NCBI RefSeq assembly: GCF_005222225.1
Contig: NZ_CP036536.1
Span: 3,992,001 to 4,056,000 of the forward strand
Source: Salinimonas lutimaris
Lineage (GTDB): Bacteria; Pseudomonadota; Gammaproteobacteria; Enterobacterales; Alteromonadaceae
Direction: 5' to 3'
DNA length: 64,000 nucleotides
Positions 1-64,000 of this stretch are shown piece by piece. Every line of letters begins with the position of its first letter. Positions within the stretch are counted from its first letter, which is position 1. The notes below the pieces were generated by a model, which saw only the letters and a program-made list of their open reading frames with translations, searched no databases and had not been told where the DNA came from. Both the position numbers and the translations under genes were made by a program.

Positions 1-60
1 GGTGATATTGCCGCAGCGATACACTTCCACAAAAGTTTTTAACTGGGTGAGATACGCCAT
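1..60 (-). CDS. LysR-family regulator, N-terminal fragment
   Basis: The reverse complement of the first 60 bases starts with ATG at 60 and reads without stops to the window edge. The 20 residues include LKTFVEVYRCGNIT, which matches the first helix of a LysR DNA-binding domain (the usual pattern is LxxFxxVxxxGSxT). Only the first third of the helix-turn-helix is present. It is divergent from the DJ-1/PfpI gene with about 106 bases between starts, the usual layout for a LysR gene and its target. The family call rests on a short stretch, so it is moderate. The control of the neighbour is inferred from position. Confidence 0.6.
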   Translation of the reverse strand, partial: MAYLTQLKTFVEVYRCGNIT

Positions 61-166
61 AATGACTGACCCATCAGATTTTTGATGACTGCCCTAAATT
101 TATCTGACTTCTGCCAACAGCACAATTTGCTTAGGATACGCGCCATCTTAAACAAGACAGGCATTA

Positions 167-1018
167 ATGATGAAAGCACCAATTACGCTGATTTCACTGG
201 CGGTTGCTGCCGGTATGTCGGGCCAGGCAATGGCTCAGGACAGCAAGGGAGAGATCCTGGTTTTGTTGTCCAGTGAAAATGTAATGCAGCTGGCCGATGG
301 CAAAACAGAACCCACCGGTTACTACCTGAATGAATTTGGCGTTCCGGCCAAAGCCCTGACCGAAGCTGGCTACACTCTGGTACTGGCAACTCCCAAAGGT
401 AATGCACCGGCGGTCGATAAAAAGTCAGTGATTCCGCAATATTTTGATGGCAACCCGGACACCATGCACCGTATTGAGCAGTTTGTGGCCTCTTTGGATG
501 GCATTGACGATACCCTGTCGTTACAGCAGGTTATTGATGCCGGACTGGATGAATACGAAGGTGTCTTTATTCCCGGTGGCCATGCGCCACTGATTGACCT
601 GGCCAATAACCCTGAGGTGGGGGCTATTTTGCGCCACTTCCATGACGCCGGCAAACCTACGGCAGCCATCTGCCACGGCCCGATTGCCCTGCTATCTGCT
701 CAGCAGCAGCCTCAACAATATGTGGCCGACCTGCAAGCCGGACGTCAGGCATCGGCATCTGACTGGATTTACGACGGTTATCAGATGACGATTTTCTCCA
801 CCCCGGAAGAAGAATACTTTGAAAGCACACTGGGTGACGCCACCTTGCTTTATTATCCGGCCGACGCGATGAACACCGCCGGCGGCAAAATGGATTATGC
901 CGACATGTGGCAGCCCCATGTAATGGTGGACAAAGAACTGATCACCGGCCAGAACCCGTTTTCTGATGACCTGCTCGCAGACAAGCTGATTGAACTGCTG
1001 GACCAGCAGGCTGACTGA
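167..1018 (+). CDS. exported DJ-1/PfpI family protein
   Basis: 283 residues. Residues 1-23 look like a Sec signal peptide ending AMA, so the mature protein should be periplasmic. The rest is a class I glutamine-amidotransferase-like fold: GGHAP at 137-141 forms the oxyanion region and C169-H170 in AAICHGP is the nucleophile elbow, with E56 in GYYLNE the likely acidic partner. Members act as glyoxalase III-type enzymes, chaperones or peptidases, and the sequence alone does not choose between them. A second ATG one codon on (170) is an equal start; the upstream GACAGG is a weak ribosome site. It faces a LysR gene and precedes a YqhD-type reductase by 33 bases, so the two may be cotranscribed. 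A role in carbonyl stress is inferred. Confidence 0.85.
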   Translation: MMKAPITLISLAVAAGMSGQAMAQDSKGEILVLLSSENVMQLADGKTEPTGYYLNEFGVPAKALTEAGYTLVLATPKGNAPAVDKKSVIPQYFDGNPDTMHRIEQFVASLDGIDDTLSLQQVIDAGLDEYEGVFIPGGHAPLIDLANNPEVGAILRHFHDAGKPTAAICHGPIALLSAQQQPQQYVADLQAGRQASASDWIYDGYQMTIFSTPEEEYFESTLGDATLLYYPADAMNTAGGKMDYADMWQPHVMVDKELITGQNPFSDDLLADKLIELLDQQAD

Positions 1019-1051
1019 TTTTATCCCGATTTATCTGTAGAGGAATAATAC

Positions 1052-2206
1052 ATGCTGAATTTTAACTTTAAAAACCAGACCGAAATCTTATTCGGCCAGG
1101 GCCAGCTTAGCGAAGTCCCGGCCCGTTTACCGGCTAATGCCAAAGTGCTGTTTTTATATGGCGGTGGCTCCATTAAAAATAACGGTATTTATGATCAGGT
1201 GATGCGCACCCTGGCAGACGCCGACGTGGTTGAGTTTCAGGGGGTTGAGCCTAACCCGGAATATGAAACCCTGATGAAAGCCGTGCATACCGCTCGCGAC
1301 AACCAGGTGAACTTTATTCTGGCAGTGGGTGGCGGTAGCGTGATTGACGGCGCCAAGTTTATTGCCGCAGCGGTTAACTTTGAAGGTAACCCGTGGGATA
1401 TTCTGGTTGCCGGCGCCAGCTTTGACAACCCGCTACCTGTTGGTGCAGTACTGACACTGCCGGCCACAGGCTCAGAAAGTAACGGCAACTCAGTGGTAAC
1501 ACGTAAAGAAACCGCGCAGAAGCGGGCGTTTTCATCAGAAAGCGTACAACCGGTATTTGCTGTACTGGATCCGGAGTTCACTTTCTCACTGCCACCGCGC
1601 CAGGTGTCCAACGGTGTGGTTGATGCCTTTGTTCATGTGATTGAGCAGTACCTGACCTACCCGGTCAACGCACCACTGCAAGACCGCTTTGCTGAGGGTA
1701 TTTTACAGACGCTGGTCACCGAAGGCCCGAAAGCGCTGGCTACGCCAGAGGATTATGATGTGCGCGCCAATGTGATGTGGTCTGCCACCATGGCCTTAAA
1801 CGGCCTGATTGGCAAAGGTGTGCCACAGGACTGGGCCACCCACATGATTGGCCATGAGCTGACTGCCCTGTATAACCTGGATCACGCCGTGACCCTGGCT
1901 ATCGTGCTGCCGTCACTGATGTATGTGCAGCGCGACCAGAAAAAAGCCAAGATTCTGCAACTGGGCGAACGGGTATTTGGCATTACCTCTGGTGATGATG
2001 CCACTCGAATCGATCTGACGATTAAAGCGGTGCAGGACTTCTTTGAATGCATGCAGATTCAGACCCGCCTGTCGGATCACAATGTGGAAAAAGCCGGCAT
2101 TGACGATATCGTGGCAAACCTTGAGCGTAATGGTATGACCGCGCTGGGCGAGCACGGTGATATTGACCTGGCCAGGGCCCGCGAGATTCTCACGCTGGCA
2201 GCCTAA
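1052..2206 (+). CDS. yqhD: NADPH-dependent aldehyde reductase, YqhD type
   Basis: 384 residues, an iron-containing (group III) alcohol dehydrogenase. It carries the two glycine motifs of the NADP-binding half, GGGS at 37-40 and GGGSVIDGAK at 93-102. The metal ligands line up with those of E. coli YqhD: D191, H195, H264 and H278, the last two in WATHMIGHEL and LDHAVTLAIVLP. YqhD reduces short aldehydes such as butanal, acrolein and methylglyoxal in the cytoplasm, protecting against lipid-peroxidation products. AGAGGAAT sits about 8 bases before the ATG. In E. coli the gene is under the AraC-type YqhC; here the neighbour that overlaps its stop is a LysR gene on the other strand. Family and close subfamily are firm; physiological substrate is inferred. 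Confidence 0.9.
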   Translation: MLNFNFKNQTEILFGQGQLSEVPARLPANAKVLFLYGGGSIKNNGIYDQVMRTLADADVVEFQGVEPNPEYETLMKAVHTARDNQVNFILAVGGGSVIDGAKFIAAAVNFEGNPWDILVAGASFDNPLPVGAVLTLPATGSESNGNSVVTRKETAQKRAFSSESVQPVFAVLDPEFTFSLPPRQVSNGVVDAFVHVIEQYLTYPVNAPLQDRFAEGILQTLVTEGPKALATPEDYDVRANVMWSATMALNGLIGKGVPQDWATHMIGHELTALYNLDHAVTLAIVLPSLMYVQRDQKKAKILQLGERVFGITSGDDATRIDLTIKAVQDFFECMQIQTRLSDHNVEKAGIDDIVANLERNGMTALGEHGDIDLARAREILTLAA

Positions 2207-3165
2207 CCCTTATTGCCGGGCGTGAATGATTTTGCCAGTTGTTCACAGCGCCCGGCATGCTCGGCCAGTATGGCTTTGATTTCCTGGCGCAGCCAGCGGC
2301 GCAGCGGATCTTCATGGGTACGCGGATGCCAAACCTGCTCAATCTGCGCCTGCGGCGCGGCGATGGGCGTTGGATGCATCATCAGCTCTGATGCCACACT
2401 GCACATGTGCACGGCAATCGGCTCCAGACAGGTCAGCAGCATGTCAGACGCTTTAATCACATGAGGCAGGGTTAAAAAACTCGATGCCCCGGCAATCACA
2501 TCACGACTAAGCCCTTCGGCATCCAGCGCTTTATCCATAATACCTTTAAAGTCGCCATTTAAGGTGGTGACCACGTGCTTACAACGTACAAAGTTGGTCA
2601 GAGTCTGGGCCTTTCCCCAGTACTGATTACTTCTGTCACTAAGTACCACAAAGGCAAATGAAGACAATGCCTGGCGAAAAAAGTGGTTGGGCAGTGCATC
2701 AAAAAAGCCGGCAATGGCAATATCGCAGTCGCCATTTTCCAGTGCTTTGAGCGGAAATTCTCCGGTGGTGTTGCAGGTCACAATGCGTACCTTCGGCGCC
2801 TGCTCCTGCACCCGTCGAATCAGCTTTGGCAGCAACATAAATTCGATAAAGTCGGTGGAGTAGAGTCTGATGGTGTCTGTACGCCCGGCCAAATCCTGCT
2901 CGCTGCTGCGAATGTAAAATCCTTCCAGCGATTTGACCAGGGTACACACTTCCTGTGCCATCACATCAGCTTTCGGGGTGGGGGCCAGACCGCGACCGGT
3001 GCGCACAAACAAGGGATCATCAAATTCTGCCCGGAGTTTTTTCAGTTTGTGACTCAAAGCCGGCTGACTCAGATTCATCCGCACCGAGGCCCGGCTCAGG
3101 CTGCGTTCTTCGTACAGCACAGTAAATAGCATTAACAGATTAAAGTCTTTCGACGCGATATTCAT
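2203..3165 (-). CDS. LysR-family transcriptional regulator
   Basis: 320 residues. The N-terminal winged helix spans about 7-65, with the recognition segment SRASVRMNLSQPALSHKLKK and the family's LFVRTGRG turn. The remainder (about 95-300) is the LysR substrate-binding region. It is tail-to-tail with the yqhD-like gene, sharing 4 bases (2203-2206), and head-to-head with the Old Yellow Enzyme gene across about 170 bases. Divergent placement makes the flavoenzyme the more likely target; this is inference from layout. The effector is unknown. Confidence 0.9.
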   Translation of the reverse strand: MNIASKDFNLLMLFTVLYEERSLSRASVRMNLSQPALSHKLKKLRAEFDDPLFVRTGRGLAPTPKADVMAQEVCTLVKSLEGFYIRSSEQDLAGRTDTIRLYSTDFIEFMLLPKLIRRVQEQAPKVRIVTCNTTGEFPLKALENGDCDIAIAGFFDALPNHFFRQALSSFAFVVLSDRSNQYWGKAQTLTNFVRCKHVVTTLNGDFKGIMDKALDAEGLSRDVIAGASSFLTLPHVIKASDMLLTCLEPIAVHMCSVASELMMHPTPIAAPQAQIEQVWHPRTHEDPLRRWLRQEIKAILAEHAGRCEQLAKSFTPGNKG

Positions 3166-3338
3166 AATTTGGAACAGCTTTATTTAAAACATTCATTTTT
3201 TATATTTTCAATCATCCCTATTTCCTATCCGTATAGCAAGGTACGACCTGCTTAAATGGTTTAACGTTACTGACACGCCAGCGCAGTAAGCTGGGTGCTT
3301 AAGTACCTTCACTCACAGTAAAGAAGGAAGAATTGATT

Positions 3339-4445
3339 ATGTCAGCACTGTTTGACACATTTACGCTCAAAGATGTCACTCTGCGTAACCGTATTGCCGT
3401 TCCCCCTATGTGCCAGTACAGCGCAGAAGATGGTTTTGTAAACCAGTGGCATGAGGCGAACTATCAGTCTTTTGCCCGCGGCGGAGCCGGACTGGTGATT
3501 GTTGAGGCAACAGCGGTATCACCAGAAGGCCGGATTTCACCTGAAGATTTGGGTATCTGGAAAGATGAACATGTAGCGGGTCTGGCCAATGTGGCTCAGC
3601 GTATCAAAGACCAGGGCGCAGTAGCCGGTATTCAGATTGCCCACGCCGGTCGTAAAGCATCAGCGAACAGCCCCTGGAATGGTGATGATCATCTGGCCGA
3701 AGACGATCCGAAAGGCTGGCCCATCATTGGTCCTTCAGCGGTACCGTTTGGCGCCAACTTACCACGTACACCAGAAGCCATGACCAAAGCCGACATTGAG
3801 CGAGTCAAAGCCGACTTTGTCGCCGGGGCAAAACGTGCTCTACAAGCCGGTTATGAATGGCTTGAACTGCACTTTGCGCACGGCTATCTGGCGCAGAGCT
3901 TTTTCTCTAAACATGCCAATACCCGTACCGATGAGTACGGCGGTGATGCCGAAGGCCGGGGTCGTTTCCTGCTGGAAACGCTGGACGCGGTACGCGAGGT
4001 ATGGCCAGACAACCTACCACTGACCATCCGCTTTGGTGTGATTGAGTATGATGGTGATGATGAACAAACTCAGGTGGAGTCAATTGAACTGGTTAAGCAG
4101 TTTAAAGCCAGAGGCGCTGATTTTGTCAGTGTGAGTGTTGGCTTTAATACACCGGATGCCAACATTCCGTGGGGCCCAGCATTCCTGGCCCCCGTTGCCG
4201 AGCGGGTCCGCCGTGAAGCAGACATTCCGGTGGCAACAGCCTGGGGTGTGGATACGCCGGAACTGGCCAACGACACCGTAGAAAAAGAGCAGCTGGATCT
4301 GGTCATGGTTGGCCGGATGCATCTGACCAACCCTCACTGGGCATACTTTGCGGCCAAAAAGCTGGGCGTAGAGAAGCCATCATGGGTTATGCCAGCGCCT
4401 TATGCGCACTGGCTACAGCGCTACGCGCCGTCTGACGAACGTTAA
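3339..4445 (+). CDS. Old Yellow Enzyme family NADH:flavin oxidoreductase (YqjM/XenA type)
   Basis: 368 residues from the ATG at 3339. This start is preferred over the in-frame TTG at 3333 because GAAGGAAG (3323-3330) lies 8 bases before the ATG. It is a single FMN-binding TIM barrel of the thermophilic-like/YqjM class: C25 in PPMCQY tunes the flavin, AHAGRKAS (101-108) binds substrate, and H178/H181 with Y183 in HFAHGYL are the ligand-binding and proton-donor residues. The family reduces activated C=C bonds (enals, enones, maleimides), nitroesters and nitroaromatics with NAD(P)H. It faces a LysR gene and ends at a strong terminator, so it is probably monocistronic. Physiological substrate is unknown; detoxification of electrophiles is the usual proposal. 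Confidence 0.9.
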   Translation: MSALFDTFTLKDVTLRNRIAVPPMCQYSAEDGFVNQWHEANYQSFARGGAGLVIVEATAVSPEGRISPEDLGIWKDEHVAGLANVAQRIKDQGAVAGIQIAHAGRKASANSPWNGDDHLAEDDPKGWPIIGPSAVPFGANLPRTPEAMTKADIERVKADFVAGAKRALQAGYEWLELHFAHGYLAQSFFSKHANTRTDEYGGDAEGRGRFLLETLDAVREVWPDNLPLTIRFGVIEYDGDDEQTQVESIELVKQFKARGADFVSVSVGFNTPDANIPWGPAFLAPVAERVRREADIPVATAWGVDTPELANDTVEKEQLDLVMVGRMHLTNPHWAYFAAKKLGVEKPSWVMPAPYAHWLQRYAPSDER

Positions 4446-4502
4446 TCGTCTGGTCACGGGCATGATGCCCTGATCGAGTGATAACACAGAAAGCGTAAGT
4501 AC

Positions 4503-4528
4503 AACGCTACCTTCGGGTAGCGTTTTTT
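4503..4528 (+). terminator. rho-independent terminator of the OYE gene
   Basis: Perfect 9-bp stem AACGCTACC / GGTAGCGTT closed by a TTCG tetraloop, followed by a run of T. It lies 58 bases after the oxidoreductase stop and just before the end of the convergent LysR gene. Confidence 0.9.
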
Positions 4529-4534
4529 ATGCCG

Positions 4535-5434
4535 TTATACCTGGTCCAGCTGTGTTTGTAACACCGGTATCAGGGTATGCATACGCGCGGGCAAGTCCCG
4601 GTCACTGCGATAAACCAGATACAGCGGCTCTTCAATCAGCGGAATATTTCCCATTACGCTTAACGCGCTTTGATACGCACTGGCCTCAAGCACGCTGCGT
4701 GGCAGCACAGTAAACCCCAACCCCATAGACACCGGCAGTAAAATCTCATGAATCTGATTCACAAAGCTCTTGGTCGGTATTTTGTTAAACGGCACTGCTC
4801 TGAGCACATCCGACTCACTGCGATTTAAATACAGACTGGTGTAATAGTCGCTGTCGGGATGGCGCACCATCCCCAGGTCAAACAGGTAATCTGCCAGATT
4901 CTGCGCGCCCTGCGGGCGACTGGCCGGAACAATAATGGCAATGGCCTCGCGACCGATTTTACGGGCCTCAAAGCTCAGTGAGTCCGGCTTTTCGGTGACA
5001 ATACCCAGGTCAATCTGATTACTTTTCAGTGCATTTAGCACACTTTGATAGGGCGCGGCCTGCAAATGAATGCGCAGTCCCGGATGGGCCTGCTGCTCTT
5101 CAAGCAACCTGGCGTACAGGCGGATCGCGCTGGAGCCGGAACAAGCTATCCGGCAGGTACCGTTGTACGGATCATCGGCTCCCAACTGCATCAGTAACTG
5201 CTGCTCGTTATCTTCAAGCGTCTGGGCGTAGGTGTACAGCTTTTCACCCTGCATGGTGACAGTAAAGGTTTTTCCCGTTCGCTTAATTAACGGATAGCCA
5301 CAGGCAGACTCCAGTTTCTGAATATGCTGACTGACTCCCGGTTGAGTCATAAACAGTTTTTCGGCGGTCCGGGTAAAATGTCCCGTGTCCACCAGCACGC
5401 TGAAGGTACGCAACCAGATGGGATTTATTTTCAT
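4535..5434 (-). CDS. LysR-family transcriptional regulator
   Basis: 299 residues, the typical LysR length. The helix-turn-helix covers about 5-62, with FTRTAEKLFMTQPGVSQHIQ as the core and a PLIKRTGK wing. The rest is the effector-binding domain. It ends 7 bases after the OYE terminator and is divergent from the glyoxalase-fold gene, with 98 AT-rich bases between the starts. That region (about 5440-5480) contains two TTATCA elements and an ATAA/TTAT dyad that could be an operator; this is suggestive only. Control of the VOC gene is inferred from the divergent layout. Confidence 0.9.
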   Translation of the reverse strand: MKINPIWLRTFSVLVDTGHFTRTAEKLFMTQPGVSQHIQKLESACGYPLIKRTGKTFTVTMQGEKLYTYAQTLEDNEQQLLMQLGADDPYNGTCRIACSGSSAIRLYARLLEEQQAHPGLRIHLQAAPYQSVLNALKSNQIDLGIVTEKPDSLSFEARKIGREAIAIIVPASRPQGAQNLADYLFDLGMVRHPDSDYYTSLYLNRSESDVLRAVPFNKIPTKSFVNQIHEILLPVSMGLGFTVLPRSVLEASAYQSALSVMGNIPLIEEPLYLVYRSDRDLPARMHTLIPVLQTQLDQV

Positions 5435-5532
5435 AATATGCAGTTATCAAAATAAGAAAAAACCATAATTTATCATTTTGCTGGGTTCAGCGTAACCTTG
5501 CTCATGAATTAACAACACACCGGAGCAATATC

Positions 5533-6042
5533 ATGAGTGAACAAGCCCCTTTCCCCAGAACATTTTCACACATCGGTCTGTCAGTACCTGACCTGGATGC
5601 GGCGGTAAAATTTTATACCGAAGTACTTGGCTGGTACCTGATTATGGAACCTACCAGAATTGAAGAAGACGACAGCGCTATTGGTGAAATGTGTACGGAT
5701 GTTTTTGGTGCAGGCTGGGGAGAATTCCGGATTGCTCACTTGTCGACCGGTGATCGTATCGGAGTAGAGATTTTTGAATTTAAAAATCAGGAAAACCCGG
5801 AAAATAACTTTGAATACTGGAAAACCGGTATCTTCCACTTCTGCGTACAGGATCCTGATGTAGAAGGTCTGGCTGAGAAAATTGAAGCGGCTGGCGGTAA
5901 ACGCCGGATGCCGAAGCCTCGCTATTACTATCCGGGCGAAAAACCCTTCCGCATGATTTATATGGAAGACCCGTTTGGTAATATTCTGGAAATTTACAGC
6001 CATAGCTATGAGTTAACTTACTCAGCCGGCGCTTACCAGTAA
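5533..6042 (+). CDS. VOC superfamily protein, glyoxalase I-like
   Basis: 169 residues with two beta-alpha-beta-beta-beta modules of the vicinal oxygen chelate fold (about 10-85 and 98-158). The four expected metal ligands are at their usual places: H13 (SHIGLSV), E79 (GVEIFEF), H102 (FHFCV) and E153 (GNILEIYS). This His/Glu/His/Glu set is that of metal-dependent glyoxalase I and relatives, but the protein lacks enough family-specific sequence for me to call it gloA. CCGGAGCA precedes the ATG by about 7 bases. It is divergent from a LysR gene. The likely role is on methylglyoxal or another small electrophile in the cytoplasm; the reaction is unproven. Confidence 0.85.
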   Translation: MSEQAPFPRTFSHIGLSVPDLDAAVKFYTEVLGWYLIMEPTRIEEDDSAIGEMCTDVFGAGWGEFRIAHLSTGDRIGVEIFEFKNQENPENNFEYWKTGIFHFCVQDPDVEGLAEKIEAAGGKRRMPKPRYYYPGEKPFRMIYMEDPFGNILEIYSHSYELTYSAGAYQ

Positions 6043-6045
6043 ATA

Positions 6046-6074
6046 AAAAAAGGCCCGCTACACAAGTAGCGGGC
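6046..6074 (-). terminator. terminator of the small RNA candidate
   Basis: Stem of 9 bp, GCCCGCTAC / GTAGCGGGC with a 4-base loop, followed on the minus strand by a T-rich tract (the A-run at 6044-6051 on the plus strand). It works only leftward. Confidence 0.75.
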
Positions 6075-6151
6075 AAACTCATCACATAAGAAAGTGACAA
6101 ACGAAGGATCGAACAGTAAGTGCCTGAGGGAGTCAGGCGGAAGTGTTACTG
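6048..6151 (-). ncRNA. candidate small RNA
   Basis: Not a known family that I recognise. The region between the VOC gene and the yceI terminator holds the signals of an independent minus-strand transcript. There is a promoter-like pair CTGACT (6184-6179) and TATATT (6162-6157) with 16 bases between. Then comes a long imperfect stem-loop at 6154-6110 whose arms pair CGA-CAGTAA-(internal loop)-GCCTGA around a CTCCC loop. A single-stranded linker follows. The end is a 9-bp GCCCGCTAC / GTAGCGGGC hairpin (6074-6053) followed on this strand by seven T. The hairpin has no T-run on the plus strand, so it cannot serve the VOC gene as a normal terminator. Expected length is about 100 nt. Expression is untested. 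Confidence 0.5.
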
Positions 6152-6156
6152 TCGAA

Positions 6157-6184
6157 AATATATACGTACTTTCTAATAAGTCAG
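6157..6184 (-). promoter_or_regulatory. putative promoter of the small RNA candidate
   Basis: On the minus strand CTGACT (4 of 6 to TTGACA) is followed after 16 bases by TATATT (5 of 6 to TATAAT). The predicted start is near 6151. Confidence 0.35.
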
Positions 6185-6230
6185 TTCTTTTTTATCACCT
6201 TTTTTTACTATTTTTTTGTGTTGCTCAGGC

Positions 6231-6259
6231 ATAAAAAAAGCAAAGCGTCATGCTTTGCT
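6231..6259 (-). terminator. terminator of the nudE-cysQ-yceI operon
   Basis: Stem AGCAAAGC / GCTTTGCT with a 5-base loop, followed on the minus strand by seven T (A-run at 6233-6239 on the plus strand). It lies 38 bases past the yceI stop. Confidence 0.85.
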
Positions 6260-6296
6260 CTTTATCTGTTTCTGTAAGCCGGTCACGGCTTATTGA

Positions 6297-6869
6297 TTAC
6301 TGCTGATCAAAAGTCACGGCAAAGGTAACCGGTACAGCCATGGTGATACTGTCCAGCCCGGCAATGCTCTGCAGCATCTTAACCCCTTCAGCCAGGTCAA
6401 AATCACCGGCATTTAACACGGTCGGAGCCACGGTGGAGACCGTCAGCGTGTCATCATTTAAGCGATTAATCATCACCTTGAAGGTGGTCGCGACATTTTT
6501 GCCGTGCAAATCAATAGCCCCTTCAATGGTACGAATTTGCGACTCGCCGGCTGACATCGACATCACATCATCAGGCAGGCTGGCAGTAAACATCGCATTG
6601 GAAAATTCAGCGGTTTCAAACAGCTTTTCCTGCATTCGGGTATTGCGGATCTCTATGGCTGTATTCACCGAGCTCAGCGGTACCGCGACCGTCAGTTTGC
6701 CATCATTGCCCACACTACCGCTTAGTGTATCAAACTGATGTACCTCGGTGATTTGCGCATTTTTGGTGCTTAAAAAATGCAGTTCAGAAGCACCGGAGTC
6801 CAGTTGCCAGGCCGCAGAGGCCGGCAACGCCAGTAGCGCAGAAAGCGCCATTACAGAACGCGTTATCAT
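6297..6869 (-). CDS. YceI family periplasmic protein
   Basis: 190 residues. Residues 1-19 form a Sec signal peptide ending in PASAA, so the mature protein is periplasmic. The rest is the YceI-like lipocalin-type beta-barrel, opening with the family's WQLDSGASELHFLSTKN pattern and containing the central NTRMQEKLFETAEF segment. YceI proteins bind long isoprenoid-type lipids in a central pore; their physiological role is poorly known. The start lies 2 bases after the cysQ stop, so it is the last gene of a tight nudE-cysQ-yceI operon, and a strong terminator follows. There is no partner cytochrome b561, which often accompanies YceI elsewhere. Confidence 0.9.
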   Translation of the reverse strand: MITRSVMALSALLALPASAAWQLDSGASELHFLSTKNAQITEVHQFDTLSGSVGNDGKLTVAVPLSSVNTAIEIRNTRMQEKLFETAEFSNAMFTASLPDDVMSMSAGESQIRTIEGAIDLHGKNVATTFKVMINRLNDDTLTVSTVAPTVLNAGDFDLAEGVKMLQSIAGLDSITMAVPVTFAVTFDQQ

Positions 6870-6871
6870 TG

Positions 6872-7699
6872 TTACTCCTTTTCGTACTGAACAATGTCCT
6901 GCCAGGGCACACGCTGGTCGCCCATCACGACAAAGTCCGGGTTTTCAAGAGTGGTACGTTGGTTATAGGTCAGTGGCTCAAAGTCGGCGGCCAGAATACG
7001 ACCTCCCGCTTCTTCTACAATGCACTGAGACGCACCGGTATCCCACTCACCTGTGATACCGATACGCATGAACACATCCGCCTTGCCTTCTGCAATAAAA
7101 CAGGATTTGAGCGAGCAGCTGCCCAGCGGCAAGGTCTGGTAAACTCGCCGGGCGGTCATCCGGGACATAATTTTATCCCGGGCCTGACGGCGGCTGATGG
7201 CGATCATTACCACACTGTTTTGTGGATCGTCCAGCTTGCGGACGTGAATCTGACGGTGTTCATCCGGACATTCTTTATATGCCCCCTGCCCTTTGCTGGC
7301 GTAATACAGGGTTTGGCCCGGCGGCCAGAAAATCACACCGATTACCGGTTCATTGTTGTCAATCAGAGCAATGTTGACCGCAAAGTCGCCGCTACGAGCA
7401 ATAAATTCCTGCGTGCCGTCGATCGGGTCAATCAGCCAGTAGCGAGGCCATTTTTTACGCTCTTCAAGGCTGGCGTGTTTGTTTTCTTCCGACAAAATCG
7501 GGATATGTGGCGTGGCCGCGCTCAGCCGTTTATTGATAATATCATTCGCCCGGTAATCGGCGCTGGTGACCGGAGAGTCATCATCTTTCTGATAAGCGTC
7601 AAAATCGCCAGAGTTATAGATTCTCATTACATCGCGGCCGGCTTCCACCGCAATATCTTTTGCCAAAGCTAACAAAGTGTCTAAGGAATCTTCCTGCAT
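6872..7699 (-). CDS. cysQ: 3'(2'),5'-bisphosphate nucleotidase
   Basis: 275 residues, a member of the Li+-sensitive inositol-phosphatase superfamily. The metal-binding motifs are SEEN at 70-73 and DPIDGT at 91-96, with the second aspartate motif WDTGA near residue 218. CysQ removes the 3'-phosphate of PAP made during sulfate assimilation, relieving inhibition of PAPS reductase and of RNA degradation enzymes. It lies between nudE (3 bases upstream) and yceI (2 bases downstream). The nudE-cysQ pair is conserved next to type II secretion genes in Vibrio and relatives, which supports the call. Confidence 0.93.
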   Translation of the reverse strand: MQEDSLDTLLALAKDIAVEAGRDVMRIYNSGDFDAYQKDDDSPVTSADYRANDIINKRLSAATPHIPILSEENKHASLEERKKWPRYWLIDPIDGTQEFIARSGDFAVNIALIDNNEPVIGVIFWPPGQTLYYASKGQGAYKECPDEHRQIHVRKLDDPQNSVVMIAISRRQARDKIMSRMTARRVYQTLPLGSCSLKSCFIAEGKADVFMRIGITGEWDTGASQCIVEEAGGRILAADFEPLTYNQRTTLENPDFVVMGDQRVPWQDIVQYEKE

Positions 7700-7702
7700 G
7701 GT

Positions 7703-8266
7703 TTACTGCTCCTTTAACCATTGCTGGGCCAAAAACAGCGCAGCGATACACCGGGCTTCAATAAAGTCTTCCCGGGCCAGTAAGGCAGCGGCGTCGCTGA
7801 GTTTCCAGTGCACCACTTCCAGCGGCTCAGGCTCATCCCCTTCGAGTTGCTGAGGATACAGGTCCCGGGCCACCACAATTCGCATTTCAGAGTTAAAAAA
7901 GTTTGGCGCCATATTCACCTTGTGAATTTCGTGCAGATCGCGGGCAGCGAACCCGGCTTCTTCCTGCAATTCACGGTTGGCCGCCTGAATCGCATCCTCA
8001 CCCGGGTCAATCAGCCCCTTGGGAAAGCCAAGCTGGTAAGAATGGTTACCGGCCGCATATTCACGCACCAGAACAATCGTATCATCGTCTAAAAGTGGCA
8101 CAATCATCACTGCACCATGACCGCCTCCTGCCATACGTTCAAATTGCCGGGTAGCACCATTGGAAAACTCCAGGTCGACACGTTCAACCTTGAACAGTCG
8201 GCTCCGGGCAACGATTTCACGATGATGTATTTGCGGCAATGTCGTAGCAGGATCTTTTTTACTCAT
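7703..8266 (-). CDS. nudE: ADP compounds hydrolase NudE (Nudix)
   Basis: 187 residues. The Nudix box is complete at about 84-106, with GLIDPGED leading to RELQEEAGF (catalytic REL-EE at 98-103). NudE hydrolyses ADP-ribose, Ap3A and NADH in the cytoplasm. It opens a leftward operon with cysQ and yceI and is divergent from yrfG with about 70 bases between starts, as in E. coli where nudE and yrfG are also neighbours. Confidence 0.92.
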   Translation of the reverse strand: MSKKDPATTLPQIHHREIVARSRLFKVERVDLEFSNGATRQFERMAGGGHGAVMIVPLLDDDTIVLVREYAAGNHSYQLGFPKGLIDPGEDAIQAANRELQEEAGFAARDLHEIHKVNMAPNFFNSEMRIVVARDLYPQQLEGDEPEPLEVVHWKLSDAAALLAREDFIEARCIAALFLAQQWLKEQ

Positions 8267-8334
8267 ATTTCTCGTGACTTACTTTCGCTATGATAAGGTT
8301 AGTGTAAAGCTTAATGTATTATAAGGAAAACCGC

Positions 8335-9021
8335 TTGCCTAATATGCACTGGACTGACATCGACACAGTACTGCTGGACATGGACGGCACTCTGCTTGAT
8401 TTGCATTACGACAGCCACTTCTGGCTGGAGCATCTGCCGCAGACCGTTGCCACCCAGACAGGCCAGCCCATTGAACAGATTAAAGCCAGTATGTTGGCTC
8501 ATTATGAACAGGTCAGCGGCCAGATCCAGTGGTATTGTCTTGATTACTGGGCCGACTACCTTAAGCTGGACATTATGGCAGCTAAGCGGGAAGTCGCCCA
8601 TTTAATTGCCCTGCGCTCAGATACGCTGCCTTTTCTGGATGCCCTTAAAGCCTCAGGCCGCAACGTAGTTCTGGTCACTAATGCCCACCCTGATGGTCTG
8701 GCGCTGAAAATCGAACATACACAACTGGATGACCATATCGATACGTTGATTTCTACCCATCAGTTTGGTGTGACCAAAGAATCCCAGTCACTATGGCAGC
8801 AGTTGCAGGCTCATCTGGGGTTTGACCCGGCCCGTACCCTGTTTGTCGATGACAGTCTGCCCATTCTGCAGGCTGCCCGCACGTTTGGTATTGCCCATTT
8901 ACTGGCGGTAGCCAACCCCGATAGCCAGCAGCCGGTTAAACACATCGAAGAGTTTGATGCGGTATCCGATTACACCACACTGATTAACGATATTCTGGCC
9001 AACCCGGTACCACGGTCATGA
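8335..9021 (+). CDS. yrfG: GMP/IMP nucleotidase YrfG (HAD superfamily)
   Basis: 228 residues from a TTG at 8335. I chose it because TAAGGA (8320-8325) lies about 9 bases before it and because YrfG proteins begin close to the DMDGT motif; the ATG at 8314 would overlap this ribosome site, and an ATG at 8344 is also possible. The HAD motifs are DMDGT (D15 and D17), the motif II threonine in VLVTNAHP, the lysine in GVTKE, and FVDDS. The E. coli homologue dephosphorylates purine 5'-mononucleotides. It overlaps yjjX by 4 bases, giving a two-gene operon for nucleotide clean-up. Confidence 0.88.
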   Translation: MPNMHWTDIDTVLLDMDGTLLDLHYDSHFWLEHLPQTVATQTGQPIEQIKASMLAHYEQVSGQIQWYCLDYWADYLKLDIMAAKREVAHLIALRSDTLPFLDALKASGRNVVLVTNAHPDGLALKIEHTQLDDHIDTLISTHQFGVTKESQSLWQQLQAHLGFDPARTLFVDDSLPILQAARTFGIAHLLAVANPDSQQPVKHIEEFDAVSDYTTLINDILANPVPRS

Positions 9022-9566
9022 GACCGGTTATCTGTCATGTCGGCTCGGCCAATCCGGTCAAGGTTAACGCGGCCGGCCAGACCTTACAGCGTGTGCTCAA
9101 CGTGCCGGTCACCCCTCAGGCCCATCAGGTCAATAGCGGTGTACCCGACCAGCCGATGAATGCACAGGAGACCCGGGCCGGTGCAGTTAACCGGGTGCAG
9201 ACCATGCTGGATGAGCTTATACCAGCAAACACCAGTGCCGACTGGTTTATGGCATTTGAAGGTGGCGTGGAGATGACCTGCGACGGACCGGTCACCTTTG
9301 CCTATGTGGCGATTTATCACGATGGAGAGTGGTCGGTCACCCGCAGCAGCAGTCTGCCTCTGCCGCCTGTGGTTTATCAGGCGCTCAGTGAAGGACAGGA
9401 ACTGGGAGATGTCATGGACCGGCTGTTTAATACCACCAATATAAAGCAGCAGGGTGGCGCTATAGGTTTGCTGACTCACCACTTGGCTACCCGGCAAAGT
9501 GTGTATGAACTGGCGGTCATTATGGCGATGGCCAGATTTAACCACGCTGAACTGTTTAAAAGTTAA
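9018..9566 (+). CDS. yjjX: inosine/xanthosine triphosphatase
   Basis: 182 residues in the YjjX/NTPase family. Visible signatures are the N-terminal VGSANPVKVNAA loop, the SGVPDQP segment, and the FEGGVE strand. The enzyme hydrolyses ITP and XTP, keeping deaminated purines out of RNA and DNA. Its ATG overlaps the yrfG stop (ATGA), pointing to translational coupling. This pairing with yrfG makes functional sense, since both act on purine nucleotides. Confidence 0.9.
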   Translation: MRPVICHVGSANPVKVNAAGQTLQRVLNVPVTPQAHQVNSGVPDQPMNAQETRAGAVNRVQTMLDELIPANTSADWFMAFEGGVEMTCDGPVTFAYVAIYHDGEWSVTRSSSLPLPPVVYQALSEGQELGDVMDRLFNTTNIKQQGGAIGLLTHHLATRQSVYELAVIMAMARFNHAELFKS

Positions 9567-9774
9567 ACGGTTGTTTGAAAAAGCGTGAAATTTTTGGAGA
9601 ACACCAGAAATTTTGTACTGACGAAAAAGTACGAACCCCGTTCACCTTACCTTTTCACAAAAGACCTAAGCTACTGAATAAAAATAACTTTAAAAAAATC
9701 TTGCCAGTTTGGACCTGATGTTGCTCCTGTTTAGTCATCGTTAAGAACACATGTTCAATTCAGGAGACAACATC
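9567..9774. other. intergenic region upstream of the aldehyde dehydrogenase gene
   Basis: 208 AT-rich bases with no convincing ORF or terminator. A weak dyad GTAC-N10-GTAC lies at about 9615-9632. The only clear element is the ribosome site CAGGAGA at 9762-9768, 6 bases before the ATG at 9775. Confidence 0.5.
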
Positions 9775-11151
9775 ATGGCTAATACAGTCCAGACTATTAA
9801 TCCGGCAACTGAAGAGACACTGCAAACATATACCCTGCTTAGCACCGAGGAAGCGAATAAGGCTATTGACGCATCGCATGACGCATACAATCAATGGCGC
9901 AAGACCACGCTTGAAGAGCGTAGCAAACTCTTGCATTCACTAGCAGACACAATTGAAGCCCGTAAAGATGATCTGGTTGAACTGATGATCCAGGAGATGG
10001 GCAAAGTCAAAGAGCAGGGTTACCAGGAAGTGGCATTATGCGCTGGTATCTGCCGTTACACTGCAGACAATGCAGCTGAACAACTGAAAGAAGAACAACG
10101 CGACTATGATGGCGGATCGGCCATTATTACCTATCAGCCTGTTGGTGTAATCCTTGGCATTCAGCCCTGGAACTTCCCGCTGTATCAGGTAATCCGTTAC
10201 AGTGTGCCTAATGTTATGGCCGGTAACACCACTGTACTGAAGCATGCCGATAATGTATTTGGTATGGCTAAAATGATTCAGGAACTTTATGAGGAAGCCG
10301 GTTTTCCAAAAAATGTTTATCAGTCATTACTCATCAGCGGCAGTACCGCGAGCGAGCTGATTAAGCATGACAAAGTCCGCGGTGTCACCTTTACCGGCTC
10401 GGATGGCGTAGGTAAGAAAGTAGCAGAAAATGCCGGCAGTCAGTCGAAGAAAACGGTACTGGAACTGGGTAGTAATGATGCCTTTGTGGTGCTGGAAGAT
10501 GCCGATATCGATACTGCCGTGCAGGCATGCGTGCAGGGTCGTGTTATCAACAACGGTGAAACCTGTGTATCGGCCAAACGTTTTGTGGTGACGGATAAAG
10601 TCTACGAGCAGTTTAAAGAGGCTTATGTAGAAGCGTTTAATAAATTAAAGGTTGGCGATCCGCGCGCCGAAGATACGGATGTAGGTCCGATGGCCCGCAA
10701 AGATCTGGTGGAAAAACTGGATAAACAGGTGCAGGAGTCGATTGACGCCGGGGCAACCTGCATTATGGGCGGAAAGATGTCTGATAATACCGGCTATTAC
10801 TATCCACTGACGATTTTAGAGGATGTAAAACCAGGGATGCCGGCCTATGATGATGAGCTGTTTGGTCCGGTAGCCTCGTTTATCCGCGCCAAGGACGATG
10901 AAGATGCTATGCGCATTGCCAATGATTCTCGCTATGGCCTGGGCGGCGGTATTTTCTCAAAAGATGAGAAGCGCGCCATCGAACTGGCTCGCAGTGAATT
11001 TGATACCGGTATGATTAATATCAACGGTTATTCGCTTGCTCAGCCAAATCTGCCATTTGGTGGTGTGAAAGAAAGTGGCTATGGCCGTGAGCATGGCGGC
11101 TTTGGTATCAAAGAGTTTGTTAATGCAAAAACCATTTTCATTGCCCAGTAA
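9775..11151 (+). CDS. NAD(P)+-dependent succinate-semialdehyde dehydrogenase (Sad/YneI type)
   Basis: 458 residues from the ATG at 9775, chosen over 9751 because AGGAGA sits just upstream. It is a complete aldehyde dehydrogenase: N133 in PWNFP, the cofactor-binding FTGSDGVGKK at 206-215, general base E230 and nucleophile C264 in GETCVSAKRF. The short length and the PWNFPLYQVIRYSVP stretch match the Sad/YneI branch, which oxidises succinate semialdehyde to succinate. One oddity is LELGSND in place of the usual LELGG, with a Ser at the second glycine. Alone between a long leader and a terminator, so monocistronic. Substrate is by family only. Confidence 0.85.
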   Translation: MANTVQTINPATEETLQTYTLLSTEEANKAIDASHDAYNQWRKTTLEERSKLLHSLADTIEARKDDLVELMIQEMGKVKEQGYQEVALCAGICRYTADNAAEQLKEEQRDYDGGSAIITYQPVGVILGIQPWNFPLYQVIRYSVPNVMAGNTTVLKHADNVFGMAKMIQELYEEAGFPKNVYQSLLISGSTASELIKHDKVRGVTFTGSDGVGKKVAENAGSQSKKTVLELGSNDAFVVLEDADIDTAVQACVQGRVINNGETCVSAKRFVVTDKVYEQFKEAYVEAFNKLKVGDPRAEDTDVGPMARKDLVEKLDKQVQESIDAGATCIMGGKMSDNTGYYYPLTILEDVKPGMPAYDDELFGPVASFIRAKDDEDAMRIANDSRYGLGGGIFSKDEKRAIELARSEFDTGMININGYSLAQPNLPFGGVKESGYGREHGGFGIKEFVNAKTIFIAQ

Positions 11152-11204
11152 TTGGCTGTGAAACTGAGGATTCAGGGACGATAACCTATCTCCTATTCAT
11201 TGTT

Positions 11205-11232
11205 AAAGCGCTGCTCCGGCAGCGCTTTTTTT
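11205..11232 (+). terminator. rho-independent terminator
   Basis: 10-bp stem AAAGCGCTGC / GCAGCGCTTT with TCCG loop, then more T. It lies 53 bases past the dehydrogenase stop and just before the end of convergent chrA. Confidence 0.92.
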
Positions 11233-11239
11233 ATGCCAA

Positions 11240-12427
11240 TTAACCCAACAGTATTCCTGCCAGTGGTGTCAGCAATACCACCAGCCACACCGGCACTCGC
11301 CAGATCTGCAATGCGGTAAAGCTGAGCAGTACCAGTACCACATCGCTCGGACCATATACCGCACTGGTCCATACCGGATCATACAGCGCGGCCAGCAATA
11401 ACCCGACAACAGCTGCATTGACCCCGTTAAGCGCGGCACGAATCCCCGGCTTTACCCGCAGTAGCTGCCAAAACGGCAGTGCCGCTATTACCAGTAAAAA
11501 TGAGGGCAGAAAAATAGCGAAGGTTGCCAGCAAGCCTCCATAAACTCCGCCGATGCCCTGCTCCATCGACGCGCCCAGAAATGCTGCAAAGGTAAACAAT
11601 GGGCCCGGCACGGCCTGCGCCGCGCCATAACCAGCCATAAAGGTGTGGTTATCAACCCAGCCAGCCGGCACCACCTCTGCCTGTAACAAAGGCAGAACCA
11701 CATGCCCGCCACCAAATACCAGCGAGCCTGCCCGGTAAAAGGTATCAATAAGCGCCAGTCCGTGACTGGATGATGCGACCAGCGGCAGGCCAAACAGCAG
11801 TAATAAAAGTACCGCGCCGGCGCCCACAGCCGTGAAGCGGCGGGTATGTACCGGTAAATCATCGGTCGCGTCACCTGAGGCGGCCGGCAACAGCGCTCTG
11901 CCAGCCAGGGCAGCAGCCATAATAATAGCCAGTTGGATCCATACCGAAGGAAATAGCAGCATGAGTGCCGCAGCCAGAACCATCAGCGTGCGACGGGCAC
12001 TATCGGGACACAGTTTCTGTGCCATCTGCCAGACGGCTTGTGCCACCACCGCCACGGCGGCCAGCTTCAGTCCAGCCAGCAGACCTTCAGGCAGCCCCTG
12101 ACCAAAAGCCGTCAGACTCATGGCAAACACGATCAATGCAATGACTGATGGCAGGGTAAACCCGGCCCAGGCTGCCAGCGCGCCGGTATAACCACCCCGC
12201 GATAAGCCAATAGCCAGCCCCACCTGACTGCTGGCCGGACCGGGCAAAAATTGGCATAAAGCCACCAAGTCGGCATAACCCTCGTCACTTAGCCACCGCC
12301 GCCGGTCCACAAACTCTTGTCGAAAAAAGCCTAAGTGTGCCACCGGCCCGCCAAACGAAGTCAGTCCGAGCCGCAGAAAAATAAAGAAAATTGACCAGGC
12401 ACCCGGTGCCGGGGTAGACAAAGCCAT
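11240..12427 (-). CDS. chrA: chromate transporter ChrA (CHR family)
   Basis: 395 residues from the ATG at 12427, which has GGAG seven bases upstream; the longer reading frame to 12520 adds an N-terminal stretch unlike the family. It is a two-domain CHR protein: each half opens with the family signature, FGGPVAHLGFF with QFLPGPAS in the first half and FGGGHVVLPLL with QAVPGP in the second. About ten membrane segments are visible. Family members export chromate driven by proton motive force; in many marine bacteria the physiological anion is not known. No chrB or chrC regulator gene is adjacent. Confidence 0.9.
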   Translation of the reverse strand: MALSTPAPGAWSIFFIFLRLGLTSFGGPVAHLGFFRQEFVDRRRWLSDEGYADLVALCQFLPGPASSQVGLAIGLSRGGYTGALAAWAGFTLPSVIALIVFAMSLTAFGQGLPEGLLAGLKLAAVAVVAQAVWQMAQKLCPDSARRTLMVLAAALMLLFPSVWIQLAIIMAAALAGRALLPAASGDATDDLPVHTRRFTAVGAGAVLLLLLFGLPLVASSSHGLALIDTFYRAGSLVFGGGHVVLPLLQAEVVPAGWVDNHTFMAGYGAAQAVPGPLFTFAAFLGASMEQGIGGVYGGLLATFAIFLPSFLLVIAALPFWQLLRVKPGIRAALNGVNAAVVGLLLAALYDPVWTSAVYGPSDVVLVLLSFTALQIWRVPVWLVVLLTPLAGILLG

Positions 12428-12603
12428 GACATGACTCCAACAATATCCTTGCAGAGTAAACAAAGGTAGGTAACTGCAATGCCGGTATGGTAATGCAGCC
12501 GGGCGGCGAGCGCTACACACGCATCGCTAAAAGGGGAAGCCAGCGGTTACAACAAGCGCCGCTGAAACGCCGCCGGCGGTCATCACCAGCGGTGAACCAT
12601 TCA
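12428..12603. other. gap between gspN and chrA
   Basis: 176 bases, leftward-transcribed genes on both sides. A GC-rich dyad CCGCCGGCGG lies near 12570-12580, downstream of the gspN stop, but no T-run follows it, so I do not call a terminator. Read-through from the gsp operon into chrA cannot be excluded. Confidence 0.4.
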
Positions 12604-13359
12604 CTATAGTTTAAAACGGGTATAGCCGTCAGCCTGAGGCTGGCCAAAAAATCCGGCTGCCTGATGCACTTCTCTGGGCAAGTCTTCATCCGGCTTGAAC
12701 TTTCCGGCCACCGAAAACCGCGAGAACGTACTATTCACCACCGCGTCCATCGACAGGCCCAGTTTGTTGGGTTCACTGACCGTAATACCAATATCTTTAT
12801 CTTCGCATCGTAAGGTAGCTTTATAGGTGCCAAAGTCAATCGGCCCCTGAGTACCGGCCACCGCAGCATTCAGCCAGCTGCCCTCGCCTTTCAGACGCTG
12901 ACATTCGCCATTAAATTCCAGCTCGACGATACGGGCGCGAAAGCGGCCCGATGCATTAACCGGAATGGGCAGTGAAACCTGCGACAGGACCCGGGAAACC
13001 GGCAGATACAGCTGAAAGTCCTCCAGCTCAATGCGCTGCTGAGACAACAAACCGGTTGTCACCGGACCAGCGAAAGACACCTCATCAGCGCTGCGAATAT
13101 TACCGCCTTCAAGATCTACACTGATGTTACCGGCAAGCAAGGCCAGCGGGTGCAGCTGCCAGCTGACATCATTGACCGGCAGGCCATTGACCACAATCTG
13201 TTGGGCCTGGCCTTCCCATAGCGTGCCTGACACGCCATAAATCTCAACATTGGCCGGCAACGTTGCCCGGCCGATAACCTGTGCAGCCGGCAGGTACATG
13301 ATAAGAAACCCGACAAACGCAACAATTGCACCTGCGATCCACGCTATTTTGCTTTTCAT
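12604..13359 (-). CDS. gspN: type II secretion system protein N
   Basis: 251 residues. One membrane segment at about 7-26 is followed by a periplasmic domain, the GspN layout. WEGQAQQIVVNGLPV and the following WQLHPLALL are typical of the family. GspN is an accessory inner-membrane component whose role is not settled and which many systems lack. It is the last gene of the gspC-N operon; its start overlaps the gspM stop by 4 bases. Confidence 0.88.
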   Translation of the reverse strand: MKSKIAWIAGAIVAFVGFLIMYLPAAQVIGRATLPANVEIYGVSGTLWEGQAQQIVVNGLPVNDVSWQLHPLALLAGNISVDLEGGNIRSADEVSFAGPVTTGLLSQQRIELEDFQLYLPVSRVLSQVSLPIPVNASGRFRARIVELEFNGECQRLKGEGSWLNAAVAGTQGPIDFGTYKATLRCEDKDIGITVSEPNKLGLSMDAVVNSTFSRFSVAGKFKPDEDLPREVHQAAGFFGQPQADGYTRFKL

Positions 13360-13835
13360 GACTTTCCTAGTTGCAAGCGACGTATTTTAATTAACCCCGG
13401 TGCGCTGGCTTCAGTAATATCCAGTTGTCTGATCACCACGCCCATATCTTCCATGGCCTCCAGCCAGGCCAGCACCGCATCAAATGGCGCCTCATCTACC
13501 CAGACCTGCAACTCATCATTGAGCGGCTGCATACGGGAAACCGGGATAGAAAACTGCTGGGTAGAGCGGCTGACCGCCTGAGCCAGCGATCCTTGCAGGC
13601 CACCCTGCGTGCTGTTTGAGCGACGCAGTTGCTGAGCCCGGTTGGCATTTTCCTGCACCCAGCCAAGGAGTTTTTGCTGCGCGGTTACCCGCGTTTTCGC
13701 CTGTTCCAGACTGGTCGTTAGCGGCGACCAGATAATAAAGTAAAACAGAGCAATAATGATCATCACGCCACTAAGCAGCACCAGTTTTTGTTCGCGCTCG
13801 GTCAGCGCCTGAAATTTTTGCTTCAGTGCATTCAT
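13356..13835 (-). CDS. gspM: type II secretion system protein M
   Basis: 159 residues. It has a short cytoplasmic head with the family's LTEREQKLV motif, a membrane segment at about 18-37 and a periplasmic ferredoxin-like domain. GspM dimerises with GspL in the inner-membrane platform. It overlaps both gspL (upstream) and gspN (downstream) by 4 bases, so translation is probably coupled along the operon. Confidence 0.92.
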   Translation of the reverse strand: MNALKQKFQALTEREQKLVLLSGVMIIIALFYFIIWSPLTTSLEQAKTRVTAQQKLLGWVQENANRAQQLRRSNSTQGGLQGSLAQAVSRSTQQFSIPVSRMQPLNDELQVWVDEAPFDAVLAWLEAMEDMGVVIRQLDITEASAPGLIKIRRLQLGKS

Positions 13836-15031
13836 GACTGACTCCGAATACTGACATTTCCAATCACGCTGTTGTCCTGATTATTAATTGCGCCCTGCTC
13901 GACCGTAAAGCCCGCGCTTTCTGCCTGGCGGCGAAACTGTTCCAGCGCTTCAAAATTCTGACCAATCGCCTGCATCCGGATTTCGGTGCGGGCGGCATCA
14001 AAACGCAGTGTCTGCGGCCTAACCTGACTGGCTTTAAACGCCGGTGTCAGCTGTTCCAGCATAACCAGCATGCTGGCATCGCCACCACTGTGCTCCAGAC
14101 GGGCCATCTCTGAATTGATTTTACGGCGCACATCCCGATACACCCCGATATCCGGAAAACCGGTTTTCACTGCCGCATCAATTTTCGCACTCAGCGCGGC
14201 ATTTTGCTGATTAAGCTGATACAGGCTGACCGATTTATCAATCAGGCTGGTAACCAGCACCACCGCCAGCAAAATCAGCGGCAAACGCCAAACCTCCCAC
14301 AAACCGGTGCGCTTGCGCTTGACCTTAAACTCCCCCTGCAGCAGGTTTACCTTACTGTGAATCGCCTGGGCGGCCAGTACCTGCATGGGAAGCTCCAGCA
14401 CCGCCTGTTCTGCCTGTACATTGGGCAGACCGGCCACCGCCAGATCCGAATAGTTTTTCAGCCGGACCGGCTCGGGTTGTTGCTTAGCCAGGTGCGCAAA
14501 AGCCGGCAAAATCCAGCTTTCTTCGCCTTGCAGACCTTTCCAGATATCTTCGCGTAACAGCAGATCCTGACCAATTTGCAACAATGACCAGCTGCCGGTT
14601 TCTACCGGCACCGCCAGCACATCCGGAATAATGGTGTCACAGTACATATCAGCGTCTTGCATCCACTGCTGCCAGCGCCTGAGCTGTTCACGACTGACCA
14701 CCGCCACAGCCTGCTCGTCCCCCTGACGTGGTCCCAGTGCAAAAAACTGCTCGGAGATATCTGAGGCCAGTTCATCTTCCAGCATATACGGAATAGCACC
14801 AAGCACCTTACGGCCGGCCCGTGGCGGCAGAGTTACCCAGGTCAACAGGATTTCACTGGCCGGTGCCAGCACAATCACCGGACGCTGGCCTGCCCGTTCA
14901 GTCAGGGTCGACAATTCGCCGGCATTCGGCAACTCCCCCGAGGCAATGACTTCCTGCTCAGTGTCTGAGTAAACCAGCCACTGCACAGGCTCATGATGTT
15001 GCGTCCCTAGCCGGACCAGTAATTGTTCCAT
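13832..15031 (-). CDS. gspL: type II secretion system protein L
   Basis: 399 residues. The N-terminal 230 residues form the cytoplasmic actin-like domain that holds the GspE ATPase, then comes a basic stop (KVKRKR), a membrane segment near 252-270 and a periplasmic ferredoxin-like domain that meets GspM. Length matches the family. The start ATG shares one base with the gspK stop (position 15031). Confidence 0.93.
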   Translation of the reverse strand: MEQLLVRLGTQHHEPVQWLVYSDTEQEVIASGELPNAGELSTLTERAGQRPVIVLAPASEILLTWVTLPPRAGRKVLGAIPYMLEDELASDISEQFFALGPRQGDEQAVAVVSREQLRRWQQWMQDADMYCDTIIPDVLAVPVETGSWSLLQIGQDLLLREDIWKGLQGEESWILPAFAHLAKQQPEPVRLKNYSDLAVAGLPNVQAEQAVLELPMQVLAAQAIHSKVNLLQGEFKVKRKRTGLWEVWRLPLILLAVVLVTSLIDKSVSLYQLNQQNAALSAKIDAAVKTGFPDIGVYRDVRRKINSEMARLEHSGGDASMLVMLEQLTPAFKASQVRPQTLRFDAARTEIRMQAIGQNFEALEQFRRQAESAGFTVEQGAINNQDNSVIGNVSIRSQS

Positions 15032-16122
15032 TAATCGACTCCTGAAAACTCACGCCGTATGACTTTTGCCGGTGCGCTGGATGAGGCGCTTAATACCGAG
15101 GTCATGGTGAATGATGAGTTATTGTAGTGAGCTTTTGTATGCAAAATAAAGTATTGTGTCGACACACTGAACCAGCTGCGCTGGGTATCATTTAAATTCA
15201 GCGCATTGATTACTGGCTCAGCCAGAAAGTCTGCCGGTGTTTCCCAGCCATTAGCCGGCCTGCCGCTTATCAGACTGCGGGCCTGCGCCATATCCAGCCC
15301 GGTCAGCCCGGCCAGTACCGGCGCCCGCTCTTCGGTCAGGGTATTGACGTTGATGGTCAGCGAATCTTTTTCAGGAATCACACACACCAGTGGCAACAGC
15401 TTACGCATCCATTGCGGTTTGATGCCATTGACCAAACGCAGCTCAGACTGTGAGGTCATCAGGCGGTTAGCAGCCAGGTAAGGGGGTGACTTTGCCTCAT
15501 AATCGGCATCTTCTGCGCCATAAGGACGCATCTGACTGTCTTCATCCAGCCAGTCAGCCAGGCTGTCGCGCAGGGTTTCTGCCTCATAACTGCTGATTTG
15601 CAGCTCCGCCACTGTCAGCATTTGCATAAAGGCGGTCATCTCGTCGGTGATATTGTCGCCAGCATTATTTGGCCCACGCGGACGACCGGCATTGGCGGTA
15701 TTATTGTTATTGTTACTGGTACCGGACGCATTATTACTGGCAATCTGGTTATTATTATTTGGCTGATTACCGCCACCGCTCTGCGGCTCAGCCACCAGCG
15801 CATTTAAATTAAAGCAGCTTTGCATGTCTTCCAGCTGCGCCTCTATCGCCCCGTTTTCCACCGGGTAGGCAAACTGCTGAGACCAGGGCTGATCCAGCGC
15901 AATACGCTCCCCGGTTTGCTCCATCAGGGTTTGCACCGAATGGCGGGCAAAGGCTTCAGCGCCAATGGCATACCAATAGGCCTGATTATTGTTTTTCAGG
16001 TTCATCACCCGCTGCACCTGCAATTGCAGCCGGGTGCCCATCTCAGTGGCCAGCACGCTGACCAGAGCCACAATCATCAGTACAATAAGTAAAGCCACGC
16101 CGCGCTGCTGATGTCTTCTCAC
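15031..16122 (-). CDS. gspK: type II secretion minor pseudopilin K
   Basis: 363 residues. The prepilin site is G8, followed by VALLIVLMIVALVSVLA. As usual for GspK, residue +5 of the mature protein is not Glu. GspK caps the pseudopilus tip together with GspI and GspJ. The pilin body is interrupted at residues 112-157 by a low-complexity Asn/Gly-rich stretch with runs of four and five Asn, longer than I would expect in this protein. The C-terminal helix-hairpin-helix-like region (LTGLDMAQARSLISGRP) is typical. It overlaps gspJ by 4 bases. Confidence 0.93.
   Translation of the reverse strand: MRRHQQRGVALLIVLMIVALVSVLATEMGTRLQLQVQRVMNLKNNNQAYWYAIGAEAFARHSVQTLMEQTGERIALDQPWSQQFAYPVENGAIEAQLEDMQSCFNLNALVAEPQSGGGNQPNNNNQIASNNASGTSNNNNNTANAGRPRGPNNAGDNITDEMTAFMQMLTVAELQISSYEAETLRDSLADWLDEDSQMRPYGAEDADYEAKSPPYLAANRLMTSQSELRLVNGIKPQWMRKLLPLVCVIPEKDSLTINVNTLTEERAPVLAGLTGLDMAQARSLISGRPANGWETPADFLAEPVINALNLNDTQRSWFSVSTQYFILHTKAHYNNSSFTMTSVLSASSSAPAKVIRREFSGVD
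15652..15789 (-). repeat. Asn-rich low-complexity segment in gspK
   Basis: Codes for residues 112-157 of GspK. AAT/AAC codons are repeated in clusters, with poly-Asn runs near 15700-15710. It looks like a simple-sequence expansion inside the alpha domain region. Confidence 0.7.
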
Positions 16123-16766
16123 AAGCCTTCTCCGCGCAGGGTGAACTCACGCCGGATACGACCAAAGTCCCGGGTTTCTATCTCAATGGCCACCGCTTTA
16201 GGTAATACCGCGCCCTGATAACTTTCATTCCAGCTTGCGCTGCTTCCTTCATCTTCACTTAAGCTGAACGCCGAACTGTCTTCTTCATCGGTATCGACCA
16301 GAAATTCAATATTGAGGTCGCTTACCTCAGGTAGTAACGGACGTACTTTGGGTTCATACCCAATCACATTATCAACATAGTTGGTATATACCCGCTCCAG
16401 GGTATTATCCCGCAGTCGGTATGCCACCATTTGCTGGGTGCTGCGGGGCAGCAGCATTTGCGGGTTTTGCCAGCCGCCACGCACAAACCCGATCCCATCC
16501 GCATCGCTGTCATCGGTCTGACCGCCAGCCATAACAACCTGGGTCTGCTGACCGTCGCGCCGGATAGGCCGCTCTATGGCCTGGAGCAAATCCCGCTCTA
16601 TCGTCAGCATGGCCCGTTGCAAGGCCTGCAACCGGTCAAAACGCTGCTCGGATATTTCGTTGCTGTCGATTACCGAGGTCAGAACGCCGGTGGATGCCAG
16701 TCCTATCAGCGCAAAAATGGCCATGGCAATCAGAATTTCCAGCAGGGTGAAACCGCGTTGCTGCAT
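16119..16766 (-). CDS. gspJ: type II secretion minor pseudopilin J
   Basis: 215 residues from the ATG at 16766, which follows the gspI stop directly (TAATATG). The longer frame to 16805 would put 13 extra residues before the prepilin leader. The leader MQQRG is cut after G5, releasing FTLLEILIAMAIFAL with the conserved Glu at +5. GspJ joins GspI and GspK at the pseudopilus tip. It overlaps gspK by 4 bases. Confidence 0.93.
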   Translation of the reverse strand: MQQRGFTLLEILIAMAIFALIGLASTGVLTSVIDSNEISEQRFDRLQALQRAMLTIERDLLQAIERPIRRDGQQTQVVMAGGQTDDSDADGIGFVRGGWQNPQMLLPRSTQQMVAYRLRDNTLERVYTNYVDNVIGYEPKVRPLLPEVSDLNIEFLVDTDEEDSSAFSLSEDEGSSASWNESYQGAVLPKAVAIEIETRDFGRIRREFTLRGEGL

Positions 16767-16767
16767 A

Positions 16768-17163
16768 TTAGCCCCCACTCTGGGATGTGGCAGGACGGGT
16801 AACATAGGTGGTGACCGTCGTCACCGTATTTTGATAGGTGCTGTCCAGACCAACTGAAATATTAACCTGACGCAGCGACTCATTATTGGTTTTGATCACC
16901 TGCTGTTGCCAGTACCAGGTCCGGTCGGCCATTTTCTGGGTGCCTTTCTGATTGTTTTTAGGAGGCCAGCGGGTGGACAGTTTCAGAGCATTAAGACGAT
17001 TATTCGCCACCCAGGTACCAAAGGTCACCTCTTCGATATCTGCCACACTGGCCAGATGCTCCGAGGCTGCTTTCATCACGGCGCTGCCGGTCAGGGCAAA
17101 AATCAGCAGGGCCACCATTACTTCCAGCAGGGTCATGCCCCGGTGCTGACGCCATCTGGTCAT
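16768..17163 (-). CDS. gspI: type II secretion minor pseudopilin I
   Basis: 131 residues. The prepilin site is G9, followed by MTLLEVMVALLIFALTGSAV with Glu at +5. The WVANNRLNALKLS segment is typical of GspI. It starts the assembly of the pseudopilus tip. Its start overlaps the gspH stop by 4 bases. Confidence 0.93.
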   Translation of the reverse strand: MTRWRQHRGMTLLEVMVALLIFALTGSAVMKAASEHLASVADIEEVTFGTWVANNRLNALKLSTRWPPKNNQKGTQKMADRTWYWQQQVIKTNNESLRQVNISVGLDSTYQNTVTTVTTYVTRPATSQSGG

Positions 17164-17801
17164 AGCTCAATCTGATCCAGCGGTCCGGTAAATTCCAGCG
17201 GCGGTACATCCTGATTTTGCAGCTGAAAATACACCGGTGACTCGTCACCAAACCCAGGCTCAAAATGAAAGGTCAGGACAAAAGGCGTGATTTCGCCGCT
17301 GGACATGATCATGATTTGCGGTGGAGGCAGGCGTTTTTGTGCATCATCCCCTACTTCAATGTCCGCATCATCAAGGCTGAACTGTTCATCAAAAACATCC
17401 CGGTCAAATAATTGCTGGTCCTGATTCCAGGGTAAATCATCCAGATTCAGTGACATAAAAAAGGGCTCTGCCAACTGGTGTTCCTGATACACTTTTTCGG
17501 CATCCAGTCGCTGCCAGCGATCGTTCTCATCTAAAAAAACAAAATAGTAAATGCCATCCCGGGGCTCAATGCGAATACCCAGCTGCTGCTGGTTCATCAC
17601 CGCATAATCAGATGCCATGTCAGTGAGCACCTGCATACGCTTAACTTCTTGTTTAAGCTGGTCTGACTGACTGGAACCAAAGGCATTAAACACAACATAA
17701 CCGGCTGTCAGCCCCATTAACAGCAACACCAGCATCACCTCCAGTAAGGTGAAGCCGTGGCAATGCTGCTGTGATGGTGCAGGCCGGTTACTGATGATCA
17801 T
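17160..17801 (-). CDS. gspH: type II secretion minor pseudopilin H
   Basis: 213 residues, with a 16-residue prepilin leader ending in G16 before FTLLEVMLVLLLMGL. GspH sits between the tip complex and the main GspG fibre. The C-terminal beta domain is rich in Asp/Glu. The gap from gspG is only 3 bases. The reading frame has a few possible starts; this one gives the usual leader length. Confidence 0.9.
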   Translation of the reverse strand: MIISNRPAPSQQHCHGFTLLEVMLVLLLMGLTAGYVVFNAFGSSQSDQLKQEVKRMQVLTDMASDYAVMNQQQLGIRIEPRDGIYYFVFLDENDRWQRLDAEKVYQEHQLAEPFFMSLNLDDLPWNQDQQLFDRDVFDEQFSLDDADIEVGDDAQKRLPPPQIMIMSSGEITPFVLTFHFEPGFGDESPVYFQLQNQDVPPLEFTGPLDQIEL

Positions 17802-17804
17802 GGC

Positions 17805-18239
17805 TTACAGGTAGTCGTTCACATTCCAGTTACCGATATCATCATCGGTTCCGGCTTCCATATCCGGGCCATTTGAAAAGATATCGATTTCACCCAGCTC
17901 CCCGGGGCTGATCAATGTATACGGGTTACCCCACGGGTCCTCAGGCAGGCGCTTGATAAAGCCATCCGACGGATAATTGCGTGGCAGCGGCTCAATAGTC
18001 GGCTCTTCTACCAGTGCGTCCAGCCCCTGCTCTGTGGTGGGAAAACGGTTATTCTTCAATTTGTACATTTCCAGCCCGCTTTCCAGCTGCTGAATATCCA
18101 CCGCCGCTTTTTTCAGCTGGGCTTCTTCCTGGTTACCCAGAATAGATGGCGCCACCATAGAGGCCATTATGCCGATGATAAGCAGTACCACCATGACTTC
18201 AATCAAACTGAAACCATTCTGTTTTGTTCGCGTTTTCAT
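17805..18239 (-). CDS. gspG: type II secretion major pseudopilin G
   Basis: 144 residues. Leader MKTRTKQNG is cut after G9, giving FSLIEVMVVLLIIGIMASMV. The signature LPEDPWGNPYTLISPGE (major pseudopilin loop) and the Ca2+-binding C-terminus with DIFSNGPDMEAGTDDDIGNW are present. GspG polymerises into the pseudopilus that pushes substrates out. Its ATG shares one base with the gspF stop. Confidence 0.96.
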   Translation of the reverse strand: MKTRTKQNGFSLIEVMVVLLIIGIMASMVAPSILGNQEEAQLKKAAVDIQQLESGLEMYKLKNNRFPTTEQGLDALVEEPTIEPLPRNYPSDGFIKRLPEDPWGNPYTLISPGELGEIDIFSNGPDMEAGTDDDIGNWNVNDYL

Positions 18240-19459
18240 TATAAATTCACCATATTATTCAATGCTAAAATGGGTTGCAGGATGGCCATTACAATAAACA
18301 GCACAACCCCGGCCATGGTCACAATCAGTAAGGGCTCAAACACCTTGAGTGACACACTGACCAGTGACTCAAACTCCCGGTCCTGGTTATCTGCCGCCCG
18401 GGCCAGCATGCCCTGCAGCTCGCCGGATTTCTCACCCGATGCAATCATATGCATCATCATTGGTGGGAACATACCTGTATTATCCAGTGCCGCCCGTAAA
18501 CTGCTGCCTTCTTTTACATTGACCGCAGCAGTGGCTATCTGGTTCTTAATATGTTTATTTTCCAGTACATCCGCTGAGATACGCATGGCCTCAAGCAGTG
18601 GCACCGCACTGGAAGACAAAATACTCAGTGTTCTGGCAAACCGGGCGGTATTTAATCCGCGGGACACCTTGCCTAACAACGGCAGGCGTAAAATCAGCTG
18701 ATGATACTTCAGTTTCAGGGCCGGGCGTTGCAATAAGCGCTGCACCAGCACCGCCAGCACACCCAGCACAATAAGCAGATACACGCCGTAGGCCTGCAGC
18801 CAGCTACTGATACTGATAAGCAGCTGGGTAATGGCTGGCAAATCCTGTCCCATATGATCAAACTGACCCACAATTTTAGGCACCACCACAGTGAGTAGCA
18901 GCAAAACAATACCAATGGCAAAAAACATCATCAGGGAAGGATAAATCATCGCCTGGGTGATCTGACTACGGGTTTGCTGACGCCGCTCGGTATAGTCGGC
19001 CAGACGATTAAGCACCGTATCCAGGTGACCTGACTTTTCGCCGGCTGCCACCATGGCCCGATAAAGCTCATCAAACACACTGGGAAATTCGCCCATGGCG
19101 TCAGCCAGGCCATGGCCTTCCACCACCTTACTGCGTACCGCCATCATCATATTGCGCTGGGCGGGCTTGCTGGACTGCTCTGCCACCGCCAGCAGCGCTT
19201 CTTCTATCGGCAGGGCAGATTCTACCAGAGTAGCCAGCTGACGGGTCAAAAGCGCCAGTTCAGCAGCAGAAATACGCGGTTTAAACAGGTTGAAACCACT
19301 GCTCTTGCTGCGCTGCTTTTCAGCCACCTGTTCAACATCCGTCGGGATCAGACCTTTTTCACGCAGCTGCTGGCGCACCTGGCGGGCATTATCTCCTTCC
19401 AGAACGCCACTGACATTACGGCCCTTAGCATTGACTGCCTTGTACGAAAATGCCGCCAT
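18239..19459 (-). CDS. gspF: type II secretion inner-membrane platform protein F
   Basis: 406 residues with two repeated cytoplasmic GspF domains (about 70-190 and 272-395) and three membrane segments (about 170-193, 220-243, 375-398). The motif SGEKSGELQGML is the second-domain signature. GspF connects the GspE ATPase to pseudopilus assembly. The gap from gspE is 2 bases. Confidence 0.95.
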   Translation of the reverse strand: MAAFSYKAVNAKGRNVSGVLEGDNARQVRQQLREKGLIPTDVEQVAEKQRSKSSGFNLFKPRISAAELALLTRQLATLVESALPIEEALLAVAEQSSKPAQRNMMMAVRSKVVEGHGLADAMGEFPSVFDELYRAMVAAGEKSGHLDTVLNRLADYTERRQQTRSQITQAMIYPSLMMFFAIGIVLLLLTVVVPKIVGQFDHMGQDLPAITQLLISISSWLQAYGVYLLIVLGVLAVLVQRLLQRPALKLKYHQLILRLPLLGKVSRGLNTARFARTLSILSSSAVPLLEAMRISADVLENKHIKNQIATAAVNVKEGSSLRAALDNTGMFPPMMMHMIASGEKSGELQGMLARAADNQDREFESLVSVSLKVFEPLLIVTMAGVVLFIVMAILQPILALNNMVNL

Positions 19460-19461
19460 GC

Positions 19462-21021
19462 CTAATCTTCCCGGGTGACCCGCAATACCTCTTCAAGAGA
19501 AGTCACGCCTGCCAGCACTTTGCGGCAGCCGTCTTCACGGATACTGGGGGTGTATTTTCGAATATGACGTTCAATGGCCTGCTCGCCTTTCCCGGCATGC
19601 ATCATGTCGCGAATCGCTTCATCAATCAGCAGCAGTTCATGAATGCCGGTCCGGCCGCGATAACCAGTCTGGTTACAGGCCGCGCAGCCTTTGGGGGCAT
19701 AAATATCCGGTATGCTGGCCAGCTCAGACACGCCCAGTACCAGTGCTTCGCTTTCGCTGGGCGCATGGGCCACCTTACAGTCCGGACACAGGGTTCTGAC
19801 CAGGCGCTGGGATAATACCGCCAGCAAGCTGGACGATAACAAAAACGGCTCAATACCCATGTCTTCCAAACGGGTAATCGCACCGGCAGCGGTGTTGGTA
19901 TGCAGGGTGGATAATACTAAGTGACCGGTTAAACTGGCCTGAACCGCAATTTGCGCGGTTTCGATATCCCGAATCTCACCGACCATCACGACATCAGGAT
20001 CCTGACGCAAAATAGCCCGCAGTCCACGGGCAAAGGTCATATCCACCCGCGGGTTTACCTGGGTCTGGCCAATGCCCTGTAAATCAAATTCAATCGGGTC
20101 TTCCACCGTCAGAATATTGCGATCTTTACTGTTAATCTCGGTCAGGCCAGCATACAAGGTGGTACTTTTACCCGAGCCCGTTGGACCGGTCACCAGAATA
20201 ATGCCGTGCGGTTTGCGAATCAGGCCGGAGAAATGATCCCGGTTAGCCTTGGTCATACCCAAATCTTCCAGATTCAGGCGGGCATTATTTTTATCCAGCA
20301 AACGCAGTACCACCCGCTCGCCGTGGCTTGACGGCATGGTCGATACCCGCACATCCACTGCCCGGCCCGCGATCCGTAATGTGATACGGCCATCCTGCGG
20401 CACCCGCTTTTCGGCAATATCCAGCTTGGCCATAACCTTGATACGCGATACCAGCATGGAGGAGAGTTTGCGATTAGGCCGCAGAATCTCGCGCAGCACA
20501 CCGTCTACCCGAAACCGCACCACCAGCTGGTTTTCAAAGGTTTCGATGTGAATATCCGACGCCCCTTCCTTGATGGCCTCACCCAGCATGGCGTTAATCA
20601 GCTTGATAATCGGAGCATCATCTTCGCTGTCGAGTAAGTCCTCGGTGTCCGGCAGCTCGTCAGCCAGGGCAAACAAATCACTTTCGTTGCCCAAGTCTTC
20701 CATTAGCTGTTTAGCGGCAGAGGAGTCGCGCTGAAACGCCTGAGTCAGAAAACGCTCAAAGTCGTCTTCGGGAATTTCCTGTAGGGTAAACGGCTCACCA
20801 AAAAAGCGGCGCACCTCTGCAAACACGGTGAAAGGCGTACTGGCGGTATGGTACAGGATCGCCGGCTGCTGATTGGTTTCCAGCAGCACATGATTGCGCC
20901 GGGCAAAGCTAAAGCTCAACTGGCGCGGGCCACCATCGGGCTCACCGCTGCCGGTTTCGTCCAGCGCTTCTTCCTGCGCCTGTAGGGCAGCCTGCTGAAG
21001 CTGTTCTTCCGTGCCTGCCAT
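19462..21021 (-). CDS. gspE: type II secretion ATPase E
   Basis: 519 residues. Walker [10 protein letters not shown] is at 279-287 and Walker [11 protein letters not shown] at 341-350, with the His box STLHTN near 371-376. The zinc-binding tetracysteine motif is C412, C415, C446 and C449. The N-terminal 130 residues form the GspL-binding domain. It is a hexameric ATPase on the cytoplasmic face that powers the pseudopilus. It lies 2 bases after gspD. Confidence 0.96.
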
Positions 21022-21023
21022 AA

Positions 21024-23072
21024 TTAATCGTTATCCTGTTTTTTCTGCTGCTCCAGAATATAGTCTTCAAACGATGGTGGCAGCGCCAGTGAATCATCCC
21101 ACTCTGGCATAGTTGGCTGGTCATCTTTAGACATAAACGATGCGCCTTCCTGCTGATGACGCAGTTGCTGGGCCCGGATATAGTTATACTTGCGATGGCT
21201 GATTTCATTCATGGTCACCCCGTCGCGCACAATTTTAGGACGCAGGAATACCATCAGGTTACGCTTACGCTTACTGGTCGAGGTACTCTTAAACAGGTTA
21301 CCAATAATCGGGATATCGCCCAGCAGCGGTACCTTGGACACACTTTCCTGTACATCTTCGTCAATCAGTCCGCCCAGCACAATTGTACCGCCATCATCCA
21401 CGATCACCGTGGTTTTAATCTGACGTTTATTAATAGAAATATCCACAGAGGTCGCCCCGCTGACACTCGACACTTCCTGTTCGATGGTCAGCTGTACCGC
21501 ATCGCCTTCGTTGATTTGCGGGGTGACTTTAAGTTTGATCCCCACTTCCTGACGTTCAACTGTCTGAAACGGGTTAGAGTTGTTATCGCCGGTGGTGGTA
21601 CCGGTAATAATCGGTACTTCCTGGCCCACAATGAAAAAGGCTTCTTCGTTATCCATGGTGGTCAGATGCGGTGTTGCCAGTACATTGGAGTTGGTATCCG
21701 TGCTCACCGCCTGCACCACAGCGCCCCAGCCATCTTCGATCACACCGGCAATCAGCCCGTTTGCTCCGGATAACAGGCTGGCCAGTGCAGTCAGGTCACC
21801 CTCATCAGTGGTGGTCACCTGAACCACATTACCTTCGTCGGTCACATAGGCTTCGGTATCGGTGTCATCTTCAGCCTGTTTTAAGGCCACACCCAGTGAG
21901 CCTACCGGTACCACGCCATTGTTAAACTGGGTACCACCACCGCTTTCAGACACCCACTGCACGCCTAAGGTCGTGCCGTCGCCTTCAAACACTTCGACAA
22001 TAATCGCTTCTACCTGCACCTGGGCACGGCGCACATCTAACTGACGAATCACTTCTTCAAGCGACTGCAACATATCCGGTTCAGCGGTAATGACCACCGC
22101 ATTTGAGCTGGCATGCGACTCAATAGAGATATCCCGGTTAGTTGAACCGCTACGACGGGCATTGTTACTGCCACTGCTTTCTTCAGCCTGAATACTGGCC
22201 GATACGCCCTGCAGTACCTGTACAATGTCTTCGGCCTTGGCATAGTTTAAAAAGATAACCCGCGTATTACCGTTGGTTTCCAGTTCCTGATCCATGCGCT
22301 TGATCAGGTTAACAATACGCTTTCTGGCTTTCTCATCGCCGCTGACAATCACTGAGTTGGTGCGATCATCGGCCACCGCCCGCGGGTCGGATTTGCCACC
22401 GGCCGCCGCTTTACCCTGCGACTTATTGATGCTGTCCACTATACGAACCATCTCTGAGGCTGAGGCATATTTCAGTTTTATAATTTCTACCTCTTCATCA
22501 CCGGCGCGGTCCACCCGCTCGATGATTTCAACCAGACGATTCACCACCGCCGCGCGACCGGTTAGCATCATCACATTAGACGGGTCATGGCTGACTACGT
22601 TACCACCACCTGCCTGGTCATTGAGCTGACGTAAAATAGGCGCCAGCTCGCGCACCGGTACGTTGTAAACCGGCACCACCCGGGTGATCATCTCATCGCC
22701 ATCGCGCAGCGCGCCTTCTACAACCGGAATATTCGAAGTTTTGGCATCTTTTGAGCGGACGACTTTCAACACCCCGTTGGGCATCTCCACAACAGCAAAG
22801 TCGTAAACCTGCAAAACGTTTAAAAAGAACTGATAATACTGATCTTCGTCCAGCATATCGTAACTACGCACGCTGATTTTACCGCGCACATTCGGGTCAA
22901 CTATAATGGTCCGCTGAAGATTTTTTCCCACAATATTAATAAATTCATTAATATCCGTATCTTTAAAATTGGGCATGTACTCTGCTGCGGTGACCGACAC
23001 GCTGACACACAGCATGGCGGCGCAGATTGCGGCGGTTATGTTTGAAAACCAAGTACGACGTGCTCGCCTCAT
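21024..23072 (-). CDS. gspD: type II secretion outer-membrane secretin D
   Basis: 682 residues. A signal peptide at about 1-29 is followed by the N0 domain ([17 protein letters not shown]), the N1-N3 repeats and the secretin barrel from about 430 to 620, with the [14 protein letters not shown] motif. The last 50 residues form an S domain for pilotin binding. It makes the 15-mer outer-membrane gate. The N3 region has a Ser/Asn/Gly-rich loop near 297-312, normal for this family. It follows gspC by 18 bases. Confidence 0.96.
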
Positions 23073-23090
23073 ATTCCTGTAATCCTATCG

Positions 23091-24104
23091 TTATTCTGCG
23101 CCGGGTTCTGGCATATCCAGATACACCGTCAGGTATTCACCGTCACGGGTCATGGTAAGTTCGATGGTTTGAGCGGAGCGCAAGGTATTCATTGCCTCCA
23201 TAGACTGCTGCGTATCCGTCAGATCCAGTCCGTTTATCTGCACAATAACATCGCCAGCCTGAAGCCCCGCTGACTGAAACAGCGCCGGGTTCTTACCCGG
23301 TTTAACCTGATACCCCACCAGTTGTCCGCCTTCGCTGTACGGTGAAATAGAAATAAAATCGGTAAAGTCGCCAGGCTGCTCACGCAGTGAGGAGGTGGCT
23401 TCAATCGCCTCGCGGCTCAACTGGGGACGGGCTTCACGCTCAGGCGGGGGGTTGTTGGGAGCTAACGGGCGCTGACGGCTGCGGTTAGCCTGCTGTCGGC
23501 GCTGATTTGCTTCATCGTAATCAAGCCCGTCAAGCATCAGGGTCTCATCCCGGCCGCTGTTACGAATGATGACCCGGTCGGCCTGTACCTGACGCAAAGT
23601 GGCGTTAGTGCCTTCAATTTTTTCGCCCAGGCCATACACAACCTGGGTGCCTTTGTTTTCTATAATCGCGGTGGCATCGTCTGCCACTGAGGTAGCTACC
23701 ACGCCGGTCAGGGTAAGGTTGAGGCGGGTTTCAGGCGCATCGGTCACTTCATCGGCAGGCTCCTCGACCGGCACCTGATTCAGTCTGCCAAATAAATTTA
23801 ACTGTTGTAATTGGGTAATATTGACCCCACTTTGGCCTGCAGACTTATTAATAGGGGCGGTGGCATGTGATGCCGGCGCTGAGGCCATGTCAGGTGCAGG
23901 CACAAATTGCCATACCAGACGGGCTAAAAAGGCGAGAAGATACAGGCTAAGCAGTACGATCACCACCAGTCGTAGCGTTTTTTGGTGCCGGCCGAAGGTC
24001 GTGGCCATTGATTGGTAATTGAAGGTATCGAGTGTCATGCTGTTAACGAGGTACTGCTTTTTAATAGTTAATATAGGTAAACCGTGTACTAGCTGGTTCA
24101 TCAT
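23091..24104 (-). CDS. gspC: type II secretion inner-membrane protein C
   Basis: Up to 337 residues. A membrane segment at about 45-66 leads to the HR domain (NLFGRLNQ...), which meets the secretin, and a PDZ domain at about 235-325 (GYQVKPGKNPALF, GLQAGDVIVQINGLDL). GspC links the platform to GspD. The start is uncertain: ATGs at 24104, 24038 and 24008 are in frame, none with a strong ribosome site. 24038 gives a cytoplasmic head of usual length. It is the first gene of the twelve-gene operon, divergent from hslR. Confidence 0.92.
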   Translation of the reverse strand: MMNQLVHGLPILTIKKQYLVNSMTLDTFNYQSMATTFGRHQKTLRLVVIVLLSLYLLAFLARLVWQFVPAPDMASAPASHATAPINKSAGQSGVNITQLQQLNLFGRLNQVPVEEPADEVTDAPETRLNLTLTGVVATSVADDATAIIENKGTQVVYGLGEKIEGTNATLRQVQADRVIIRNSGRDETLMLDGLDYDEANQRRQQANRSRQRPLAPNNPPPEREARPQLSREAIEATSSLREQPGDFTDFISISPYSEGGQLVGYQVKPGKNPALFQSAGLQAGDVIVQINGLDLTDTQQSMEAMNTLRSAQTIELTMTRDGEYLTVYLDMPEPGAE

Positions 24105-24160
24105 AGCCTAGTCGACGTGGGGGTCACAACACTAAAACGTAAGAGTGACAAAAATATTAC

Positions 24161-24565
24161 ATGAGCAAACCAACACAATCGCAACAAGCAGAAAATGTGA
24201 GGCTGGACAAATGGCTATGGGCTGCACGCTTTTTTAAAACCCGTGCTATAGCCAGAGACATGGTTCAGGCCGGAAAGGTTCAATATAATGGTCAGCGGGC
24301 CAAACCGGGCAAGGCTGTGGAGCTTGGCGCCATGGTGATGATCCCGGCTGGCTATGACATGAAAGAAGTGGAAATTAAGGGCATCAGTGATAAGCGCCTG
24401 AGTGCGCCACTGGCACAGGAACTTTACACCGAGACCGATGCCAGTATCGCCAAACGGGAAGAAAATCAGCTGGCCAGGAAGCTCAGCACCTTCCACAGTC
24501 CGAAACCCGACGGCCGCCCGGACAAAAAACAACGGCGGGAAATTATTAAGCTTAAGCACAGCTAA
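24161..24565 (+). CDS. hslR: heat shock protein 15, ribosome-associated S4-domain protein
   Basis: 134 residues. The S4 RNA-binding domain lies at about 13-75 (VRLDKWLWAARFFKTRAIA) and the tail is basic. Hsp15 binds 50S subunits carrying a stalled nascent chain and moves the tRNA to the P site, rescuing blocked ribosomes. It precedes hslO by 23 bases, the same heat-shock pair as in E. coli, and is divergent from gspC with 56 bases between. Confidence 0.93.
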   Translation: MSKPTQSQQAENVRLDKWLWAARFFKTRAIARDMVQAGKVQYNGQRAKPGKAVELGAMVMIPAGYDMKEVEIKGISDKRLSAPLAQELYTETDASIAKREENQLARKLSTFHSPKPDGRPDKKQRREIIKLKHS

Positions 24566-24588
24566 GCTGTAGTACCACAGGATTTATA

Positions 24589-25500
24589 ATGATGAGCAAC
24601 CTAGACCAACTACACCGTTTTATGATTGACCAGGCCAATGTGCGTGGTGAACTGGCGCGGCTGGACAACAGCCTGCAGCATATTATTCATAACTATGAAT
24701 ACCCGGTACAGATTCAGCAGTTGTTGGCCGAAATGTCGGCTGCTACCTGCCTGCTAACGGCTATCTTAAAGTTTAAAGGCGAGATTTCCCTGCAAATTCA
24801 GGGACAGGGTCTGATGCGCTATGCCGTATTAAGTGCTACGTCCGATTTTACCATGCGTGGCGTAGCCCGCTGGGATGAAAGTGTGACAACCCTGCCTGAA
24901 AGCTTCAGCGAACTGGTGGGTGAAAAAGGCGTGCTGGTTATCACTATTTCTCCCCAAGAAGGCGAGCGCTATCAGGGTGTGGTAGCCCTGGACAAACCTA
25001 CTCTGGCCGAGTGCATTGATGCCTACTTCCAGCAGTCTGAACAGCTGGCGACCACAGTGCGCCTGTTTACCGACCTCAGTGACCCGGAAAATACCAAGGC
25101 CGCCGGCATGCTGCTGCAGGTGCTGCCTACTCAGGCAGAGCGTACGGATGTGGCTGAAAACTCCGGGTTTGATCACCTGAGCACACTGGCCAGTACCCTG
25201 ACCACCGAAGAAATGTTCAGCCTGCCGGTGCAGGATATTCTGTATCGTCTGTATCATCAGGAAGACGTGACGCTGTTTGAGCCTAACGATATTTCGTTTG
25301 CTTGTACCTGCTCTCGCGCCCGCAGCGCCGAGGCGCTTCGTAATGTGGATAAAGCCGAACTGCTGGACATTGTGGCAGAAGAAGGCGCCATTAAAATGAA
25401 TTGTCAGTATTGCCACACTGAATACCGTTTTGACAGTATTGATGTAGAAGCCATTCATGGCGGTCATGTGGCAGACAATACCCCGGACCAGGCACAGTAA
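24589..25500 (+). CDS. hslO: redox-regulated chaperone Hsp33
   Basis: 303 residues. The C-terminal redox switch is intact: C239 and C241 (CTC) with C272 and C275 (CQYC) bind zinc when reduced and form disulfides on oxidation, activating the holdase. The N-terminal domain holds the family's AATCLLTAILKFKGEISLQ segment. A second ATG one codon on is an equal start. In an operon with hslR, ending at a strong terminator. Confidence 0.95.
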   Translation: MMSNLDQLHRFMIDQANVRGELARLDNSLQHIIHNYEYPVQIQQLLAEMSAATCLLTAILKFKGEISLQIQGQGLMRYAVLSATSDFTMRGVARWDESVTTLPESFSELVGEKGVLVITISPQEGERYQGVVALDKPTLAECIDAYFQQSEQLATTVRLFTDLSDPENTKAAGMLLQVLPTQAERTDVAENSGFDHLSTLASTLTTEEMFSLPVQDILYRLYHQEDVTLFEPNDISFACTCSRARSAEALRNVDKAELLDIVAEEGAIKMNCQYCHTEYRFDSIDVEAIHGGHVADNTPDQAQ

Positions 25501-25536
25501 ATCTGGCTTGCCAGTACTGGCACAAAAAGCCCCGAT

Positions 25537-25563
25537 AACGGCGACCAGCAGGTCGCCGTTTTT
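25537..25563 (+). terminator. rho-independent terminator of hslR-hslO
   Basis: 10-bp stem AACGGCGACC / GGTCGCCGTT with AGCA loop and a short T-run. It lies 36 bases after hslO, next to the stop of the convergent opgG-like gene. Confidence 0.88.
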
Positions 25564-25570
25564 ATATCAG

Positions 25571-27133
25571 TTACTGCGCCGGCTGATACACATAATGCCA
25601 GACCTCGCTGACCGCCTGTTTGTTGTGTTCCAGCACCAGCTGAATATCGATCGGCTTGGCGTCTGCTGGTAATAACAAGAATGTGGCCCGCATTTGCCGG
25701 TTTCCGTTCACATTGTAAATGCTGGCATCTTTGATCTGTGCGTTATCCGCGCCCATGATCAAGTCCAGCTCTTCAGCGGGCAGGCTGAAACCGCTGGGCA
25801 AGTCAAAGTCCACCACAAAGCGCCGGATAACCTGTCGCGCCGAGGACTCAAACCCGGCGGTTTTACTTGCTCCCTGCCGGGTACGGGCCACCACCGCTTT
25901 GTTATACACCAGCGGATTGTGCGTCATGGTGTGCATGGTGTAGCGCAGATACCGGCTTTGCCCTTTTTTAACCGACTGCGCGGCTACCCAGTGAGCTGAA
26001 ATATTGTCATGAATCTCAGAGTCAGCGGGTATTTCCACCGTCTCCAGATGCCCTTCGCCAAAGCCTTCCTTCGGCTTTACCCACAGGCCGGGACGTAACT
26101 GATAGTTTGCCTGTGCATCCAGATAATTATCAAAATCACTATCGCGCTGTAAGATACCAAAGCCTTTGGGCACGGAAGCTGGCAGCGCAGAGATTTGCAG
26201 CCGGTTAGGATTGGTCAGCGGCCGCCAGATCTGTTCTGCTTTTTCATTAATCATCAGCACCCCGTCGCTGTCATGGACTTCAGGACGGTAGTCATCGTAT
26301 TGACGTTCGGTATTCTCGCCGTACAAAAACATGCTGGTAAAAGGGGCCAACCCCAGTTTTTTCACACTTTTTCGGGCAAACAACCACCCTTGCACATCCA
26401 CCTTCACCTGCTTACCCGGATAAAATGAAAAGGCATAGGCTCCGGCCACCGATGCGCTTTCCAGCCTGGCGTACACCGTTACCGCCTCATCGCTGCCCGG
26501 CTCAATCAGCCAAAAGCGGGTAAACCGGGGTGTTTCCTCCCCTTTAGGCAAAGCGGTATCAATGGCCAGCGCCCGGGCGGCAGCGCCAAACTCCTGTTCA
26601 AAGCCGGCCAGACGCATAAACGATGCACCATCAAACTTAACAAACGGCTTGCTGTGCCCTTGTGCATACAAACTGAAGCCGGCAAAGCCGGTGATGCCGT
26701 CCAGTCCGGTGATGGCTTCGGCATCTTTTCCATAGTCAAACATAGCCGGGGTGAAGGCCAACTCGGTTTGCCGGTTATTACGATTCACTACCACCACTGG
26801 CACCGGCTGATGCGCACTGAGCCCGGGATGAACAAACGTGACACTAAACGGTTGCTGATCTTTCCACAGCGCCTGTTGGGGTTTAAAGGAAATAGCCTGG
26901 TACTGCTCGTACTGCATATTGGCAACCGATTCGGGCAATGTCAGCGGGGCCGGCGGGGCACTCTGTTCGGCTGACTGGCGCGCCTGCTCTACAATGGAAA
27001 AAAGAATCGGCTTATTGCGCGGTAAGTTCTGCTCACCGACCGGCTGTGCCTGCGCACTGCCTGTTAGCCATACTCCAGCGAGCATTCCTGCCACCACTGC
27101 CCGCCATACACTGCCGATACCACATTGTTTCAT
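25571..27133 (-). CDS. periplasmic glucan biosynthesis protein, OpgG/MdoG family
   Basis: 520 residues from the ATG at 27133, preceded by AAGGAGAC at a good distance; the frame to 27208 adds an unlikely leader. Residues 1-30 are a Sec signal peptide ending SAQAQ, with no twin-arginine motif, which favours OpgG over OpgD. The body has the family's beta-sandwich features, such as FDNYLDAQANYQLRPGLWVKP and VEIPADSEIHDNISAHWV. OpgG acts in building osmoregulated periplasmic glucans. In most genomes opgG is followed by the glucosyltransferase gene opgH. Here the next gene is convergent, so no opgH is adjacent. Confidence 0.88.
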   Translation of the reverse strand: MKQCGIGSVWRAVVAGMLAGVWLTGSAQAQPVGEQNLPRNKPILFSIVEQARQSAEQSAPPAPLTLPESVANMQYEQYQAISFKPQQALWKDQQPFSVTFVHPGLSAHQPVPVVVVNRNNRQTELAFTPAMFDYGKDAEAITGLDGITGFAGFSLYAQGHSKPFVKFDGASFMRLAGFEQEFGAAARALAIDTALPKGEETPRFTRFWLIEPGSDEAVTVYARLESASVAGAYAFSFYPGKQVKVDVQGWLFARKSVKKLGLAPFTSMFLYGENTERQYDDYRPEVHDSDGVLMINEKAEQIWRPLTNPNRLQISALPASVPKGFGILQRDSDFDNYLDAQANYQLRPGLWVKPKEGFGEGHLETVEIPADSEIHDNISAHWVAAQSVKKGQSRYLRYTMHTMTHNPLVYNKAVVARTRQGASKTAGFESSARQVIRRFVVDFDLPSGFSLPAEELDLIMGADNAQIKDASIYNVNGNRQMRATFLLLPADAKPIDIQLVLEHNKQAVSEVWHYVYQPAQ

Positions 27134-27423
27134 ATTGTCTCCTTGATTTGCAGGCGCTGTGCGTCTGCTCGTAGAGCTAATACGCATGGCCGGCGAAAAA
27201 GGCATCACCCTGCTGCCTTATTTGTAGGAAATCCGCAACACCAATGGTGTTTTATCGGCAGTTTCATGCAGTGAACCGACAAATTTCACGCTTGGTCGAT
27301 AAAGACTTTATTGTTTTATTTCATAGGTTTAAAAGAATTTTACAGTTTATTTTTCAAAGCTTGCACTAAAAAGTGGCAAGCCACTTGCTCTTCCTTCGAG
27401 CAAAAAGCAATAAGGAGCTTCAC
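27134..27423. other. divergent intergenic region upstream of the beta-barrel gene
   Basis: 290 bases between opgG and a small outer-membrane protein gene. Its right end (27359-27403) holds three overlapping hairpins described separately. The middle (27300-27358) is very AT-rich and probably carries the promoter, but I could not choose a convincing -35/-10 pair. Confidence 0.45.
27359..27403 (+). promoter_or_regulatory. leader with three overlapping stems before the beta-barrel gene
   Basis: Stem A pairs GCTTGCACT (27359-27367) with AGTGGCAAGC (27372-27381) around an AAAA loop with one bulged G. The 16-base palindrome AAGTGGCAAGCCACTT (27371-27386) makes stem B from part of the same bases. 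Stem C pairs TTGCTC (27385-27390) with GAGCAA (27398-27403). A and B exclude each other. The ribosome site AAGGAG is at 27412-27417. This could be an RNA switch or a protein operator; no known riboswitch is recognised. Confidence 0.4.
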
Positions 27424-27966
27424 ATGAAACAACGAATCACACTGCTCACTGCGGTTATTGCCGGTACCTTATCCTGCTCGGCCCTGGCGGCATCGCCTAA
27501 CTGGCAGTTTGCCGAAGCCGGTTATACTAATCTGGATAATGACTTTGTTGATTTTGATGGCTTATCCATCAGCAGCAAATACCTGCTGGACAACAACATT
27601 TACCTGAATGGCGAATACAGCGATTTGAGTAAAGATGATTATGACCTGAACCGCACAACGCTGGGTGCCGGTTACCGGATCCCCATGAACAGCACCACCG
27701 ATGCCTATGTGGGCGCGAACTATGAGCGTGTTGATACTGATCTGGTTGATGAAAACGGCTACAGCGTGAATGCCGGGGTGCGCTCCATGGTAACCCGTGA
27801 GGTAGAGCTGATGGGTCAGGTTGGTTACTACGATGTGGATGACGGTGACGTTACCGTGAAAGTAGGCGCTAACTATTACTTTGCACCGCGCTGGGCTGCA
27901 GGGTTAAGCTACGAAAAAATTGATGATGCAGATATCACGCAGGTCACTGCCCGCTACACCTTTTGA
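27424..27966 (+). CDS. small outer-membrane beta-barrel protein
   Basis: 180 residues from the ATG at 27424, which has AAGGAG six bases upstream; the frame to 27373 adds an unlikely leader. A signal peptide (about 1-21, ending SALAA) leads to alternating polar/nonpolar strands ending in VTARYTF, with the C-terminal Phe expected of an outer-membrane barrel. About eight strands fit, as in the OmpA-like/OmpX size class. It resembles uncharacterised porin-family proteins of marine Gammaproteobacteria. Asp-rich turns (NDFVDFD, DVDDGDV) suggest extracellular loops. Function unknown. Confidence 0.8.
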   Translation: MKQRITLLTAVIAGTLSCSALAASPNWQFAEAGYTNLDNDFVDFDGLSISSKYLLDNNIYLNGEYSDLSKDDYDLNRTTLGAGYRIPMNSTTDAYVGANYERVDTDLVDENGYSVNAGVRSMVTREVELMGQVGYYDVDDGDVTVKVGANYYFAPRWAAGLSYEKIDDADITQVTARYTF

Positions 27967-27999
27967 TATCTGAGTACTGAATCTGTTGTAAAAAGACCC

Positions 28000-28065
28000 G
28001 GCCGTTTCACACGGCCTTTACGCAGGCAAATCGGCCTGAGGCAACCCCTCCAGGCCGATTTTTTT
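28000..28065 (+). terminator. tandem terminators after the beta-barrel gene
   Basis: First hairpin GGCCGT / ACGGCC (28000-28016) with a weak TTTA tail, then a stronger one AATCGGCCTG / CAGGCCGATT (28029-28060) followed by seven T. The RlpA-like gene begins only 18 bases after the last T. Confidence 0.88.
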
Positions 28066-28083
28066 ACCTGAGAGACCAAGACT

Positions 28084-28491
28084 ATGTCCCTGCCCGGATT
28101 TAATATTGTAACCCGACGCTTTCTCGCCCTAAGCCTGCTGCTGTTACTGGTGAGCGGCTGTACCAGCATTGCCAGTCATTCCCCTCAGCAACTGGTGGGA
28201 ACCACCCAGACAGGTAAAGCCAGTTATTACGCCATGAAGTATCAGTTGCGCACCACCGCCAGCGGTGAAACCTTTAACCAGTGGGCAGCTACCGCAGCTC
28301 ACCGGCATTTACCCTTTGGCACAAAAGTGCGGGTGACCAACCTGAATACTCAGCAAAGTACGGTGGTCAAAATCAACGACCGCGGGCCATATATCGACGG
28401 GGTCATTATTGATTTATCGCGCTCTGCGTTTGACGACATTGGCGATCTGGACGCAGGTATTATTCCGGTCAGCATCCAGGTGATTAATTAA
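28084..28491 (+). CDS. RlpA-like lipoprotein with double-psi beta-barrel
   Basis: 135 residues. A basic N-terminus and hydrophobic core end in the lipobox LVSGC, so it is a lipoprotein. The rest is one double-psi beta-barrel with [18 protein letters not shown] and [10 protein letters not shown], where the Asp of NDRGP is the catalytic residue of RlpA lytic transglycosylases. It lacks the SPOR domain that takes RlpA to the division septum, so it is a short paralogue, not septal RlpA. Its stop overlaps that of convergent yheU by 4 bases. Glycan cleavage is inferred from family. Confidence 0.87.
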
Positions 28492-28718
28492 TGGCTGTCG
28501 TCAGCCAGCAGCGCATCTTTTGGCTTAATATCGATCGTCTCATGCAGCTCTGAGTACACCAGCACCACCTCGCCGGCTTTCAGCTGGGCAATGACCTGCT
28601 CGACCTTGTCGGCAAAACTGGCTTCTATCTCACCGTAATCGGTTCCTTCGCGCAGCACAAACGACTCGGCAATACTGTGCAGGGTGTCAGCTTCAAGTTC
28701 ACTGATAGGAATAATCAT
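28488..28718 (-). CDS. yheU: YheU family (UPF0270) protein
   Basis: 76 residues. [20 protein letters not shown] and the acidic middle match the UPF0270 family of small cytoplasmic proteins, function unknown. It overlaps yheT by 4 bases (28715-28718), as in E. coli where yheS, yheT and yheU are consecutive. Confidence 0.9.
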
Positions 28719-29758
28719 AATGGTTGCTCCGGTTGCTGCCCGTTAGGGGGTTGCGGTAAAAACTGGGCAAAAAAGCGTTTAACCCTGGCCTGCAGCCAGA
28801 CCTGCGGACGCAGTATATTGCCCTGCATAAACCCGACATGGCCGCCGCGATCGCTCAGCTCAATGGTCACCGCTTCTGCCAGCTCCGACTCCCTGGGCAC
28901 GATAAGGTGATTCATAAAGGGATCGTCAATACTGTGCAGTACCAGCGTCGGACAGTGAATGGCGCTCAGATAATGAAACGCACTGCATTTTTGGTAATAA
29001 TCCTCAGCATCAGCAAAATCGTGCAGCGGTGCTGTCACCCGGTCGTCGAACTGACGAAAATCGATGATGCTATCCACATCAGACGGACTGAGCTGAATAA
29101 GCTTACGATAATCAATAAATTTCATTTTCTGCTTTAGGGTCGCTTTCATGCTACCCAGCAGGTATTTCTGATACACCCGGGAAAATCCCTGATTGATGCT
29201 GCGCGAGCACTCACTGAGTTTTAACGGAGCCGAGATGGCCACCGCACCCTGCAGCCATTTCTGGGCAGGGTTTTCGCCCAGTAATTTCAGCAGCATGTTG
29301 GCGCCCAGCGAAAAACCCACCGCCACTTTCGGCAGGTGTGGGAAGCGCTGGTTTAGCATATCCAGAAAAAACGCCGGGTCTTCGGTTTCACCCGAGTGGT
29401 ACGCCCTGGCCTGGCGATTTGGCTCGCCGCTGCACGAACGAAAGTGCATCATCACCACCTGCCAGCCCTGTCCGCTGAGTGCAGCCATCATGTCGTTGGC
29501 ATAGTGGGATTTAATACTGCCTTCCAGGCCGTGGAACATGGCCACGATCCCGGTCGTTTTGGCCGGCTTGGGCCCCCAGGCCAGATCCAGAAAGTCATCA
29601 TCGGGGGTGTTAATGCGCTCCCACCGGAAAGTCAGTGGCAGACGCTTTTGAATAAAGCGTGGCCAGATGGTTTGTACATGGCGGTTTTTAGCCCACCAGG
29701 GAGCGGTAAAACTACTGCTTACGATTTTTCCGTGTAACCGATTTTTACGTTGCGTCAT
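28715..29758 (-). CDS. yheT: alpha/beta hydrolase YheT
   Basis: 347 residues. The fold opens with HGLEGS (oxyanion region, 76-81); the nucleophile is S150 in [10 protein letters not shown]; the acid is in HSIDDPF and the base in GGHVGF near the C-terminus. [14 protein letters not shown] at 20-33 is the family signature. It is grouped with carboxylesterase-type hydrolases; substrate unknown. In the yheS-(TIGR02444)-yheT-yheU run, coupled to yheU. Confidence 0.92.
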
Positions 29759-29773
29759 TGGGTAAATAACTGC

Positions 29774-30262
29774 TTATAGCGCCAGTTTAATTAACGTTCG
29801 CAGGTCATCCATAGCCTGCGGCTGATCTTTTAATTGCCAGGCGTGGATAAAAGCCACAACACCGGCGTTAATGCCCGGCAGGTCGCTGCTTTCAACCTGC
29901 ATATTGTTAAATGCGTCCACCAGCTCCTGTTGCTGCTGCGCTTCAAGATTGAGTTCCTGCTGCTTAAGCGTGGCGTACTGCGCATGGTCTGCATGGGCAG
30001 GCTCCTTGGCTGCGCGACGCTGCTGCCGGTGAAGCTTTAAAGTCTGCTCACTATGGGCAATTGCCGCTTTTAAGGTTTGCCATTGTTTGAGCACCACAAT
30101 GCGCTGGTGATCCAGACACCAGCATAACAGCAGCAGCATATTCACATTGACGCCGCAGGTATCCTGCAAACGCAGGCATAATGCAGCCACATCCGGATTG
30201 CGATAGACCTGATTGGTGTACTGCCAGAATGACTCGGCGGTTAACTCATTGTTCTGTGTCAT
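29774..30262 (-). CDS. TIGR02444 family (DUF2390) protein
   Basis: 162 residues from the ATG at 30262, 16 bases inside the end of yheS; a frame to 30316 adds residues unlike the family. The FWQYTNQVYRNPDVAALCLRLQ and CGVNVNMLLLLCW segments match TIGR02444, found mainly in Gammaproteobacteria beside yheS. It is helical and Gln-rich, with no enzymatic motif. Function unknown. The overlap suggests coupled translation with the ABC-F protein. Confidence 0.85.
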   Translation of the reverse strand: MTQNNELTAESFWQYTNQVYRNPDVAALCLRLQDTCGVNVNMLLLLCWCLDHQRIVVLKQWQTLKAAIAHSEQTLKLHRQQRRAAKEPAHADHAQYATLKQQELNLEAQQQQELVDAFNNMQVESSDLPGINAGVVAFIHAWQLKDQPQAMDDLRTLIKLAL

Positions 30263-32159
30263 ATTCCTGCCTTGCTGCTTCAATCGATTCCTGGGCTTCC
30301 AGCCAGGCCATTTCATGTTCTTCCAATGCCTGCTTCAGGCGAGTCTGCTCATTTAAAAGCGACATCAGTCTGGCTTTGTACTCATCAGTATACAGTTGTG
30401 GATCGGACAGTGACTGTTCCACCTCCTGCAATGTACTGTTCAGTGCGGCCATTTGTTTTTCGTGTTTTTCCAGGGTTTTCTTTAATGGCGCAATAATCTG
30501 ACGAAACTCAGCCTCGCGGCGTTTCTGCGTTTTGCGATCATCTTTGGGCTTATCGGTTTTCGGGCCTTTTTCCAGCGCCCGGGCCTGGGTTTGCTGAGCC
30601 AGAATCCAGTCCCGGTAATCGTCCAGATCGCCGTCAAACGGTGCCACCTGCCCCCGGTCCACCAGATAGAAGTCTTCGCATACCGAGGATAATAAATACC
30701 GGTCGTGTGAAACCAGAACCATGGCGCCCTCAAAACTTTGCAGCGCCACATTCAGTGCATGGCGCATTTCCAAATCCAGATGGTTGGTCGGCTCATCAAG
30801 CAGCAGCAGATTCGGCTTAAGATAGACAATGAGCGCCAGCACCAGACGGGCTTTTTCACCACCGGACATGGGCGCCACCGGCTCCAGCGCCTGGTCACCA
30901 TGAAAACCGAATCCGCCCAGATAATCACGCAACTGCTGATCGGTGGCTTTACTGTCCATACGCTGCAAATGCAGTATTGCTGAGGCTTTGGGGTCCAGGT
31001 ATTCCAGCTGATGCTGGGCAAAATAACCCACATTGAGTCCCTGCGCGGTGGTGAACTCGCCCTGCATCGGCGACAGCACGCCAGCCAGCAGCTTGATAAG
31101 CGTAGACTTACCCTGCCCGTTTCGTCCCAGCAGACCAATCCGGCTGCCCGGCACCAGGTTCAGCTTAACCTGCTCCAGAATCACAGTATCTTCATAGCCT
31201 AGCTGCACCTGATCCATCCGGATGAGCGGATTGGGCAAACCGGTCGGTGGGGCAAACCCAAATCCGAACTGGCTACTGGCATGAGCCGGCATAATGGCTT
31301 CCATTTTTTCCAGCTGCTTGATGCGGCTTTGTGCCTGTTTGGCCTTACTGGCTTTGGCTTTAAAGCGGGTGATAAACGACTCCAGATGGGCAATCTTGTC
31401 CTGCTGTTTCTGGTATTCAATATTCTGCAGACGGGCCCGTTCGGCCCGCTGTGTTTCATAGGCTGAATAGTTACCGGTGTAGGTCACCAGTTTTTGATGC
31501 TCAACACTGACTATCTGTCCCACGGTGTTATCGATAAAGGCTTTATCGTGAGAAATCAGCAGCAGGGTACCAGCATAGCGCTGTAGCCATTTTTCCAGCC
31601 AGATAACCGCATCCAAATCCAGGTGGTTGGTCGGCTCATCCAGCAACAATAAATCTGACGGGCATAACAGCGCCTGAGCCAGGTTCAGGCGCATCCGCCA
31701 GCCACCGGAAAAGTCAGTCACCGGCGCGCTTAGCTGAGCGTTGGAAAAACCCAGACCGTCTAGAATCGTCGCTGCCCTGGCCTCCACATCATAGGCACCG
31801 GCCTGTTCAAGCTGACCATGCAGCGCGCCAATCAGCTCACCGCTGTGGGCTGCTTCAGCCTGCGCCAGGCGCGCCTGCAAATCGCGCAGATGTTTATCAC
31901 CGTCAATAACATAATCAAGGGCCGCCCGGTTCACCGCCGGGGTTTCCTGGGCCACACTGACAATCCGCCAGTGAGCCGGCACACTGCATTCGCCGGCATC
32001 CACCGACAACTCATTACGAAGCAGGGCAAACAGGCTCGATTTACCGCACCCGTTACTCCCGATAAGCGCCACTTTGTGGCCGGGAAAAACCTGTGCTGAG
32101 GCTTCTTCTAGCAGCACTTTGCTACCACGTAAAAGTGTGATGTCAGAAAGCTTTATCAT
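30246..32159 (-). CDS. yheS: ABC-F family ATPase YheS
   Basis: 637 residues with two ABC domains. Walker A motifs are GSNGCGKSS near residue 34 and GRNGQGKST near 343; signature motifs are FSGGWRMRLNLAQAL and MSGGEKARLVLAL; Walker B motifs are LLLLDEPTNHLD in both. The domains are joined by a linker rich in Lys/Gln. A charged coiled coil fills the last 110 residues. ABC-F proteins bind ribosomes and ease stalled translation; they have no membrane domain. It leads a leftward operon. Confidence 0.95.
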   Translation of the reverse strand: MIKLSDITLLRGSKVLLEEASAQVFPGHKVALIGSNGCGKSSLFALLRNELSVDAGECSVPAHWRIVSVAQETPAVNRAALDYVIDGDKHLRDLQARLAQAEAAHSGELIGALHGQLEQAGAYDVEARAATILDGLGFSNAQLSAPVTDFSGGWRMRLNLAQALLCPSDLLLLDEPTNHLDLDAVIWLEKWLQRYAGTLLLISHDKAFIDNTVGQIVSVEHQKLVTYTGNYSAYETQRAERARLQNIEYQKQQDKIAHLESFITRFKAKASKAKQAQSRIKQLEKMEAIMPAHASSQFGFGFAPPTGLPNPLIRMDQVQLGYEDTVILEQVKLNLVPGSRIGLLGRNGQGKSTLIKLLAGVLSPMQGEFTTAQGLNVGYFAQHQLEYLDPKASAILHLQRMDSKATDQQLRDYLGGFGFHGDQALEPVAPMSGGEKARLVLALIVYLKPNLLLLDEPTNHLDLEMRHALNVALQSFEGAMVLVSHDRYLLSSVCEDFYLVDRGQVAPFDGDLDDYRDWILAQQTQARALEKGPKTDKPKDDRKTQKRREAEFRQIIAPLKKTLEKHEKQMAALNSTLQEVEQSLSDPQLYTDEYKARLMSLLNEQTRLKQALEEHEMAWLEAQESIEAARQEYDTEQ

Positions 32160-32248
32160 TGTTGCATTGCGTCCCTTGTTAAACGGCGCGTTATAGTAGC
32201 AAAAATCACAGATTCTGGCTTGTATTAAGTGCGTTTAACCCTGCCCCC

Positions 32249-32278
32249 TAAACAAGCCATGCAGGATTGCGGTATACT
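32249..32278 (+). promoter_or_regulatory. putative promoter of yheV
   Basis: TAAACA (32249-32254) and TATACT (32273-32278) with 18 bases between, 31 bases before the yheV start. Matches are 4 of 6 and 5 of 6. Confidence 0.4.
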
Positions 32279-32309
32279 AAGCAGGTACTGTTTAATTGCA
32301 CGAGGCATT

Positions 32310-32516
32310 ATGACTAATAAGCAACGTCGCCGTTTCATCGCCGGTGCGACCTGCCCGGAATGTAAAGCGCTGGACACCATCAGTCTGTATTTTGAAAACA
32401 ATGTTGAGAAGCTCGAATGTGTTGCCTGTGGTTATCAGGAATCACAAACCGAAGACTCTGTGAAATCACAGACCCGTGAAGCCGAAAGTGTGATTGGCAT
32501 CTTTAAACCTGAGTAA
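32310..32516 (+). CDS. yheV: YheV family zinc-ribbon protein
   Basis: 68 residues from the ATG at 32310; GAGG lies just upstream, and the frame to 32229 adds residues without family support. Two CxxC pairs, CPEC and CVAC, are spaced like a zinc ribbon. The family sits beside yheS/yheT/yheU in Gammaproteobacteria. It probably binds zinc and nucleic acid or protein; role unknown. Divergent from yheS. Confidence 0.87.
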   Translation: MTNKQRRRFIAGATCPECKALDTISLYFENNVEKLECVACGYQESQTEDSVKSQTREAESVIGIFKPE

Positions 32517-32691
32517 TTCTTACCGGCCCGGTCATGCTGTTGTGCAGCCCTTGCAGAACAGCCGGTAGCGGCAATAAACACCCCATCAAAAACACTTTAA
32601 GTTCAAAGTGTTAGCAAAAGTCGTATTGGCAGAATTTGTGGCACAGACTTTTCAGGAAAAATGATATCACCCACCTGATAATACACCTAAA
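32517..32691. repeat. intergenic region with two inverted repeats
   Basis: TACCGGC (32521-32527) and GCCGGTA (32561-32567) enclose inner pairing arms GCTGTT / AACAGC, making a long imperfect hairpin after yheV. Twenty-four bases further is the 22-base dyad AACACTTT / AAAGTGTT (32591-32598 and 32605-32612). Neither has a T-run, so I do not call terminators. The first resembles a REP-type palindrome, the second an operator. Confidence 0.4.
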
Positions 32692-33783
32692 ATGGCAAAA
32701 CGAGCTTCATGGATTGGCTGGCTGATTGGCCTGATTATTCTGCTGGCAGGAATTCGTATGTCGCTGCCCTACGCAATGCAGTGGTATATCAATCGCACCC
32801 TGAGCCAGATGGATGGCTATTACGGACAGGTCGGCGATGTGGATATTATGCTGTGGCGCGGCGCTTATAGCCTGGAAGATTTGTATCTGGTAAAGCGTGG
32901 AGGGGATATCGACACCCCGCTGTTTGCGGCGGACAATATTGATTTCAGTCTGCTTTGGTCGGCGCTGTTTAACGGTGCGGTGGTTGGTGATATTACCCTG
33001 ACCCGTCCGCAGGTCAATTTTGTTGATGCCAGCAATGATAGTCGGGATCAGACCGGCGGCTCGCAAAACTGGCTCGATCTGGCCAGTCAGCTGTTTCCGC
33101 TGAAAATTGATAATCTGGTTATCCGGCAGGGACAGGTGCGTTTTCACAATCCGGATGCCACGATTGATGTTGCACTGCATGATATTGCCGCAACAGCCAC
33201 CAATCTGGTCAACAGTAAAGACCTGTCTAAAGATCTGATTGCCACGGTGTCGATGCAGGGAAAAACTGCGGGTCAGGGTACCCTGTTAGTGGATGCGTCG
33301 CTAAACCCCAGTACCGCTAAACCCACCTTTGATGTGGATGTGCAGGCCAATGACGTGGCTCTGGTCAACTTTAAAAATGTGCTGGATACCTATGCCCCGT
33401 TTGACCTTGAAGCCGGCACCCTGGAGCTGGCTCTGGAACTGGCCAGTGATAATGGCACCGTGACCGGTTACATCAAACCGGTACTGCATCAGGTGGAGGT
33501 GTTTTCCTGGAAAGGAGATATTGAGCGGGACAATGATGGATTCTGGGGCGGACTGACCGAAGCCCTGTCGGCCTTTGTTGCTGAGATTTTTGAAAATCAG
33601 TCCCAAGACCAGATAGCAACCCGTATTCCGATTGAGGGCCAGATAGACAGCCCGTCGCCGGAAATTCTGCCAGCGCTTGGCCAGGTGATAAGTAACGCAT
33701 TTATTCAAGCATTAAAAGGCGATGTGGAACAGAGCATTAACCTGAATGATGCCACCGAAAAAAAAGTGCAGAAGAAAAACTAG
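32692..33783 (+). CDS. DUF748/AsmA-like membrane-anchored periplasmic protein
   Basis: 363 residues. A membrane segment at about 9-26 anchors a periplasmic domain made of repeated beta strands with AsmA/DUF748 features: LSQMDGYYGQVGDVDIMLWRGAYSLEDL, FAADNIDFSLLWSALFNG and the DVDVQANDVALVNFKNVLDTYAPFDLEAGTLE type strand, only partly quoted here. AsmA-like proteins are thought to carry phospholipid between membranes or affect outer-membrane assembly. This one is short. Function is inferred from fold only. Confidence 0.8.
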   Translation: MAKRASWIGWLIGLIILLAGIRMSLPYAMQWYINRTLSQMDGYYGQVGDVDIMLWRGAYSLEDLYLVKRGGDIDTPLFAADNIDFSLLWSALFNGAVVGDITLTRPQVNFVDASNDSRDQTGGSQNWLDLASQLFPLKIDNLVIRQGQVRFHNPDATIDVALHDIAATATNLVNSKDLSKDLIATVSMQGKTAGQGTLLVDASLNPSTAKPTFDVDVQANDVALVNFKNVLDTYAPFDLEAGTLELALELASDNGTVTGYIKPVLHQVEVFSWKGDIERDNDGFWGGLTEALSAFVAEIFENQSQDQIATRIPIEGQIDSPSPEILPALGQVISNAFIQALKGDVEQSINLNDATEKKVQKKN

Positions 33784-33840
33784 CTGGCAGAACCGCTGTC
33801 GGTTAACCATACTCAGTAAATATGCTTATTGAGGATGTAT

Positions 33841-34524
33841 GTGACTATGCCATACCGTGCCAGTTGGCTTTTCTTCTGGTTTGCTTTCATTGTTCCGGCC
33901 AGCGCGGCAGAACATGTGCTCAGCGTGGTCGACCACCCCGGTGCCCATGCCATGAAACCGGTGATCAGATCGGCCTATCAGGAGCTGGGGCTGACGGTCA
34001 GGTTTGAGCCTATGCCAATTGGCCGGCGATTACTGGCTCTGCAAAACGGCACCACCGATGGTGATGTGCTGGCCCGCAGTAACCTGCAAGATAAATATTC
34101 ACAAGTTTTGCGGGTAGGCCCGCCTATCACGCAGGTGGATGTGTTATTGGTATGCCCGGCTGATGTTCGGTGTGACAGCAGTGTGCTGCTTTCCGGTGAG
34201 GCAACAGTGGTTATTGACCGGGGCAGCGCCATGCTGCTCCAGGAAGGGCTGGCTCTGGCTTTACCTGAGCGGCACGAATATATTGAGTCCCCTCCGCTAC
34301 GCACCAGCTTGTTTAACCGCCACAGAATTAATTATTTTGTTTACTTTAAAGGTAATGGCATCGGCGGTTACACCGTGACCCGCGCGCATAAGAAACACCT
34401 CATCGGCAGCCATCAGTTTTACCACTATATTAACAAGCGCCACGCCAGTCTGGCAGAGCCACTGAGCGCAGCGCTAACGCGCGCACTCACCCGGCCCCCC
34501 TCGGGGCAAATGGCTACCCAGTAG
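33841..34524 (+). CDS. periplasmic solute-binding-like protein (family 3 type)
   Basis: About 227 residues from GTG at 33841, which lies 6 bases after GAGG; ATG 33847 and TTG 33829 are alternatives. A signal peptide runs to about residue 22 (ending PASA). The rest has the two-lobed type II binding-protein pattern seen in lone SBP-like proteins (HAMKPVIRSAYQELGLTVRFEP, and IGRRLLALQNGTTDGDVLAR). No transporter genes are near, so it may be a stand-alone sensor or a relic. Ligand unknown. Confidence 0.7.
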   Translation: MTMPYRASWLFFWFAFIVPASAAEHVLSVVDHPGAHAMKPVIRSAYQELGLTVRFEPMPIGRRLLALQNGTTDGDVLARSNLQDKYSQVLRVGPPITQVDVLLVCPADVRCDSSVLLSGEATVVIDRGSAMLLQEGLALALPERHEYIESPPLRTSLFNRHRINYFVYFKGNGIGGYTVTRAHKKHLIGSHQFYHYINKRHASLAEPLSAALTRALTRPPSGQMATQ

Positions 34525-35203
34525 CCGCCGCATTTTTTCTGGGGCGGCCTGGTTTGCCAGCCAATAAGCGCCGGCCAATCACCGATTCCAGGCGCTTGAT
34601 AAAATGCTCATCGCCCAGCGCCAGGCCCATTTTCAGCGCCTGCCCTATTTGCTGCTGCATGCTCGCGGGCAAAGACTGAACACAGCGTGCCAGCCAGACT
34701 TGCTGACGTTGTTGCCGGGTCTCTGCCAGGGCAAGCATGCTGGCATGCTCAGTAATATACTGAATGCTGTCCTCATGCCCGGGTAAGGCGCTACTTTGCA
34801 GTGAATCCGCCTGCCCGCTACTGGCAAAACAGCCTTGCTCAATATACTGGTGAACCGCCAGCAGGAAGTCATCAGACAAAATCAGGGACGATTTGTAGCG
34901 GTCTTGCCAGATCCCTCCTTTATGATGATATTTCTGATTGTAGTGCTGCACATACAAGCGGCCGGTGGCCTGGAACATACTGGAAATACCCGTGGCGGTG
35001 GCCGGGGTTACCAGCAGCTGTACCTGGGTATCGGTCATGGCCCAGGCATGCAGGGCAACCTGATAACGTCGAGCGTACTGACACAGGTATTGCAGATATT
35101 GTTGTTTGTCCTGCGCATCGGGCAGCGCCACAATGTCAGGACGGGCAACACGATACAGATGCTGCGGAATACCGGCAGGGGATGTGCGTAATTTTCGGGC
35201 CAT
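34514..35203 (-). CDS. REP-associated tyrosine transposase-like protein, HUH motif lost
   Basis: 229 residues in the Y1/RAYT transposase family. The family signature of a small HUH protein (typically HAWVLMTNHVHLLVTP) is recognisable at 52-66 as HAWAMTDTQVQLLVTP. Both catalytic His are replaced by Gln (Q60, Q62). The rest is well kept, including GRLYVQHYNQKY, the GIWQDRYKSSLI motif, the catalytic-type Tyr Y120 in HQYIEQ and the GRPRK tail. The reading frame is intact, so it is not a simple pseudogene. Nicking activity should be absent. It overlaps the end of the binding-protein gene by 11 bases, convergently. Confidence 0.8.
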   Translation of the reverse strand: MARKLRTSPAGIPQHLYRVARPDIVALPDAQDKQQYLQYLCQYARRYQVALHAWAMTDTQVQLLVTPATATGISSMFQATGRLYVQHYNQKYHHKGGIWQDRYKSSLILSDDFLLAVHQYIEQGCFASSGQADSLQSSALPGHEDSIQYITEHASMLALAETRQQRQQVWLARCVQSLPASMQQQIGQALKMGLALGDEHFIKRLESVIGRRLLAGKPGRPRKNAAATG

Positions 35204-35222
35204 AATGCTGCCTCAGACACAA

Positions 35223-35247
35223 GATTGTTAAAATATAGACAACAATC
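35223..35247. repeat. inverted repeat between slyX and the RAYT-like gene
   Basis: GATTGTT (35223-35229) and AACAATC (35241-35247) flank 11 AT-rich bases containing TATATT on the minus strand. It may be an operator over the promoter of the RAYT-like gene. Confidence 0.4.
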
Positions 35248-35281
35248 ACTGGTCTCGCTAACTATGACCCTTAAAAATCAC

Positions 35282-35524
35282 TTAATAATGCGGTGGCGGT
35301 GTTTCTTCTGACTGCTTGGCCAGACTAGAAGGCTCCATAGCCTTTACTTTGCCCAGTACATGCTTAAGCTGCACCTGCAACTTTTCGATTTGATATTGCT
35401 GACCGGTCAGAGCTTCGTTGAGCTCATCGATGGTGTGCTCCTGAAAGGCCAGTTTGGTCTGCAGATCTTCAATTGCCTGCTCTGCCAGGCGCAAAGCCTC
35501 GGCGTGCTGTTCGGGGTTACTCAT
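35282..35524 (-). CDS. slyX: SlyX family protein
   Basis: 80 residues, an all-helical coiled coil of heptads (LAEQAIEDLQTKLAFQEHTI and following) with a Pro-rich tail ending PPPHY, the SlyX hallmark. Function is unknown. It overlaps the WD40 lipoprotein gene by 8 bases. The slyX-fkpA neighbourhood is shared with E. coli, although here a WD40 gene comes between. Confidence 0.92.
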   Translation of the reverse strand: MSNPEQHAEALRLAEQAIEDLQTKLAFQEHTIDELNEALTGQQYQIEKLQVQLKHVLGKVKAMEPSSLAKQSEETPPPHY

Positions 35525-36512
35525 ATTCTATCTTCCACAATTCGGCCAGGCCGCTGCTGCTTTCTGACAGGATTTCATTATTGCCAACAAAGCCCACGGC
35601 ATACACCACGGCGCTGGGCGGCGATACGCCTTTTTTAGGCGCGACTTTCCAGTCAGCCAGCTGCTCGCCGGTTTTCACATCCCACAGATAAATGTGCCGC
35701 GAGGGTGAGCCGGTCAGCAGATATTTTCCATCCTGAGAAAAAACAGCATCGGTAAAAATTTTCTGGCGCGCAATATACTGTAAGTTGGACACCGGCGCAC
35801 CCGTTTGCAGATTCCAGATTTGCGATTTTTGCTGACTGTCAGCAGTAAATGCGTAGCGTCCGGCATCATCCAGCGCAACCAGCGTCACCCGACTGGGATG
35901 AGCAAAGGTATACACTATCTGGCCGTTATCGGTATTCCACAAATAAGCCACATAGTCATTCCCCCCCGTGAGCGCGTATTTGCCGTTAGGGGAAATATCC
36001 ACACTGTTGATTTTTTCCTGATGGCCAAAAAACTCCAGCCGGCGCCCGGACTGTGGTTCAAAGTACATTACCTTGCCATTAGACCGGCCGACCAGCACGC
36101 CACGGCCCTGATTCGACACCGCAATGTCCCGTATTGAAGACTCATCGATTCGCCAAAACCCGATAGGCTCGCCGGTTTCCATGCTCCATAACGCAAAGGC
36201 CTCCCGATCAGAGGTCACCACGGCTTTGTCATCCGCAGAAATATGCACCGCAGCGACCAGATTGGCCACTTCGCCCTGGTGAGACCAGTGATACAGCGGC
36301 TTATTCTGCTTCACCTGCCAGACATTAATACCATTATTAGCGCCCGATACTACCGCGTATTTGCCATCCACCGAAATATCAGCGGCAAACGCGCCATCAC
36401 CGGCATGTTGCCAGCGATTCTCCGGCTCGGTTTCAGGTACAGAACATGCCATCAGCGTCAGCAGAGCTGCGGTGAACAGCACACAGGTGCGGAACCATCG
36501 GGTGAATATCAT
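35517..36512 (-). CDS. WD40-repeat lipoprotein
   Basis: 331 residues. The N-terminus has a hydrophobic signal ending in the lipobox LMAC, so it is lipid-anchored. The remainder is a chain of about six or seven WD40 blades, for example ISPNGKYALTGGNDYVAYLW and FSQDGKYLLTGSPSRHIYLW. Such propellers usually scaffold protein contacts. It is in operon with slyX and divergent from fkpA. The partner is unknown. Confidence 0.85.
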   Translation of the reverse strand: MIFTRWFRTCVLFTAALLTLMACSVPETEPENRWQHAGDGAFAADISVDGKYAVVSGANNGINVWQVKQNKPLYHWSHQGEVANLVAAVHISADDKAVVTSDREAFALWSMETGEPIGFWRIDESSIRDIAVSNQGRGVLVGRSNGKVMYFEPQSGRRLEFFGHQEKINSVDISPNGKYALTGGNDYVAYLWNTDNGQIVYTFAHPSRVTLVALDDAGRYAFTADSQQKSQIWNLQTGAPVSNLQYIARQKIFTDAVFSQDGKYLLTGSPSRHIYLWDVKTGEQLADWKVAPKKGVSPPSAVVYAVGFVGNNEILSESSSGLAELWKIEYE

Positions 36513-36710
36513 GTCAGACTGATTTTCCTTGGTTACTATCTTGGTTATTGGGGTTTACCTTAGCATGCACAGCAGATAAATCATGGCTGGCACTTGTAAT
36601 CTAAGGTATACGCCTACACAGTATACAGTAAATAATCAAAGGGCAGAGACACAGACGGTAAGCTGTGGATATCTGCACCCTTACCCCATACACAAACACG
36701 GAGATACATT

Positions 36711-37472
36711 ATGCGTAAGTCGCTTGTCGCCCTGTCGACAGTTGCTGCTCTTGGTCTGGCGGCATGTCAGCCGGACACAGCCCAGGAAACGGCTCAGCCT
36801 AGCCTGAAGAAGGAAGAAATGACCGATTCACAAAAACATGCTTATGCCATGGGTGCGAGCATGGGTCTGTTTGTGAAAAATCGTGCTGATCAGCAGGAGC
36901 AACTGGGTGTGCCGCTGGACGAATCAGCGCTGCAACAGGGCTTTAAAGACGGCTTAGGCGACTCTCTGGCATTCAGTCAGGAAGAAATTCAGCAGATCGC
37001 TCAGGAAGGCGAACAGGCCCTGCGTGACAAGCAGCAGGCCCAGGCTGAAAAGCAAGCTGAAGAAAATGTTCAGAAAGGCAAAGATTTCATGGCTGAAAAT
37101 GCCAAGAAAGACGGCGTTAAAACCACTGAGTCTGGTATTCAGTACGAAGTACTTCAAGAAGGTGAAGGTGACAGCCCGGCTGCTGAAGATACCGTGAAAG
37201 TGCATTACAAAGGCACCCTGATTGACGGTACTGAGTTTGACTCATCCTATTCTCGTGGTGAGCCGGCAACCTTCCCGCTTAACCGGGTCATTCCGGGCTG
37301 GACCGAAGGTGTTCAGCTAATGAAAGAAGGCGCGAAATACCGCTTTGTTATTCCACCAGAACTGGCTTACGGCGAACGCGCAACTGGCGCTATTACGCCT
37401 AATTCAACCCTGGTCTTTGAAGTAGAACTACTGGATGTGGTTGATACTGATGAGGAAGCAGCGGCGGAATAA
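36711..37472 (+). CDS. fkpA: FKBP-type peptidyl-prolyl isomerase, lipoprotein
   Basis: 253 residues. The lipobox LAAC puts the lipidated Cys at 19. A helical dimerisation domain (about 35-130, rich in Gln/Glu/Lys) precedes the FKBP domain (about 138-245) with [31 protein letters not shown] and PPELAYGE. It should fold proteins in the periplasm. Unlike E. coli FkpA, which is soluble, this one carries a lipobox. CGGAGATAC precedes the ATG. Ends at a strong terminator. Confidence 0.93.
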
Positions 37473-37493
37473 CACCTGCCTTTGCCACAAAGA

Positions 37494-37525
37494 AAAATAG
37501 CCGGTTATTAGCCGGCTATTTTTTT
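37494..37525 (+). terminator. rho-independent terminator of fkpA
   Basis: 9-bp stem AATAGCCGG / CCGGCTATT with a 7-base loop, followed by T-run. It lies 23 bases past the stop. Confidence 0.92.
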
Positions 37526-37731
37526 GTTTGTCATTCAACGACGTATCCGTGTCTGCCTGGTCCTGACGAGCAAAACGCTTGTTGTGTTAAGCGCGTAGCT
37601 ACATAGTAATGCAGCTTTTTCGTATGCCGTTGGCTGAAATCACCCTTTCAGTATATGCCCCTGTTTATCGATTGCCAGCGCATTATAAAACCGTTTTGGA
37701 ACTAAAAACGCGCACTATATAGCCAGACACA
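37526..37731. other. intergenic region, nothing identified
   Basis: 206 bases between the fkpA terminator and a convergent small membrane-protein gene. I see no ORF with a ribosome site, no clear terminator and no RNA fold that I recognise. Confidence 0.4.
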
Positions 37732-38001
37732 CTAAAGTAACAGGTAGCCTCGCTGCTTACGTTTTTGCCGCACCGCTTCGCACCGCCGTAACATGATCTG
37801 ACCGACTTTAAGCATGGCAGCCCCGCCTAATATCAGCACACCGGTATTAAACCACTGCGCCTGTAATACCAAAGTCGCCATACCTACGACTAAAAAAATA
37901 CCACCGGTCATAAGCAGAAAAAAACCCAGAATACCCAGCCCGTTGACAGGAGGCTGTTGATGCCGTTCGAATCCGGCGGATTTACAATGATGACTGACCA
38001 T
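37732..38001 (-). CDS. small two-helix membrane protein of unknown function
   Basis: 89 residues from the ATG at 38001, with AGAGAG about 7 bases upstream; the frame to 38037 starts in a less likely place. Two membrane segments are seen at about 21-43 (ILGFFLLMTGGIFLVVGMAT) and 48-66, with a basic Arg/Lys-rich tail that should be cytoplasmic. I do not recognise the family. Monocistronic by position. Confidence 0.6.
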   Translation of the reverse strand: MVSHHCKSAGFERHQQPPVNGLGILGFFLLMTGGIFLVVGMATLVLQAQWFNTGVLILGGAAMLKVGQIMLRRCEAVRQKRKQRGYLLL

Positions 38002-38219
38002 AATGATGCTCTCTTTAAAGTTGCAATCCATTGACATGGATATAACTAAGACCCATATTTACGTCGAATGTTCAGTTATCTCCACGATATCTGCCGTACC
38101 TGTCCGAATATTAATGATGAGCTAACACCGAACGCCGGCTGACCTTATCCTTTTACAGGAACTTCCTAACGGTCACACTTTAAAAGTTAGTTAATTTTCA
38201 AAAAGTTGCAAGAATTATT

Positions 38220-38705
38220 GTGAAAACACCACTGATAACCCGAAACGGATACCTGAAACTACGCGAAGAGATGGATTTTTTATGGCGTCAGGAACGACCT
38301 GAAGTCACTCGTAAAGTCACCTGGGCCGCCAGCCTGGGCGATCGCAGCGAGAATGCTGACTATCAGTATAATAAAAAACGTCTGCGTGAAATTGATCGCC
38401 GGGTGCGCTACTTAAGCAAGTGCCTGGAACGTCTTAAGGTCGTGGACTACAACCCGGAGCAGGAAGGCAAAGTCTTTTTTGGTGCCTGGGTAGAGATTGA
38501 AAACGATGAGGGCCGTCAGATGACCCTGCGTATTGCCGGTTATGACGAAATCTTCGGACGCCGCGATTACATCTCGGTTGATGCCCCCATGGCCCGGGCT
38601 CTGCTGGGCAAGGGTGTTGATGATGATGTGACCGTCACCACCGAGGCAGGCACATTTGAATGGTGGATAAACCGCATCTGGTACGACCCTACCGACAAGC
38701 TTTAA
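38220..38705 (+). CDS. greB: transcription elongation factor GreB
   Basis: 161 residues from a GTG. The N-terminal coiled coil carries the acidic tip LGDRSENADYQYNKKRLREI, and the C-terminal FKBP-like domain follows from about residue 82. The VTRKVTWAASLGDRSENADY segment matches GreB over GreA. GreB enters the RNA polymerase channel and promotes cleavage of backtracked RNA. Its stop overlaps that of convergent arfB by 4 bases. Confidence 0.94.
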   Translation: MKTPLITRNGYLKLREEMDFLWRQERPEVTRKVTWAASLGDRSENADYQYNKKRLREIDRRVRYLSKCLERLKVVDYNPEQEGKVFFGAWVEIENDEGRQMTLRIAGYDEIFGRRDYISVDAPMARALLGKGVDDDVTVTTEAGTFEWWINRIWYDPTDKL

Positions 38706-39115
38706 ATATCGACTTTTTTGCGCAGTGCTTTTTGCCGGCTTTGCTGTCGTTTATTTTCTTTGCGCCGGGCCTGCGCGCCTTTGCTGATACGGGTTGGCTT
38801 ACGCTTCTTTTTCACTACCAGCGCACTGGCCACCCATTCAGCCAGCCGGTTCTGCGCATCCAGCCGGTTTTGTTCCTGAGTCCGGAAGTTCTGCGCCTTT
38901 AAGACAAACACGCCTTCAGCGGTAACCCGGGTATCCTTTTTATCCAGCAGGCGGGTTTTAATGTTGTCCGGCAGCGACGATCCGGGAATATCAAAGCGCA
39001 AATGAATGGCGCTGTTCACCTTGTTGACATTTTGCCCGCCGGCGCCCTGCGCTCTAATGGCTGTCATATCCACTTCGGCTTCATCAATACGCAGTGTGGG
39101 GGAAACTTCTATCAT
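38702..39115 (-). CDS. arfB: alternative ribosome-rescue factor B
   Basis: 137 residues. The GGQ peptide-hydrolysis motif is at 26-28 in GAGGQNVNKVNSA. The tail is highly basic (KKKRKPTRISKGAQARRKENK type, only partly quoted) and enters the mRNA channel of ribosomes without a codon in the A site. ArfB thereby frees non-stop ribosomes. Length matches E. coli YaeJ (140). Confidence 0.94.
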   Translation of the reverse strand: MIEVSPTLRIDEAEVDMTAIRAQGAGGQNVNKVNSAIHLRFDIPGSSLPDNIKTRLLDKKDTRVTAEGVFVLKAQNFRTQEQNRLDAQNRLAEWVASALVVKKKRKPTRISKGAQARRKENKRQQSRQKALRKKVDI

Positions 39116-39418
39116 ACTCTCTGGCTTCTCAATAGTGAGTTTTTGTGTGCATAAAAGTCACAACTATCATCAAAAAATAGTGGACAAAGTCAGTTTATCT
39201 ACTACTTTAGAAGTATGACAAACAAATAAATATGCATCTCAAGATTTATTTTGTTTGTCGCATAAAACTATTTTTATTTACGGCATAAGTGCTTAACGGT
39301 TCATCTGTAAATTTGGCGCGGTTTTGTCTCCAAATACCAGCGCACTCACTGTACAATAAACACACAGCAAATTATGGATGTCGTCGTCCAGGGACAGGCA
39401 AGCAGAAAGATTAATATT
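39116..39418. other. AT-rich intergenic region with a long inverted repeat
   Basis: 303 bases. No ORF is supported. The main feature is the dyad at 39214-39264. A further region (39270-39400) has no strong promoter match, though it must hold the start signals of the downstream Hpt-like gene. Confidence 0.45.
39214..39264. repeat. imperfect AT-rich inverted repeat
   Basis: TATGACAAACAAATAAAT on the left matches the reverse complement of the right arm (39244-39264) apart from one extra A and a CG insertion. The loop is 12 bases. There is no adjoining T-run. It could be a protein-binding dyad or the scar of a small mobile element. Confidence 0.6.
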
Positions 39419-39781
39419 ATGATACACAGCAATGATGTTCACGACTTAGAACTCTATCGGCGTTTAGGTGGTGATGTTGCGTTGGTAGAACGGCTCATAA
39501 AACGCTTTTCGACCAGTTTACCGATATTAATAGTACGGTTGACCCTGGCTATTAGGGGGCAGGATCGGTTGCGCGCATCAACCCAGATAAAAATGCTCAA
39601 AGAGGTCGCCAGCGCCCTGTCGGCCCAGCAGATTTTTGACGATTTGCATCAGCTAGAAGGATCACTGGCCACCGCGCAGGATTGTGCATTACCTTCGGCC
39701 ATCAAAGACGTGGAAGCGATAGCCCAGGCGTTTATGGCTTATATGCAACAACGTTTTCCCGGCATTTACGAAACTGCGTAG
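39419..39781 (+). CDS. Hpt-domain-like protein lacking the phospho-accepting His
   Basis: About 120 residues from the ATG at 39419; an upstream ATG at 39374 is possible and neither has a clear ribosome site. The sequence is a four-helix Hpt-like fold: LYRRLGGDVALVERLIKRF opens as in Hpt domains, and KMLKEVASALSAQQIFDDLHQLE aligns with the HTLKGxAxxLGA helix, here partly quoted. The position of the active His is K58. It cannot be a normal phosphotransfer protein. No histidine kinase or response regulator is near. The fold call is by pattern and is moderate. Confidence 0.6.
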   Translation: MIHSNDVHDLELYRRLGGDVALVERLIKRFSTSLPILIVRLTLAIRGQDRLRASTQIKMLKEVASALSAQQIFDDLHQLEGSLATAQDCALPSAIKDVEAIAQAFMAYMQQRFPGIYETA

Positions 39782-39925
39782 AAACTGGTCGGTACTGAGA
39801 CAAACACACTTCTTCATAGCATCAGGAATGCTATACTTGCCTGCACTTTTTCTTTAAATCAATGTTAACGTCAGCCTGGCTGAACATCGCGCCTGGCGTT
39901 AGGGCACATTCAACGTTAAGTTATT

Positions 39926-42253
39926 ATGATTACAAATACTATTGCCACCGAACTTGCTGTTTCTGCTCAGCAGGTCGAAGCTGCTGTTTCATTGCTGGAT
40001 AGCGGCGCCACCGTACCTTTTATCGCCCGTTACCGTAAAGAAGCCACGCAGGGCCTGGATGACACTCAGTTACGTACCCTGGAACAGCGACTGACTTATC
40101 TGCGCGAGCTTCAGGATCGCAAATCCGTCATTCTTAAATCCATCGATGAGCAGGGTAAACTGTCTGCCGAACTCAAAGCGGACATTGAAGGGGCGCAAAG
40201 TAAAACTACGCTGGAAGATTTATATCTGCCCTATAAACCACGTCGCCGCACCAAAGGCCAGATTGCCATTGAGGCAGGTCTGGAACCACTGGCTGACCTG
40301 TTGTTCAGCGCACCGGAGCAGGATCCTGAAGCCGCGGCCGCTGAATATGTTAACGCCCAGAATAATGTGGCCGATGTCAAAGCCGCACTGGAAGGCGCTC
40401 GGTTTATTCTGATGGAGCGATTTGCTGAGGATGCTTCCCTGCTGGCCAAGATTCGTCAATACCTGAACAACAATGCGTTTGTCGACAGCAAGCTGGTGGA
40501 AGGCAAAACCAAAGAAGCTCAGAAATTCAAAGATTACTTTGCCCATTCAGAGAGACTGAAAACCGTTCCCTCGCACCGGGCGCTGGCCATGTTCCGGGGC
40601 CGCAACGAAGGTGTGCTGCATATTCAGCTAAATGCCGACCCTGAAAGCGAAGATGCGCAGGCCCCGTCACACTGTGAACACATTATTGCGCAGCACTACA
40701 ATATTTTAGATCGCGGCCGCCCGGCAGATGCCTTTATGAAACAGGTGGTGCAGTGGACCTGGAAAATCAAAATCGGTCTGCACATGGAAACTGAGCTGTT
40801 CAGTACCCTGCGTGAACGCGCTGAAGAAGAAGCCATTGCTGTATTTGCCCGTAACCTGAACGATCTGCTGATGGCAGCACCGGCAGGTGCCAAAGTGACT
40901 ATGGGACTGGATCCTGGCCTGCGTACCGGGGTAAAAGTCGCCATTGTTGATCAGACCGGTAAGGTCGTTGCCACCAACACCATCTTCCCGCATGTTCCGC
41001 AAAATCAGTGGGACAAATCCATGCGTACCCTGTCAAACCTGTGCAAGCAGCATAAAGTTGATCTTATCAGCATTGGTAACGGAACCGGCTCGCGGGAGAC
41101 CGACAAGCTGGTCGGCGATATGCTGAAAAACGACAGCGCACTGAAAGCCCAGAAGATAATGGTCAGTGAAGCAGGTGCATCGGTGTATTCAGCCTCAGAA
41201 CTGGCGTCAAAAGAGCTGCCTGAGCTGGATGTGTCCATTCGTGGCGCGGTATCGATTGCCCGCCGCCTACAGGACCCGCTGGCTGAATTGGTGAAAATTG
41301 AGCCAAAAGCGATTGGGGTCGGCCAGTATCAGCATGACGTCAGCCAAAGCCAGCTGGGCAAGTCACTGGATAAAGTGATTGAGGACTGTGTAAACGCCGT
41401 GGGTGTGGATCTTAATACTGCATCGCCTGCGCTGCTCAGCTATGTGTCGGGATTAAACCGCACGCTGGCTCACAATATTGTACAATTTCGTGACACCAAC
41501 GGTGCGTTTGCCAACCGTAAGGCCCTGCTCAGTGTAGAGCGCCTTGGACCGAAGGCGTTTGAGCAGGCCGCAGGCTTCCTGCGTATCTTTAGCGGCGACA
41601 ACCCGCTGGATAAATCGGCGGTTCACCCGGAGTCCTACAAGGTGGTGGATGCTATCGTGGGTAAAACCGATGTGGCGGTAAACGATCTTATCGGCAATAC
41701 CGAACTGCTTAAAAAATTGTCGCCAGAAGAGTTTGTGTCTGATGAAGTAGGCCTGCCTACTGTGCAGGATATTCTGAGCGAACTGGACAAGCCTGGTCGT
41801 GACCCCCGTCCGGAGTTTAAAACCGCTGTCTTTAAAGAAGGCGTGGAGACCATTGCCGATCTTAAACCAGGCATGATTTTAGAAGGTGTGGTCAGTAACG
41901 TTGCCAACTTCGGGGCATTTGTGGACGTGGGCGTTCATCAGGATGGACTGGTGCACATTTCAGCACTGACCAACAAGTTTATCTCTGATCCCCGCGAAGT
42001 AGTCAAAGCCGGCGACATCGTGAAAGTAAAAGTGATGGAAGTTGATACTGCCAGAAAACGTATTTCATTTACTATGCGCTTGGATGAGACACCGCAGGCC
42101 AAGGCCAAACCGGCCGGGGGTAGTGGCCAGAAAAAAGCCAGAGCAAATCAGCAGAACCGGGGCGCAGGCAAGCCGGCTAAAGCGTCGCAACCGCAAAATG
42201 CGGCCATGGGCAATGCCTTTGCTGACGCCTTTGCCAAGGCCAAAACCAAGTAA
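39926..42253 (+). CDS. tex: Tex family RNA-binding transcription accessory protein
   Basis: 775 residues, the usual Tex length. The N-terminal helical part has [17 protein letters not shown], followed by the YqgF-like domain ([16 protein letters not shown] near 330), helix-hairpin-helix motifs ([15 protein letters not shown], and [16 protein letters not shown]) and an S1 domain (about 650-725, [20 protein letters not shown]). A basic, low-complexity tail binds RNA. Tex acts in the cytoplasm in transcription fidelity; its exact reaction is debated. The terminator overlaps the convergent gene. Confidence 0.95.
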
Positions 42254-42266
42254 AACTCAGGCGGTT

Positions 42267-43103
42267 TCAGGCGCTGGCCGAAAAGCCAGCGCTTTTAGAA
42301 TTACCAATAGCCTGATAAACATGCTGAATACGCCCGATACGACTGCTCATCTGTGCACGATCATACTCTGCCGGATTGTAATCCGGGCTGACTGACTCAC
42401 TGCCTTGTGGTTGCTCAGCTTGTGACGCTGCCATGCCGCTTAACCGGCTGGCCACCTCAGCAGCAATCTGCTGCCGTGCTTCGAGTATTTTCTGGCTGGC
42501 TTCTGCCGCCACTTTCATATCCTGCGCTGAAGGCTCTGCCGGCGCCAGGGCCGCGGTTCTGACCTGCTCCATCTTTTGCAGATTTCTCTGTGGCGATCCT
42601 TCATCGCTGACATCAATACTGACTTCACCATCGGTGATATAACGCTTATTATCCGGCCCGGTTTCATATTCATAGCGAGGCGCTGAGGCATATTGCCCGC
42701 CAGCAGCCTGATGCGCCTGCTCATGGGTGCGAACTTCCTGATCGCGCTGCTTAAGCTGAGCAACTTCACGTTGTTGTGCCTGCTCTTGCTGACGCTGCTG
42801 AGCATCATCACGACCGGCACTCTCATCTGCGCCATTGTCGGGTGTATCAGCTGAGTTACCCGTAGCCGCTTCCGGCTGCGCCTGCGCACTGGCCGGTTTT
42901 TCGTATGTCACCGGCGCGGGTTTCTGACCCGGTGATTTCGCCCGGTCTGACTCTGCCCCCAGCCCTTGCTGGCCGGCTCCTTTTTCCGCATCAGCACTTT
43001 GTGGAATGGTTTCTTTAAGCAGGTTATCCCGGCGCGCCGCTTCCGTCGCCAGGTTGGCCGTGGGCAGCGCGAAAGTGGTGGGGATGGGCGTAATCAGGTT
43101 CAT
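42267..43103 (-). CDS. SprA-related putative metalloprotease (HExxH)
   Basis: 278 residues. The first 100 residues are Gln/Ala/Pro-rich and disordered; then a coiled coil (about 101-120) leads to HEQAH at 127-131, the zinc motif, in EVRTHEQAHQAAGGQY, followed by YEYETGPDNKRYITDGEVSID, quoted in part, where E160 could be a third ligand. This matches the SprA-related/CJM1_0395 family, which has no proven protease activity. It overlaps the small flagellar-rod-like gene by 4 bases, so the two are translated together. No signal peptide is visible. Confidence 0.78.
   Translation of the reverse strand: MNLITPIPTTFALPTANLATEAARRDNLLKETIPQSADAEKGAGQQGLGAESDRAKSPGQKPAPVTYEKPASAQAQPEAATGNSADTPDNGADESAGRDDAQQRQQEQAQQREVAQLKQRDQEVRTHEQAHQAAGGQYASAPRYEYETGPDNKRYITDGEVSIDVSDEGSPQRNLQKMEQVRTAALAPAEPSAQDMKVAAEASQKILEARQQIAAEVASRLSGMAASQAEQPQGSESVSPDYNPAEYDRAQMSSRIGRIQHVYQAIGNSKSAGFSASA
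42271..42296 (+). terminator. tex terminator inside the end of the opposite gene
   Basis: 8-bp stem GCGCTGGC / GCCAGCGC with a CGAAAA loop, then TTTT. The minus-strand gene reads through this hairpin for its last codons and ends at 42267. Confidence 0.82.
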
Positions 43104-43411
43104 GCCAGCGTATCTATCAGCTGCCCGACCATGTCAGTGGCAACACCCAGCACTCTGGCTGATGCCTGCGCATTGATGCGACTTTGGGTCAGGGCAACTA
43201 GCTCGTTGGTGACCGGCCCGGCGACGGGGCCTTCAAACTGTGTGGAGGCGCCTGGGAGGGACGCATTTTGTGCACCCGGCCCGGCACTGGGCGGGATACC
43301 GGACGCGTTAATACCCAGCGACGCCTGAGTGATATCCTCAGATGCCCTGTTAAGGCCCTGTCTGGCACTGTAAAACGCACTGTTATCTGCACTGCCGATG
43401 ACGTTCGACAT
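43100..43411 (-). CDS. miniature flagellar rod/hook-like protein
   Basis: 103 residues. Residues about 10-34 (SAFYSARQGLNRASEDITQA) resemble the N-terminal helix of flagellar rod and hook proteins, and 66-100 (VTNELVALTQSRINAQASAR, then VLGVATDMVGQLIDTLA) resemble the C-terminal helix that packs against it. The large body domain of true rod proteins is replaced by a 30-residue Gly/Pro/Ala-rich linker. No flagellar genes are near. It is paired with the metalloprotease-like gene. Annotation as flagellar is by pattern; function unknown. Confidence 0.6.
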   Translation of the reverse strand: MSNVIGSADNSAFYSARQGLNRASEDITQASLGINASGIPPSAGPGAQNASLPGASTQFEGPVAGPVTNELVALTQSRINAQASARVLGVATDMVGQLIDTLA

Positions 43412-43479
43412 GACGGTATCCCGGTGACTATCTCATGCTTAATTATTAGCCAAAAAGTAGAAAAAGTAAACGGACTGTT

Positions 43480-44319
43480 TTATTGCCTTGTACACATAAA
43501 TTGCCGAATCACATCAGCCGTTTGCTCAGGATGCGAAATAAACGGCGCGTGAGAGGCCCTGGACAGCACGACGGCGTCCGACTCAGGATGTAACTGGCAA
43601 ATCTGATCAATGGCACTGGTAGGGACCAGACTGTCCAGCCGGCCGTACAAACGTAAAGTGGGCTGGCGAATGCGTCCAATCTCACCACGCAAATCCTCAC
43701 TGGATAATAAATGCAGAGAACTTGCCAGCGCAGCGGTAGATGGTGCAGGCAGCCGGGTTACCTGCTCTTTAATCAGCTTGATATCCTGACGGGCCGAGTC
43801 GCTACCCATGGCCTGAATAGCTAAAAACCGGTCCAGGGTTTTCTGGTAATTTTTACTCAGATCCTGTTCAAACTGCGCCAGTAAATCAGGGGCAATTCCC
43901 GGCCAGCCGGGCCCGGCGACAAAACAGGGAGTCGCCGCAATAGTGATCAGACCGGTTACCTGTTCAGGGGCCAGTAACGCCAGTTGCTGAGCCACCATCC
44001 CGCCCAGTGACCAGCCCGCCACCACACATTGCGCCGGCAATACCGCCTGTATTTGACTGGCCAGCCGGGCCACCGTGTAGGGATCACCGGCGTGCTGATT
44101 ATTTTCCCCAAAACCGGGCAGATCGATAGTGGTAATGCGGTAATCCTTTTCCAGTAGCGGAATAAATTCACTGAACACCGCACTGTTCATTCCCCAGCCA
44201 TGCAGGAGAACCAGATCTTTTCCTGTACCGGCAGTACGGGTGACCAGCGGATTATGCAAAGTATTATGTGATTTACGGCCTGTATTCTCAAAGCCTGCTT
44301 GATCAGAAGTGTTTATCAC
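43480..44319 (-). CDS. bioH: pimeloyl-ACP methyl ester carboxylesterase BioH
   Basis: 279 residues from a GTG. The alpha/beta hydrolase triad is S104 (AGWSLGG), D229 (GRLDS) and H257 (ASHAPF), with the oxyanion motif HGWG at 40-43. BioH removes the methyl group from pimeloyl-ACP, ending the disguised fatty-acid phase of biotin synthesis. Divergent from gntX, as in E. coli. An N-terminal extension of about 20 residues precedes the usual family start. Confidence 0.9.
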   Translation of the reverse strand: MINTSDQAGFENTGRKSHNTLHNPLVTRTAGTGKDLVLLHGWGMNSAVFSEFIPLLEKDYRITTIDLPGFGENNQHAGDPYTVARLASQIQAVLPAQCVVAGWSLGGMVAQQLALLAPEQVTGLITIAATPCFVAGPGWPGIAPDLLAQFEQDLSKNYQKTLDRFLAIQAMGSDSARQDIKLIKEQVTRLPAPSTAALASSLHLLSSEDLRGEIGRIRQPTLRLYGRLDSLVPTSAIDQICQLHPESDAVVLSRASHAPFISHPEQTADVIRQFMCTRQ

Positions 44320-44377
44320 AACGAATATCCTTTGTCTGCGCTACGTAGGAGCCTAGCATGAAAATCGTGACGGCCTG

Positions 44378-45085
44378 ATGTCAGTATCAGGCTTTTTTGC
44401 CCGGTCGGAAATATCACAGTGTTGCCAGCTATGCGGCGAGGCAACCTGCGAACCTGTCTGTCGATGGTGCAAAAATGATACCCGCTTTTTTTATCACGAC
44501 AGGCTGCCGGTGAATTTATTACTGCGTCCGGCCATTTCCCGGTATATCAGACACCGCCGTTACTCTGCTCTGCTCGCCTGTGGCTTTTATCAGTGGCCGC
44601 TGAACCGGCTGATTCACCAGTTTAAATTCGGCCGGCAGGTAGCCACTGCCCGATTACTGGCCCGCTGGTTTGCCCCGCTGTGTAGCCAAATATCCACGCC
44701 ACCTGAGTATTTGCTCCCCGTACCGGTCCCGGCCAGTCGTTACTGGCAACGACAGTTTAATCCCGCTGGCGTACTGGCCAATGAAATCAGCCGCTGGTGT
44801 CATATTCCGGTGTTTCATGGCTGGGCCAGCCGGCGACCGGGCAAGCCCCAGCACACCCAGAATCGCAGTGAGCGCTATACCAATCTGCGCCATGCCTTTG
44901 CCGTACAGCGTTTACCTCAGGCCAGCTGTGTGGCAATAGTGGATGATGTTGTGACCACCGGCTGCACCGCCGATGCGCTGGCCGGACTGATCCTGTCGCA
45001 GCGCCCGGATATCTGTATACAAGTCTGGGCCATCGCTGTCACCCCGGCGCCGGCCCGTAAACACGACAGCCGGGCATCGTTATAG
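44378..45085 (+). CDS. gntX: ComF/GntX family phosphoribosyltransferase-like protein
   Basis: 235 residues. The N-terminus carries a zinc-type Cys cluster (CCQLCGEATCEPVCRWC) and the C-terminal half is a type I phosphoribosyltransferase fold with the PRPP loop VAIVDDVVTTGCTADAL near 188-204. LYPVPVPASRYWQRQFN-like and NRSERYTNLRHAF segments match GntX/ComF. In naturally competent bacteria ComF is needed for DNA uptake; in others its role is unclear. The order bioH-gntX-nfuA is conserved, here interrupted by a peptidase gene. Start assignment is open. Confidence 0.9.
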   Translation: MSVSGFFARSEISQCCQLCGEATCEPVCRWCKNDTRFFYHDRLPVNLLLRPAISRYIRHRRYSALLACGFYQWPLNRLIHQFKFGRQVATARLLARWFAPLCSQISTPPEYLLPVPVPASRYWQRQFNPAGVLANEISRWCHIPVFHGWASRRPGKPQHTQNRSERYTNLRHAFAVQRLPQASCVAIVDDVVTTGCTADALAGLILSQRPDICIQVWAIAVTPAPARKHDSRASL

Positions 45086-47674
45086 CAGGTGGCCGGTCTG
45101 ATACAGTGCATTACTTAGCAACTTACTGGTGCCATACCAGTAGCCACGAAAATGAATATCATCCACAAAGCCAATGACTACACCACGTCCTGCCGGCTGC
45201 ACAACCGTTGCGGCACTGCCTGCCACCATCGTAGCCAGTTGCGGCGCACTGTAACCGGCCATCAGCGGTGATGCGGTATAGCGGGACGGTGTGGAAAAGG
45301 CCGATGTATTGGAGCGCACAATCATATTGGAGGTTTTAAATACCGGTAACAAGCTCTCTTCGTAGCCAAAAAACAGGGGGTGCGTGGTATCTATGCGAGT
45401 TTGATAAACCGCCCCGGCAATCAGTTTTTTGGCGTACAGTGCACGCTGGTCGGCAAACGTCAGGCCAGTGGTGTCAAACGCATCATCGATTGTTTGGCGG
45501 CTTACAATATCCAGGTTCAGCCAGCGGTTTTTATCAAAATACTTTAAGGCATTACGCTGACCAATCAGCACGCCCCCCTGCTTCACCCAGCGTAACAGTT
45601 TCTGTTCAGCGGTGTCGCCGGGACGATATTGCCCACTGGTAAAGATAATATGGGTATACCGGCTAAGATCCGCCGCGCCCAGATTCTGCTGTTCGATAAT
45701 GGTTGGCGCCAGGCCTACCCGGGTGTCCAGATAATGCCAGACCTCGCCCACTTCATATTCACGGGTGCCTTTGCCACCCACAATCAGTACCTCAGGCAGG
45801 GTGACAGGCCGCATATCCCGGCTGCCAATATCAATGCCTTTCAGGGTGTGTCCGCTAGCCAGGCTGGTGATGGACACCGCATAGCGCCGGGCAGCCTCAT
45901 CCAGCAACGCAGGCAGGTTGTCGGGCTGTTCCAGGGCTGCGGGTATCACCACACTGCCCGCGGCAAATGACTGATTTTTCTTATTGCCTACCGCACTGGT
46001 AAAACCGGTTTGTGCACTGCGCGCCTGTACATTGTGAGACAACAGATACTGCAAAGCGGCCGGGGCTTCATAGCTGTGCCAGTCCAGTACCCAGGCATAG
46101 GCATCAGATGCAATCGGGGTGGCCTCAACCGGGGCGGCCGGGCTATTGCCGGTTTTCAGCTTACGTCGCAGGTCTCTATCCACGGTGTCATAAGTCAGGT
46201 TAAATGCCAGCGGCAGATTCCAGTTAGACACATCATAAAAGGTATTGTTGGGAAATGACTGACGGGTTGAAAACAGCGATTTAATCAGACGGTAGCCAGG
46301 CTGATCCAGAGGCACAAAAATGCTGTTGTGCGCCGGGTATCGCTGGCGGTTAACCGTGATATCTGCACTGGTCCAGGCATACTGAATCTGATGCTGTTGC
46401 AGTAGCTCAGTCATGGCAGCAAAGCGCGCATGATCAGCTCCGCGCCTGATCACAAAGCCATAGGCATCATCATCGTTAATCAGCGCATCGGTGTGCCGGG
46501 CAAAGTCCCGCTGATAGGATAATATAGCTGGCTTGTTGGCCAGTGCGCCGGCAAACGTGCTGAGTGAGGTGGTAACCTGATTAGCGATGGTCTGGGTGAA
46601 GGTCAGCGGACCATTAATAGTTTCCTGTACATGACCACGACTGCTGGCCTGCTCAAACAAAATACCGATGCTGCCCAGGGCATCCGGGTAAGATGATCCT
46701 TTGCCGTAATAAAAATCATCAAAACTTTCTTGAGAAAAATACAATTGCCCGGCTTTATCCAGTGCATCAATATGAAAACTGGCCAGCGCTTCGGTTAGGG
46801 TGACATTGCCATCGGGTGTGTTGGGGTTTTTGCGATCCGGTACACCTGGCTGGAAAAAATAGGTGCTGTTGGGACCCATTTCATGAAAATCGGTCAGGAT
46901 GTGCGGACGCCATTTATGAAACTGGGCAATCCGGGCCCGCGACTCAGGATGGGTTAGCAATAACCAGTCGCGATTTAAATCAAACCAGTAATGGTTGGTT
47001 CGGCCGGATGGCCAGCCTTCAGCATGTTCGCGATGTCTGGGATCAGAGACCGTGTGGTAGCCTTTGTGCATATTAGCCCACTGGGCAAATCGGGACAGCC
47101 CGTCAGGGTTGAAAGCCGGGTCGAGCAGCACAATATTGTCCTGCAACAGCGTATCAATTGCTTTGCTTTGCCCGGCGCTCAGATAATAGGCGATAAGTAA
47201 CGCCGCATTAGCGCCGGAAGGCTCATTGCCATGAATACTGTAGCCCATGTAGAGCACCAGCGGCGCGCCAGTGGTATCGGCCTTGCCCGCGCTCAACCGG
47301 GCCAGATGTTGCTCACGCAGGCTAGCCAGTTCAGGCTGATTGGCAGCGGCGGTAATGGTCAGCAGTAACAATGGACGGTTTTCATGACTGGTGCCGGTTT
47401 GCTCCAGCGTGACCCGGTCAGATTGTGCGGCCAGCAATCGCAGATAGCCTACCAACTGATCGTGCCTGACATGCCACTGCCCGACATTCGCCCCAAGGTA
47501 GTCTTCGGGTGAAGTGATATCAGGGTTGTAGCGGGTATCCGGTGGCAGATAGTCAGCCGCCGGTTTGCCAGTGTTGATTACCGGCATGGCCAGCGCGGTG
47601 ACATGAAAGAAAACAAGGGCTAATAGCAGAGCCGGCAGGATGACTGAAGAAGCAGGCGTCAGATACTTTCGCAT
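45080..47674 (-). CDS. M14 family zinc carboxypeptidase-like exported protein
   Basis: About 864 residues from the ATG at 47674; a GTG two codons upstream (47680) is possible. A signal peptide ends near residue 32. The M14 domain has the first zinc motif SIHGNEPSG (H150 and E153), RDWLLLTHPES, the third ligand in DFHEMG and a likely catalytic Glu in GILFEQAS. The C-terminal part resembles a class I amidotransferase-type accessory domain. The family acts on peptides in the periplasm. Unlike the flanking genes it reads leftward, between gntX and nfuA, and overlaps the gntX stop by 6 bases. Confidence 0.87.
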   Translation of the reverse strand: MRKYLTPASSVILPALLLALVFFHVTALAMPVINTGKPAADYLPPDTRYNPDITSPEDYLGANVGQWHVRHDQLVGYLRLLAAQSDRVTLEQTGTSHENRPLLLLTITAAANQPELASLREQHLARLSAGKADTTGAPLVLYMGYSIHGNEPSGANAALLIAYYLSAGQSKAIDTLLQDNIVLLDPAFNPDGLSRFAQWANMHKGYHTVSDPRHREHAEGWPSGRTNHYWFDLNRDWLLLTHPESRARIAQFHKWRPHILTDFHEMGPNSTYFFQPGVPDRKNPNTPDGNVTLTEALASFHIDALDKAGQLYFSQESFDDFYYGKGSSYPDALGSIGILFEQASSRGHVQETINGPLTFTQTIANQVTTSLSTFAGALANKPAILSYQRDFARHTDALINDDDAYGFVIRRGADHARFAAMTELLQQHQIQYAWTSADITVNRQRYPAHNSIFVPLDQPGYRLIKSLFSTRQSFPNNTFYDVSNWNLPLAFNLTYDTVDRDLRRKLKTGNSPAAPVEATPIASDAYAWVLDWHSYEAPAALQYLLSHNVQARSAQTGFTSAVGNKKNQSFAAGSVVIPAALEQPDNLPALLDEAARRYAVSITSLASGHTLKGIDIGSRDMRPVTLPEVLIVGGKGTREYEVGEVWHYLDTRVGLAPTIIEQQNLGAADLSRYTHIIFTSGQYRPGDTAEQKLLRWVKQGGVLIGQRNALKYFDKNRWLNLDIVSRQTIDDAFDTTGLTFADQRALYAKKLIAGAVYQTRIDTTHPLFFGYEESLLPVFKTSNMIVRSNTSAFSTPSRYTASPLMAGYSAPQLATMVAGSAATVVQPAGRGVVIGFVDDIHFRGYWYGTSKLLSNALYQTGHLL

Positions 47675-47803
47675 AAACACAATTTCCGTTTCGTCGTTAT
47701 GACTAAATTACGCTGATAGTAAAAAGCCATCAATACCTGACTGTTTTACTCAGGTAAATTTGTTATCATAGCGCCCAACGATGTTGCAACGCAGGACCAA
47801 GTA

Positions 47804-48382
47804 ATGATCACTATATCAGAAGATGCTCAGGCGCATTTTGTTAAATTGCTGGATAAACAGGAAGACGGAACTCACATCCGGGTTTTTGTTGTTAATCCGG
47901 GGACGTCTTCAGCCGAATGTGGCGTGTCTTACTGCCCACCCAATGCAGTGGAAGAAAATGACCTGCGGCTGAACTTTACCGGTTTTGATGCCGTGGTTGA
48001 TGAAGAAAGCGCGCCCTATCTGGAAGAAGCAGAAATTGACTACGTCACCGACCAGATGGGCTCCCAGCTGACGCTCAAAGCGCCGAATGCTAAAGCCCGC
48101 AAAGTCGCTGATGATGCGCCACTGGTAGAGCGTGTTAACTATATGATTGAGACAGAAGTCAATCCTCAGCTGGCCAGCCATGGTGGCAAGGTAGTGCTGC
48201 TTGAGATCACCGAAGACGGTTATGCTGTGCTGCAGTTTGGCGGCGGCTGTAACGGCTGCTCCATGGTCGATGTCACCTTAAAAGAAGGCATTGAAAAGCA
48301 AATGGTGGAAGAATTTGCCGGTCAGCTTAAAGGGGTTCGTGATGCCACTGAACACCAGGCTGGCGAGCACTCTTACTACTAG
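47804..48382 (+). CDS. nfuA: Fe/S biogenesis protein NfuA
   Basis: 192 residues. The N-terminal half is the degenerate A-type domain and the C-terminal half is the NFU domain, where C149 and C152 in GGGCNGCSM bind a 4Fe-4S cluster between subunits. NfuA carries clusters to target proteins under oxidative stress or iron starvation. Length and both Cys match E. coli NfuA. It is followed after 12 bases by a small membrane-protein gene. Confidence 0.96.
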
Positions 48383-48394
48383 GCGATACCCGTT

Positions 48395-48649
48395 ATGAGT
48401 ACTTTGCTTGCCCAGCTTAAAGACCCTAAAGCCAGCTGGTTCCGGTTTAAAATCGGACTGGCTGTGTTTGCTGTGGCTGTAGCGATGATGATGCTGACCG
48501 ATAAACCCGAAGGGGCTGTGAAATGGGCGATTCTTATCACCCTGACCATCGGGTTTGTGACTGCGATGTCTGGCTATCTGGGCATCTTTTTACAGCGTAT
48601 CAGCCGTTTTAAAGAGATTAAGCAACGGACTCGCGCTCCGCGTAAATAA
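48395..48649 (+). CDS. small inner-membrane protein of unknown function
   Basis: 84 residues with two hydrophobic segments (about 19-36 and 44-66) and a basic tail, probably cytoplasmic. I do not recognise a family. It probably shares the nfuA transcript, being 12 bases downstream. It overlaps convergent dinF by 32 bases. Confidence 0.65.
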   Translation: MSTLLAQLKDPKASWFRFKIGLAVFAVAVAMMMLTDKPEGAVKWAILITLTIGFVTAMSGYLGIFLQRISRFKEIKQRTRAPRK

Positions 48650-49952
48650 TCCGTAAGAGTACCCAGGCCAGAGTCACTCCTCTGGCCAGTAAAAAGGCCA
48701 GCAAGGCATACCACAACGCTACATTCCCGGCTTCCTGACAATACCACCATACTGGAAAAAACACCCCGGCTGCACTTAGCAGCATGGTATTTCGCATGGC
48801 AGCAGAGCGGGTCAGTCCGACAAATACCCCATCAAATAAGAAGCACCAGTGTCCCAACAGAGGTAACAGCACCATCAGGGGCAGATAAGGGACCGCCGCG
48901 TGATAGAGTGATGGCAGGTCGGTCAGCAAACCTACAATCTGCTCGCCCAGCCCCCAGAATGCCAGCGCATAAAGCACCGCAAATAACGATGACCAGATAA
49001 GTCCAAGCCAGGTCTGGTGAGCTATTTCAGCTTTATCGTTATTACCGGCCGCTTTACCTACCGTGGCTTCCACCGCATAGGCCACACCATCTAAACCCAG
49101 CGCAATAAGCACAAAAAACTGCATGAGAATCGCATTAACCGCCGCAGCGGTTTCTCCGTAACGGGCGCCCTGCAAGGTCACAAAGGCCAGGCAGGCCTGC
49201 AGGAAGAGATTACGCAGCAACATGTCGCCATTAAGCTTGAGCAGAATGCGCCGGGCTGCAGAATTAAACCACACCAGCTGCGCCGGCTGGAATCCAATGG
49301 CTTTCAGCGCCACCAGCGCCCCCATTATTGCCATACTGTACTCGGCCAGCACACTGGCCAGCGCTACGCCCTGTACCGACATATCCAGCCCGAATACAAA
49401 CAGCATGTCGAGCCCGGCGTTGAGCACATTCCCGGTTATCTGAATAGCCATTACAGCCCGCGTGCGTTGCTGGCCCACCAGCCAGCCCACCAGCACTAAA
49501 TTCATCATGGCGGCCGGTGCGCCCCACACCCGCACAGAAAAATAGGCGGTGATGTACTGACTGACCGCCGCACTGGGATCTGCCAGTGCAATGCCTGCGC
49601 TAAGTACAGGTATCTGCAAAGCAAAAATGGCCAGCCCGAGTATCAGGGCCATTGCCCCGGACTGATACAAGACTCTGGCTGACGCTACCTGAGTACTGCC
49701 CTGCCCCGACGTCTGAGCGCTCAGACCGGTGGTCGACATACGCAAAAAGCCACAGACCCAGTAAATTTGCGTTAAAATAAGCGCGCCCACCGAGGCACCG
49801 GCGAGCATCGCCGGCGAATCCATATGCCCCATCACTGCCGTATCAACCAGGCCAAGCAAGGGAGTGGTAATGTTAGCCAGAATCATCGGCCCGGCCAGGG
49901 CTAACAGATGCAGATGGGCCGGCCAGCCCCGCCGGATGGTGGAATCGGTCAC
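48618..49952 (-). CDS. dinF: MATE family efflux transporter, DinF type
   Basis: 444 residues with about twelve membrane segments in two halves. LALAGPMILANITTPLLGLV and DTAVMGHMDSPAMLAG open the first half in the DinF manner. The family exports drugs or organic cations with H+ or Na+. In E. coli dinF follows lexA and is SOS-controlled; here lexA is 10 kb away, and no LexA box is obvious before this gene. Confidence 0.92.
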   Translation of the reverse strand: MTDSTIRRGWPAHLHLLALAGPMILANITTPLLGLVDTAVMGHMDSPAMLAGASVGALILTQIYWVCGFLRMSTTGLSAQTSGQGSTQVASARVLYQSGAMALILGLAIFALQIPVLSAGIALADPSAAVSQYITAYFSVRVWGAPAAMMNLVLVGWLVGQQRTRAVMAIQITGNVLNAGLDMLFVFGLDMSVQGVALASVLAEYSMAIMGALVALKAIGFQPAQLVWFNSAARRILLKLNGDMLLRNLFLQACLAFVTLQGARYGETAAAVNAILMQFFVLIALGLDGVAYAVEATVGKAAGNNDKAEIAHQTWLGLIWSSLFAVLYALAFWGLGEQIVGLLTDLPSLYHAAVPYLPLMVLLPLLGHWCFLFDGVFVGLTRSAAMRNTMLLSAAGVFFPVWWYCQEAGNVALWYALLAFLLARGVTLAWVLLRIIYAERESVA

Positions 49953-49984
49953 AAATAAAGCTCAGATAAGGTTAAGGAGATAAT

Positions 49985-51094
49985 GTGCAGTGTAACATGA
50001 CACGTCGTTCGGATAACGGGAAGTCCCGCATTCACCGCAGGCTATGCCGCCTGCCAGCAGCTATCACCGCGTTGATAACCATGCTTATCTCAATGGCGGC
50101 CAGCGCCGGCAATGGTGCCCCTATTTTGTTGTACCATCATGTCTCAGCACAAACGCCAGCCAGTACCAGCATTACACCGCAACAGTTTGAGCAGCATATG
50201 GCGTACCTGCACGACCACTATACGGTGCTGCCATTAATAGAGATTGTCAAAGCACTGAAAAAGCGTGACCCGCTGCCCGACAATGCGATTGCCGTGACCT
50301 TTGATGACGGCTACGCCAATATTCTGGAAAATGGCCATCCTGTCATGCAGCAATACAATATTCCGTACACCGTATTTATTAATCCGGCAGAGATTGGCCA
50401 GCGCCGGGACCAGCTGACCTGGGAGCAGGTGAAAAGCATGCAGCAGGATGGCGTTATTTTTGCCAATCACACGCTGGATCATCTGCATATGCTCAACCGC
50501 GAAGAAGGCGAAACTGAACAGCAGTGGCTAAAGCGCGTAGTCAATAATGTTGAGCAGGCTGAAAAAATGATTAAGGACAAAACAGGCCGTTCGCTGCGTT
50601 ATCTGGCCTACCCGTTTGGCGAATATAACCGCACGCTGGCTACACACCTGCAACAAAAAGGGTATATTGGATTTGGCCAGCATTCTGGTGCCGCCGGACC
50701 GGACTCGGATTTTGCCGCGCTGCCTCGCTTTCCGGCTGCCGGCCCCTATGCCAGCCTGAACAGTCTGAAGGCCAAAATGGCCAGCTTGCCCATGCCAGTC
50801 AGTCAGACTTCGTTTACCGAACCACAGATGACCGGACACACCCCTCCGGCCTCGATTACCCTGACCATTAAGGATAGCGATGTCCGGCTCAGTCAGGCAG
50901 CCTGTTACTTTCAGGGCAATAAAGCAGCGGTCAGTATAAGCGACAACAGCCTTACCGTCAGGATCACTAAAGACTTGCCCACCGGCCGCTCCAGAGTGAA
51001 TTGTACTGCACCCTCAAACAGCCGGAATGGCCGGTTTTACTGGTATTCACAGCCATTTTTTGTTGCAGACGCCAACGGTCATTATCCCGATTAA
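49985..51094 (+). CDS. exported polysaccharide deacetylase
   Basis: 369 residues from GTG 49985, which has AAGGAG five bases upstream; an overlapping ATG at 49983 in another frame opens only five codons. A membrane/signal segment lies near 24-42. The NodB domain (about 44-260) has LLYHHVS, the metal motif TFDDGYAN, the His pair in NHTLDHLHM and RYLAYPFGEYN. A C-terminal beta domain (about 275-360) contains two Cys that may form a disulfide. It should remove acetyl groups from a polysaccharide outside the cytoplasm; substrate unknown. Confidence 0.88.
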   Translation: MQCNMTRRSDNGKSRIHRRLCRLPAAITALITMLISMAASAGNGAPILLYHHVSAQTPASTSITPQQFEQHMAYLHDHYTVLPLIEIVKALKKRDPLPDNAIAVTFDDGYANILENGHPVMQQYNIPYTVFINPAEIGQRRDQLTWEQVKSMQQDGVIFANHTLDHLHMLNREEGETEQQWLKRVVNNVEQAEKMIKDKTGRSLRYLAYPFGEYNRTLATHLQQKGYIGFGQHSGAAGPDSDFAALPRFPAAGPYASLNSLKAKMASLPMPVSQTSFTEPQMTGHTPPASITLTIKDSDVRLSQAACYFQGNKAAVSISDNSLTVRITKDLPTGRSRVNCTAPSNSRNGRFYWYSQPFFVADANGHYPD

Positions 51095-51101
51095 CGGCCA
51101 T

Positions 51102-51701
51102 TCAGGTGGCCGGTGCTATCCCTTTGCCCATCTGAATAAATGCAGACAAAGTCTGGCGTACTTCAAAACCATGCCGGGAATAAAATTGTAGCGCACCGGT
51201 GTTGGCCCGGTGCACATCCAGCACCAGCGCCAGTTTTTTCAGTTCAAGGGCCTGCTGCTCCATAAAACGCATCAGCATGCTGCCAATACCGGCCCGCTGA
51301 TACACCGGATTCACCGCCAGATGCCCTATTCCCAGTTCCAACTGCTCCGGCGGATTAAGCGCCACCGTGACCTGCTGACTTCGCATCACCACATCCATCG
51401 CGGTATCAATACCGTAAAATTCAGTGACACTGGCCAGTGTCTGTCGATCAAAGTCAGCGGGTAAGCCGTCATGCCAACTCGTGATAAGACCGGCAATGTT
51501 GTTGTCATAGGTGGCCACCCAGTGATTATCACTGCCATACTGCCCCTGCCGCCTCGCCCAGGTGTCATGCAAGAAGTCAGACGCCCGTTTAGCACTGCCC
51601 AGACCAAAAATAGAAACCAGCAAATCACGGCCTGATTCCAGTAACAAAGGCACAGCCTGAGCGCCGTCCTGCGGTGTCGCTTTTCTGATTTCTACTACCA
51701 T
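51102..51701 (-). CDS. GNAT family N-acetyltransferase
   Basis: 199 residues. The acetyl-CoA-binding motif is at LAVNPVYQRAGIGSMLMRFM, followed by the ALVLDVHRANTGALQFYSRHGFEV strand-helix, partly quoted. A substrate cannot be named. It lies 7 bases from the convergent deacetylase stop and 8 bases before the start of the leftward sco gene's end. Confidence 0.85.
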   Translation of the reverse strand: MVVEIRKATPQDGAQAVPLLLESGRDLLVSIFGLGSAKRASDFLHDTWARRQGQYGSDNHWVATYDNNIAGLITSWHDGLPADFDRQTLASVTEFYGIDTAMDVVMRSQQVTVALNPPEQLELGIGHLAVNPVYQRAGIGSMLMRFMEQQALELKKLALVLDVHRANTGALQFYSRHGFEVRQTLSAFIQMGKGIAPAT

Positions 51702-51709
51702 GACTACAT

Positions 51710-52363
51710 CTACTTCGTCTGAATAATCTGCGGCAGTTCCGTCACAATATGTTCAGGGTTTACAATAGTAACCTGGCCTGGTGACGACTGCGGTTTAAAC
51801 CGTCCTCTGGCGGTGGCATCCGGTCCGATAACAACAAGGGAGCCACTGTGGTCGACAAGATAGTCATCAGCCTCTGTACTTTCTGATATGGCGTACATCA
51901 TGCCGATGCTTCTGACAAAAGGAAAAACCTGCCCGTGATCCGCGGTAGCGGCAATAAAGTCATCGTTAAAATACGCTTTATAGGCAGCCAGGCGTTCAGG
52001 CGAGTCCCGTTTTGGATCTACTGATAAGAACATAACCTGCACCGGAAGTTCCGGCGAGAGCGTGGTTAGTTGCGGATACTCCCGGTTCAGAGCAGCCAGC
52101 GTCGTCGGGCAAATATCCGGGCAGTGTGTATAGCCCAGAAACACCAGGGTCCAGTGACCGTTCAGATCGGCCCGGGTCAATGTCTGACCGTTAGCCCGGT
52201 TAAATGTAAAATCAGACAACTCTCTGGCCGCAGGATAAGGCTGGTAGTAACGATATTGAGGTTCACTCGCGCTGGTTTGTGGCGGCGCGATAGTCAGCGC
52301 TGCCCAAATACCACCAATAAACGCCACCAGTAAAACAACACCAATCAGCAGTCTGTGCTTCAT
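51710..52363 (-). CDS. sco: Sco1/SenC copper chaperone for cytochrome oxidase
   Basis: 217 residues. A membrane segment at about 5-25 anchors a periplasmic thioredoxin-like domain with the copper Cys pair C81 and C85 in HCPDIC and the third ligand H172 in LVDHSG. Sco delivers copper to the CuA site of subunit II. It is the last gene of the oxidase cluster, overlapping ctaB by 4 bases. Confidence 0.94.
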
Positions 52364-53283
52364 AAACTCACGGGAATGTAATGATCAATTAAAAGAACGA
52401 CAAACAATAGCATCAGATGCAGGATAGAAAAACGGAATGTTTTCATGGCCATACCGGCTTTATCTGAAAACTTGAGTTGCCAGGCATACACACAGAACAC
52501 AGTGTTCAGGCCACTGGCCCCAATCAGATAAATCAGTGAACTCATGCCTACCAGATAAGGTAAAAACCCCACTAATAACAATAGCACGGTGTAGCCCAGA
52601 ATCCAGGTTTTGGTGAACGCAGGGCCGTGGGTAACCGGCAGCATAGGAATATCCGCTTTTGCATATTCGCGTTGACGGTGAACAGCCAGCGCCCAGAAAT
52701 GAGGGGGAGTCCAGGTATAGATAATCAGAACCAGTAACAATGCATGGGCATGTACCTCGCCGGTGACAGCCGTCCATCCCAGCAATGGTGGCGCGGCGCC
52801 GGCCAGCCCGCCAATAACAATATTTTGCGGTGTCGCCCGTTTCAGGTACATGGTATAGACCACTGCATACCCCACCAGGCTAAGCAAAGTAAGCCAAGCG
52901 GTTAACCCATTGACCCACCAGACCAGAATAGCAAAACCACTACCTCCTAATAGCAGCGCAAAACACAGCGCTCTGGTGACGGTAACCCGCCCGCCGGCCA
53001 CCGGCCGGTGATAGGTACGCGCCATCATACTATCGATGTTGTGGTCCACCACATGATTGATGACCGCAGCACTGCTGGCCAGCAGCCCTATACCGGACAG
53101 TCCGGCGATGAGGATGGTGGCACTGACCAGTGTATCGGTGGCCAGGCACATCCCCACCAGCGCCGTGAGTAAAAGCAGCATCACCACCCTGGGCTTAGTC
53201 AGCTCGTAGTAGTCGCGCCAGCGGGCAGGCTGCACAGCTAAGTGGCGGGGTTCATCACGCCCGGCGATAAACGGCTTAGCCAT
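52360..53283 (-). CDS. ctaB: protoheme IX farnesyltransferase (heme O synthase)
   Basis: 307 residues, with about nine membrane segments. The prenyl-diphosphate site [19 protein letters not shown] is present, with its Asp/Arg residues. The enzyme adds a farnesyl group to heme b, the first step to heme A. Overlaps sco and ctaA by a few bases. Confidence 0.95.
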
Positions 53284-54265
53284 TGGCGGTATCCCGGTTA
53301 TGCGCTAACTGCCAGATAATCCACACCATCACCAGTAATAAACAGGCCGCAACAAAATTATGCGCGACAGCCACCGTCAGGGGCAGACTCATCACTACAT
53401 TGCTCACGCCCAGAATAACCTGAGCACTGAGCATAAAAATCAGCGCGCCACCGGCACTGTTCATGACCTTTGAGCGCAACCGCAACAGCCAGATGCCAAA
53501 AGTCAGCAGGTACACAAAGGTGATGAGCGCGCCCGCCCGGTGTATCACGTGCATGGTCATACGCTCAGAATAGCCGTGCACACCAAACTCATAGTTTTCT
53601 GCATAGGGCACACTATACGCGCCATCCAAATCCATCTGAGTCCACCACTCACCCTCACAAACAGGAAAATTTGTACAGGCCAGCGCAGCATAGTTGGCCG
53701 ATGTCCATCCGCCCAGCGCAATCTGGCAGCCCAGAATAAACATTCCTACAAAACCAAACAGCATCAGACGACGGGCAGATTTGAGTTTGTCCCGGCAGGT
53801 AACGCCTTGCAAGCGTAGGTACATGACAAACAAACAGGCCAGCACACCAAATCCACCCAGTAAGTGCCCCATTACAACAACAGGAAGCAGATTAAGGGTT
53901 ACTGTCCACATTCCAAGTGCAGCCTGAAAGACAACAAGCCCACAAAGAAAAAGAGGTAATCCGACCGGCATTTGTGGTGATTTCTTTTTCACCGCAATAA
54001 AGGCGATGGCAAAAATAAGCAATCCCAGAGTACCGGCAAAATAACGATGAATCATTTCTGACCAGGCTTTACTGACCTCAACCGGTCTTTCGGGAAAGCT
54101 CGCATTAGCCTGTGCAATCTTATCTTCAGAGGCGGGAACAAATAAGTCGCCATAGCAACCAGGCCAGTCAGGACAACCCAGTCCGGCATCGGTTAGTCGT
54201 GTATATGCCCCCAGAATAATTACTACAATAGCCAGAAGTAACGCACAGGTAACCAGCTTTTTCAT
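53276..54265 (-). CDS. ctaA: heme A synthase
   Basis: 329 residues with about eight membrane segments. Heme-ligand His are in [29 protein letters not shown] and VAHNFVAA. The N-terminal [20 protein letters not shown] loop is typical of the Cys-pair class. It oxidises heme O to heme A. It overlaps ctaB by 8 bases. Confidence 0.95.
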
Positions 54266-54277
54266 CCCACTCTCCTG

Positions 54278-54832
54278 TTATCCAATCCGTGATAATTTCA
54301 GCAGTTTGCGTACATCAGCCAGCATATCCCGGCTATTCATAATGGCGCTTTGACGATCTTCAGACACCGAGTAGCGCAACATGGCATTATTCAGTGTATC
54401 TACCAGGTAGACAGCATCCGCGCTCAGCGCCGCTGACTGCTGTGGATGGTTAACCGCCACGATGTTAATTTGTGTATCCTGCTGTAAACGGGTCACCGCC
54501 TGGGGGTCACTGTGCGTACTGAACAGCACCGTGGGTTGAGCCCGGTCGGTATCACGGCCCAGCGCCAGCCAGACCTGCTGAATACTGTACAGGGCATTTT
54601 CACAGCCGGCGTCACAATGCGCCGGTATCTGATACACCAATCGCCATTTGGGCGGCTGTTTTGCCAGCAAGGCAGATAAATCCATTACCGGCTGAATAAG
54701 CTCACCTTTGTTGGTTACCGCGCGGTTAAACCAGTTGTTATCCAGCGCCAGTTTTGCCAGCACCACCGGCACAATGAATACGCCCAGCAGAGCCAGCATG
54801 GTATAAGGTTTACGCGTTGTTTTTTCAGTCAT
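54278..54832 (-). CDS. Sco-like membrane protein with CX3C motif
   Basis: 184 residues. A membrane segment at about 11-29 is followed by a periplasmic thioredoxin-like domain. HCDAGC has C73 and C77 in the same HCX3C spacing as Sco's HCPDIC, and VYLVDTLNNAMLRYS aligns with Sco's [13 protein letters not shown]. The copper His of Sco is replaced by T146. Its place between SURF1 and ctaA makes a role in oxidase assembly likely. Members are annotated only as hypothetical; the link to Sco is my inference. It overlaps SURF1 by 8 bases. Confidence 0.75.
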   Translation of the reverse strand: MTEKTTRKPYTMLALLGVFIVPVVLAKLALDNNWFNRAVTNKGELIQPVMDLSALLAKQPPKWRLVYQIPAHCDAGCENALYSIQQVWLALGRDTDRAQPTVLFSTHSDPQAVTRLQQDTQINIVAVNHPQQSAALSADAVYLVDTLNNAMLRYSVSEDRQSAIMNSRDMLADVRKLLKLSRIG

Positions 54833-55541
54833 GAGAAGTCCTTCTGGGCAGCATCAGAATCAGGGTGATAATGCTGGCGGCTATGGCCAGGCCAAACCAT
54901 TGAATAGCATAAGCCAGGTGTTTTTTTGGCGGCATTACAACGGGCTTCCAGTCACGCACAAAATGCGGATGCGCCTCCGTCAGCTGCACTACAAATGGCT
55001 GAAATTGCTGCCCGGTGAGACTCTTTAATCGCTGAATATCCAGCTGTTGCAGCAGTAGCGTGTTATTGATGGCGCCGGTGGTGGTTTCCCGGATAACCGG
55101 ATTATCTGCCGGTACGGCTATGACACCGCCCGCCTGTTGCAGTGGCTCAGGAATAATGACACTGGGCAGATCCCCACGGGTAACACCGGCGGGCATCCAG
55201 CCTAAGTTTACCAGTACAGGTAAGGCATCAGACGCCCCTTGCAGCTGTACTGCGGTGAGTACCTCAAACCCTACTCTACCGTTGTGAATCCGGTTATCCA
55301 GATACACCAGGGGTAAGTCGGTAAAGCGGCCAGTGATGGTTACCGGATAATCCCGGATATCGCCGCTACGATGTATCATGTCGGCAGCGCGTTGTGGTGT
55401 TTCTGTCTGTTTTTGCGCTATGCTAGCCAGACGCTGTTCTTTTTCATGCATGCGATCAAGTTGCCACCATCCCAGGCGGCACATGGTAAGGATCGCCAGT
55501 ACCGCAATGACCAGCGCAATAAGGGGCTGCCGACGAATCAT
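54825..55541 (-). CDS. SURF1 family cytochrome oxidase assembly protein
   Basis: 238 residues from the ATG at 55541; the frame extends to 55763, but that 5' part is the antisense of the DUF2909 gene and has no SURF1 features. Two membrane segments lie at about 6-23 and near the C-terminus, with CRLGWWQLDRMHEK and PVLVNLGWMPAG being family motifs. SURF1 inserts heme A into subunit I. The start has no strong ribosome site. Confidence 0.88.
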   Translation of the reverse strand: MIRRQPLIALVIAVLAILTMCRLGWWQLDRMHEKEQRLASIAQKQTETPQRAADMIHRSGDIRDYPVTITGRFTDLPLVYLDNRIHNGRVGFEVLTAVQLQGASDALPVLVNLGWMPAGVTRGDLPSVIIPEPLQQAGGVIAVPADNPVIRETTTGAINNTLLLQQLDIQRLKSLTGQQFQPFVVQLTEAHPHFVRDWKPVVMPPKKHLAYAIQWFGLAIAASIITLILMLPRRTSHD

Positions 55542-55574
55542 ATGCAGCAACTGATGGCGAGCAAAGGACGATTT

Positions 55575-55784
55575 ATGCTGATTAAAGTGATTCTGGTAGC
55601 GCTGTTGATATACATGATTATCAACCTCTTTCTGGCCATGCGGGTGATGCTGCAAAACAGCAGTGATGGCAAGCCCATGAGCAAGTACATCGGCCGCAGA
55701 GTGCTCACCTCGGTGTGTATCGTGGTGATCATCCTGCTGGCACTGGCTTTTGGGCTTATCCATCCGAACCCCCGTCCTTATTAA
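55575..55784 (+). CDS. DUF2909 twin-helix membrane protein
   Basis: 69 residues from the ATG at 55575; a frame to 55371 extends into antisense of SURF1. Two membrane segments (about 2-22 and 46-64) flank a Lys/Arg-rich loop, matching DUF2909. It reads rightward inside a leftward oxidase operon, 33 bases from the SURF1 start and 9 bases from the coxC stop. The family occurs in this position in marine Gammaproteobacteria; function unknown. Confidence 0.78.
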   Translation: MLIKVILVALLIYMIINLFLAMRVMLQNSSDGKPMSKYIGRRVLTSVCIVVIILLALAFGLIHPNPRPY

Positions 55785-55793
55785 TCTGCCGGA

Positions 55794-56672
55794 CTATAAG
55801 ATATAAACAAAGACAAACAGCATCACCCACACCACATCAACAAAATGCCAGTACCAACTACCGGCCTGAAAAGCGAAGTGATTGTGCGGGGTAAAATGGC
55901 CTTTGAGCACCCGGAAGAACAACACCATCAAAATAATCGTCCCCAGCGTGACATGCATGCCGTGAAAACCCGTTAACAGAAAAAAGGTGTTGCCATAAAT
56001 GCCGGATTGCAGGGTGAGCCCCAGATCGTTGTAAGCATGAATGTACTCTTCCACCTGCAATGTCAAAAAGACGCAACCCAGAACAATGGTCAGGCCCAGC
56101 ATCCATGCCAGTTGCTTACGTTTGCCTTGCTCCAGTCCGACATGGGCAAAATGCAAGGTAACGGATGAGACCAGCAGAATAATGGTGTTGATGGTTGGCA
56201 ACCCGGCCGGTCCCATTTGCTGTGTGGTGGTACCGCCAGGTGTGGTGAGAAGTGGCCACACGGCTTCAAAGCCGGGCCACAACACTTCATTGGTCATCGC
56301 GTTATTAGATGCCCCGCCCAGCCAAGGAATCGCAATGGTGCGGGCATAAAACAGCGCGCCAAAAAAAGCCGCAAAGAACATCACTTCGGAAAAGATGAAC
56401 CACGCCATGCCCTGGCGGTAGGAACGCCCTAGCTGGGCACTGTACAAACCAGACATAGACTCATCTATCTGATTTTTAAACCAGCCAAACAGCATCACCA
56501 GCAAGGCCAGCAGACCGGCCAGCAGGATGGGTTTGCCATACCCGTCGACTGACTTGGTCGACTCAATGACCACATTGGCTGCCCCAACCGCAATTAAAAA
56601 CAGCGCGACCGCCCCGACAATGGGCCAGGGACTTTGTGCCGGTACATAATACTTCTCGTAAGACTGTTGCAT
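55794..56672 (-). CDS. coxC: cytochrome c oxidase subunit III
   Basis: 292 residues from the ATG at 56672, with GGAG about 8 bases upstream; the GTG at 56684 is less likely. Seven membrane segments are seen; FTGFHGMHVTLGTI is a signature. It stabilises the catalytic core. Between cox11 and the DUF2909/SURF1 block. Confidence 0.94.
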   Translation of the reverse strand: MQQSYEKYYVPAQSPWPIVGAVALFLIAVGAANVVIESTKSVDGYGKPILLAGLLALLVMLFGWFKNQIDESMSGLYSAQLGRSYRQGMAWFIFSEVMFFAAFFGALFYARTIAIPWLGGASNNAMTNEVLWPGFEAVWPLLTTPGGTTTQQMGPAGLPTINTIILLVSSVTLHFAHVGLEQGKRKQLAWMLGLTIVLGCVFLTLQVEEYIHAYNDLGLTLQSGIYGNTFFLLTGFHGMHVTLGTIILMVLFFRVLKGHFTPHNHFAFQAGSWYWHFVDVVWVMLFVFVYIL

Positions 56673-56690
56673 GGGTTTCTCCACTTCACC

Positions 56691-57275
56691 TTACTCGGTT
56701 GACGCATCACTGCGCAGATAGGGGTTGTCCTGCTGATTGAGCTGGCCGGCGCGCCGGGTCACATCAAACAGCGTGTACTGAACGGTAAAATAGGTAATCT
56801 CTTCAGGCAGCTGAGGGTCGACATAAAATGACATCGGCATAACGGCCTGCTCACCGGCGCCAAGTGGCTGCTGATTAAAGCAAAAACATTCGGTTTTATT
56901 TAAATACAGGGCTGCCTGACCCGGTGATACCGATGGAATTGCCTGTGCGATGTAATCTGAAGACATCGGGTTACGAACAAAAAACTCGACGGTATTTACC
57001 TCCCCCGGATGCACCTTAATACGCTGGGTTTGGGCCCTGAACTCCCAGGGCATACCAGTATGTGTGCGGGTAACAAACTCAACCGTCACCCTACGAGAGG
57101 TATCGACTTCCACCGCGCTGTAAATCGCAGCTTCATTGGCGGTTTTTCCGTTGATTCCGGTGATATCACAGAACACGTCATACAGGGGCACCAGCGCAAA
57201 CCCAAAGCCGAACATTCCCAGTACAATCACCACCAGGCGAATGACCAGATTCCGGTTTGCTGCGGCGCGGCTCAT
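56691..57275 (-). CDS. ctaG: cytochrome oxidase assembly protein Cox11
   Basis: 194 residues. A membrane segment at about 10-30 is followed by the Cox11 domain with copper Cys in TECFCFNQQPL (C130 and C132) and C36 near the membrane. It loads copper at the CuB site of subunit I. The gap from coxA is 2 bases. Confidence 0.94.
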   Translation of the reverse strand: MSRAAANRNLVIRLVVIVLGMFGFGFALVPLYDVFCDITGINGKTANEAAIYSAVEVDTSRRVTVEFVTRTHTGMPWEFRAQTQRIKVHPGEVNTVEFFVRNPMSSDYIAQAIPSVSPGQAALYLNKTECFCFNQQPLGAGEQAVMPMSFYVDPQLPEEITYFTVQYTLFDVTRRAGQLNQQDNPYLRSDASTE

Positions 57276-57277
57276 GA

Positions 57278-58891
57278 CTATTTCACCACCGGTGGTGTTT
57301 CAAATGAATGATAAGGTGCCGGTGATGGAATTTCCCATTCCAGCCCTTCTGCTCCATCCCACACCTGGCTGGTGACAGGCTCACCCTGCTTGCGACATGC
57401 CTGAATCATCACAACCAGAAATATCAGCTGAGACAGGCCAAAGGCAAATCCGCCAATACTTATCCACTGGTTAAAGTCGGCAAATTGCAGCGCATAATCC
57501 GGAATGCGCCGGGGCATTCCCGCCAGGCCGACAAAGTGCATGGGGAAAAACAGAACATTGACGGAGATCAGTGAACACCAGAAGTGCCATTTGGCCAGGG
57601 TGATGTTAAACATGCGCCCGGTCCATTTTGGTAGCCAGTAATAGACGGCGGCCATAATGGAGAACACCGCACCGGTCACCAGCACATAATGAAAGTGAGC
57701 CACCACAAAATAGGTATCATGATACTGAAAATCGACCGGTGTAATGGCCAGCATCAGGCCTGACAGCCCACCAATGGTAAACAGAACAATAAAGGCCAGC
57801 GCAAACATCATCGGAATTTCAAAGGTCATCGAGCCGCGCCACATAGTGGCCACCCAGTTAAAGACTTTCACGCCGGTGGGCACTGATATCAGCATGGTGG
57901 CAAACATGAAAAACATTTCCATGTATACCGGCATACCGGTGGTAAACATATGGTGCGCCCACACCACAAAAGACAGCAGTGCAATAGAGGCGGTGGCATA
58001 AACCATTGAGGCATAACCAAACAGAGGCTTACGGGCAAACGTCGGTACAATCTGGGAGATAATGCCAAAGGCCGGCAAAATCATGATGTACACTTCCGGG
58101 TGGCCGAAAAACCAGAAAATATGCTGAAACATCACCGGATCCCCACCGCCGGCTGCATCAAAGAAACTAGTGCCAAAAAACTTGTCGGTTAAAACCATGG
58201 TGACAGCCCCGGCCAGCACCGGCATAACAGCGATTAGCAAAAAGGCGGTGATCAGCCAGGTCCACACAAACAGCGGCATTTTCATCCAGGTCATACCCGG
58301 CGCTCGCATGTTGAAAATTGTCACGATCACGTTAATCGCCCCCATGATCGAGGAGATCCCCATAATGTGCACAGAGAAGACAAACAACGCCGTACTGTCA
58401 CTGCTGTAGGTCGTAGACAGCGGCGCGTAGAAAGTCCAGCCGAATGCCGGGCCACCGCCTTCGGTAAACAGAGATGCCAGCAATATGGCAAAGGCAAAGG
58501 GCAGGATCCAGAAACTCCAGTTATTCATCCGCGGCAGCGCCATATCCGGCGCCCCGATCATCATCGGGATCAGCCAGTTTGCCAACCCGGTGAAAGCCGG
58601 CATCACTGCCCCAAATACCATGATCAGTCCATGCACGGTCGTCATCTGGTTAAAAAAGTCCGGCTCTACAATCTGTAACCCTGGCTGAAATAATTCAGCT
58701 CGGATAACCATGGCCATAGCGCCGCCGGTTAAAAACATAATAAAGGCAAACCACAGGTACAGGGTGCCGATATCTTTATGGTTGGTGGTCAGAAGCCAGC
58801 GGGTAATTCCTTTTGGAATATGATGGTCATGGTGATCATGATCGTCTGCGACGCTGGCATCATGAGCGGATGCGGATGTAACCTTTGACAT
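57278..58891 (-). CDS. coxA: cytochrome c oxidase subunit I
   Basis: 537 residues with twelve membrane segments. The catalytic region includes [17 protein letters not shown] with the CuB His and Tyr pair, [10 protein letters not shown], and the heme ligands near VAHFHYVL. A His-rich N-terminus ([13 protein letters not shown]) may bind metal. It reduces O2 and pumps protons. Confidence 0.96.
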
Positions 58892-58899
58892 GATGCCTC

Positions 58900-60060
58900 C
58901 TATTGCCCGTTCATAAAGGCGTTTATGTCCTTGGGCTGGACACTTTCGCCGGTGTTATTACCCCAGGCATTGCGCTCATAGGTGATGACCGCAGCCAGCT
59001 CTTTAAGTGACAGCATTTTGCCAAATGCCTGCATGGCGGTGCCGGTTTTGCCATTGACCACAATGTCGATATGCCCCTGCATATCCTCAAGCGCAATCTT
59101 GCTGCCTTTAAGTGCCGGAAACGCGCCTTTCAGCCCTTCCCCGTTTGGCATATGACAGGCCGCACAGGCAGAGCCATAGACTTTTTCACCTATACTCATC
59201 AGCTCATCCATGCTCATATTCATGGCCAATAAACGTTGTTCTTCTTCTTTTTCACGCTGAATACGCGCTTCCTGCTCGCTCATCCACTTATCGTATTCGG
59301 CCGGTGTTTTGGCAATCACCACAATCGGCATAAAGCCATGGTCTTTACCACACAGTTCAGCGCACTGACCACGATACAGGCCCGGCTCGTCAACTTTGGT
59401 CCAGGCTTCATTGATAAAGCCCGGGTTAGCATCTTTTTTCACCGCAAAATCCGGCACCCACCACGAATGGATGACATCATCAGAGGTGATCAGGAAGCGG
59501 ACTTTTTTGTCAGTCGGAATCACCAGGGGACGATCCACTTCCAGCAGATAGTTTTCACTTTTAGTAAATTTGTTCGCGATTTGTTCGCGCTGTGTGGCCA
59601 GCAAAGAGTAGAAAGACACATCAGAGTCCATGTATTTGTAATGCCATTTCCACTGAGACCCGGTCACCAGTACAGTCATATCAGGTTCAGTGGTATCTTC
59701 CATGGCAATCAGGGTGCGCGCCGCGGGCACCGCCATAAAAATAAGGATTAAAAAAGGCACGACGGTCCAGGCAATTTCCACTTTGACATTTTCGTGGAAC
59801 TTGGCCGCCACAGCACCGCGGGAACGGCGATGAAAGTACATCGATATGAACATGACGCCGAATACCAGTACGGCAATCACAACACAGATAATAAACATCA
59901 GCATGTGCAGGTCGTAAACCTGACCACTGATTTCTGTCACTCCCTGACGCAAATTGAGCGACGATGCCTGCTCAGCCTGCCCGGACGTCTGCGCAGCGCA
60001 AACTGACCAGGGTACGACTAACCCTAAAACCATCATTACGACATTTGTGAGTCTTTTCAC
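58900..60060 (-). CDS. coxB: cytochrome c oxidase subunit II fused to cytochrome c
   Basis: 386 residues from GTG, with GGAGGT upstream. A signal peptide leads to two membrane segments (about 52-75 and 97-116), the CuA site (H198, C233, E235, C237, H241 and M244), then a charged linker and a C-terminal cytochrome c domain whose heme site is C299, C302 and H303. The covalent cytochrome makes this a caa3-type oxidase. It opens the leftward cox operon. Confidence 0.96.
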
Positions 60061-60146
60061 TCAACACCTCCGTGATGGATAAGACATGGAAGCCTGCAAG
60101 TCGACCATGAACCCAAATTGTTATTCAGTGCTATGGTTATTTTTGT

Positions 60147-60173
60147 TTTATATTGTTGTTATGTTTATGTTAA
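60147..60173 (-). promoter_or_regulatory. putative cox operon promoter
   Basis: On the minus strand TTAACA (60173-60168) and TATAAA (60152-60147) each match 5 of 6 bases, but the spacer is only 15. It lies about 87 bases before the coxB start. Confidence 0.3.
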
Positions 60174-60283
60174 TTACAGTCTAAGAATTAACCATTTTTA
60201 ACGTGGCGTAAAGTGTTTTTCGCCAAAAGCGTGTAATTATTAATCGACAGGGACAGGTTTCAGCAGGGTAAATACAGGAAATA

Positions 60284-60379
60284 AAAGGAGGTAATATAGG
60301 AGGTATGAAAAGATTAAATTTGCCGGGAGGCAGGAAAACAAAACAGCATAGAATGGAGGCTACCGGTGGGCACCGGTAG
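60284..60379 (+). other. purine-rich segment with tandem ribosome sites and a micro-ORF
   Basis: AAGGAGGT (60285-60292) and AGGAGGT (60298-60304) are perfect Shine-Dalgarno sequences 13 bases apart. An ATG at 60305 opens 24 codons (MKRLNLPGGRKTKQHR then MEATGGHR) ending in TAG inside the hairpin at 60358-60381. The second site is too close to the ATG and the first is a little far, so translation is uncertain. Read on the minus strand, this is the lexA 3' region and contains two anti-Shine-Dalgarno ACCTCCT copies. Confidence 0.35.
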
Positions 60380-60381
60380 CC
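60358..60381. repeat. near-perfect palindromic hairpin after lexA
   Basis: GGCTACCGGT / ACCGGTAGCC, 10 bp with a 4-base loop. It is 10 bases past the lexA stop, but no T-run follows on either strand, so it is not a classical terminator. Confidence 0.75.
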
Positions 60382-60390
60382 AGAAAGTGG

Positions 60391-61020
60391 TTACATCCAG
60401 TCAGCGTTACGAATTACACCCACTGCCAGCCCTTCAATGGAAAAAGGCTGCGAGGCCAGGTCAACCTTAATAGGTTCAAACTCATCATTTTCTGCATGCA
60501 GCAGTACCTGATGGCCTTTTTTCTCAAAGCGTTTCACCGTAACATCTTCATCTACCCGGGCCACTACAACCTGCCCGTTACGAATGTCGGTAGTGCGATG
60601 CACAGCCAGCAAATCGCCATCCAGAATACCGATGTCTTTCATGCTCATACCACTGACACGCAGCAGAAAATCGGCATGTGGGCGGAATAAAGCCGGGTCG
60701 ACCTGGTAATGGCTTTCAATATGTTCCTGCGCCAGAATCGGCTCGCCGGCTGCCACCCGTCCAATCAGCGGCAAGCCCTGCTCTTCATTGGCAGCATCGT
60801 CTTCTAAGGGGGCGACCAACCGGATGCCCCGGGACGTACCCGGCAGGATTTCAATGACATTTTTACGGGCCAGTGCTTTTAAATGCTCTTCTGCAGCATT
60901 TGCAGACTTAAAGCCCAGACGCTGTGCTATCTCGGCGCGAGTAGGAGGCATACCAGTCTCCCGCATATTCTTTTTGATAAGCTCTAGCACTTCAGTTTGA
61001 CGTTGAGTAAGTGGACGCAT
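60391..61020 (-). CDS. lexA: SOS repressor LexA
   Basis: 209 residues. The winged helix (about 1-65) has [20 protein letters not shown], the self-cleavage bond is A91-G92 in RVAAGEP and the catalytic pair is S126 and K163 in VSGMSM and VTVKRF. RecA filaments on single-stranded DNA trigger its cleavage, releasing SOS genes. Two LexA boxes lie just upstream, so it represses itself. dinF is not downstream. Confidence 0.97.
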
Positions 61021-61027
61021 AAACAGC

Positions 61028-61043
61028 CTGGGTTTTCATACAG
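61028..61043 (-). promoter_or_regulatory. LexA box 2
   Basis: On the minus strand CTGTATGAAAACCCAG, the weaker copy (CTGT-N8-CCAG), matching the second operator of E. coli lexA in its end. It lies 7 bases before the start codon. Confidence 0.85.
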
Positions 61044-61047
61044 TTAA

Positions 61048-61063
61048 CTGTGAGTATATACAG
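61048..61063 (-). promoter_or_regulatory. LexA box 1
   Basis: On the minus strand CTGTATATACTCACAG, a perfect CTGT-N8-ACAG operator identical to E. coli lexA box 1. The two boxes start 20 bases apart, one less than the 21 of E. coli. Confidence 0.95.
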
Positions 61064-61135
61064 CTATTAATAAATCGCAACCGGCAAATCACTACCCGCC
61101 CAATTTTTTAACGCTTTATACCCAGGCCGGAGCTG

Positions 61136-62167
61136 TTACAGCGTGGCGAAGTAGCCGCGAATCGTCTCCATCGAGTCATGTCGGGCCAGTGCCAGCGACA
61201 AAATTATTTTGGCTTTTTGCGGATTATAAAAGCCCGATCCAATCGCCTCATCGTTGGCTGTTACGTAGCCAGCATCAATTCGGCTGGCGATAACCACCGG
61301 GATCCCCCTGGCCATTGCCTCCTTCACAGCAGGTTTGATCCGACCCGGGATCGAGCCGTTGCCCGTTCCGGCGATCACAATTCCTTTCGCGCCATTTTTG
61401 ATCGCAGCGCGGATCAGGGTGTCATCCTGATCCTGATAACTGTATAAAATAGACACGTCAGGCAGGGACTCTACCTCACTGATGTCGAAATGCGGCTTAT
61501 TTACCGGTTGCGTCGGGGCGTAATAAAAATAGGGCTGACCGTTAATGAATCCCCCCAGATACCCGGCTTCCGGTGACTGAAAGGCTTCCACTGCGTGGGT
61601 GTCGGTTTTGGTCACAAACATCGCCGGACTGATACGATCGTTCATCACCACCATCGCCCCGCGATGCCGGGCGCTATCTGAAGCAGCCAGCTTTACTGCA
61701 TCGTACAGGTTCATTGCCCCGTCAGCGCTGATCGCGGTGGCCGGACGCATCGCCCCGACAATTACCACAGGCTTAGGGCTGCGGGTAGTCAGATCCAGAA
61801 AAAATGCGGTTTCTTCCAGCGTATCCGTGCCGTGAGTGACCACCACGCCACTGGTATCAGGCTTGGCCAGGTCAGCATGGATAGTTTTAGCCAGCTTGAG
61901 TAACAAGGTCCGATCAACATCTGATGATTCAAGATTGGCCACCTGCCGGCCCGACACATCTGCAAATGATTTGAGTTCTGGCACCGCATCAATCAGGGTT
62001 TGCACTCCAAGTGAGCCCGACACATAACCGGTGCTATCCAGATTCGAGGATGCCGCACCGGCAATCGTACCGCCCATGGCATAAATGGTCACTTGAGGGC
62101 GCTCAGCAGCACCGCAGAAAAAACAGAAGAACAGCAATAATGTTGCCAGCAGAGCAGAATTTTTCAT
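61136..62167 (-). CDS. ansB: type II L-asparaginase, exported
   Basis: 343 residues. A signal peptide (about 1-21, ending GAA) leads to a periplasmic enzyme. The nucleophile Thr is T34 in MGGTIAG, and the second triad motif is THGTDTLEE (111-119), with the Lys of the usual triad replaced near VGAMRPATAIS as in normal family members. Hydrolyses asparagine to aspartate and ammonia. AAGGAATG precedes the ATG. I see no clear terminator. Its gene is alone between lexA and a divergent gene. Confidence 0.93.
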   Translation of the reverse strand: MKNSALLATLLLFFCFFCGAAERPQVTIYAMGGTIAGAASSNLDSTGYVSGSLGVQTLIDAVPELKSFADVSGRQVANLESSDVDRTLLLKLAKTIHADLAKPDTSGVVVTHGTDTLEETAFFLDLTTRSPKPVVIVGAMRPATAISADGAMNLYDAVKLAASDSARHRGAMVVMNDRISPAMFVTKTDTHAVEAFQSPEAGYLGGFINGQPYFYYAPTQPVNKPHFDISEVESLPDVSILYSYQDQDDTLIRAAIKNGAKGIVIAGTGNGSIPGRIKPAVKEAMARGIPVVIASRIDAGYVTANDEAIGSGFYNPQKAKIILSLALARHDSMETIRGYFATL

Positions 62168-62375
62168 TTACATTCCTTTATAAAACCCAAAATACACACT
62201 GATCCGCCTATGTCATACCACTGCGTATCATAGCCGGACAGGTCAGGTGTTATATCATTGCCAGATGTTCAGGCTGGTCAGATTACATGACCGATCAGGC
62301 ACAATTACTGGTCATCACGGGGCATGAGCCTGTGATATGCTGCAATGTGTTATGGGTCATTATTAAGCGGAGCGC
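62168..62375. other. divergent intergenic region between ansB and an unknown gene
   Basis: 208 bases. ATGACC (62287-62292) and GGTCAT (62310-62315) form a 6-bp dyad that may be an operator. No clear CRP or FNR site is seen. Confidence 0.35.
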
Positions 62376-63056
62376 ATGAGGCTTTTTCTTTTTTCTGTTG
62401 TTCTGACAAGCATTTTCAGCAGCCAGGCTGTAGCTATCAGTGCCGGTGAGTACGATTACCTGACGCCTGAGCAGTGTGCCACCGCCGGCCTTGTTGAAGA
62501 TAAGCAAACCGGTGCTGTTATGCTGGAGATTGTGCCATCGGGAATTAGCGACTATCGGCTGAAAATCAGTACCCGCGAGCTTGGCGAGTATACCTCGGGC
62601 GGCCAGACATTACTGAGTCAGCTGGAAGATGAACAGATTTATACTGTCAGTCAGAGTCAGGCAAATCCCGGCGCGTCACAACACCATTTTTTATTACAAC
62701 GGCAGCGACTGACTTTTCAGCAGCTGGTCGGCACCCTGAAGCTGTTTTCACAAAATCAGAATGATAAAGGCAATTATTACACCTCGCTGCTGAAAATTGC
62801 TGATGACCAGGCGCAGTTTAAAGCCGTCACTAACGTCAGACTATTTGAAACCGGTGTAGCGGGCAGGGTACTGCTTACCCGCTATCAGTCAGACTACTTT
62901 TTACTTGATGAAACCGGTCGGCCTGTATCAGAACCTACCATATCGGTCGATCATATTGACGGATTGAGCGTCGGGCTCGACCAACCGGCCAGATCGAAGA
63001 TGTTTGCGCATACCGGGCTGTGCTTACAGCGCTATGATCCATTCGGTGCACGTTAA
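62376..63056 (+). CDS. exported protein of unknown function
   Basis: 226 residues. A signal peptide (about 1-20, ending QAVA) and two Cys (C34 and C217) that may pair after export are the only features I recognise. The rest alternates short strands and helices without a known motif. It precedes a GNAT gene by 15 bases and may share its transcript. Not assigned to a family. Confidence 0.7.
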   Translation: MRLFLFSVVLTSIFSSQAVAISAGEYDYLTPEQCATAGLVEDKQTGAVMLEIVPSGISDYRLKISTRELGEYTSGGQTLLSQLEDEQIYTVSQSQANPGASQHHFLLQRQRLTFQQLVGTLKLFSQNQNDKGNYYTSLLKIADDQAQFKAVTNVRLFETGVAGRVLLTRYQSDYFLLDETGRPVSEPTISVDHIDGLSVGLDQPARSKMFAHTGLCLQRYDPFGAR

Positions 63057-63071
63057 TCTAAAGGAGCAGCC

Positions 63072-63551
63072 ATGCCTGTGACTTATCGCCGGGCCCGGGG
63101 CGCGGATTTACCGGTGCTGGACCAGTTTCAGCGCGCCATTATCAAGGCCGAGCAAGTGTTTATTCCCCGCCGTATTGATGAAGACTACCGGTACTACGAC
63201 CTGGCGCCGATGCTGGATGCACCTGACATCTGCGTGGCGGTGGCAGAGGTAAACGGTGATCTGGTGGGGTCGGGCTATGCCAAAAAGGTTCGCTCAAAAC
63301 CTTACCTGCAACACCGCTTTCATGCTTATGTGGGGTTTATGTACACCGCCGAACATTGTCGCGGGCAGGGCGTGGCCCGCGGTATGCTGACCTACTTGGG
63401 TGACTGGGCCCGTAATCAAGGGCTTGATGAACTGCGTCTGGATGTATTTGCTGACAACCAGCGGGCGATACGGGCCTATGCAACCGCAGGCTTTAGGGCC
63501 AATACTCTGGAGATGCGCATGGCGCTGGATGACAGCGCCGATGAATGCTAG
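63072..63551 (+). CDS. GNAT family N-acetyltransferase
   Basis: 159 residues. Motif A (acetyl-CoA) is at MYTAEHCRGQGVARGMLTYL, then LDVFADNQRAIRAYATAGF, the family's motif B. A second gene in a possible operon with the exported protein; AAGGAG is 7 bases before the ATG. Substrate unknown. The stop overlaps that of the convergent membrane protein by 4 bases. Confidence 0.87.
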   Translation: MPVTYRRARGADLPVLDQFQRAIIKAEQVFIPRRIDEDYRYYDLAPMLDAPDICVAVAEVNGDLVGSGYAKKVRSKPYLQHRFHAYVGFMYTAEHCRGQGVARGMLTYLGDWARNQGLDELRLDVFADNQRAIRAYATAGFRANTLEMRMALDDSADEC

Positions 63552-64000
63552 AAATATTTGACCAGCGGGTGATGGCTTTGATGCTTGAACCGGGCAAAGG
63601 CCCGGGTTGGGACAAACAAGGCCACGGCGAGTAGCGCAGCACACAACCACACCTGCCATACAGCATCAAAAGCATATAAATCGCCATAATTAGGCCCGAC
63701 GATGGCCAGTACAAGGCGATACCCCACCAGCAGCAGTGTCAGATGGACAACGTAAAAAAACATCGGTGCAGAGCCATACAGTTCGATCTTCTGACTGAAC
63801 CGGTTGTTAGTATGTTCCAGCGCAACGAGAACCAGAAATGCGCCTCCTAACGTCAGCAGAATAAAGTCCAGTGACGGCGGATACTTGGTGTAATTCACAA
63901 AGGACATCAGGGTTTTCATCACGCTATCGTGTACGATAAAAGGTAGCGTCTCACCATACAGATTGGTCGTGCGCAGCACGATCAGTAACACCCACATACT
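63548..64000 (-). CDS. DUF1624/heparan-acetyltransferase-like membrane protein, C-terminal part
   Basis: At least 150 residues, running off the window end. Three or four membrane segments are visible, with the family's YTKYPPSLDFILLTLG motif and GSAPMFFYVVHLTLLL. This matches the C-terminal part of DUF1624-type acyltransferase-like proteins. The N-terminus is outside the window. The reaction is unproven in bacteria. Confidence 0.78.
   Translation of the reverse strand, partial: SMWVLLIVLRTTNLYGETLPFIVHDSVMKTLMSFVNYTKYPPSLDFILLTLGGAFLVLVALEHTNNRFSQKIELYGSAPMFFYVVHLTLLLVGYRLVLAIVGPNYGDLYAFDAVWQVWLCAALLAVALFVPTRAFARFKHQSHHPLVKYF

Follow-up and report, generated by a model that had tools for sequence, protein, structure and literature searches.

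Features of the locus

The window analysed here is a 64,000-nt stretch of Salinimonas lutimaris contig NZ_CP036536.1 (positions 3,992,001 to 4,056,000). Its minus strand contains a stand-alone gene for a non-coding small RNA (sRNA) of about 108 nt, bounded by the terminator of the yceI operon on one side and by the stop codon of a VOC (glyoxalase-family) gene on the other (Table 1). An initial annotation, made from the sequence of the window, had placed two minus-strand terminators in tandem here, the first of which would already end the yceI transcript. Both terminators are real, and the strong first one lies between yceI and the sRNA. In the window genome it isolates the sRNA from read-through.

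Table 1. Features at the sRNA locus (window coordinates)
Feature	Position	Strand	Remarks
VOC / glyoxalase-family gene	5533..6042	+	Pfam PF00903, E 2.6e-18; synteny
sRNA gene	6045..6153	-	5' end predicted; 3' end at the T7 tract
sRNA intrinsic terminator	6045..6074	-	9-bp stem and T7; -18.7 kcal/mol, z -6.1
Core hairpin	6078..6101	-	UUUGUCAC-UUUCUUAU-GUGAUGAG; exposed CU-rich loop, second putative seed
Linker UCCUUCG	6102..6108	-	SD-complementary, single-stranded, putative seed; identical in 5/5 species
5' stem-loop	6112..6153	-	outer stem GACAGUAA/UUACUGUU; inner stem GCCUGA/UCAGGC
Putative promoter region	6157..6186	-	AAC (6186-6184), N17, CGTA (6166-6163), then TATATT (6162-6157)
yceI operon terminator	6233..6259	-	upstream of the sRNA; 8-bp stem, then T run; -14.4 kcal/mol, z -4.5
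yceI	6297..6869	-	Pfam PF04264, E 9e-14; upstream neighbour in the window genome only

Predicted fold of the sRNA

Read on the minus strand, the 5' part of the sRNA runs GACAGUAA-CACUUCC-GCCUGA-CUCCC-UCAGGC-AC-UUACUGUU-CGA-UCCUUCG and the 3' part continues UUUGUCAC-UUUCUUAU-GUGAUGAG-UUU-GCCCGCUAC-UUGU-GUAGCGGGC-C-U7. The predicted fold consists of a 5' stem-loop, an unpaired linker (AUCCUUCGU), a core hairpin and an intrinsic terminator. The long stem-loop, the anti-ribosome-site-like linker and the closing 9-bp hairpin with T7 of the initial annotation were all recovered; the core hairpin, which is conserved and sits between linker and terminator, had been missed. For the 108-nt RNA the computed energy is -39.6 kcal/mol (z -6.7), a value that none of 200 shuffled sequences matched, but the folding energy alone is no argument for an sRNA because the terminator (z -6.1 by itself) supplies part of this value. 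The mean unpaired probability of the UCCUUCG linker was 0.67 in the window and 0.97-0.99 in the relatives described below, and that of the core hairpin loop was 0.85-0.99. A small protein gene was considered and rejected, since a 1-base deletion in the core of the window copy and the lack of a shared start leave no conserved open reading frame.

Distribution and genomic context

The sRNA gene was found in five sequenced species of related marine bacteria, namely four Salinimonas-type genomes, S. lutimaris (G000), G004, Salinimonas profundi (L017 = G022) and S. chungwhensis (L018 = G031), and Alteromonas indica (L049 = G032). Comparison across Alteromonadaceae genomes had been proposed as the check on the locus, and its recurrence in four other species is the decisive evidence. 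A nucleotide search of 61 genomes returned one clear relative, and the DNA beside VOC homologues yielded three more. When 60 genus genomes were searched by pattern, the identical set of members came back, with no mismatch.

We then used a covariance model, R1, that covers only the part before the terminator, which was held out. The window genome has a single copy (75.7 bits). The five members scored 75-92 bits; as they are the model's own training sequences, what counts is how far all other matches fall below them. Among 397 family and 60 genus genomes no other match rose above 28 bits, and no further member was found in 395 order genomes, about 800 genomes being covered in all. One order-level match of 35.4 bits was rejected, as it falls within a long open frame that looks like a chemotaxis receptor and has no terminator after it. 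A terminator follows the core in all five homologues and is absent after every inspected weak match (20-28 bits), and these were rejected too. Searches of plasmid, phage and viral contigs for the sRNA gave nothing, and the model did not detect it in the close relatives G026 and G066. Most likely, the gene was already present in the ancestor of Salinimonas and Alteromonas indica.

In all five species the sRNA is tail-to-tail with the same VOC gene. Upstream, its neighbour is yceI in the window, a divergent lipoprotein-like gene in G004, S. profundi and S. chungwhensis, and hslO in A. indica. Since this neighbour differs in three ways, the yceI context is incidental and the unit is autonomous. 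The link to nudE-cysQ-yceI that had been proposed was thus not borne out; the element is tied to VOC instead, and yceI is replaced in all four relatives. In the three genomes with a divergent upstream gene there is no adjacent upstream mRNA on the sRNA strand, so the sRNA would need its own promoter there and read-through as the only source is excluded. A cis-acting leader is also unlikely by position, because LysR (4535-5434), the next minus-strand gene past VOC, is separated from the sRNA by this antisense gene.

VOC occurs without the sRNA in G026, G066 and G014. In G026 and G066 hslO adjoins VOC and the sRNA is missing between them. In the window hslO lies at 24589-25500 on the plus strand, about 18.5 kb from VOC, which it flanks in A. 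indica, G026 and G066, and what looks like a type II general secretion gene cluster separates the two. The gene order points to a local rearrangement in which the sRNA stayed beside VOC.

Sequence conservation and base pairing

Between the five species a 29-nt core of the sRNA is 83-100% identical, against 32-50% for the four-fold degenerate sites of VOC, which are close to saturation (for each species pair, P lies between 8e-6 and 2e-13). The core loop UUUCU(C/U)AU (UUUCUYAU) and the upper stem are nearly invariant; the inner loop of the 5' stem is not conserved. The outer 5' stem remained paired in 39/39 helix cells across the five species despite sequence changes at five of its eight pairs, and the core stem in 38/40. 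When the helix partners were slid against each other, pairing fell from 97.5% to 34-68%.

Pairing was strand-specific: on the minus strand 77 of the 79 helix cells are paired, on the plus strand 55. As 22 of the 77 are G-U pairs, which break on the plus strand, the RNA is indicated to be the minus strand. The stems vary yet stay paired. In 54 of 500 cases, shuffling the paired columns gave a covariation score as high as the observed one, and with five sequences the covariation is suggestive only. Judged from these alignments, selection has kept the unpaired CU-rich sequence and not the sequence of the stems.

These results show a conserved, structured, non-coding minus-strand RNA unit with its own terminator. 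Its conservation, its strand-specific pairing, the three kinds of upstream neighbour and the lack of an Rfam match together make a good case for an independent new sRNA gene, and we consider it very probable that this uncatalogued gene is real.

Putative promoter region

The promoter-like pair reported earlier is present as CTGACT-16-TATATT and scores 9/12, but the sigma-70 scan was no better than chance, with two such sites in the scanned region against 3.0 expected. A second motif, AAC-N17/18-CGTA, occurs in 5/5 species 10-11 nt upstream of ACAGU in the 5' stem, where its flanks are only 25-42% identical between the window and the other members. Its chance rate from shuffles was 6e-5 to 4e-4 per sequence; because the motif was picked after looking and G004, S. 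profundi and S. chungwhensis are closely related, the combined significance is less than the product of these rates. We take this motif to resemble ECF-type promoters.

Dependence on RpoE (sigma-E), as for MicA and RybB, was rejected: the region upstream of rpoE has GAACTTT...GTCTA and the sRNA has no TCTA -10 element. A second ECF-type sigma gene has upstream of it an AAACC box and, after that, a CAACTAA-like box, similar across species (L274 in S. lutimaris, L275 in S. profundi, L273 in S. chungwhensis, L276 in A. indica), which is perhaps its autoregulated promoter. Upstream of the putative sRNA promoter, the plus strand at 6186-6219 is unusually T-rich, with several runs of T6-T7 and no hairpin.

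Possible mode of action and targets

The sRNA stands alone between genes and carries an intrinsic terminator and U tract of its own, which is the arrangement of Hfq-dependent trans-acting sRNAs, and Hfq is encoded in 5/5 genomes (above the TIGR02383 cut-off). Its linker is complementary to Shine-Dalgarno sequences of the GAAGGA type. By analogy, the conserved unpaired CU-rich core fits the pattern of base-pairing sRNAs, alpha-r14 in particular. We propose that the sRNA is probably a trans-acting base-pairing regulator. It would be transcribed from its own promoter just upstream, the 3' hairpin and U tract would bind Hfq, and the 5' hairpin may protect the RNA. The unpaired CU-rich segments, the AUCCUUCGU linker and the UUUCUYAU loop, would pair in trans with the purine-rich ribosome binding sites (RBS) of target mRNAs, and this pairing would mostly repress translation.

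For targets we searched for the RBS complement CGAAGGAW-N-ATG. A Wzc-like polysaccharide gene was the only one carrying the site in all five genomes, but it was rejected as target evidence, since G026, G066 and G070, which lack the sRNA by the model, keep the same RBS. The RBS of this exopolysaccharide gene (G000:C1:3350117, orthologues L229-L236), CGAAGGAAnANCU-AUG, is near-identical in eight related genomes, and the sequence just upstream of it varies. A tyrosine-recombinase-like gene carries the complement in three genomes (G000:C1:293317, G004:C2:116260, G022:C11:2439); its DNA is nearly identical there, upstream region included, which makes it uninformative on targeting and suggests a recently moved element. 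The loop complement gave no recurrent gene at start codons across species, and allowing one mismatch to a 12-base loop complement produced more matches than could be used. One could imagine that the sRNA is driven by an ECF-type sigma factor through AAC-N17/18-CGTA and that its linker shuts off the Wzc-like gene at an RBS (CGAAGGA) older than the sRNA itself, so that a recent regulator was recruited onto a pre-existing RBS. We offer this as speculation and give it little credence.

The sRNA might instead be a cis-antisense regulator: the VOC mRNA is convergent, its 3' UTR is complementary to the sRNA, and the sRNA would set the stability or termination of that mRNA. The constant tail-to-tail VOC gene, kept in 5/5 species while the other side changed in three ways, speaks for this, as does the first plus-strand terminator-like site past VOC, which lies at 6239-6259 and would let the VOC mRNA span the whole sRNA. 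An antisense role, however, does not call for any specific sequence, and here the unpaired core hardly varies; the G-U pairing marks the minus-strand RNA as the folded one, and VOC exists without the sRNA in three genomes. We therefore regard an antisense role as unlikely. Rather doubtful, too, is an RNA that titrates a protein or another sRNA and does not pair with mRNA. A compact multi-hairpin RNA with invariant loops would suit such a sponge, but the CU-rich linkers are better suited to pairing with purine-rich sites and there is no run of GGA motifs, unlike in the Aln1 RNAs of Alteromonas macleodii, which are described as CsrA-sequestering (PMC5864184).

That the RNA is a processed 3' UTR product, or its terminator a mere back-up for the upstream operon, with no separate gene, is very improbable. 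Same-strand upstream genes do exist in the window (yceI) and in A. indica (hslO), but the divergent gene in the other three genomes leaves no adjacent same-strand mRNA as a source, and in the window a strong terminator intervenes. Two terminators arranged by chance with no RNA gene between them, an idea favoured by the chance-level promoter scan, is scarcely tenable in view of a core conserved far above silent sites and of homologues in four other species.

Comparison with known sRNAs

To our knowledge, few sRNAs of the Alteromonas group have been characterised, although the group is ecologically important. The sRNA described here forms a clade-restricted family whose core is under strong selection, whose limits are known and whose neighbours come in three natural arrangements. 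It offers a clear example of the origin of a new regulatory RNA and of its retention beside an unrelated gene.

We found no paper describing this sRNA. The initial annotation had not recognised it as a named RNA, and Rfam 15 agrees: no family reached its gathering cut-off in the window or in L128, L129 and L130. The best sub-threshold scores were 25 of 102 bits and 25.6 of 49.5 bits, and the terminator accounts for much of what such matches score. RF02837, anti-hemB of Burkholderia, gave the best of them (E 0.00026 in a 191-base search) and has a similar hairpin-terminator layout, but its loop is different, no hemB context was seen, and 22.1-25.6 bits against a gathering score of 49.5 do not support membership. 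Neither do 21.1-22 bits against a gathering score of 50 for RF02278, the Betaproteobacteria toxic small RNA. Like these double-hairpin RNAs (PMC5688073), the Salinimonas sRNA combines a CU-rich hairpin loop with a GC-rich terminator close behind it, but it has an extra 5' hairpin and much of the score comes from the terminator.

In the anti-Shine-Dalgarno sRNAs alpha-r14 / NfeR1 of alphaproteobacteria, the stems differ and the CU-rich, SD-complementary unpaired segments are ultraconserved (PMC10746234). The Salinimonas sRNA likewise varies in its stems and keeps its CU-rich unpaired segments. However, those RNAs come from another class of bacteria and carry the motif CCUCCUCCC three times, whereas here there is one UCCUUCG linker and a UUUCUYAU loop; CCUCCUCCC is absent from all five members, and the sRNA was not assigned to this family.

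Within its own genus group, the primary transcriptome of A. macleodii contains 127 chromosomal sRNAs, of which the available part of the report discusses by name only the CsrA-sequestering Aln1a-c (PMC5864184). Aln1a-c are sRNAs of the same genus group, but the Salinimonas sRNA lacks their repeated GGA motif.

The sRNA resembles the Hfq sRNAs of enterobacteria in length, modular layout, U5-U7 tail and an hfq gene in the host; it differs in that there is no common sequence family and its own Hfq binding is putative. Such sRNAs generally have their own promoter, a seed and a U-tailed terminator. The Salinimonas sRNA is a new family of this established kind.
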